A DNA stretch of 21,553 nucleotides, from the IMG/VR virus record IMGVR_UViG_3300044837_000035, positions 1 through 21,553 of that record; one strand, 5' to 3'. The notes beneath the pieces were generated by a model. That model did no database searches, had not been told where the DNA came from, and worked only from the letters and a program-made list of their open reading frames with translations. Source of the stretch: a virus. The first letter of the stretch is position 1, and every line of letters starts with the position of its first letter. A program made the translations under genes and the position numbers. Shown piece after piece: positions 1 to 21,553 of this stretch.

Positions 1-129
1 GCCGAATGCAGAGACCGGGCTCCGGACGGTCACGCCATTTTGGACGATCGGAACCAACTCCGCGCCAACAAGAGCGGCTGCTGCGGGCAGTTGGGATATC
101 TTCTCGCCCGCATTAAGGGTGTCGGTCAT
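1..129 (-). CDS. Tail fibre or tailspike protein, N-terminal fragment cut by the window edge
   Basis: The frame opens with ATG at 129 and stays open for 43 codons to the left edge, so only the N terminus is visible. Residues 9-33 include KISQLPAAAALVGAELVPIV followed by QNGVT. From family knowledge, this 'KISxLPxAxxLxGxExxPIVQxGxT' module is a very common N-terminal piece of phage tail fibre and tailspike proteins, where it joins the receptor-binding part to the virion. The start overlaps the stop of the upstream 64-residue gene as ATGA. Its place at the distal end of the tail genes fits a receptor-binding protein. The receptor-binding and any depolymerase domains would lie outside the window, so specificity cannot be read. 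Confidence 0.75.
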   Translation of the reverse strand, partial: MTDTLNAGEKISQLPAAAALVGAELVPIVQNGVTVRSPVSAFG

Positions 130-320
130 AGTGGCACCCAAGCTGAGGTCGAATTGCTGGCCACCGTCTCAGTGGCGAGAAATATACCGGACTCTGTAAG
201 GAAGGGGATGCCACTCTCGGTCAAGATGAGCGGCAGACGGGGATCAACCCAAACGGTTCCATCCTCGGCCAGGGGCGCCCAGGAAGTGCTCTGCGTCGAT
301 ACAGGGGTCCAAGTGCTCAT
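126..320 (-). CDS. Small tail-module protein with an internal LTESGI repeat
   Basis: This 64-residue protein begins at ATG 320, which overlaps the stop of the preceding gene (ATGA), and its own stop overlaps the next start (ATGA). Two conserved-looking features are visible: an N-terminal STW.PV..QSTSW stretch with regularly placed Trp residues, and the tandem pair LTESGIPF / LTESGIFL near residues 34-48. Short proteins with repeated 'LTESG' or 'LTENG' strings are often seen among phage tail genes, probably as small structural parts, but I do not know a defined function. The same frame is open much further upstream (to about 1058), but that part lies over the well-supported tail gene and is a shadow. 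The coupling on both sides is the main evidence that it is expressed. Confidence 0.7.
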   Translation of the reverse strand: MSTWTPVSTQSTSWAPLAEDGTVWVDPRLPLILTESGIPFLTESGIFLATETVASNSTSAWVPL

Positions 321-628
321 CCGATCACCAAAACCATGTAGACGCGATCGGTCTGCGCGTTGTTCGCGTGGTTGAGCGTGGCAACGCCAGTCCCCTGTGC
401 GGTCACGTAAGGCGTTCCCTCCGTCTTGGCGTTCGCCGTCGTCGGCATAAAACCCAAGAAGCTGCCAACGGCCAGCAATGGGTCCGCAAAGGCCGTCGTC
501 GCGCTGTTGGCCGTCAGCGTGACCGTCGTAACAGCATTGATCTTGCCGCCGTTGATGCGGTTCACCACTTCCATGATCTCGCGCGGAGATGGATTGGTGC
601 CGGCAAGGCTGGGAAAACCCGTGCTCAT
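317..628 (-). CDS. Conserved tail-associated protein of unknown function
   Basis: This protein has 103 residues and an ATGA overlap with the end of the upstream tail gene at 625-628. The sequence starts with a short helix-like region (PSPREIMEVVNRINGGK) and then turns Thr-, Ala- and Val-rich and beta-like, with the signature PTTANA around residue 62 and a final stretch LNHANNAQTDRVYMVLVIG. The pattern 'PxTANA ... xHxNNxxTDRxF' recurs in small proteins from phage tail regions and looks like a compact beta domain, perhaps a fibre or tail-tip accessory. I cannot give a biochemical role. It is followed by another 4-nt overlap (ATGA at 317-320), so it sits inside a translationally coupled string that ends with the tail fibre gene. 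Confidence 0.8.
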   Translation of the reverse strand: MSTGFPSLAGTNPSPREIMEVVNRINGGKINAVTTVTLTANSATTAFADPLLAVGSFLGFMPTTANAKTEGTPYVTAQGTGVATLNHANNAQTDRVYMVLVIG

Positions 629-2319
629 TGCATGCCCATCGGTCTGACATCGACATCATCGATGGCCATTGCATTCGACCACGTAGCCCCGGCAGGCATC
701 GTGAGCCGGAATCGGTGATATCTGCCGCTCTTGTACAAAGGAGCCATCCCAGCCGGCGTGAGGCCCGCTGCGACACTGAAGGCAACCGCCCCCTGCTGGA
801 TCTCCCGCGAGCCGACCTGAATCTGTGGAGAGCCCCCATCGACAAGCGGGCGGCAGCTTCTGACGACTGTTCGTTTGCCACCACCCGGATTGAATTCCGC
901 TGTATCGATCGTCGCCGCGAGGTTGGCGCCTGAGAAGGAGCCGCTCTTGTGCGTCGTATCGAAGGCGTAAAGCAGTAGCGAGACCGCACCTGACCAGAAG
1001 GACGAATCGAGCGAATACGGGAGGGTTTCCAGCGTGCCGAACGGGTCCAACTGCTCAAGCGTGTAACTCTGCTGGCTCACACCGCTGAAGATCAGCTCGT
1101 TCGTCACATTGGCATGGGACCATTTATTGGTCCCCCAGTTGTAAATGAGTTGCTTGTTGGGCGTGCCGCCGTTGCCGCTGGCGGGATAATTGAAAATGTA
1201 GAGGCTTCGCACCGGATCAATCGCCGCCGAGCAGCGGTCCATATTCGTCTCGTCAAACTCCGCCCAGAATGTCTTATCGACCTTCCCTCGACCGATCGGC
1301 GTGAAGGTCTGACCGCCCTGCAGCATGTAGAAGCCGGACTTGTGGAGGAAGAAGCAGAGATCCAGCAGCGATGCGACGCTATTCGGCACGCTGCAGCCCA
1401 CCTCATTGCCAATCTTGTCGATGCGAAAGACAACCGGAGCACCGACATAGGACATGCGGCGCACCGCCGCCTCTTGCAGGATGACGCCGATCTCGCCGCC
1501 AACCAGGCCGGTGATGTTGCCGCCGTCCGATACGTCCTGAATGTCCGCCTGGGTCGCGGCGATCGAGCCCCATGTGCCTTCCGGGCTGTTGATGGGGGAC
1601 CACTGCACACGCTGCGGCGTAGCGCCTATATTGCCCATTACGACGAAGTCTTTAACCGTGGCGATATAGGTACCGACTGGAGGAGAACCGCCCATGGCGA
1701 CCCAATTCGTGCCGCTGGCGAGGTCGAATTTCTGCGGCGGGTCGATGCCGTTTACGGCAAAGGCGTTGTAGCCGTACTGCGTGAAGCGCCAGCGTCCCTG
1801 CGGGCCGGGAGCGTAGATCGTGGCCTTCTGTGCCGTGCCGGCAGAGCCGTAGATGGTATAGGCGCTCGTATCCACGCCAATGGTGAAGGTATTGGCGCCC
1901 GTCGATGTGACGGTGAAGAACAGGTTATTGACCTGCGTCATGCCGACGACGCCAGAAATATAGATCGTATCGCCGTTGCTGTAGCCGTGTGCCGTGCTAG
2001 TCGTCACCGCGCCGGGGTTGGCCTTGGTGATGGCGGTGATCACCTTGGCAGCGGCAAGCTGCGGGACTGAGGTCCACGTCGTGCCGCTCAGCAGGTAAAG
2101 CTTGGTGGCATCCCCCGCGAACATCTTCACTGCGCCACCAGTGCCGCGGAACCATGCTGCGCCCTGCGCACGAGCCGTCAAAGCGTTGGAGACGCCCGAG
2201 AATGATGGCAGCGGCCGATAGCTTTCCTCGGCTGGGATGACGTTCAACGCCTCACGCGCCCACTGCCCGAGATCAGGCATGTCGGGACGCCATTCAGCGA
2301 AGGGGATCGGCTGGGCCAT
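625..2319 (-). CDS. Podovirus tail nozzle/stabilisation-type protein with inserted FCCH-like domain
   Basis: This is a large tail protein of 564 residues. The N terminus (PIPFAEWRPDMPDLG) is the kind of opening seen in podovirus tail-nozzle or 'phage stabilisation' proteins that describe the objects they assemble on. Residues about 92-165 form a distinct insert (AKVITAITKANPGAVTTST, then AHGYSNGD and NTFTIG) that matches the pattern of the ubiquitin-activating-enzyme FCCH-like beta domain (E1_FCCH), often found inserted in phage tail proteins. The remainder is beta-rich with propeller-like repeats around residues 170-450 (for example GRWRFTQYGYNAFAVNG, IYNWGTNKWSHA). The start is a 1-nt overlap with the upstream stop (TAATG), and the gene ends in ATGA with the next. 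Order adaptor - small protein - this gene fits a tail hub/nozzle attached below the portal and adaptor. The fold assignment is inference; its structural tail role is fairly safe. Confidence 0.8.
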   Translation of the reverse strand: MAQPIPFAEWRPDMPDLGQWAREALNVIPAEESYRPLPSFSGVSNALTARAQGAAWFRGTGGAVKMFAGDATKLYLLSGTTWTSVPQLAAAKVITAITKANPGAVTTSTAHGYSNGDTIYISGVVGMTQVNNLFFTVTSTGANTFTIGVDTSAYTIYGSAGTAQKATIYAPGPQGRWRFTQYGYNAFAVNGIDPPQKFDLASGTNWVAMGGSPPVGTYIATVKDFVVMGNIGATPQRVQWSPINSPEGTWGSIAATQADIQDVSDGGNITGLVGGEIGVILQEAAVRRMSYVGAPVVFRIDKIGNEVGCSVPNSVASLLDLCFFLHKSGFYMLQGGQTFTPIGRGKVDKTFWAEFDETNMDRCSAAIDPVRSLYIFNYPASGNGGTPNKQLIYNWGTNKWSHANVTNELIFSGVSQQSYTLEQLDPFGTLETLPYSLDSSFWSGAVSLLLYAFDTTHKSGSFSGANLAATIDTAEFNPGGGKRTVVRSCRPLVDGGSPQIQVGSREIQQGAVAFSVAAGLTPAGMAPLYKSGRYHRFRLTMPAGATWSNAMAIDDVDVRPMGMQ

Positions 2320-2753
2320 TAGAACAGCCCCCCGTAGAACTGAAAGGGGTTGCGCCGAACGTCCATATAAGCACCAGTGTCCTTATCCATGTAGCCGTGC
2401 ATCTGCTGATAACGGGCTTCGGCAGAATCGGCATTCGGATAGGACGGGAATTGCCCAAGGCCGGTCTGGTTTGCGCGAGTGATGGCAGCATCGGGCGAAA
2501 TGATCTGGCCGTCATAGACGGATGGCACGTTGTAGGTCTGACCGCCCTGATTGAAGCCCACCTGATAGAGCGATGAACGGCTGCCATCTGGATTATCGAC
2601 GCCGCCCGAGCCCCACAGGTTGGCAAGATGGCGCTCATACAGCGCGCGCTCCTGCGGTGTGAGGCCAAGCGCCGTCTGCGCCGCGTCGAGGTTCTGACTG
2701 ACGTTGAAGCCTGGCTGCGTTGGCGCTTGAACGCGGAGGCCGAAATCAGCCAT
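2319..2753 (-). CDS. Virion-associated protein with a conserved phage C-terminal module
   Basis: This 144-residue protein starts at ATG 2753 in a TAATG overlap with the adaptor gene and ends in a TAATG overlap with the tail gene. Residues about 30-125 carry a module I recognise from many phage virion proteins: NPDGSRSSLYQ, then YNVPSVYDGQIISPDAAI, GLGQFPSYPNADSAEARY and finally the MHGYMDKD motif. The same module often sits as a domain inside larger internal virion or peptidoglycan-related proteins; here it stands almost alone. No catalytic residues can be named. The final PFQFYGGLF resembles the aromatic tails that anchor small proteins in virion assemblies. Its place between adaptor and tail gene supports a connector or ejected-protein role, as inference. 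Confidence 0.75.
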   Translation of the reverse strand: MADFGLRVQAPTQPGFNVSQNLDAAQTALGLTPQERALYERHLANLWGSGGVDNPDGSRSSLYQVGFNQGGQTYNVPSVYDGQIISPDAAITRANQTGLGQFPSYPNADSAEARYQQMHGYMDKDTGAYMDVRRNPFQFYGGLF

Positions 2754-3433
2754 TACGGCGTCATCCCTCCCCTCACCCGCATGACCGGATTGGCGGAGGC
2801 CGTGATGCGCTGCGTGCGGGCATTCAGGCCAGCCACGGAGGCGTTATAGAGCGCCAGGTAGGCCTGCGCAGACGCCGCATCCTGGGTCATAATCGTTGCC
2901 TCAACCAGGCAGCCGTAGAGGTATACATCCGAGTAGTTCGTCAGGATGGCATTTGAGGCTGCAGCCGTGGGCGTCGTGAGCTTCTGGTAGTAATGCATTA
3001 CCAGCGTCAGACCGGCAGTTGCCGCGTCCTTAATTCGAAAGTTCGTGCCGCTCACTGCAATCAGCTTCGTTCCACCAACGGCCTGCGTCCCATATCCGTC
3101 GATCACGCGCTGCGCTACGATCTCCACCGGCTTGTTGATCGTCGAGCTATAGACCGAGATCAGTTCAAGAAAGTCGCTCGGCTGTGCGAGCGTAGAGTCT
3201 CCGGCCGCAACACCAGCGGTTTGTACCGTAAGCTCCATCTCGGGAATGCGTAGCGGATCGGACCTGAGAGGATTGGTCGGATCGTCAACCGCATAGCCGT
3301 AGTACATCCGGCGTTCCATGTTCGCCAGGAAGTTGTCGAACAGAGGATCGAGGATGGGGTCGCTCGATCCGCGCGCCATCCATGTCGGAACCGCCGATTT
3401 GAGGCCGGTGTAGGTGTTAAAGGTGACGCTCAC
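2753..3433 (-). CDS. Head-tail adaptor protein (tubular tail A / gp4-like family)
   Basis: This 226-residue protein opens with GTG at 3433, overlapping the upstream stop as GTGA. Its pattern fits podovirus adaptor proteins that form a ring below the portal: an N-terminal helical section (LDPLFDNFLANMERRMYYGY, residues about 28-47), a central section with PSDFLELISVYSSTINKP typical of these proteins (the 'LPxDFLELxxL' motif), a beta part with NFRIKD, and a C-terminal helical bundle with HYYQKLT and NWL-like TNYSDVYLYGCLVEATIM. Alanine-rich helices close the protein. It lies between the capsid gene cluster and the tail gene, the usual place for an adaptor. The family-level assignment rests on pattern recognition; the nearest named relatives are adaptor proteins of SU10-like and P22-like phages. 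Confidence 0.82.
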   Translation of the reverse strand: MSVTFNTYTGLKSAVPTWMARGSSDPILDPLFDNFLANMERRMYYGYAVDDPTNPLRSDPLRIPEMELTVQTAGVAAGDSTLAQPSDFLELISVYSSTINKPVEIVAQRVIDGYGTQAVGGTKLIAVSGTNFRIKDAATAGLTLVMHYYQKLTTPTAAASNAILTNYSDVYLYGCLVEATIMTQDAASAQAYLALYNASVAGLNARTQRITASANPVMRVRGGMTP

Positions 3434-3645
3434 GGCCGTGCCTTAAAGACAAAATGGCCGGAGTCTTCCGGATCTGGCGTCAGCTCGGCATGCGTGAAAC
3501 CTTGCGCCATTGCGCGATGGGCATGGCGATCAATCCACTCCTTGATGACCGCTTCCTTCTTGTCATCGGTCACGTTGTCGAGCCCCCACACTTCGGAGAC
3601 CTCAACGCCGTCAACCACGGTCTGCTGATACTTGAACGCGCTCAC
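3430..3645 (-). CDS. Small conserved protein of the connector region
   Basis: This protein of 71 residues starts at GTG 3645 (GTGA overlap with the previous stop) and ends in a GTGA overlap with the adaptor start. It has a beta-like N terminus (KYQQTVVDGVEVSEVWGLDN), a charged helix (DDKKEAVIKEWIDRHAHRAMAQG) and a beta-like end (HFVFKARP). No enzyme motif or membrane segment is visible. Function unknown. Expression is likely because it is coupled on both sides and both non-ATG starts are fixed by overlaps. Genes of this size between capsid and adaptor are often minor virion or assembly factors. Confidence 0.7.
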   Translation of the reverse strand: MSAFKYQQTVVDGVEVSEVWGLDNVTDDKKEAVIKEWIDRHAHRAMAQGFTHAELTPDPEDSGHFVFKARP

Positions 3646-3965
3646 TTAGACACCCGCAGCTTGTACCATTCGCTGTCGTTCAGGATGTTCTTCTCGATCC
3701 ACTTCTGCTGGTCTTCGTCGTTCATCCGGTAGATGTCGATGCCGTACTGTTTGCGCCAGATTGAGGCCATGATGACGGGGATCTGGTGCGTCATCTGCAC
3801 CTCCTTGTCCTGCGCAACGCCGCTCTCGCGCAGGTGATGGTTCATGCGCAAGATTTCATCCGTGTTCTGCGCCACTTCCTGCGCCCACGTTCCGTCCGCG
3901 TGCTCGTGCCACCAATAGGCCGGGCTATTTGGGTCGCCGTCCCAATCGATAAAGCGTCCGCTCAT
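3642..3965 (-). CDS. Conserved phage protein of the capsid-connector region, unknown function
   Basis: This is a 107-residue protein. I chose ATG 3965 because it overlaps the upstream TGA as ATGA; an in-frame GTG lies three codons earlier. The sequence shows an acidic and aromatic N terminus (FIDWDGDPNSPAYWWHEH), then a helix with NTDEILRMNHHLRESG, a second section MTHQIPVIMASIWRKQYGID and a C-terminal segment with KNILNDSEWYKLRVS. The combination 'MxxIAxIPxxVxxxWxxxYGxD ... LNDxxWxxLRTS' is a recurring phage protein family encoded close to the major capsid gene in podoviruses; its role is not established as far as I know. It is soluble and probably cytosolic or virion-associated. Confidence 0.75.
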   Translation of the reverse strand: MSGRFIDWDGDPNSPAYWWHEHADGTWAQEVAQNTDEILRMNHHLRESGVAQDKEVQMTHQIPVIMASIWRKQYGIDIYRMNDEDQQKWIEKNILNDSEWYKLRVSK

Positions 3966-4180
3966 CTCTTCCACCTGCTAGCGCAGCGGTTACACTCACG
4001 CGTGCCAATTGAAGGCGGCGGCAGTGGGCACTCGCACGACATGCAGCGCAGCCCTGCCATCTTCTCCTGAAAGGCGCGTTGTTCCGCCACCAGCGCTTCC
4101 TCTCCAGCCATCTCGCAAATCTCATCCATGCGAGCGTCGGAGAGCGGCTTGCGTGGCGCGTCGGTGTGCCAGTCTCTCAC
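3962..4180 (-). CDS. Small zinc-ribbon protein
   Basis: This protein has 72 residues. The start is GTG 4180, overlapping the stop of the upstream 48-residue gene as GTGA; the stop overlaps the next ATG as ATGA. An N-terminal helical half with acidic residues (RMDEICEMAGEEALVAEQ) is followed by a cysteine cluster CMSCECPLPPP and ECNRCASRW at residues about 46-70, giving CxxCxC ... CxxC, the arrangement of a small zinc ribbon. The C terminus is basic (RWKR). From the family pattern it may bind zinc and contact nucleic acid or another virion protein; target unknown. Non-ATG start and position are supported only by the overlaps. Confidence 0.7.
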   Translation of the reverse strand: MRDWHTDAPRKPLSDARMDEICEMAGEEALVAEQRAFQEKMAGLRCMSCECPLPPPSIGTRECNRCASRWKR

Positions 4181-4323
4181 TTCGCCTTCGACGGATTGCT
4201 GCCCTTGTATGTCGAGTAGGCAGGCGACCCGTTGGCCGTGGCCGAGCTTCTGCCCGCCTTGACGGTGCTGCGGCTAACAGTGTGTGGCTTGCTCTGCTTG
4301 GCAGAGTCGAATGTCTTCGCCAT
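4177..4323 (-). CDS. Tiny basic protein, paralogue of its upstream neighbour
   Basis: The gene runs from ATG 4323 to TGA at 4177-4179 and encodes 48 residues. A clear ribosome-binding site (AAGGAG, 7 nt spacer) precedes the start. The protein is Ser-, Lys- and Thr-rich, with almost no hydrophobic core: MAKTFDSAKQSKPHTVSR opens it. It resembles the neighbouring 53-residue protein at the N terminus (MAKxxx(Y/F)DSxKQxxPxT), so the two look like products of a tandem duplication. Such short basic, probably disordered proteins next to the capsid gene may coat or cement the shell or bind DNA; that is inference. No catalytic motif is visible. Confidence 0.75.
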   Translation of the reverse strand: MAKTFDSAKQSKPHTVSRSTVKAGRSSATANGSPAYSTYKGSNPSKAK

Positions 4324-4334
4324 TTGAATGCTCC

Positions 4335-4496
4335 TTACTTCTTGCCGGTGAAGAAAATGGGCTTGTCGGCCGTGCTTGATGTCTCGACCCAGCCAGCCGG
4401 CTTCTTGTTCTGGCCGGTATTGGCCGTCTTGCCGCCCTTCATCGTGGTGTTGGGCATGCCCTGCTTGACGCTGTCGTAGCTTGAGTTCTTCGCCAT
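4335..4496 (-). CDS. Tiny basic protein following the major capsid gene
   Basis: A 53-residue gene with ATG at 4496 and TAA at 4335-4337. The ribosome-binding site is strong (AAGGAG with a 6-nt spacer). The protein is rich in Lys, Gly, Thr and Asn (MAKNSSYDSVKQGMPNTT, then KGGKTANTGQNKK) and ends in FFTGKK. It lies directly downstream of the capsid gene, after a 54-nt spacer with a hairpin, and shares its N-terminal pattern with the following 48-residue protein. A high basic charge and low complexity suggest a disordered protein that could decorate or stabilise the capsid, or act in DNA packaging. I do not recognise a named family. Confidence 0.75.
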   Translation of the reverse strand: MAKNSSYDSVKQGMPNTTMKGGKTANTGQNKKPAGWVETSSTADKPIFFTGKK

Positions 4497-4516
4497 CTCG
4501 CTCTCCTTGCGAAAGT

Positions 4517-4540
4517 GGGAAGGGCGTTGAGCGCCCTCCC
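4517..4540 (-). terminator. Hairpin just after the capsid gene, possible attenuator or mRNA stabiliser
   Basis: Eleven nucleotides after the capsid stop codon is an inverted repeat: arms GGGAGGGCG and CGCCCTTCCC on the minus strand, with one bulged T and a 5-nt loop. No U-tract follows; the next bases are ACTTTCGC. It is therefore a weak terminator at best. A hairpin after a capsid gene may instead block 3' exonucleases and raise capsid mRNA, which is inference. Confidence 0.45.
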
Positions 4541-4550
4541 GAGTTCAGAC

Positions 4551-5489
4551 CTACGACAGATCAGCCAGGATGCCGCTGCCCGCCTCGTTCTTGCACTGCA
4601 GCGTCACCTCGCCAACGATCTGGAACGCGCGAGCGTCACCGACCTTGGCAAGCTCTTCCTTCTTCCACTTGTCGAGCCACAGGAGGCCCCACAGCGAAGG
4701 ATCGATGACGCCGATCATGCTGGTGCGCACGAAGCGCGACATCGCGGCGTTGAAGATGCCGAAGTCAGAACGGAACCGATCGATGGTGCCGGTCAGGGTC
4801 GTGGGCTTGCCCGCGTCCGTGAAGAGCGTCGCAACGCCCACGAACGTCGAGAAGTTCATCTTCTGGTTGGATGACATCAGCAGCCAGTTCGGCTTGCCAC
4901 CATTGTCCCATGCAGACTTCAGGACCGTCTTGAGCAGCGCCAGTGTGGCAGCACGCGCGATGCCGTCGACCGGCGCCACGGTGTTGCCCGCCGTGAAGCC
5001 ACCGGACGCGCCGGTAGTGCCACGCGAGACGTTGCTGGTCAGCCACGACTCGAACCCGCCGAGCTTGCGGGGATCGTTGCCCGTGCTCGCCTGGTTCTGC
5101 GAGATGAACGCCTCGAGATCCATCTTGATGCGCCGGCCAGCCAGTGTGGTCTGGTAGCTGATTTCCGAGTCGCGGCCAGCCTTGCGGATGGACTGCTCGG
5201 TGCGCGAGATCGTGAACGGCTTGTTCAGGATCTGCAGGCGATTGCCGACACGAACGGTCGGGACAAGCACCTGCGCAACCGCCGTATTGCCTTCCGGCTG
5301 GAAGTTGGTGGCGTTCGCAGCGCCAAGGGTGTCGAGCTGCCATTCCTCGAAGGTGGCCGCAGCGTCGCCGCTGTCGATCATCGACTGGAAGGGCGTATCG
5401 TCCTTGTTGAGAATCGTGATGATGTCGTGGAGCGACTCACGATTGCCGACAGAGCTTGACGTTAGAAAGGTATTCGTCGGGGCGGCCAT
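4551..5489 (-). CDS. Major capsid protein, SU10/DUF5309-like
   Basis: This 312-residue protein builds the icosahedral shell. It matches the SU10-like/DUF5309 capsid pattern (HK97 fold): an N-terminal NRESLHDIITILNKDDTPF (residues about 17-35; the 'REDLxDxIxxIxPxDTPF' motif), a basic-edged segment (RVGNRLQILNKPFTISRT), a helix with KAGRDSEISYQ and RRIKMDLEAFISQNQAS (about 120-137), and the C-terminal shell part with WLLMSSNQKMNFSTF, an FGIFNAAMSRF segment and DPSLWGLLWLDKWKKEEL. A strong ribosome-binding site (AGGAGG, 7-nt spacer) precedes ATG 5489, consistent with high expression. It follows the scaffold gene and precedes small basic genes and the adaptor. Length is in the usual range. The capsid assignment is firm; the subfamily is by pattern memory. 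Confidence 0.92.
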   Translation of the reverse strand: MAAPTNTFLTSSSVGNRESLHDIITILNKDDTPFQSMIDSGDAAATFEEWQLDTLGAANATNFQPEGNTAVAQVLVPTVRVGNRLQILNKPFTISRTEQSIRKAGRDSEISYQTTLAGRRIKMDLEAFISQNQASTGNDPRKLGGFESWLTSNVSRGTTGASGGFTAGNTVAPVDGIARAATLALLKTVLKSAWDNGGKPNWLLMSSNQKMNFSTFVGVATLFTDAGKPTTLTGTIDRFRSDFGIFNAAMSRFVRTSMIGVIDPSLWGLLWLDKWKKEELAKVGDARAFQIVGEVTLQCKNEAGSGILADLS

Positions 5490-5507
5490 AACCGCGCCTC
5501 CTGTGCG

Positions 5508-6590
5508 TTAGAGTCCTCGTAGGCGGATCAGCTCCATGGCTGCTTTCGTGTCATATCCGCCGCTTTTATTGAGCCGTTCGCTTGCTTGCCGAATTGCCTC
5601 GCCGTTCCGGTTGCCTCGCTGTTGAGCGGGTCCGGGCTCGATGCGCTTCGGTGCTGCGTTGCCGGGATTATTCCCCGTCCCAGATGAGGTGACGGCAGAA
5701 GCTCTCTTTTGGGCCTGCTCGAATCGCATAGCGTTGAGCGCCATTTCGATGATCGGGGCCTCATGAATGGTGTTGATGCGCTCGGCCGGGATACCCTTGC
5801 TGAAGAGGAACTTGCCGAGATCCTCATAGGTCTTGGCCGACTTCTCAGGGGTGCCGAAGTAGTCGGGCAGCTTCTTGGCTACCTTGGCATGCTCGGCCAC
5901 CTTGAACTCATCGAGCTGCTGCTTTTGCCGCTGCTGCGTGACCTTCTGGGCTTCCTGCGCCTGGTTGGCGGCCTGAGTGAGCATCGTATGCTCATCGGCG
6001 CGCATCTGGCTCAACCGCGCCCATTCGGCGGGATTGTCGGCCGCGAGCTTGTTGAAATCGACGCCGGCCCAGCGGTTGACGAAGGTCTGTTCGAACTTCT
6101 GCGCGTTCTGCTGCCACCACGCGGCATATTGCTCGCTGGTACTGCCGAGCTTCTGGACTTCCTCCATGGCCTTTCGGCGCTCGGCGGCGGCTTCCTCTGC
6201 CTTCCGGTTGGCGAACTCGATGCGCTGCTCTTCGTACTTCTTGAGGACAGGCCTTAGCTCGGGCGGGACTTGCTTCCACCACGCCTTGTCTTCAGCGCTC
6301 CAGAAATCGGGCGCGTCCTCGCCTTCGCCGGCCGCAGCCTCTCTCTCATCCACGCGTTCGTTGCCAGCATCATCGCCCTCATCGCCTCGTTCACCTGACT
6401 CGGCATCAGGATCGACGACGGTGTTGCCTTCGGGCTGCGCATTGCCGGGGTCCTCCTCCCTCTCGGGTCGTTCACGCGGCGGCGGAGCGTCGTTCGGGCT
6501 TTCGTTCAGGCTATCCAGGCGTGCAGCCGCCTCCGATTCGGAGATGCCTGCGCCGGTCGGCCACTGTGGGGGTGAATTGTCGTCAGCCAT
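5508..6590 (-). CDS. Scaffolding protein
   Basis: This 360-residue protein is immediately upstream of the capsid gene. Residues 1-95 are highly acidic and disordered-looking (Glu, Asp, Pro and Gly), then a conserved FWSAEDKAWWKQVPPELRPV motif (about residues 96-115), a coiled-coil-rich helical middle (EEQRIEFANRKAEEAAAERR and AANQAQEAQKVTQQRQKQQ), a conserved short part (DYFGTPEKSAKTYEDLGKFL) and a Gly/Asn-rich C-terminal tail ending in MELIRLRGL. Acidic, helical proteins placed between portal and capsid genes are the usual scaffolds, which organise procapsid assembly and leave the shell before packaging. The start at 6590 directly follows the upstream TAA, with AAGGA seven bases before it. 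I see no protease domain, so any proteolytic maturation would need another protein. Confidence 0.85.
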   Translation of the reverse strand: MADDNSPPQWPTGAGISESEAAARLDSLNESPNDAPPPRERPEREEDPGNAQPEGNTVVDPDAESGERGDEGDDAGNERVDEREAAAGEGEDAPDFWSAEDKAWWKQVPPELRPVLKKYEEQRIEFANRKAEEAAAERRKAMEEVQKLGSTSEQYAAWWQQNAQKFEQTFVNRWAGVDFNKLAADNPAEWARLSQMRADEHTMLTQAANQAQEAQKVTQQRQKQQLDEFKVAEHAKVAKKLPDYFGTPEKSAKTYEDLGKFLFSKGIPAERINTIHEAPIIEMALNAMRFEQAQKRASAVTSSGTGNNPGNAAPKRIEPGPAQQRGNRNGEAIRQASERLNKSGGYDTKAAMELIRLRGL

Positions 6591-6839
6591 TTACTTGTCC
6601 TTTGCTTCTCGGCGTGCTGCTACCTTCGTGTCGTAGTCCCAGCTATCGACCACGCTCTGCAGCTCAGCCTGGATTTCGGTAACGATGCGGGCACGCACAT
6701 AAGCGGCCTCGCGCTCTTCCGGGGATGCCTCACTCAGCATCACGGCCATTCGCTCGCCGCGGTATTTGTCGAACACCCATCCGGCGCCATTCAGCACCTC
6801 GCGGGCTCTGCGGACATCGGCTGCGCGGTCTTCACTCAT
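6591..6839 (-). CDS. Small charged helical protein upstream of the scaffold
   Basis: This gene encodes 82 residues. I set the start at ATG 6839 rather than farther upstream, because it has a strong ribosome-binding site (GGGAGG, 6-nt spacer) and overlaps the upstream gene by 8 nt. The protein is helical and charged: MSEDRAADVRRAREVLNGAG, then WVFDKYRGERMAVMLSEA, a run of Glu/Arg (SPEEREAAYVRARIVTEIQ) and a C-terminal AELQSVVDSWDYDTKV. No motif I recognise as an enzyme. It ends at TAA directly before the scaffold ATG, so both are likely made from the same transcript in comparable amounts. Function unknown; a minor assembly factor is possible. Confidence 0.72.
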   Translation of the reverse strand: MSEDRAADVRRAREVLNGAGWVFDKYRGERMAVMLSEASPEEREAAYVRARIVTEIQAELQSVVDSWDYDTKVAARREAKDK

Positions 6840-7020
6840 CGCGCGCCTCCCAATGAAGATCGCGAGTGAATACCCACATGCGCCCGTCCGTCCCTCGGAA
6901 GAAATCACCGGGTCCCGGCAACGCCGCAAAACGACTATTCATCAGCCAGTTGTAGAAACCTGGCGGCAAACGGCCATTTCCTTCGGCCTCTCGGTAGTAG
7001 GTTTCGACGGTGACGCTCAT
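6832..7020 (-). CDS. Small conserved protein, unknown function
   Basis: A 62-residue protein beginning at ATG 7020 (ATGA overlap with the upstream stop) and ending 8 nt inside the next gene. Residues 1-20 include TYYREAEGNGRLPPGFYNW, later residues LPGPGDFFRGTDGRMWVFT and a C-terminal WEARDE. The aromatic and Gly-rich content suggests a small folded beta domain. There is no clear ribosome-binding site, which is consistent with coupling to the upstream gene. I recognise no family. Confidence 0.65.
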   Translation of the reverse strand: MSVTVETYYREAEGNGRLPPGFYNWLMNSRFAALPGPGDFFRGTDGRMWVFTRDLHWEARDE

Positions 7021-7292
7021 GCGGCGAGAAGCATCATGAATGCCTCCTCCTCTTCGTCTTCCACGGGATTCGCCTTTGCAGCGATAGCCAACCGCTTGCG
7101 CATTTTCCGTGAGGGCGGCTTGACGGGCAGCGCTTCAGAAGTGGCCACCGTGTACGCCGGGGCGTCTAGCTCGTCCCACTCGTCCCTCGTCTTGCGGCCG
7201 ATATGGCGAAAGCCACCGCCAGCATGCGCGGCAACGCTCCCAACTTGGAAGATGTTGTTCTGAAAGATGTTGCGTTGAAAAATGCCGCTCAT
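7017..7292 (-). CDS. Small protein with N-terminal IFQ repeats
   Basis: This 91-residue protein starts at ATG 7292 in an ATGA overlap. The opening MSGIFQRNIFQNNIFQVG contains three spaced IFQ units; runs of 'FQxNxFQ' at the N terminus are a recurring feature of small phage structural proteins and may pack as a beta solenoid or peptide clamp. The middle is unremarkable, and the C-terminal part is basic (SRKMRKRLAIAAK) followed by an acidic run (EDEEEEAF) and MMLLAA. No membrane helix. It belongs to the coupled gene string between the fibre-like gene and the scaffold, which suggests a minor head or fibre component; function is not known. Confidence 0.7.
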   Translation of the reverse strand: MSGIFQRNIFQNNIFQVGSVAAHAGGGFRHIGRKTRDEWDELDAPAYTVATSEALPVKPPSRKMRKRLAIAAKANPVEDEEEEAFMMLLAA

Positions 7293-7654
7293 GTGAGCAC
7301 CACTTGGGCCGGCAGCGCCTGAAGTTGCTGCGCCTCAAATGCCGGGGTGAGCGTAATCAATGCAGGCGCTGGAACTGGCGCAGCCGCCAAAGCAACCGCG
7401 AGATTGGCCTGTATGGCGGGCACATCGAGGACGGCTGAACACCAATCTATGGCGTTCTGCGCCGTGAGAGAGGCAAAGGGGATGAAGTTCTTCGCATCCG
7501 GTTGTCCCAGTGCGATGCTTCCCCCAACTGCGAAGGTATTGACGCCATCTGTAGCGGACAGCGTGTAGGGCACTTCTTTCACCACATTCACAAGCGCGCC
7601 GACTAATGGCCGCACGCGGAAGGGTGCAAAGGTCCAGGTGTAGGTAATGCTCAT
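7289..7654 (-). CDS. DUF7936-like small structural protein
   Basis: This protein has 121 residues and starts at ATG 7654, three bases after the upstream gene ends. The first half (ITYTWTFAPFRVRPLVG, VVKEVPYTLSATDGVNTF, IALGQPDAKNFIPFASLTAQ, AIDWC) matches the pattern I know from small phage proteins beginning 'ITYTWxI' with 'FIPYxxLT...VIGWV', which databases list as DUF7936. It looks like a beta-rich domain. The C-terminal third is Ala/Pro-rich and low complexity. Homologues usually accompany structural genes of podoviruses, so a minor virion or fibre-associated role is likely. The family name is from memory and needs a profile search. Confidence 0.72.
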   Translation of the reverse strand: MSITYTWTFAPFRVRPLVGALVNVVKEVPYTLSATDGVNTFAVGGSIALGQPDAKNFIPFASLTAQNAIDWCSAVLDVPAIQANLAVALAAAPVPAPALITLTPAFEAQQLQALPAQVVLT

Positions 7655-7657
7655 GGC

Positions 7658-8452
7658 CTACCCGATGAACCAGCCGGTGCCGTCGCAGTAGACTGGCACC
7701 TTGTTTGCGCCACCGCCGACGACAGCAGCGCCGATGCCGGCCGTCATGGTCTGCGTTGCATCCGTGACGAAGGCACGCGCGCCTCCCGCCGTTGCTGCGG
7801 CCGGCAAGTTGCTCACCGTTGTGGGGATGGTGGCCACCGTCGAAGCGGTAATTGGCGCGTCGGCGCTGTCATCAGCAAGACGGATGTTGACCGCCGTGCC
7901 ATTGCGTTTAATCGCCGGAAAGCTGGCAGTCGTTCCGCCCAATTGGAATTTGTTGAAATTCGTTCCGGCATTATTAAACCAGGTAAATATACCATCGCTT
8001 GGTGCCGAAAAACCGCCTCGAGTATTTGAAAGAACGTTAAATCCATCGCCGAATATCAGATTGCGTCCAGAGACAATGCTGCTACTCGACGGAGTGATAA
8101 AGCCGCCAGAGGCGGTCACATTGCCACTCGTACTGATGCTAAAAAGACTAGTGGTGCCGCTCGCGCCGCCAAGCAGATTGAAGAGGTTAGAGCCCCCGCC
8201 ATGCGCCGTGTCGGTGATCGCTATCTTGATGACATCGACCACGCCGCTCGTGTTGAGCGTGCCGGCCCAGCTCTCCATGGGCTGAGCGTTCGAGCCCGTG
8301 AGAGAATAGCCGGTCCCTACGAGCGACGAGGTGTTGGCAGTTCCTGGCACGGTGAGAGGGGCGGCAATCGTGTGGTCAGCATTCCACACATTCGCGCCCA
8401 CGTCCGACCCGTCGTCCGCGATCGCCGTCTGATGGGTATGCGTGACACTCAT
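7658..8452 (-). CDS. Fibre-like virion protein
   Basis: This is a 264-residue protein, start ATG 8452 in an ATGA overlap with the portal stop, with GGAG about 9 nt upstream. The N-terminal 30 residues (GSDVGANVWNADHTI) are typical of phage fibre proteins, the middle is Ser-, Thr-, Gly- and Asn-rich and beta-helix-like (TSGNVTASGGFITPSSSSIV), and the C terminus carries a classic fibre tail: NLPAAATAGGARAFVTDA, GGGANKVPVYCDG and TGWFIG. This end module is seen in many tail and head fibres, where it caps a trimeric stalk. Unlike the distal fibre gene at the left edge, it sits between portal and scaffold, so it may be a head fibre or short collar fibre. Receptor is not visible. Confidence 0.78.
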   Translation of the reverse strand: MSVTHTHQTAIADDGSDVGANVWNADHTIAAPLTVPGTANTSSLVGTGYSLTGSNAQPMESWAGTLNTSGVVDVIKIAITDTAHGGGSNLFNLLGGASGTTSLFSISTSGNVTASGGFITPSSSSIVSGRNLIFGDGFNVLSNTRGGFSAPSDGIFTWFNNAGTNFNKFQLGGTTASFPAIKRNGTAVNIRLADDSADAPITASTVATIPTTVSNLPAAATAGGARAFVTDATQTMTAGIGAAVVGGGANKVPVYCDGTGWFIG

Positions 8453-11019
8453 TTGGCGTGGCTCCTGGCCACTTTGCGAGCCCTATAGGTCTTGCCGCTG
8501 GGCCCCGTGATTTCGGACTCGGCCATGTGCGCATCGGCAAGCTTCTGAACCGCCTGGGCCATCTCCTGAATGGCACTCGTATGGGCCTTCGCGAGGTCCG
8601 CATGGCCCGCTGCGGCATGCTGATGAGCGGCGGCAAGCTGATTGATGGCATCGGTCTGGGCGGCCAGATGCTTGCCAGCGGCCTCGCTGTGCTGATTGAA
8701 CGTGCTGCCCAGCGTCTCGATGGGATCAGGGCCGTCCCCCTCGTCCTTGGCCTTGGCGAGATGTTTCTCGTGCTTCTGATTTGCGGCGAGAGTATGCAGT
8801 TGCAACTGGCGATCTTGCTCCTTGTGATAGGAGTCGGTCTCGATCTGCTTGTTCTTCAGTTCAAGCTCGCGAGCTTTCAGCTCAAGTTCCTGTTGTTTCA
8901 TCATGGCGTCGTGGGCCTGCTTGGCCTGGTCCGCTTTGCCTTTATTCTCGGCAGCGACAGCATCAGCGAACGCCTTCTGATGGTCCGCCTGCGCCTTCAT
9001 GGCATCGGCATGCGCCTTCGCGCCGGCGATCTGCGTGTCGTTCTGGCTCTTGGTGGCTTCAGCCTGCGCCTTCACGCTCTCCGCTTGTGCGCGCTGGCTT
9101 TCGGCTTGGAACTTCGCCATTGCGGCCTGCTGTTCAGGCGTCGGCAGTGGCGGGTTTTCGGCCATGTGCTGGACCTGCGCCACGACCTTCTCGGGCGGTT
9201 GGAAGAACATGCCCGGCGTTTTGTAGCCGATCGTCTCGGACGTCTTATGGACTAGGTTGGCGACATTCTCGGCTGTCACATACGGGCCGTTGGCCTGTCC
9301 CTGCTGCAGCACGATCAGCTTTTCCTGCGCCGCCGCGATCATCGCCAAGCCCTGCAGCGCCTGATCGCGCGTGCCGGCGCCGACATTCACCGTCAGCTCC
9401 AGATCGTCCGGCCATTTCGTCGGATCGACCGTGCCCATCGATTGGCCGTTCCAATACTGGATCGGACCCTTGGCAGCGCGCTTGATGGCGCGATAGACTA
9501 GGCGATAGAGCCGCTTGATCGCAGTTTCCGCCAGCGTCCGGGCGATCAGCTCGATTCGCTGTTGCGCGGCCCCCATCATCATATTCATGCCGCTGGCGGT
9601 CTTGTTCAGGCTGTCGGCGTCGAGGCCTTGGTTGTTCCTGATGACGCCCGTGCGGTTCTCGCGGACGGTTTGGAAGTACTCCAACGCCGACTGCGCGTTC
9701 TGCAGCACCGAGGGCACCTGCAGAAATGACACATGACTGTCGGCCGCCTTGGCGTTGGCTTTCAGCCTGATAGGTGAGCCAGGCGTCCAGTCGAGGAGGC
9801 TATCGAGGTTGACTTGGTCATCGACAATCGGGCGCGGCGTATTCACCGCGTACAGATTATTCAGCAAGCCGCGCGTGAGCACGGAGCCGATCTCCTGCAG
9901 GTCCTTCACCTGATCGAAGAGCGATCGCCCAATGATGGTATGGCTCATCAGGATGGGCGTCGCGAGCGCGATGGAGGCCGGCCCCTCCCATTCCTTCACC
10001 TCGATCAAGCCCGTGGTATCACCCCGCGAGTGGGCATAGACCACACGGTACATCTTCGACTTGCCGTCGTCCTTCGGCGCCCAGCGCGCATAGGCCACGA
10101 TCACCCACAGGGTGCGCTCGCTGTCGCTGGTCTCGTTGCGCACGGGTTCGCTGACGATGCCAGCCGCGTTGCGCTGCGTCTCCTCCGGGGAGATCGGGCG
10201 ATCGGACTTGAGAAGCTCTACGTCCTCCCACTCCATGCCGAGCTCCACCAGCTCGGACGCCGAGACCTTCTTGCGGAAGCCGAGATAGCTGGCCTTGTCC
10301 TGATCGCGGGCAGTGGGCGTGAAGAGGATATCTTCGGACGCGATATTGTCAGCAATGACCAGCTTTCGCTTCTGCGTCGCCGTGATGGTGCCGGAGAAGG
10401 TCGCGGGCGGTTCCTCCTGCGGGACAGGCTGCCCAGATTGCGGATCAATCTGCAGCGGCGCTGGCGGCGGCGGAGGGTCGGGAGTCAGATCCTCAACAAG
10501 TTCGGCGCCCACCAGATCGGCCCGCTTTACCAGCACGTCGATGGCATCCTGCGGCAGGCCATTGATCGGGAAGTCCTTGGTCTCCTCGATCTCCTCAACG
10601 TCAACCGTTGCACCGCTCAGGCGGTACATCAGGGCGTCCTTGATGAACCAATAGAGGATGCGATAGCCGTCGTTTTTGACCATCAGGACATGCGGGACGT
10701 ACTCATCAGCCTCCTCTACCGCTTGCTCCTGGCCCGGCCCGGTGGGCGAGAACTCGACGCTGGATTCACTGCCGGCAAACACCCGCATCATCGATGGCAT
10801 GATGCTTTCGATGGTGTCGGCAAACTCCGAGGTCACGACCCTTGACGAGCCTTCCTGCTCGTCGCCGTAGGGCTCGCGGTCGTAGTAATCGAGCGAGTCC
10901 GACCGATGTCCCATCAACTCCGAATCTTGGAAGTTGGACGCAGCCATTTCCTCCTTGCGGAGGATCTTGAGTAGGTCTTCCTTCTGCTTGTCGGACAGGT
11001 TGTCGGTGAGGTCAGCCAT
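8449..11019 (-). CDS. Portal protein with very long C-terminal coiled coil
   Basis: This 856-residue protein is the largest in the window and forms the ring through which DNA enters and leaves the head. An N-terminal acidic helical segment with DYYDREPYGDEQEGSS (about 44-59) and RVVTSEFADTIESIMPSMMR (60-79) is followed by a Pro-rich loop (about 180-205), the core with FRKKVSASELVELG, and a conserved region GLDADSLNKTASGMNMMM (465-482) then AAQQRIELIARTLAETAIKRL, a hallmark of podovirus portals. Residues about 625-835 form an extraordinary Ala/Gln/Lys/Glu/His coiled coil (KAQAEATKSQND, ADAMKAQADHQKAF, KQQELELKARELELKNKQIE), longer than the barrel of most portals. The C terminus is GKTYRARKVARSH. 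The start follows GGGGG with a short spacer and overlaps the upstream stop by 8 nt. The gene encodes the portal with high confidence; the coil may be a long DNA-channel barrel. Confidence 0.9.
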   Translation of the reverse strand: MADLTDNLSDKQKEDLLKILRKEEMAASNFQDSELMGHRSDSLDYYDREPYGDEQEGSSRVVTSEFADTIESIMPSMMRVFAGSESSVEFSPTGPGQEQAVEEADEYVPHVLMVKNDGYRILYWFIKDALMYRLSGATVDVEEIEETKDFPINGLPQDAIDVLVKRADLVGAELVEDLTPDPPPPPAPLQIDPQSGQPVPQEEPPATFSGTITATQKRKLVIADNIASEDILFTPTARDQDKASYLGFRKKVSASELVELGMEWEDVELLKSDRPISPEETQRNAAGIVSEPVRNETSDSERTLWVIVAYARWAPKDDGKSKMYRVVYAHSRGDTTGLIEVKEWEGPASIALATPILMSHTIIGRSLFDQVKDLQEIGSVLTRGLLNNLYAVNTPRPIVDDQVNLDSLLDWTPGSPIRLKANAKAADSHVSFLQVPSVLQNAQSALEYFQTVRENRTGVIRNNQGLDADSLNKTASGMNMMMGAAQQRIELIARTLAETAIKRLYRLVYRAIKRAAKGPIQYWNGQSMGTVDPTKWPDDLELTVNVGAGTRDQALQGLAMIAAAQEKLIVLQQGQANGPYVTAENVANLVHKTSETIGYKTPGMFFQPPEKVVAQVQHMAENPPLPTPEQQAAMAKFQAESQRAQAESVKAQAEATKSQNDTQIAGAKAHADAMKAQADHQKAFADAVAAENKGKADQAKQAHDAMMKQQELELKARELELKNKQIETDSYHKEQDRQLQLHTLAANQKHEKHLAKAKDEGDGPDPIETLGSTFNQHSEAAGKHLAAQTDAINQLAAAHQHAAAGHADLAKAHTSAIQEMAQAVQKLADAHMAESEITGPSGKTYRARKVARSHAK

Positions 11020-11203
11020 TGGGCACCCCCATGACTTGCTCAGGCCACGGAGTGACGATTACCTGCATTCCAGCCTCAAGGCATAGGCGCACACCCTTCA
11101 GCACATCTTCTATCGTCTTATGCGAACTGACCGACGCGTTTCGCGTGTAGTAGTCGAAGTGTTGGTGGTACATAGAACCACGCACGACATACTGCTCAGC
11201 CAT
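11012..11203 (-). CDS. Small protein upstream of the portal
   Basis: A 63-residue protein running from ATG 11203 to a stop that overlaps the portal start by 8 nt. The sequence (MAEQYVVRGSMYHQHFDYY, then a helix TIEDVLKGVRLCLEAGMQ and a strand VIVTPWPEQV) looks like one small alpha/beta domain with several His and Tyr residues. No known family. Its start region repeats the exact 12-bp TCAGCCATTGGG (plus strand) that also covers the portal start, so the two starts may come from a small duplication. Function unknown. Confidence 0.7.
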   Translation of the reverse strand: MAEQYVVRGSMYHQHFDYYTRNASVSSHKTIEDVLKGVRLCLEAGMQVIVTPWPEQVMGVPNG

Positions 11204-11384
11204 TGGGACGCCAGACCTCGGGCAGGTACTTGGTGCCCTTCTCGACCTCGCGCGTGGGCTTCGTCATCAGCGGCAGGCAGACGATGGGGCGATTAATGGG
11301 GCGAAGGCACCGGCCCACGCACGACGTCAAGCAGTGGCATTCAGGCCCTTCGCGAGTGATGCGGAACGGATTGTAAGAGATCAC
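11196..11384 (-). CDS. Small cysteine-rich protein
   Basis: The gene starts with GTG 11384, which overlaps the preceding stop (GTGA) and has GGGGA seven bases before it. It encodes 62 residues; the longer frame upstream runs through the preceding gene and is a shadow. Cysteines are clustered: CHCLTSCVGRC near residues 17-27, plus one Cys at about 36. CxC ... CxxxC arrangements can bind zinc or an iron-sulfur cluster. The rest is basic with Pro and Arg (RPINRPIVCLPLMTKPTREV). Its ATG-containing end overlaps the next gene by 8 nt. No family recognised. Confidence 0.6.
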   Translation of the reverse strand: MISYNPFRITREGPECHCLTSCVGRCLRPINRPIVCLPLMTKPTREVEKGTKYLPEVWRPNG

Positions 11385-11593
11385 GGCTCCATCCCCACCT
11401 TGTCGTCCAAGAGCTGGTCGACGATGCCGAGGTCGGACGCGGTCATGGGCTCGCGAACATGGAAGCGGCCCTTTACGTACTGAAGGGCTCGTGCAGTCTG
11501 GTTTAGTTGGTTCTGCGCCTGCTCCTGAGCCCAACTGGGCAGCCCAACTGCGCTACTGCTCATGCTCTGGTCGCTGGGGATTCCGAAGATCAT
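11381..11593 (-). CDS. Small protein between the glycosyltransferase-like gene and the cysteine-rich gene
   Basis: This 70-residue protein begins at ATG 11593, overlapping the preceding stop as ATGA, and ends in a GTGA overlap. It has a Ser/Gln-rich first half (SDQSMSSSAVGLPSWAQ, then EQAQNQLNQTARALQYVKGR) and a more ordered second half (REPMTASDLGIVDQLLDDKV). It may form a helical hairpin. No motif, membrane segment or signal peptide is visible and I do not recognise a family. It is kept because it is tied to neighbours on both sides. Confidence 0.68.
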   Translation of the reverse strand: MIFGIPSDQSMSSSAVGLPSWAQEQAQNQLNQTARALQYVKGRFHVREPMTASDLGIVDQLLDDKVGMEP

Positions 11594-12828
11594 CGCATCA
11601 CCTCGGGCAGCGCCGCAGCGCGGGCAAAGCGTGAACTGTATTTCTGCCTCATCCAGGCAAGCCCAACGCTGTCCTGCGTCGCGTTCAGCCCCTCTACGAT
11701 CTGGCCAAACTGGCGCTTGATCTCCTCGTCCGTCAGGAAACTCGCCTTCGGCTTGATCGGCACCAGCGACGGCCGGCTGAAGTACGGCATGTATTCGCCC
11801 GTGAACGAGCTCGATCCCCAGAAATTCATGGCGAAGTCTTTGAAGGCCACATAGGGGCGATTGGCCGGCTTCTCGGCGTCGCTGAACTCGATGAACGTCA
11901 TCTCGTCTTCAACGGTCGGCACGTAGAAATCGCCCGGCACATACTCAGGCAGGAGCGTGTCCATCGTGGAGGTGAAGGCGATCGGCGAGTCGAGGCACAG
12001 GCCGGGCGATAGCCAAGCGGCATTCACATGGCTGGAATAGACGTGGACCGCGTCCTTGCCCTGCCACCACAGGCGATGGCTGCACGGCAGCTTGTCGGGC
12101 CACTTCGCCGCGTTCATCGAGTGCAACTGGCATTGCGGGTGCATATGCCGGTAAGCCATGTCGCCCAAGTCGCGATCGGGGATGGCCAGCGCGCCCGACT
12201 CGGTGCGGTATTTCTCAATCTCAGGCCCAACGCCATCGAGCGTGGCATTCAGGCTCATCTGCGTGACGGCGTCGTGCTCTTTGCCCAGCCGCAGCAGGTT
12301 CTCGAAGTAACGCACGCCGTATAGGTGATCGGGCTGCAGCATGTGGAAGCCCATGCCGGCCCTGCCCGCCATGTGCGTGAGCACGTTCCCAACCACGCCC
12401 AGCGTCCGGAAGCGTGAGCTGTAATCGCCCCGAGCCAGCATCCCCATCACGTCATCGGGAATAGGGCGGAAGATCACCTCGATACCACCGCGGCGCACCC
12501 AAGCGGTGAGCCTGTGCAGGTAGGGCTTGGCATCGCGCTCGTGGTAGATCACCAGCCGGCATCGGTCCTTCAAGGCGGCCAAATTGGCCGGCGCCATCAG
12601 CGTTGGGATGGTGTAGGCGGCAAAGCGGTCGATGTAGTCCATGCCCCAGACAGGGCAGCCCATCAGGACGCCGTCGCCCTTCGCGCCGGGATGGCCGTAC
12701 AAGTCCTCGTGCTCGGCATCAAACCAAGGCTGCATCAGCCCAGGGATGTCGCCATAGAGGTCGTGCGCATCGATGGCGTTATCCAACGTGTTCGGATTTA
12801 CTTGCCGGGTGACGCGTCTGGGAGGCAT
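11590..12828 (-). CDS. Glycosyltransferase-like protein
   Basis: This protein has 412 residues, starting at ATG 12828 in a TGATG overlap with the small upstream gene (an in-frame GTG lies one codon before). The early segment MGCPVWGMDYIDRFAAYTIP (56-75) then TLMAPANLAALKDRCRLVIY (76-95) is the pattern of bacterial proteins with a Rossmann-like sugar-nucleotide-binding domain ('GxxxWGxxYIDxFxxYxLPSLLAPxNLPAL'). Around 160-181, HMLQPDHLYGVRYFENLL resembles the 'PDHVYSDG'-type donor/metal-binding loop of such enzymes. The rest is aromatic- and His-rich, typical of glycan-acting proteins. The likely role is transfer of a sugar to a polysaccharide or protein, acceptor unknown. It is two genes downstream of a TylF-type O-methyltransferase, so the pair may make a methylated glycan. 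Assignment is by motif memory and moderate only. Confidence 0.5.
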   Translation of the reverse strand: MPPRRVTRQVNPNTLDNAIDAHDLYGDIPGLMQPWFDAEHEDLYGHPGAKGDGVLMGCPVWGMDYIDRFAAYTIPTLMAPANLAALKDRCRLVIYHERDAKPYLHRLTAWVRRGGIEVIFRPIPDDVMGMLARGDYSSRFRTLGVVGNVLTHMAGRAGMGFHMLQPDHLYGVRYFENLLRLGKEHDAVTQMSLNATLDGVGPEIEKYRTESGALAIPDRDLGDMAYRHMHPQCQLHSMNAAKWPDKLPCSHRLWWQGKDAVHVYSSHVNAAWLSPGLCLDSPIAFTSTMDTLLPEYVPGDFYVPTVEDEMTFIEFSDAEKPANRPYVAFKDFAMNFWGSSSFTGEYMPYFSRPSLVPIKPKASFLTDEEIKRQFGQIVEGLNATQDSVGLAWMRQKYSSRFARAAALPEVMR

Positions 12829-12989
12829 CACGCGGCATCCTTGGCGAGGTCGTCCGCGACCTGAAGGCAGAACTGCACATGCTTTAGGATGGCCGCGCGT
12901 TTCTCTTCGTCATATCGGGAGAGATTGAATGCAATATATCTGGCCAGCGAGACCATCTCCGGAGTGAATGCGCCATTCCAATCGGCCAT
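12828..12989 (-). CDS. Very small helical protein
   Basis: The gene encodes 53 residues from ATG 12989, which follows a strong ribosome-binding site (GGGAGG, 7-nt spacer) and overlaps the upstream stop as TGATG; its TGA overlaps the next ATG (12828) the same way. The protein (MADWNGAFTPEMVSLARYIA, then FNLSRYDEEKRAAILKHVQF) is one long amphipathic helix or helix pair with no motif I recognise. The tight fit between the methyltransferase and glycosyltransferase-like genes suggests that it may help one of them, as inference. Confidence 0.65.
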   Translation of the reverse strand: MADWNGAFTPEMVSLARYIAFNLSRYDEEKRAAILKHVQFCLQVADDLAKDAA

Positions 12990-13702
12990 CACGCGGCCTC
13001 CCTATCGATCACGTGCGGAGCTTCCTTGATCATCCATGCGCCGTGGCTGCCGGGCGCAGAGCGGATCTTCCAAGGCAGCGCCTTCTTGGTCAGATAGGCG
13101 TGCGTGGCCAGCCTGCAGCCTTCCCAGGCGTCGTAGTCGTCGATGATGATGGGAGCGCCGACCGAGCAGAGCGGTTCAAGCTCGCGATAGACGCACATGC
13201 AGGGGTCGTACCAGTCGCAATCAACACGCAGGACGGCGATAGCTTCGGGCTTATGCTTGGGCAGCGTGTCGGCCAGCCAGCCCGGAATGACGATGACGTG
13301 GTCCTTGAGGTCCAACGTTCGGATGTTCTCGCGGACTTGGATGTGATCAGCGGTAACGAAGTTGGTCCCGTCCGGGTCAGCCTCACCATCGGCCGTCATC
13401 TTCTGCGCGCGCTCCATCCACCAGCGAGCGTGGTAGCCATCCTCCGGACTGGGCGGCGACATGCCCTGGAACGAGTCGTACATCCACACAGGACGCTGGA
13501 TCGCGCCGTACTGGTAGCGCTGGGCCAGAAGCATGGCGAAGCTGCAGCCGCCCATCCATGTCCCGCACTCCACGAGGTCGCCGGGAATGCCCGCATTGAT
13601 GGCCTCCAGCGTCAGCTCAATCGTGGTCGCCAAGCCGTCATCGGGCACCATGGTATAGGGCCGCACTTCCGCGATGACTTGGGGGATCAGGTCGAAGGCC
13701 AT
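12989..13702 (-). CDS. TylF/MycF-like S-adenosylmethionine-dependent O-methyltransferase
   Basis: This 237-residue enzyme matches the TylF/MycF (macrocin O-methyltransferase) family, which methylates sugar hydroxyls in glycosylated metabolites and polysaccharides. The SAM-binding motif GDLVECGTWMGGCS (41-54) follows an N-terminal helix (GLATTIELTLEAINAGIPGD) typical of the family. Further motifs are YDSFQGM (75-81), VLRVDCDWYD (157-166) and IIIDDYDAWEGCR (185-197), the last two supplying the divalent-metal and catalytic acidic residues. Length is usual for the family. The ATG 13702 overlaps the upstream TGA as TGATG. It sits between terminase and portal genes, an unusual place, two genes before a glycosyltransferase-like protein. 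Substrate is not identifiable from sequence: a virion glycan, a host surface sugar or a small molecule are all possible. Confidence 0.85.
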   Translation of the reverse strand: MAFDLIPQVIAEVRPYTMVPDDGLATTIELTLEAINAGIPGDLVECGTWMGGCSFAMLLAQRYQYGAIQRPVWMYDSFQGMSPPSPEDGYHARWWMERAQKMTADGEADPDGTNFVTADHIQVRENIRTLDLKDHVIVIPGWLADTLPKHKPEAIAVLRVDCDWYDPCMCVYRELEPLCSVGAPIIIDDYDAWEGCRLATHAYLTKKALPWKIRSAPGSHGAWMIKEAPHVIDREAA

Positions 13703-13884
13703 CAGCCTGCTGCCCCCAACCAGAAGGCGTATGGCGCATCATTCTTACTTTCGTCCGACGTGCGCGCGAAACGATCTTGCGAATCGCGGAAACTTACGCA
13801 GCTTGCGCATTGGCAATCATAAGGCGCGAACACGATGCCACCTTCCATTTCGTAGCCGCGATCGGTGATTCGATACCGCATCAT
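13702..13884 (-). CDS. Small cysteine-motif protein following the terminase
   Basis: A 60-residue protein starting at ATG 13884, overlapping the terminase TGA (ATGA), and ending as TGATG with the methyltransferase start. It holds a DCQCASC motif at residues about 23-29, with basic and acidic residues around it (RYRITDRGYEMEGGIVF before; FRDSQDRFARTSDESKND after). CxCxxC can bind metal or form disulfides. No known family. Homologues sometimes sit just after phage terminase genes. Confidence 0.65.
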   Translation of the reverse strand: MMRYRITDRGYEMEGGIVFAPYDCQCASCVSFRDSQDRFARTSDESKNDAPYAFWLGAAG

Positions 13885-15371
13885 CGGAACCCCCGCCTGA
13901 GGTTCGCCAGCTTCTCCTCGAAGCGCTTGTTCTCGATCGCCGTCACGCCCTTCACGGCCACTGGATAGGCAAACGTCAGCGCCAGCGCGTCACCATCGTC
14001 AGGGCTCGCCAGGCCTCGGGTGCGCATGTCTTCCTTTTTCTCAAGCAGGATGGCGTTCTGTGCGTCGTAGCCGTATTCCAGGCCCGTCAGGTCAGCGGCG
14101 AGGTCACGGTCATCAGGCAGGCAGCCGGTCTTGCACCACGCCTTCATCCGGCCCCACATGCCGGCGCGCATGTTGGCGTAGAGCGAGTCGTCTCCGGGTG
14201 TGCGGTCAACTTTCTCCGCGAAATTGACTGCCACGACCATGTCGTAGCCAAGCTGGCGGAGTCGGTCGTACACACCAGAACCCAGACCCGTCGCATCGAC
14301 GAACACCGCCGCGGGCTTGTATGTGTCGATCTGCTCGGCAATGCGGCTGGCTACCTGCATCAGGTCGGGGATGCGCATCTTGACCGAAGGGATCGAGCGC
14401 GCGTCCAAGCCCTTGCGGAAGCGGATGACGCTGGGATCGCCCGAGAGCGAGCGCCCGATGTCCACGCCCATGGTCAGCGGGGCATCGTCGTCCTTGATCA
14501 GCTCGCGCTTTTGGGCGTCTTCGACCCGTTCGCTATCGATGAACTGTTGGTCGCCAGCACGGGGAAATACTCCTCGGACTCGCACACGAACGAAGTCGGA
14601 GTCGTCCCCATAATCTGCCACCCATGTCGCAATCTGTTGCTTGTTCGTGAACGATACCGAACGACTGTCAATCTGCCGGTTGTCCCAGCGGTGCGCAAAG
14701 CGTCCGCCCGCGAAGCATTCTTTGAATCGACCATTGTTCCTCGTGGGGTTGCCGAACACGCACCAGAACAGCTCGGTGTTCGCATCAGTCAGCGCACCCT
14801 CGACCGTCTCCCAGATCAGGTCCGGAATGGCCGAGGCCTCATCGAATATCGCGAACGCCCTGCGACCCTTGTTGTGGAGGCCAGCAATGGCCTCTGCGTT
14901 GTCTTCGGACCACGTGACGGCATCCACACGCCAAGTCTTATCGCGGTCCCGCTGGGCCGAATAAATGGCCGTAGCAGTGAAGGTAAACCAGTGGCTGTTA
15001 ACGGCCATACGATGCCATTTGGCAAGCTCAGGCCACGTCTTGACGCGAAGCTGCTCGCCAGTGTTCGCCGTCACCACACCGCGCGTGTCGGGCATCGTGG
15101 ACATGGCCCACAGGATGATCCACGCCACCAAGGCCGACTTGCCGATTCCGTGTCCGGAGGCCACAGCCAAGCGAAGCGCCTCGCTGGTGTCTATAAGGCC
15201 TCTGCCAATGCGGTCGAGGATGTCGCGTTGCCAGGCCTCCGGACCTTTTTCGCCAGCGAGCGACGTGCCGGGCTTTCCCCAGGGGAAGCAGGCCAGCACA
15301 AAGCCCAGCGGATCGCGCGTGTACCTGGCGATCTGTTCTGCAAGGGGATCGGGGCTAGTGTCGAACGGCAT
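13881..15371 (-). CDS. terL: Terminase large subunit
   Basis: The 496-residue motor packages DNA into the head: an N-terminal ATPase plus a C-terminal RNase H-like nuclease. Visible parts are Walker A AVASGHGIGKSA (69-80), Walker B FAIFDEAS (173-180), and nuclease acidic residues in GVDIGRSLSGDPS (302-314; Asp304), FVDATGLGSGVYD (357-369; Asp359) and SPDDGDALALT (456-466). The segment EAWQRDILDRIGRG (45-58) resembles the adenine-contact region. I preferred ATG 15371 over a GTG 30 bases upstream because the family N terminus starts shortly before the ATPase, and the overlap with the small-subunit gene stays at 17 nt; neither has a convincing ribosome-binding site. All key residues are present, so it should be active. 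Gene order with the small subunit upstream is standard. Confidence 0.93.
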   Translation of the reverse strand: MPFDTSPDPLAEQIARYTRDPLGFVLACFPWGKPGTSLAGEKGPEAWQRDILDRIGRGLIDTSEALRLAVASGHGIGKSALVAWIILWAMSTMPDTRGVVTANTGEQLRVKTWPELAKWHRMAVNSHWFTFTATAIYSAQRDRDKTWRVDAVTWSEDNAEAIAGLHNKGRRAFAIFDEASAIPDLIWETVEGALTDANTELFWCVFGNPTRNNGRFKECFAGGRFAHRWDNRQIDSRSVSFTNKQQIATWVADYGDDSDFVRVRVRGVFPRAGDQQFIDSERVEDAQKRELIKDDDAPLTMGVDIGRSLSGDPSVIRFRKGLDARSIPSVKMRIPDLMQVASRIAEQIDTYKPAAVFVDATGLGSGVYDRLRQLGYDMVVAVNFAEKVDRTPGDDSLYANMRAGMWGRMKAWCKTGCLPDDRDLAADLTGLEYGYDAQNAILLEKKEDMRTRGLASPDDGDALALTFAYPVAVKGVTAIENKRFEEKLANLRRGFR

Positions 15372-15648
15372 CTTCGACCCGCATCGACTGCTCGCGCTCA
15401 CGCATCTCGGTGATCACGCGGTCCAGCGTCATCGCCACGTCAAGGTGGCCGCTATGCTCGATGGGCTGCGAAGCCTTGCCAAAGCCACGGTCGAGCAATT
15501 CGCGGGCAGCGGCTACGCGCACCGAATGCGTCTCGCCCTCGTGCATAATCTGGGCAAGCACACTCACCGCCTCCGGACCATACGGAGCGGCAAGGACCTT
15601 GATGTCTTTGCTGGATTTGTTCCGAGAACCTTTAGGGCGGCCAGCCAA
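15355..15648 (-). CDS. terS: Terminase small subunit (probable)
   Basis: This protein of 97 residues is immediately upstream of the large terminase. The N terminus MAGRPKGSRNKSSKDIK is a basic, Gly/Arg/Lys-rich arm of the type common in small terminase proteins (the 'GRPKGSxNK' motif), followed by LAAPYGPEAVSVLAQIM and a helical SVRVAAARELLDRGFGK that resembles the DNA-recognition part. The start codon is TTG 15648 with GGGA 9-10 bases upstream. The small subunit binds packaging sites (pac or cos) and stimulates the motor. Size is short for some families, but the position and arm make the call likely. Confidence 0.78.
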   Translation of the reverse strand: MAGRPKGSRNKSSKDIKVLAAPYGPEAVSVLAQIMHEGETHSVRVAAARELLDRGFGKASQPIEHSGHLDVAMTLDRVITEMREREQSMRVEDAVRH

Positions 15649-15685
15649 CGAATATTTCCCTAATATTTTATTCGGTCTGGCCCTC

Positions 15686-15716
15686 TAAATGGGTAAATGC
15701 GGAATTAGCTTGTCAA
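15686..15716 (-). promoter_or_regulatory. Weak promoter candidate before the terminase genes
   Basis: In the 71-nt gap 15649-15719, the minus strand reads TTGACA (15716-15711), a perfect bacterial -35 box. The best -10 match is CATTTA at 15691-15686, with a 19-nt spacer, which is long and a poor fit to TATAAT. The downstream part (up to 15649) is AT-rich with two AAATATT units. The gap is the second longest without a gene on this strand, so a start for late transcription is plausible but not proven. Confidence 0.28.
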
Positions 15717-15719
15717 GCT

Positions 15720-15977
15720 CTATTCCAGATTCAGGTCGATTTGATCGATTGGGTGCCATTCGCCGTTGCGCCAGGAATAGCCGCCCACGATCAGCAGGTT
15801 TTCCCCAACGCGCTGCGGCCCCGGCTTATTGGCCCACCCCATCAACGCCAGCCGCTGTTGAACCGTCCTCAGGCAAAAGCCAATCTTCCGGGCTATCCGC
15901 CACGCAGGCCAGCCCTTGCCCCGGTAGTACGCCATCAGGGCTGTATGAGATGACAGCCAGGGTTTTCCGTTGCTCAA
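15720..15977 (-). CDS. Small helix-turn-helix protein
   Basis: This 85-residue protein begins with TTG 15977, which overlaps the preceding stop (TTGA). Residues about 15-48 (MAYYRGKGWPAWRIARKIGF, then CLRTVQQRLALMGW) form a clear helix-turn-helix of the type used in small transcription or terminase-associated DNA-binding proteins. The second half is beta-like (LLIVGGYSWRNGEW) and acidic at the end. It lies just upstream of the terminase genes and could be a late-gene regulator or an extra packaging protein; the choice is open. An in-frame ATG at 15935 has no ribosome-binding site, so I kept the TTG. Confidence 0.65.
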   Translation of the reverse strand: MSNGKPWLSSHTALMAYYRGKGWPAWRIARKIGFCLRTVQQRLALMGWANKPGPQRVGENLLIVGGYSWRNGEWHPIDQIDLNLE

Positions 15978-16489
15978 GGCTTCCAGAGCTTCCGGATGGA
16001 CTCTTCAGAGAGTTCTTTGCCAACAATAGCCTGCGGTGCGATCTGCTTCCCGATTTTGGCCAACCATGCGCCCACCTTGGGACTGAGGTCAGTGCATTCC
16101 TTGGCCGTGCAGTCGCGTAGCATTTTGCCGTTGGGCAGCATCATGTCGAGGAGCGCCATCTCGGTAGCTCGCGCCCTGATATGCTCCTTAAGCACCTCCA
16201 CTGTTGAGCGGCGTTCTTGCGCCACTGCGGCGCGAACCACCTTGGAGACTCCGGCCTCGGAGGGACGGAAGCGCGTAAGGCTGCGATGATTATTGGCAAA
16301 CCAATATTCCGCCAGACAATCCATCATCTCATCGTCGCCCCGAATAGCTTCCTTGAACCTCTCGAACAGGTCCTCCCTCTCCAAGTCAGGAAACTCCTCC
16401 ATTAGCCGCTTCAGCAATTCTCGCGGCGGCCGAGGGGCCGACCACGACAAGACGTTAGCGCCCATCTTTGCTGTCACCATGTCACTCAT
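15974..16489 (-). CDS. Conserved phage protein, unknown function
   Basis: This is a 171-residue protein. ATG 16489 follows a strong ribosome-binding site (AGGAG, 7-nt spacer) and overlaps the previous stop as ATGA. It is alpha-helical and charged: PPRELLKRLMEEFPDLERED (about 21-40), FKEAIRGDDEMMDCLAEYWF (45-64), a basic part VVRAAVAQERRSTVEVLKEH, and a C-terminal piece with LRDCTAKECTDLSPKVGAWL and QAIVGKELSEESIRKLW. The C-terminal signature 'LRDCTxxEC...GxWLxxIxxxIxPxxIVGxxLxExxIRxLW' recurs in proteins from phages and prophages of Alphaproteobacteria. I cannot assign a function. It precedes the helix-turn-helix gene, so it may belong to a packaging or regulatory unit. Confidence 0.72.
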   Translation of the reverse strand: MSDMVTAKMGANVLSWSAPRPPRELLKRLMEEFPDLEREDLFERFKEAIRGDDEMMDCLAEYWFANNHRSLTRFRPSEAGVSKVVRAAVAQERRSTVEVLKEHIRARATEMALLDMMLPNGKMLRDCTAKECTDLSPKVGAWLAKIGKQIAPQAIVGKELSEESIRKLWKP

Positions 16490-16998
16490 GATCTAACTCC
16501 TGCTAGTAATCCAAGCTCTCGGATTGAAGTGAGAATTGCTCGCTCATGGCGCGATTTCTTCTCAAGACGGCGTTGCTCTTGGGGGCTGCTTTTCCAACAG
16601 GCCTCACTGCACCGCAAAGCCTGGGATCTTCTCGTTAGTGGAATAATTCCTCCGCAGACATCGCAAGGCGGCCGCGCCTTTCTGGCGGCCATGGTCTTTG
16701 CAATTCCCTCGGCCCTCTTCGCACCCTCCCGGCATTGCTCGCTACAGAATTTGTAGCATGGGTTCTTCACTTGGATCAGATTTCCGCAGCCGCCGCACAT
16801 AGAAGGGTATGAATCTTTTCGGCGCAGTGCGCGCACTTCCTCCGTCCGCGCATGCGCTAAAATCTCCTCAGCATGCACCCGGTACCATTGCTGGCAATAG
16901 AGGCGATTGCTGGCGCGGCTGCATGCGGGACCGCATGTCTTAGCCCGCGAGCGGCCCTTCGAGTTAAACTCAACGCCACAAATAACGCAGTTCTTCAT
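16486..16998 (-). CDS. Protein with three treble-clef-like zinc fingers
   Basis: This protein has 170 residues. It has three copies of a C-x2-C ... C-x3-C unit: Cys4, Cys7, Cys22 and Cys26; Cys68, Cys71, Cys85 and Cys89; Cys112, Cys115, Cys130 and Cys134. The central spacing is 13-14 residues each time, and the second pair often ends in 'CSxxC' (CSEQC, CSEAC). Such units are zinc fingers and, in phages, are commonly attached to HNH homing endonucleases or DNA-binding proteins, but I see no HNH or GIY-YIG catalytic domain. The spacers are basic (KSRHER, KTMAARKARP). A DNA- or RNA-binding adapter is likely. Start ATG 16998 has GGAG seven bases upstream. It could be a regulator of the late genes that follow. 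Confidence 0.72.
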   Translation of the reverse strand: MKNCVICGVEFNSKGRSRAKTCGPACSRASNRLYCQQWYRVHAEEILAHARTEEVRALRRKDSYPSMCGGCGNLIQVKNPCYKFCSEQCREGAKRAEGIAKTMAARKARPPCDVCGGIIPLTRRSQALRCSEACWKSSPQEQRRLEKKSRHERAILTSIRELGLLAGVRS

Positions 16999-17049
16999 GC
17001 GCTCTCTCCGTTGGCGGAAATGCTCGTAGCCCCGAACCTGGACCGCCGC

Positions 17050-17526
17050 TCATTTCTGATGATCCTTCCGCCATTCCCATGCCGGCATGCAGGCGTAGCG
17101 ATGGATGCCAAGCCCCTCAGCCTTCGCCTGGTTCTCTTGGGGTACGTAGTCGAGACTGTACCTGCGGAACGCCCACGCCATGCCCTGGCGCACCATTTCG
17201 GCCTGTATGTCGATGCCGTCTGCCGTGCATTTGCCGATCGTGCGGCTGTAGCGGTCGTGGCCTTCGGGAATGCAGGTCACGCGACGATCGCGCAGGAGGG
17301 CTCGCATGTAGGCTGTGGCTTCAACGCCGGCAGGCCAACCGCCGCAGGATTGGTGCATCTCGGGGGCGTCGATTCCGCGAAGTCGCCAGGTTGTGCCGTT
17401 GAGCTTGATCGTGTCGCCGTCGACCACGGTTTGGGCGCGAGTGACTGCGGAAAGCAGGAGGCCGATGACGATCGCCAGCACGAGAACGCTCCAAATCTTA
17501 CACTGCAGCTTCGTTGTACCGCTCAT
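17050..17526 (-). CDS. Exported staphylococcal nuclease-like enzyme (SNase family)
   Basis: This 158-residue protein is a thermonuclease (SNc) homologue. Residues about 11-31 (IWSVLVLAIVIGLLLSAVTR) are a signal peptide or N-terminal anchor. The SNase core follows: VVDGDTIKLNG (34-44), WRLRGIDAPEMHQ (47-59) with Arg50, Asp53 and Glu56 at the positions of the catalytic Arg35, metal Asp40 and general-base Glu43, and DRYSRTIGKC (91-100) with Arg95 for catalytic Arg87. AEMVRQGMAWAF (109-120) matches the later core. It would cut DNA or RNA outside the cytoplasm, in the periplasm or at the surface. The ATG 17526 overlaps the upstream TGA as ATGA, which excludes the longer frame upstream. An exported nuclease encoded before the packaging genes could degrade competing DNA or recycle nucleotides; that is inference. 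Confidence 0.82.
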   Translation of the reverse strand: MSGTTKLQCKIWSVLVLAIVIGLLLSAVTRAQTVVDGDTIKLNGTTWRLRGIDAPEMHQSCGGWPAGVEATAYMRALLRDRRVTCIPEGHDRYSRTIGKCTADGIDIQAEMVRQGMAWAFRRYSLDYVPQENQAKAEGLGIHRYACMPAWEWRKDHQK

Positions 17527-17651
17527 CGGCGCGGCCAGAAAAATACTGCGAGGCCAATCAACGCGCCCACAGCCATGGCGCCCAGCACCAAGTAGCCAAA
17601 TCCGGGAATCGGCTCGTAGCAACGAGTGGCGTAACAAGTCATCGCAATCAT
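17523..17651 (-). CDS. 42-residue membrane mini-protein
   Basis: ATG 17651 follows AGGAGAAGG 7-10 bases before it; the gene ends at TGA 17523-17525, overlapping the nuclease start. The protein (MIAMTCYATRCYEPIPGFGY, then LVLGAMAVGALIGLAVFF, then WPRR) has one predicted transmembrane helix at about residues 20-38 and a basic end, so the C terminus is probably cytoplasmic. Two N-terminal cysteines may be in the periplasm. It could be a holin-like, export-assisting or immunity-type protein for the nuclease. Not recognised as a known family. Confidence 0.6.
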   Translation of the reverse strand: MIAMTCYATRCYEPIPGFGYLVLGAMAVGALIGLAVFFWPRR

Positions 17652-17689
17652 GCTGCCGCCTTCTCCTGTGGGTGTGCCCAGGCGGTCAT
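17648..17689 (-). CDS. Doubtful 13-codon mini-ORF, probable duplication relic
   Basis: ATG 17689 overlaps the upstream stop (ATGA) and opens 13 codons (MTAWAHPQEKAAA) before TGA 17648. The peptide resembles the end of the 117-residue protein (SWAQPKQEAA). It lies in one copy of a direct repeat, so it is most likely a copied gene end that carries the ribosome-binding site for the next gene rather than a functional product. It may still be translated. Confidence 0.2.
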   Translation of the reverse strand: MTAWAHPQEKAAA

Positions 17690-17700
17690 GCGGACCTCAG
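17649..17700 (-). repeat. Direct repeat copy 1 (upstream of the membrane mini-protein)
   Basis: About 50 bp here closely match 17881-17929 with small gaps: both contain GTGTGCCCAGG/CTGTGCCCAGG and GCGGACCTCAG/GCGGACCTCGG on the plus strand and a purine-rich ribosome-binding site just before an ATG on the minus strand. The pair looks like a duplicated 'gene end plus start' cassette that seeds a new small gene. Confidence 0.7.
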
Positions 17701-17883
17701 AAGGCCGGCACGGTTGAAGCGCTCAACTTCCAGATCGGTCATCCGTCTTGTTGGCTTGATCGAACGAAACCGTGGTTCCGGTCGCGATGGCGTGGCGTTC
17801 TGCATCGCCCAGCACATGTATGCCTGCTGATCGGCATATTGCCGCGCCCCAAGAGCGAGGCCGAGAGATTCCGCGATGCTCAT
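17686..17883 (-). CDS. Small protein, unknown function
   Basis: This protein has 65 residues. ATG 17883 is set by the ATGA overlap with the upstream stop and a strong ribosome-binding site (AGGAGG, 4-nt spacer); an in-frame ATG farther upstream would run through the previous gene. Residues 1-30 (MSIAESLGLALGARQYADQQ, then AYMCWAMQN) look like an amphipathic helix and the rest is basic and Pro/Arg-rich (SRPEPRFRSIKPTRRMTD), ending in RFNRAGLLRSA. No family recognised, no membrane segment. It belongs to the early-middle coupled set between replication and nuclease genes. Confidence 0.65.
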   Translation of the reverse strand: MSIAESLGLALGARQYADQQAYMCWAMQNATPSRPEPRFRSIKPTRRMTDLEVERFNRAGLLRSA

Positions 17884-18233
17884 GCCGCCTCCTGCTTTGG
17901 CTGTGCCCAGGATGCGCGGACCTCGGCTATTTGCGAATCCCAATCTTCATTCGTCGGCGGCAGCTTCGGCCCGAACATCCGCACTCGAGCTTGCGAGACA
18001 GCCCGCATGTCGCATTCCTCGATCTGTGCGGGCGTCAGGTGCTGCCAGTCAGCGCGTGAGCACCGTTCCAGAGCCATCAGCAGACATGCCGCGTAGACCT
18101 GCTCGGGGCGGTTGTTGCGTATTCGGGCGCCCTGCACTTCCATCCAGATCTTGATGTTGGCGGTGCGGCGCTTGGCTTGGGCGCGAAGATCGTCGCCAAT
18201 CGGTGGCCCAACGTCGGATGGTTTGAAGCTCAT
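17880..18233 (-). CDS. Small phage protein, unknown function
   Basis: This gene encodes 117 residues from ATG 18233, overlapping the upstream stop as ATGA; an ATG four codons earlier is less likely. Visible are a basic start (KPSDVGPPIGDDLRAQAKRR), a helical middle (RPEQVYAACLLMALERCSRA) with DWQHLTPAQIEECDM, and a charged C-terminal half with TNEDWDSQIAEVRASWAQ. No catalytic motif or membrane segment. It directly follows the probable helicase-loader gene, so a replication accessory role is possible. The C-terminal coding end is the source of a local duplication (see the direct repeats). Confidence 0.68.
   Translation of the reverse strand: MSFKPSDVGPPIGDDLRAQAKRRTANIKIWMEVQGARIRNNRPEQVYAACLLMALERCSRADWQHLTPAQIEECDMRAVSQARVRMFGPKLPPTNEDWDSQIAEVRASWAQPKQEAA
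17881..17929 (-). repeat. Direct repeat copy 2 (end of the 117-residue gene and start of the 65-residue gene)
   Basis: This is the partner of the repeat at 17649-17700, lying 232 bp away. It contains the coding end of the 117-residue gene, the AGGAGG ribosome-binding site and the start of the following gene. The similarity extends across stop, spacer and start, which points to duplication of a translation-coupling junction. Confidence 0.7.
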
Positions 18234-18766
18234 GCTGGGCGCCATCTCACCAGCGCATCACGCAACTGCTTGCGCCCGCTCATCCGCTTGTCGCATTCGT
18301 TCTTGAGCTCCGACCATGTCGGCCAGAATTGGTTGGCGTTCGTCCACGCATCGCAGGCAGCCGCTACAATATCAGCCGGATATGTAGCCAGGCGCTGGGT
18401 GTACGCAGTCGCCATCAATTCGGTGTCGACCCCATCGCGGGCGCGGTGCGCCGTCAGCACGCGAAGCTCGGCCAGCTTTTGTGCGGCAAATCTGTGCTCG
18501 CACGGGTCACACAAGACCAGCAGCTTGCCAAGGCATTGATCGACGTACATCGGATCTGCGCCCTTGCGGACAGCAACGTCCGTGATCTTGACGCCCTCGT
18601 AGCCGTGGCTGCCGTATTGGCTAGTTTCTCCCCAGACGATCAGCGGCTCGAGCGAATGCGCCAGCGTCACCGCCTGGGCCGGCAGGTCGAATACCGCTAG
18701 CGCTCCGTGGCTTTCTCTCAGCGTCGGTGTTGCACCAGATTCGGAAACGGCGTTCCCAAGCGGCAT
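18230..18766 (-). CDS. Probable replicative helicase loader / lambda P-like replication partner
   Basis: This 178-residue protein follows the initiator gene in the O-P arrangement known from lambda. The C-terminal half is the informative part: QKLAELRVLTAHRAR (96-110), LMATAYTQRLATYPADIVAA (117-136), NQFWPTWSELKNEC (145-158). The 'LxxLRxLTxxR ... YxxRLxxYPADIVxxAxxxW ... FxPTxxEL' pattern is that of small replication proteins next to phage initiators, where one member loads the host helicase. I give ATG 18766, but an ATG at 18916 has a better ribosome-binding site (AAGGA, 7-nt spacer) and would add 50 Ser/Thr/Arg-rich residues. Either start overlaps the initiator gene in another frame (146 or 296 nt). 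The end overlaps the next gene as ATGA. The family call is moderate. Confidence 0.6.
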   Translation of the reverse strand: MPLGNAVSESGATPTLRESHGALAVFDLPAQAVTLAHSLEPLIVWGETSQYGSHGYEGVKITDVAVRKGADPMYVDQCLGKLLVLCDPCEHRFAAQKLAELRVLTAHRARDGVDTELMATAYTQRLATYPADIVAAACDAWTNANQFWPTWSELKNECDKRMSGRKQLRDALVRWRPA

Positions 18767-19346
18767 CAGTTCTTTGCTCTCGCTTACCTCGCCCGTTGGT
18801 GAAGTAATCAGCGAACGACTCCGCGACGTTCTCCGGATCGAGTCCCTTGTCGCTTGCATGGTCTCGGCAAGCGACCGAGGGCTTCCAGTCTGCGGGGAGT
18901 TTGTGGGATTGCTCATTGGGGGTTCCTTGACGGTTCTTATGACGGTTCTTGACGGTTCGACTCCCACCTTGGGAGGGGTCCCCGGTCACCATGGGAGGGG
19001 TGGGCGGACAATCTGGGAGGGGTGGATGGTCAGGTTGGGAGTGGTCAATTTGACCATCCCCCAAAGTGGGACTCCCACCTTGGGAGGGGTGCCAGTCGAA
19101 ATTGATGATGAAGACATCGCTCTGTCCGGCGCGGGATTCGCGACTTACGATCCCAAGATCAGCGACGCGCTGTAGTGCACGGCGAGCGGTCTTCTCGCTG
19201 CAACCAGCGAATAGCGCTATACGAGCAACAGACGGCCAGCACCGACCGCTCTCGTCTGAGTGATCGGCCAGCGCATTCAGAGCCGCCTTGGCCGCCATGT
19301 CATTCAATCGGAGGCTGAACGACCAACTGAGGGCGCGCACACTCAT
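18621..19346 (-). CDS. Replication initiator protein with winged-helix domain (lambda O-like arrangement)
   Basis: This 241-residue protein has an N-terminal helix-turn-helix/winged-helix domain (residues about 19-70: KAALNALADHSDESGRCWPS, then VARIALFAGCSEKTARRALQ, VADLGIVSRES), the kind found in phage replication initiators that bind origin repeats. Residues about 85-147 are a Pro/Gly/Ser linker, and 148-206 form a C-terminal domain (LPADWKPSVACRDHASDKGL, then NVAESFADYFTN and DAAWERRFRIWC), a conserved phage replication module. The linker-coding DNA holds the iteron arrays described separately, as the origin lies in the lambda O gene. ATG 19346 has GGGAGG seven bases upstream and overlaps the VRR-NUC stop as TGATG. 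The final part overlaps the next gene. The protein probably opens the origin and recruits the loader or helicase. Confidence 0.82.
   Translation of the reverse strand: MSVRALSWSFSLRLNDMAAKAALNALADHSDESGRCWPSVARIALFAGCSEKTARRALQRVADLGIVSRESRAGQSDVFIINFDWHPSQGGSPTLGDGQIDHSQPDHPPLPDCPPTPPMVTGDPSQGGSRTVKNRHKNRQGTPNEQSHKLPADWKPSVACRDHASDKGLDPENVAESFADYFTNGRGKREQRTDAAWERRFRIWCNTDAERKPRSASGIRPAGPGGDAGAFARAADRLGRN
18928..18958. repeat. Three short direct repeats next to the iterons
   Basis: TGACGGTTC occurs at 18928-18936, 18940-18948 and 18950-18958 (plus strand), starts 12 and 10 bp apart, close to one helical turn. They lie inside the initiator gene, eleven bases from the first iteron core. The unequal spacing, not a multiple of three in one case, argues that the repeat is conserved as DNA. 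They may be extra protein sites or part of a melting region. Confidence 0.65.
18960..19090. repeat. Iteron-like array, probable replication origin
   Basis: The 10-bp core TGGGAGGGGT (plus strand) begins at 18970, 18992, 19014, 19036 (with one mismatch, TGGGAGTGGT) and 19081. The first four are exactly 22 bp apart; the fifth is 45 bp farther. The first and last are embedded in an identical 20-bp element ACTCCCACCTTGGGAGGGGT that contains the inverted pair CTCCCA/TGGGAG. Between the fourth and fifth is a palindrome, GGTCA-ATT-TGACC (19043-19055). Because 22 is not a multiple of three, the repeats are read in different frames (PSQGG, PTPPM, PPLPD, SQP), so protein selection cannot explain them. 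By analogy with lambda they probably bind the encoded initiator. Confidence 0.82.
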
Positions 19347-19795
19347 CAGCGTCCCTCCCGCGAGGGGGAAACGGTGGCGTGGAGCTCCACCTTGCAGAAG
19401 CGAAGCGCCTTCTCGACCTCTTCAACCGAGCGGCAGAGGATGTACCAAGCAGCGCAATCCTTGAATTTTTGTTCCATGGCTCGCTGCTCAGGAGATTGCC
19501 TGCCAACTTTTGTCTTAAGCTCAAGACCAACCAACACCATTCCAGTCGGAAAGCGCGCCATCACCAGAATATCCGGCCACCCCGGATGCATGCCCATGGC
19601 CTTTAGCTGCCCGCCACGCGCCTTTCCCCCGCCGCCGTGGCCGATGGTCGTCCAAATCGTCGGAGGCCTCAGGGCGAGCCGCAGATAGTCAGCAACGGCC
19701 TTGTGAAGCTGCTGCTCTGGTTGGGCGCGTTTCTTGTTGCGCCAATACCGCTTCAAGCCTTCGCTGGTGGCGATCTGGTTGGGACTGCGGCTCAT
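19346..19795 (-). CDS. VRR-NUC domain nuclease
   Basis: This 149-residue protein carries the VRR-NUC fold of the PD-(D/E)XK superfamily. Motifs are PEQQLHKAVADYLRL (26-40), GHGGGG and GHPGWPD-type HPGWPDILV (70-78; Asp75), LELKTKVGRQSPEQ (91-104; Glu92, Lys94) and the final helix RAMEQKFKDCAAWYIL. The catalytic D ... ExK set is complete. VRR-NUC proteins in phages act as structure-specific nucleases, probably on recombination or replication intermediates. It overlaps the upstream methyltransferase gene by ATGA and the initiator by TGATG, which ties it to replication. Substrate specificity is unknown. Confidence 0.88.
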   Translation of the reverse strand: MSRSPNQIATSEGLKRYWRNKKRAQPEQQLHKAVADYLRLALRPPTIWTTIGHGGGGKARGGQLKAMGMHPGWPDILVMARFPTGMVLVGLELKTKVGRQSPEQRAMEQKFKDCAAWYILCRSVEEVEKALRFCKVELHATVSPSREGR

Positions 19796-20280
19796 GCGGC
19801 GATCCTCGGCGATTTCATCAGCATGCCGAGGCGCCGCTGCGAGGCGATCGCCAAGGCGGCATCTGCCTTAGAGCCGATGCCCATCAATGCAGTGCCGACG
19901 CTTGGTGATCGCCCCACAGTTTGGTCAGGACGCTCGAACTTCACCTTCGGCAGGAACATCAGTGACGAAGACAGCGGCGCGTACTGCTGAAACCACGGCG
20001 CACTCGTACGGTCTGGTGTGAGCGCGATGCCGTTGCCATGCCGAAAGAACTTCGCCAACCAAGGCGCTAGGGCATTGCGACCGCCAAATGGCGGATTCAT
20101 CCAGACGAAGCCGCGCCATTCAGCTTTGAGGCCGTCGTGCCGTTCGTAATAAAGGGCTGGGACGTGGCACCCTCCCGGAGAGGCAGCAACGTCCATATCA
20201 AAGCGGCAGCCGAGCGCGTCGAAGATATACTTGGGCGTGTACCATTCGTTGCTTTTCCCGAGGGCTTCCCAGTGGCTCAT
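19792..20280 (-). CDS. Phage Dam-type DNA N6-adenine methyltransferase
   Basis: This 162-residue protein belongs to the phage DNA N-6-adenine-methyltransferase family. Motifs are SNEWYTPKYIFDALG (10-24), a target or SAM region FDMDVAASPGG (27-37), and the catalytic WMNPPFGGRN (60-69), a variant of D/N-PP-Y/F that flips and methylates adenine. LFRPDQTVG-like residues around 117-123 resemble family motifs. It is short, as usual for this phage family. ATG 20280 overlaps the preceding stop as ATGA, so the 14 residues upstream in frame are excluded. Methylation may protect phage DNA from host restriction or mark origin DNA; no cognate restriction gene lies nearby, so it is probably a solitary enzyme. 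Recognition sequence cannot be read. Confidence 0.9.
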   Translation of the reverse strand: MSHWEALGKSNEWYTPKYIFDALGCRFDMDVAASPGGCHVPALYYERHDGLKAEWRGFVWMNPPFGGRNALAPWLAKFFRHGNGIALTPDRTSAPWFQQYAPLSSSLMFLPKVKFERPDQTVGRSPSVGTALMGIGSKADAALAIASQRRLGMLMKSPRIAA

Positions 20281-20432
20281 GCGAGCGCCAGGCACTTGGT
20301 GGTCAAGTCCCGCAGCCTGCACAGCCAGACATAGCTCCGGGTTTTCTTGTAGGCCGCTTCTGCTCTTGCGCGTTGCTTCTCTACGCGGGTGAGGGCTTGG
20401 CGGCGGCGTCTGTCTTTCTCTCGGATGGTCAT
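20277..20432 (-). CDS. Small basic helical protein
   Basis: A 51-residue protein from ATG 20432 to a stop overlapping the methyltransferase start (ATGA). It is strongly basic and helical (MTIREKDRRRRQALTRVEKQ, then RARAEAAYKKTRSYVWLCRL) with a short hydrophobic end. I find no clear ribosome-binding site, so its expression rests on the downstream coupling. It may bind nucleic acid; function unknown. Confidence 0.55.
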   Translation of the reverse strand: MTIREKDRRRRQALTRVEKQRARAEAAYKKTRSYVWLCRLRDLTTKCLALA

Positions 20433-20463
20433 GTGTGGCTCGCTGCGCTCGCGGAGTCCTGCA

Positions 20464-20853
20464 TCACGAACCTTCCTGCTCCGGTTCCTCGAAATACTTG
20501 CAGGCATTCTCGAACTCGATGCCGCCCTTCTGCACGAAGCCTTCGAACATCTCCGCAGCCTTGCGACATGCGTTGACCTCGACATTCTTCGGCGCCGTTT
20601 CCTCTTTCTGATTGGCGAGTGCTGCCGACGTTCTGCGCCGTCCCCAATACGGAAGATCGCCCAGGTGCGCGCAATGCTGGCAACGTTTGCCTTGAGGCCC
20701 CGTGCCGGCGAAATGCGCCATGCCAGGCACCGGATACTTTTCGTCCGGCGCAGCCTTGAGTAGGATGTGCCCCTCGCCTCGCGCTGACCTGATCTTGTTC
20801 GGCATAAGATTGCCGGTGAAAAGATCGCGTTGCATCGGACGTTTCGTGATCAC
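20464..20853 (-). CDS. Four-cysteine phage protein, possible metal or Fe-S binder
   Basis: This 129-residue protein starts with GTG 20853 (strong GGAGG, 6-nt spacer; GTGA overlap with the previous stop), so a longer frame to 20907 is not used. The features are RCQHCAHLGDLPYW (about 57-70), NACRKAAEMF (about 97-106) and ENACKYFEE (about 116-124). The CxxC ... C ... C pattern with the ending 'ACxYFE' is a recognisable small phage protein family whose cysteines probably hold zinc or an iron-sulfur cluster. The N terminus (KRPMQRDLFTGNLMPNKIRS) is basic. It is made in the early part of the operon, before the methyltransferase. Role is unknown; DNA- or host-directed regulation is possible. Confidence 0.72.
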   Translation of the reverse strand: MITKRPMQRDLFTGNLMPNKIRSARGEGHILLKAAPDEKYPVPGMAHFAGTGPQGKRCQHCAHLGDLPYWGRRRTSAALANQKEETAPKNVEVNACRKAAEMFEGFVQKGGIEFENACKYFEEPEQEGS

Positions 20854-20987
20854 GGTTTGCCTCCGTTCGTCAGCCGATCGCGAAACCACTCCGCGATCTT
20901 CCGCCATCTAGTCGCGCAAGCGTTGTGGCGGTCTGCCATCCAAAGCGCTGCTCTCGCTCCCAGTTTCCATGCTTTGTCGAATTGCAT
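20850..20987 (-). CDS. Very small charged protein overlapping two neighbours
   Basis: This gene encodes 45 residues from ATG 20987, which has AGGAAG with a 6-nt spacer, to TGA 20850-20852, overlapping the next GTG start. It overlaps the previous gene by 80 nt in another frame. The sequence (MQFDKAWKLGARAALWMADR, then HNACATRWRKIAEWFRDRL) is a charged amphipathic helix. Support comes from the ribosome-binding site and the coupling; no family is known. It is possible that the preceding gene's end is the artefact instead. Confidence 0.5.
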   Translation of the reverse strand: MQFDKAWKLGARAALWMADRHNACATRWRKIAEWFRDRLTNGGKP

Positions 20988-21291
20988 TTGCTTCTTCCTG
21001 ATGCCGATTCTCCGCGGCCTTGGCGCTTGAGATGCGCTGCGTGAGGGTTTTGATTTCACGGTGATGGATGGTTCGCGCCTCACCGTTCCAGTAGGCCCGC
21101 ACGCGACGCGGGGTCCATTTCAGGTCGCGAGCTGCGCGCTCATACCAAGCCTTCAGGTTCTCGCCCCGCTTGAGCGGCACGGCATTCCACAAAAGCTCTT
21201 GCGCTTCAGCCAACTCAGACACTTCAGACTCCACGATCTTGGGTGGAATACCCAACCTCTTGGCCACAAACGCCTCCATCATGTTGAACAT
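20908..21291 (-). CDS. Putative DNA-binding regulatory protein, first gene of the operon
   Basis: This gene encodes 127 residues. The frame is open to 21393, but that start lies inside the terminator stem, so I chose ATG 21291 (AAAGGA about 13 bases upstream); ATGs at 21282 and 21279 are alternatives. The N-terminal half is helical and acidic (IPPKIVESEVSELAEAQELL). Residues about 45-80 (ENLKAWYERAARDLKWTPRR, VRAYWNGEARTIHHREIK) look like a helix-turn-helix: an 'RAARxLxWxxxRVRxxWxGEARxI' pattern found in small alphaproteobacterial phage proteins. The C-terminal part is disordered. Its place after a structured leader suggests early expression and possible regulation of the operon. Confidence 0.62.
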   Translation of the reverse strand: MFNMMEAFVAKRLGIPPKIVESEVSELAEAQELLWNAVPLKRGENLKAWYERAARDLKWTPRRVRAYWNGEARTIHHREIKTLTQRISSAKAAENRHQEEANAIRQSMETGSESSALDGRPPQRLRD

Positions 21292-21360
21292 GACGAAGCG
21301 CCAATCCTTTGAACCGATAGGTGCAGTCCTGCGCAGGATTGCTTGCCGGCTTGCTGCGCA

Positions 21361-21404
21361 GAAAAATAGAAAGACCCCGCCGCACGTTCCCACAAGCGGC
21401 GAGG
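21361..21404 (-). terminator. Intrinsic terminator
   Basis: Read on the minus strand, a 9-bp stem (CCTCGCCGC / GCGGCGGGG, one G-T pair) closes a 12-nt loop (21384-21395) and is followed by a T-rich tail TCTTTCTATTTTT. This is a standard Rho-independent terminator for transcription moving left. It would end a transcript from beyond the right edge, or act as an attenuator in the leader of the operon starting at 21291. Confidence 0.82.
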
Positions 21405-21456
21405 CGAGGTGTCCGGTGCGAGCTCAGGCAGTTGCGCCGGATGGGGGAGAAGAGAT

Positions 21457-21488
21457 CGGGCCGACACGAGGGGGGTCGCATCGGCCCG
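21457..21488. repeat. Inverted repeat in the leader, first pair
   Basis: CGGGCCGA (21457-21464) and TCGGCCCG (21481-21488) are perfect 8-bp inverted arms around a 16-base spacer with a G-run. It could form a leader hairpin or bind a dimeric protein. Confidence 0.6.
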
Positions 21489-21528
21489 TCGCTGCGGCGA
21501 GGGGAGATCGGGGAGGAAACCGCAGCGA
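21489..21528. repeat. Inverted repeat in the leader, second pair
   Basis: TCGCTGCGG (21489-21497) and CCGCAGCGA (21520-21528) are perfect 9-bp arms around 22 bases of purine-rich sequence. It starts directly after the first inverted repeat, so the two hairpins could stack ahead of the terminator. Confidence 0.62.
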
Positions 21529-21553
21529 ATATGAATTCAGGATCGCGCAGGCT

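Follow-up and report, generated by a model that had tools for sequence, protein, structure and literature searches.

Members of the TylF/NovP/MycF family of sugar O-methyltransferases (PF05711) are known to methylate the sugars of antibiotics. Among phages, mycobacteriophage Che8 carries a related combination, in which gp108 unites a GT2-like domain and a TylF domain in a single protein, and the genes next to it encode two further predicted glycosyltransferases (GTs). Che8 capsids are reported to be glycosylated (PMC11256854), and Mycobacterium phages to bear glycans on capsid and tail tube (PMC12619734). The literature searched yielded no recognized report on TylF/macrocin methyltransferases in phages, on GTs between terminase and portal, or on O-methylation together with a glycosylated capsid. 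PMC6256464 was considered as a precedent for a GT gene between terminase and portal and set aside, as its GT gene lies downstream of the lysis cassette.

The window, that is, the whole stretch of DNA analyzed here, is a virus record of 21,553 bases with all genes on the minus strand. Between the genes for the terminase large subunit (TerL) and the portal, it encodes a TylF-type methyltransferase and a 412-aa protein, named GT412 in this work. Like gp108–gp110 of Che8, the locus is phage-encoded and combines a putative GT with a TylF-type methyltransferase, the two being fused in gp108. The two also differ: Pfam assigns the Che8 GTs to GT2 or GT25 and GT412 to no family; the Che8 genes occupy the right end of their genome rather than the interval between terminase and portal; and sequence similarity is found in TylF only, with no link detected between GT412 and the Che8 GTs. 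Che8 is a working analogue of the pair. It is proposed here, with even weight for and against, that the pair consists of a soluble GT and a sugar O-methyltransferase that would be expressed late and make an O-methylated glycan, probably on a virion protein.

Genes between terminase and portal

The gap between TerL and portal measures 2,861 bp, in agreement with the intervening 2.9 kb or so reported in a preliminary description of this DNA. That description had also placed the TylF, 53-aa, and 412-aa genes in this interval and joined them by 1-nt overlaps, and the coordinates bear out both points (Table 1), the overlap being TGATG at each of the junctions 13702, 12989, and 12828. Neighboring genes are packed in the same manner, with a 4-nt ATGA overlap at the junctions of GT412 with the 70-aa gene and of TerL with the 60-aa gene, and GTGA at the junction of the 70-aa and 62-aa genes. 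Given that small ORFs (60, 70, 62, and 63 aa) with overlapping stops and starts fill the interval, the genes presumably form one transcriptional string. In searches of Pfam, PHROG, and NCBIfam, the 60-aa and 63-aa proteins have no family match, the 70-aa protein none above chance, and the 53-aa protein, which also lacks a transmembrane stretch, none that is convincing; for the 62-aa ORF, the search of Pfam gave no match. The two larger genes are not chance ORFs, since TylF matches PF05711 and has relatives 53–67% identical, and GT412 has phage relatives 33–45% identical.

Table 1. Positions of the terminase, portal, and capsid genes of the window and of the genes between terminase and portal
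Feature	Position	Strand	Evidence or gene boundary	Use
Terminase large subunit TerL	13881-15401	-	phrog_5902 2.5e-69, phrog_2 1.9e-44	context
60-aa protein between TerL and TylF	13702-13884	-	overlaps at both ends, same gene string
TylF-family SAM-dependent O-methyltransferase, 237 aa	12989-13702	-	PF05711 4.3e-34
53-aa protein between TylF and GT412	12828-12989	-	ATG start; 54 aa if begun at an upstream GTG
GT412, predicted GT-A-fold glycosyltransferase, 412 aa	11590-12828	-	ATG start; GTG makes 413 aa
70-aa protein downstream of GT412	11381-11593	-	ATGA overlap, same gene string
62-aa ORF with GTG start, linking the 70-aa and 63-aa genes	11196-11384	-	GTGA overlap
63-aa protein immediately upstream of portal	11012-11203	-	ORF
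SU10-like portal protein	8449-11019	-	PF23899 1.1e-157	context
SU10-like major capsid protein, candidate acceptor	4551-5489	-	PF17236 1.7e-75	context

The window contains SU10-like portal, adaptor, and major capsid genes, and such a portal and head are consistent with a podovirus. Elsewhere in the window are genes for a staphylococcal-nuclease homologue (17050–17595, PF00565), upstream of the terminase genes, and for a Dam-type DNA adenine methyltransferase (19792–20322, PF05869). In the tail-gene region, a 564-aa protein (625–2319) matches the FCCH domain of the ubiquitin-activating enzyme (PF16190, 3.9e-13), which probably reflects a domain of the tail and not a link to ubiquitin.

The methyltransferase and the predicted glycosyltransferase

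The TylF protein scores 118.4 bits against PF05711, for which the curated cut-off is 23, and aligns with NovP (2wk1), an O-methyltransferase of known structure, at 3e-23. Its S-adenosylmethionine (SAM) motif reads LVECGTWMGG, and D161, D188, and D189, which we take to be metal ligands, align to Asp residues of NovP. The SAM motif and the three Asp residues are invariant in all six aligned phage sequences, including the distant one of L019. The protein is therefore, as first described, a TylF-type O-methyltransferase with intact SAM and metal motifs, sharing with TylF, NovP, and MycF the profile, the SAM motif, and the three Asp at metal positions and differing from them in being a phage gene within a head operon. 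It probably methylates sugars, and it has no transmembrane stretch. Pairwise dN/dS values range from 0.25 to 0.56 for all 10 TylF pairs and from 0.14 to 0.59 for the five GT412 pairs listed, both by simple NG86 and with dS near saturation for distant pairs.

GT412 has no significant match in Pfam, PHROG, or NCBIfam, nor in PDB by sequence. Weak hits to families such as SKICH, Cellulase, Phe4hydrox, and arginyltransferase were regarded as chance; the PDB sequence matches were only antibody chains with E of 0.1 or worse, and a profile search of PDB found none. The first relative came from a weak plasmid match (E 7e-4, 26.6% over 190 residues), and two Solidesulfovibrio proteins were found that align, through their C-terminal domains, with most of the length of GT412. 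With their alignment as query, relatives of GT412 were recovered from viral contigs, and two further rounds added more, the phage relatives being 33–45% identical to GT412 over nearly its full length. Alignments were needed for this, as scans of viral contigs with the single sequences of GT412, TylF, and portal found no relatives. Among isolated phages, the GT412 query has no match at E up to 10 in 50,697 records, the copy of L022 none at E up to 1, and that of L015 only chance-level ones (E 3–7). In genome contigs, the query made from the plasmid pair gave 17 candidates, three of which are relatives; none of the 37 candidates found with the phage GT412 alignment proved to be a true one.

The preliminary description had called the 412-aa protein glycosyltransferase-like and named fold prediction as the check. 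An AlphaFold (AF2) model built from a 14-sequence alignment (pLDDT 87.5, pTM 0.85) has the GT-A fold according to both Foldseek and VIA-align. Foldseek finds 123 matches in PDB at E of at most 0.001, the best 50 of which are GTs, sugar nucleotidylyltransferases, and related sugar-nucleotide enzymes, along with one row for eIF2B, a translation factor. In VIA-align, the best Z is 12.3 (rmsd 6.9, 232 residues) and that for SpsA is 11.2 (rmsd 3.5, 197 residues), and the 50 matches listed are GT entries by title, including AvpGT, K4CP, WrtF, TarS, RmlT, SpsA, and LH3. The best structural match is A0A6J5PWU5 of BFVD, from an uncultured Caudovirales phage (TM 0.66/0.78, E 8.4e-19), an uncharacterized protein only 16% identical to GT412.

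Likeness to established GT-A enzymes such as TarP, TarS, RmlT, K4CP, and SpsA lies in the fold of the model, whereas identity to them is 7–15%, the GT2 profile PF00535 matches none of the 14 GT412 members, and a canonical DXD motif does not appear to be conserved. This Asp-x-Asp metal motif is common but not universal among GT-A fold enzymes. Judging from secondary structure, its place in GT412 would be taken by D167 alone, presumably following the strand that bears DXD in GT-A enzymes; by the same reasoning, T-x-D290 appears to open the helix in which many GT-A enzymes have the catalytic base. In the 20 domains compared (14 phage and six cellular), W61, G62, T288, and D290 are kept throughout and D167 in 19, with Glu in the other. 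No transmembrane stretch is present. GT412 is very likely a glycosyltransferase.

Recurrence in phages and in glycan-synthesis loci

In total, 16 virus records, the window included, were examined, all of them fragments or of unknown completeness, so that absences from them carry little weight. GT412 is present in 14. In 10 of these (the window, L007, L008, L009, L012, L015, L020, L021, L022, and L027), its gene stands between those for TerL and portal, although the contig of L008 stops after the first 33 matched residues of the portal; in L015, L022, and L027, it overlaps the portal start. It follows TerL in L010 and L011, within whose available stretch no portal occurs, and is 2–3 kb upstream of TerL in L013 and L014. 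The terminases of these records belong to differing PHROG groups (phrog_5902/2, phrog_38, phrog_3717, and phrog_2472/2) and the portals to two (phrog_1216 and phrog_12082). In L007 (585–3752) and L008 (3413–6777), near-identical GT412 and 85-aa genes stand behind terminases of phrog_38 and phrog_3717, respectively, a pattern suggestive of a terminase exchange that left the downstream genes in place. Together, the varied terminases and portals and the comparison of L007 with L008 indicate that the position of GT412 outlives exchange of its neighbors. Thus, GT412 regularly occupies the slot between terminase and portal, and it is the methyltransferase that varies; the term "inserted" in the preliminary description suits the methyltransferase more than it does GT412.

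TylF genes occur in eight of the 16 records, six with at least 53% identity to that of the window (the window counted, five being other phage records) and two distant (31% and 35%). GT412 accompanies all six close TylF genes and neither of the distant ones. These co-occurrences are not all independent, since G010 and G017 are closely related (their 117-residue TerL tails are 97% identical); as to how the records entered the set, the window, G007, and G008 did so via GT412, and G009, G010, and G017 first via methyltransferase scans. The two genes are near each other in the window, L013, L022, and L027. L022 and L027 are related phages, in which TerL is followed by an O-methyltransferase (PF01596), TylF, two GT412 copies, and the portal, giving each two O-methyltransferases and two GT412 copies in the interval. 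In L027, TylF and the first GT412 are separated by a 149-aa ORF that looks HNH-like on visual inspection. TylF is apart from GT412 in L014 (~9 kb), where it comes directly after the major capsid gene, and in L015 (~2 kb). GT412 does not need TylF, as eight of its 14 records, five of them shorter than 8 kb, show no such gene. In the tree, the window groups with methyltransferase-free records (99/97), and the split of the labels is weak (57/0), so gain of TylF in the window lineage and loss in its kin look alike.

From this linkage, it is likely that TylF and GT412 act on one glycan. The earlier proposal that three genes build a methylated glycan is supported in part, for these two; the 53-aa protein has neither a recognizable role nor a tie to sugars. 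One of the records with a distant TylF and no GT412, L028 (45–10753), has genes for QueC, a QueD-like PTPS, SurE, DUF5591, and a class-III aminotransferase, which suggests a 7-deazaguanine-modifying phage.

Cellular relatives of GT412 reside, in all four loci examined (L006, L023, L024, and L025), among glycan-synthesis genes, with NAD-sugar epimerases/dehydratases, methyltransferases, a GT2, ABC transporter genes, or sulfotransferase-like genes as neighbors. L006 additionally contains pseB, pseC, and a protein of PF01973, a family that includes the Maf flagellin glycosyltransferases. The plasmid proteins C3Y92_RS20735 and C3Y92_RS21230 of Solidesulfovibrio carbinolicus have a C-terminal domain homologous to GT412 and differ from it by an N-terminal extension with TPR-like repeats and by their pseB/pseC glycan locus. 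In L024, a Phycisphaera protein (3131–5557) carries a tandem pair of GT412-like domains, and in one of them Glu replaces the conserved Asp.

The probable acceptor of the proposed glycan

The pair would constitute a glycan-modification module, expressed together with head and packaging genes and hence presumably late. GT412, being soluble, would take a nucleotide sugar from the host and transfer the sugar to an acceptor in the cytoplasm, which is most likely a virion protein at the time of assembly; TylF would then methylate a hydroxyl of the transferred sugar. The resulting particle would carry an O-methylated glycan, altering its surface and with it adsorption, stability, or recognition. A virion protein is favored over envelope or DNA because of the linkage to portal and capsid genes, the solubility of both enzymes, and the lack of GtrA and GT2 proteins in nine records and of PF00303 proteins in eight, all fragments or of unknown completeness, and we judge that the virion is the target with about equal readiness to be wrong.

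Were the methylated sugar placed on lipopolysaccharide, capsule, or a lipid-linked precursor instead, the phage could block superinfection or change the receptor. O-methylation is common on surface polysaccharides, and the cellular relatives sit in glycan clusters, that of L024 with ABC-type export genes and GT2. This host-envelope modification is nevertheless unlikely. Late expression is suggested by gene position and by the overlaps with portal, and a change of the envelope is less useful at that stage; a tyrosine integrase is found in only one of eight records. Unlike Gtr serotype-conversion cassettes, which have a GtrA flippase and the GT2 enzyme GtrB, none of nine records, possibly fragments, contains GtrA (PF04138) or a GtrB-type GT2 (PF00535). 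Neither GT412 nor TylF has a transmembrane stretch, yet a soluble GT could act on a precursor. Modification of DNA, in which the GT would glycosylate a modified base and the methyltransferase cap it to protect packaged DNA, is highly improbable. The genes do adjoin terminase, and phage GTs that hypermodify DNA are known, as cited in PMC12619734. However, the glycan clusters of the cellular relatives speak against a DNA acceptor, and the thymidylate-synthase-like hydroxymethylase of DNA-glucosylation systems has no PF00303 relative in any of eight records, which are fragments or of unknown completeness.

It is also conceivable that the gap between terminase and portal is an insertion hot spot and that the two enzymes do not cooperate. 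In L010, a DNA methylase gene (3103–4584, PF01555) directly follows GT412; the interval therefore accepts other cargo, as it does in L004, and position alone is not proof of a virion target. The frequent occurrence of GT412 without TylF and the separation of the two in L014 and L015 fit such unrelated cargo as well. Against it stand the presence of GT412 with every close TylF, the proximity of the two genes in four records, and the existence of a GT–TylF fusion in Che8, which together make this explanation quite unlikely.

If virion glycosylation is taken further, it is possible, albeit tentatively, that an unnamed phage GT family, residing in the terminase–portal operon of several lineages, glycosylates the assembling head or portal protein and builds an O-methylated particle glycan together with TylF, joined in some phages by another O-methyltransferase and more GT copies. 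Virion glycosylation would then reach beyond mycobacteriophages to podovirus-like phages whose heads are of the SU10 type. If true, the particles of SU10-like and other-headed phages bear self-made sugar coats coupled to head assembly, and the GT family responsible is one absent from the copies of Pfam, PHROG, and NCBIfam searched. The spread of virion glycosylation beyond mycobacteriophages and the role of O-methylation would then become testable, and a set of unannotated phage genes could be named.

Follow-up and report, generated by a model that had tools for sequence, protein, structure and literature searches.

An initiator gene with an internal repeat array

The window, a stretch of 21,553 nucleotides of viral DNA that spans positions 1 to 21,553 of IMG/VR record IMGVR_UViG_3300044837_000035, carries on its minus strand a replication initiator gene whose middle part holds two kinds of short repeat (Table 1). 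Read on the coding strand, ACCCCTCCCA occurs five times and is followed by GAACCGTCA three times, all in mid-gene. Two genes upstream of the initiator lies a gene for a Dam-like DNA adenine methyltransferase (19792–20322, minus strand; PF05869, E = 1.6e-8; phrog_111), and a further methyltransferase-like gene is found between the structural and terminase genes (12989–13702, minus strand; phrog_6608, E = 2e-8).

The N-terminal part of the encoded protein matches HTH_36 at residues 21–67 (E = 9e-11; 41.9 bits against a cut-off of 25), with the recognition helix at approximately residues 49–62 (CSEKTARRALQRVA). Residues 1–211 match phrog_1032 (E = 1.9e-20), and phrog_270 and phrog_391 are matched as well, all three being replication initiation families; by these profile matches the protein is an HTH_36-type phage replication initiator. 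PF04492 (Phage_rep_O) is not among its matches at E 0.1, whereas lambda O itself matches that family at 5.7e-36. A search of PDB sequences returned no relative, nor did a scan of viral-contig proteins with the whole window protein, although DNA patterns and alignments of the HTH alone did find relatives. An AlphaFold model built from 14 aligned relatives shows a confident winged helix at residues 1–85, a stretch of low confidence at about 92–141 and confident helices at about 150–213. The low-confidence stretch between two confident domains places the array in the DNA for a flexible linker, as in lambda O. Only the winged helix has structure matches, and these comprise many winged helices, including 4pt7 ('Structure of initiator', Z 8.2), which we take to be pSK41 RepA; RepA_N gave no match in the profile search, and the likeness is confined to the shared fold.

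Just past the array a downstream open reading frame would begin in the +1 frame, with the start context AAGGAACCCCCAATG and an overlap of about 280 bp with the 3′ end of the initiator gene. It has no family match and is, by its position, a candidate helicase loader. Of 7 genes that were compared, 6 keep the +1 frame open, at a chance openness of P 0.09–0.68 each, which leaves the length of the overlap uncertain and weakens the idea of a conserved long overlap with the downstream gene.

Table 1. Positions of the initiator gene, its repeats and related loci
Feature	Position	Strand	Remarks
Replication initiator gene, 241 aa	18621–19346	-	HTH_36 winged helix, disordered linker, DnaT-like C-terminal domain
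Part coding for the winged helix, aa 1–85, putative iteron binder	19092–19346	-	pLDDT >90 for most
C-terminal DnaT-like helical domain, aa 149–214	18705–18902	-	Weak DnaT match, E 0.001, below cut-off; helices pLDDT >90
Iteron core 1, closest to gene start	19081–19090	+	TGGGAGGGGT
Iteron core 2, single mismatch	19036–19045	+	TGGGAGTGGT
Iteron core 3	19014–19023	+	TGGGAGGGGT
Iteron core 4	18992–19001	+	TGGGAGGGGT
Iteron core 5, last before the AACCGTCA array	18970–18979	+	TGGGAGGGGT
Dyad of last iteron, CTCCCACCTTGGGAG	18961–18975	.	Arms 6, loop 3
Identical dyad at first iteron	19072–19086	.	Within second copy of the 21-bp element
Inverted repeat with GGTCA/TGACC around core 2	19021–19062	.	17-nt arms, 82% complementary
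GAACCGTCA unit 1 (TGACGGTTC on plus strand)	18950–18958	-	About 11 bp from last iteron core
GAACCGTCA unit 2	18940–18948	-	
GAACCGTCA unit 3	18928–18936	-	
Downstream ORF, +1 frame overlap with 3′ part of initiator gene	18230–18904	-	ATG after AAGGAACCCCCA, just past the AACCGTCA array
RothD locus	L188:1407–1647		
BUCT708 locus	L190:1401–1641		
SI8 locus	L189:1401–1641		

Four of the iteron cores follow one another at exact 22-bp steps and the fifth lies 45 bp further on. They are read in frames 1, 1, 2, 0 and 1, which takes in all three frames; the three GAACCGTCA units are in frames 1, 2 and 2. An identical 21-bp element is present at both outer cores (18959–18979 and 19070–19090). Taken by itself, the dyad at the window's last iteron falls short of significance (P 0.24), but many other families have a dyad at this position. 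When the initiator gene was resampled 2,000 times at synonymous positions with the codon usage of the contig, no resampling reached a 10-mer with 4 copies, and the 18 near-identical 10-mers found at 22-bp spacing were never equalled (mean 0.12, maximum 10). Among the close relatives L065, L068 and L069 there are 0–1 synonymous differences per 50 bp of cores and 24–28 per 325 bp around them, a comparison that involves few events and is supportive, not decisive. An AT-rich tract beside the iterons is absent; 60-bp windows over the GAACCGTCA array have 53–57% GC, compared with about 61% for the contig. No Rfam family matches at the array site.

A preliminary description of this DNA had reported five cores, one of them mismatched and four of them 22 bp apart, which agrees with the exact positions, as do the three units spaced 10–12 bp apart (starts at 18928, 18940 and 18950, steps of 12 and 10) and a GGTCA/TGACC palindrome within the array, which we locate in the inverted repeat of Table 1. 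The outer cores do share an identical element, but it is 21 bp long and not 20. The claim that the array is kept as DNA stands, given that the synonymous shuffles never reproduce it and the cores are nearly unchanged in close relatives, where conservation beyond codon constraint was expected and seen. A GC-skew turnover was also looked for, and none was found at the array in this contig, which is a fragment. Two features had been passed over: the last iteron is a dyad, and the TGACGGTTC units are a separate element common to unrelated lineages.

Iterons recur in initiators collected by their HTH alone

When 2.9 million viral contigs were scanned for exact pairs of cores at a distance of 22 bp (TGGGAGGGGT-N12-TGGGAGGGGT), 12 contigs were returned, in 11 of which the array lies within an initiator-type gene; L005 has two cores and no recognisable initiator. 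Close relatives include L003, L004, L007–L011, L013 and L014, and L006 has a distant HTH. L012 is an AT-rich phage with an HTH_36 match above the cut-off and four TGGGAGG copies 22–23 bp apart. At L012:4910–5010, the TGGGAGG(GG) repeat occurs with a different recognition helix and with no AACCGTCA array, and the linker runs into an AT-rich stretch.

For a sample independent of the repeats, initiators were picked by their N-terminal HTH only, with linker DNA playing no part in the selection, giving 57 non-redundant genes. A 9-mer is present at least 3 times in 37 of them, against 0.49 expected from synonymous shuffles, and in 32 of those 37 the copies fall in at least two frames (0.24 expected); under this strict test the other 20 genes have no 9-mer three times. 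Among 51 upstream flanks of the same length, one has such repeats. As a positive control, the identical test recovers the known iterons of lambda O, with 0 of 300 shuffles reaching the count. The repeated sequence varies by lineage (ACCCCTCCCA, GGTGTCACA, ACGGGTGTC, ACCACCGGAC, CCCCGCAGCA and others; the iteron of L178 is GGGTGTAC) and the spacing across the sample peaks at 22–23 bp. Several families have a dyad as their last iteron, just ahead of the second array (CTCCCACCGGTGGGAG in L006, GGGTGTACTGGAGTACACCC in L178 and CCCCTCCCAACGTGGGAGGGG in L072). Most of the HTH_36-domain phage initiators that we met carry an annotation without an origin.

The recognition helix tracks the iteron sequence

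In a comparison of 32 families, iteron similarity rises with identity in the recognition helix (rho 0.31, with 0 of 500 permutations as high), whereas the value for the HTH outside the recognition helix is 0.06. A helix motif of the SEKxARR type, [SDE]E[KN]x[AV]RR, was first seen in the window clade, in L006 and in L170. At least two copies of CCTCCCA are present in 8 of the 10 genes with this motif and in 0 of the 89 without it, counts that are uncorrected for phylogeny and come from few independent lineages. A further scan gave 6–8 CCTCCCA copies in both of two motif genes, one of them on L006's own contig, and none in 17 genes lacking the motif. L160, L169 and L166, the last with a helix (SEKQTRR) that falls just beyond the pattern, have CTCCCA/TGGGAG sites, although siblings by HTH with other helices have GGGTGTC-type repeats. 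The rule is incomplete, since L012 has window-type iterons without a helix of the SEKxARR type.

These comparisons bear on three further points of the preliminary description. The 22-bp period, described there as unfamiliar, turns out to be ordinary: 22–23 bp is the commonest spacing in the class, and lambda iterons are 20–24 bp apart. The likeness to lambda in the placement of the array holds up, given the HTH_36 and phrog matches, the location in the linker and the recovery of the lambda O iterons by the same test. The proposal that the winged helix is the binder is favoured by the comparison of sequences, in which recognition-helix identity follows the iterons and the remainder of the HTH does not.

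A second element shared by unrelated lineages

A de novo word search of 52 initiator genes, with the window clade excluded, was scored against synonymous shuffles. The most enriched 7-mers are GAACCGT (22 genes, 4.2 expected) and AACCGTC (20 genes, 4.5 expected), and ACCGTCA ranks fifth (18 genes, 4.7 expected); the consensus of the element is GAACC(G/A)TCA. Pairs of AACCGTCA 9–14 bp apart occur in 25 of the 57 genes, compared with 2.7 expected, and in none of 51 upstream flanks and none of the antisense strands. The repeats are spaced 10–12 bp apart and use all three frames; the distance from the last iteron to the first unit, measured start to start, is usually about 22 bp. AACCGTCA is translated as EPS, as NRQ or NRH, or as RTV. 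Scanning viral contigs for TGACGGTTCNTNTGACGGTTC gave 50 contigs; of 20 non-redundant open reading frames that carry it, 16 match HTH_36 at E 0.01. One open reading frame that is not obviously of the HTH_36 initiator type, L058:387–1523, has GAACCGTCA units 12 bp apart in a single frame (EPSHEPSNEPSNEP).

Among named phages, the AACCGTCA array stands beside P-like genes in Pseudomonas phi2 and TC7 and beside DnaB in D14O; the initiator genes of phi2, RothD and TC7 lie in regions of the regulator-O-P type, with P-like genes after them. The array was also considered as a marker of one type of helicase loader, an idea that was dropped because both neighbours are seen. Its occurrence across lineages, with P-like genes or DnaB downstream, indicates that the element is independent of both the iteron sequence and the type of helicase gene. 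The initiators of the Pseudomonas phages phi2, TC7 and D14O and of the Klebsiella phage RothD, annotated as 'replication initiation protein' or 'primosomal protein I', resemble that of the window in their HTH_36 domain, in their linker iterons and in the AACCGTCA array or its variant GAACCAGTCA, but differ from it in iteron sequence (ACCCCCGCAG, CCCCGGCAC, CCCCTATGCC). In Klebsiella phage RothD and Stenotrophomonas phage BUCT708, CCCCTATGCC iterons are followed by units of the GAACCAGTCA variant, and Salmonella phage SI8 has GAACCAGTCA-like units and no clear iterons.

We found no description of a shared AACCGTCA element in the literature searched, which consisted of open-licence papers, with subscription journals mostly outside it. 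There, among the results listed, the motif strings occur in unrelated papers only, and the AACC string does not occur together with phage origin terms. The same literature yielded no footprint, EMSA or origin mapping for the HTH_36 family or for phi2, TC7, D14O or RothD, and a DNA search of named phages with the L053 locus, from the commonest group with a AACCGTCA array, returned nothing.

Comparison with known origins

An origin inside the initiator gene is textbook knowledge for lambda. Like the array of the window, the origins of lambda and of Stx phages are situated midway along the initiator gene, with dyad-like iterons that are 20–24 bp apart and in different frames (PMC7466680). Lambda O, a dimer, binds both the iterons and single strands with a high content of A and T (PMC7466680). 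Like the window initiator, it has an N-terminal DNA-binding domain, and a P-type loader lies downstream, as in some of the named relatives. The two differ in family (Phage_rep_O, PF04492, for lambda O and HTH_36 for the window initiator) and in iteron sequence, and lambda has an AT-rich tract at the place where the window has the AACCGTCA array, which the lambda O gene lacks.

In the Bacillus phage SPP1, oriL in gene 38 consists of direct repeats bound by the replisome organizer G38P inside its own gene (PMC6316719). By description it is like the window in having repeats within the initiator gene, those of the window being putative binding sites of the initiator, but an AT-rich element for unwinding is present in SPP1, as is a second origin, oriR. 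The origin of repABC plasmids lies inside the coding region of the initiator repC, and pSK41 has been grouped with such plasmids (PMC3155836). Staphylococcal pSK41 RepA and repABC RepC thus share this placement with the window, but they belong to plasmid families, and the repC origin is A+T-rich and has no iterons, unlike the array of the window. Given initiator-internal origins in lambda, SPP1 gene 38 and repABC plasmids, a single array such as this one belongs to a known kind; what may be new is the shared AACCGTCA element.

A probable replication origin and its alternatives

The reading that we favour, with a probability of roughly 0.86, is that the locus is a phage replication origin embedded in the gene for its initiator, with the winged helix acting on the iterons and the GAACCGTCA array serving as a second element in place of an AT-rich tract. 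What the sequences show is an array in the linker DNA that is conserved non-randomly and irrespective of reading frame, together with a recognition helix that matches its iterons; from this we infer binding, melting and firing of the origin. The N-terminal winged helix of the initiator would bind the five iterons, which present ACCCCTCCCA half-sites, the outer ones completed to CTCCCA-n3-TGGGAG dyads. The iteron-bound initiator would then assemble a nucleoprotein complex resembling the O-some of lambda, which could open or mark the adjoining AACCGTCA array, with its approximately one repeat per helical turn, and the helicase would be loaded there. The GAACCGTCA array may be a strand-opening site, or a foothold for the C-terminal domain of the initiator or for a conserved replication factor; candidate partners for AACCGTCA are that C-terminal domain or a host factor, acting on single- or double-stranded DNA. 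GAACCGTCA recurs every 10–12 bp and keeps register with the dyad of the last iteron; whether it is an undescribed second origin element seems to us an evenly balanced question. It would be a sequence-specific opening or loading site, recognised by something common, that replaces the AT-rich tract in GC-rich phages with unrelated iterons.

The alternative to which we give most room, though still an unlikely one, accepts the iterons as an origin and takes the AACCGTCA array for a separate signal, such as the translation start region of the overlapping downstream gene. A downstream ATG and AAGGA do stand at the end of the array in the window; however, the array spans lineages with different downstream genes (a P-like loader in phi2, DnaB in D14O), and its distance from the last iteron is nearly fixed in most families. 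We consider it rather less probable that the array is an operator through which the winged-helix protein represses or tunes its own replication operon while replication starts elsewhere. The fold is common to regulators of the CRP, MarR and Fur types and the dyads resemble operator sites, but a scan of 18800–19500 found no promoter-like or terminator-like site, the sites sit in mid-gene, multi-copy arrays at 22–23 bp with a second constant element look like origins (as the lambda control does), and replication initiation is the function annotated for the family.

The fold matches include TubR, a partition protein with a winged helix, which would suit another kind of cis-acting site for the initiator: a centromere for partition, or a site of packaging or recombination. 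However, the open reading frames searched include no recognised partition gene, and in named relatives the genes next door encode P-like loaders or DnaB helicase. We regard this possibility as very remote. Least credible of all is that the repeats arise incidentally from a proline-rich linker of low complexity (PPLP, PSQGG) maintained for the protein. That linker is predicted to be disordered and is partly repetitive as protein, but shuffles that preserve the protein yield no such repeats, synonymous sites in the cores hardly change among close relatives, and there are relatives whose cores persist as DNA although the encoded peptide differs. Copies read in three frames also give different peptides, as do the several translations of AACCGTCA.

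Reading origins from sequence

If the locus is an origin of the kind we propose, its pattern of lineage-specific iterons at 22–23 bp, a dyad at the last of them and then AACCGTCA repeats would make origins readable from sequence in many phages and prophages. In it, a variable part that matches the recognition helix stands apart from a constant AACCGTCA part, and this division opens two testable questions, namely the evolution of iteron specificity and the means of strand opening at a phage origin that has no AT-rich tract.
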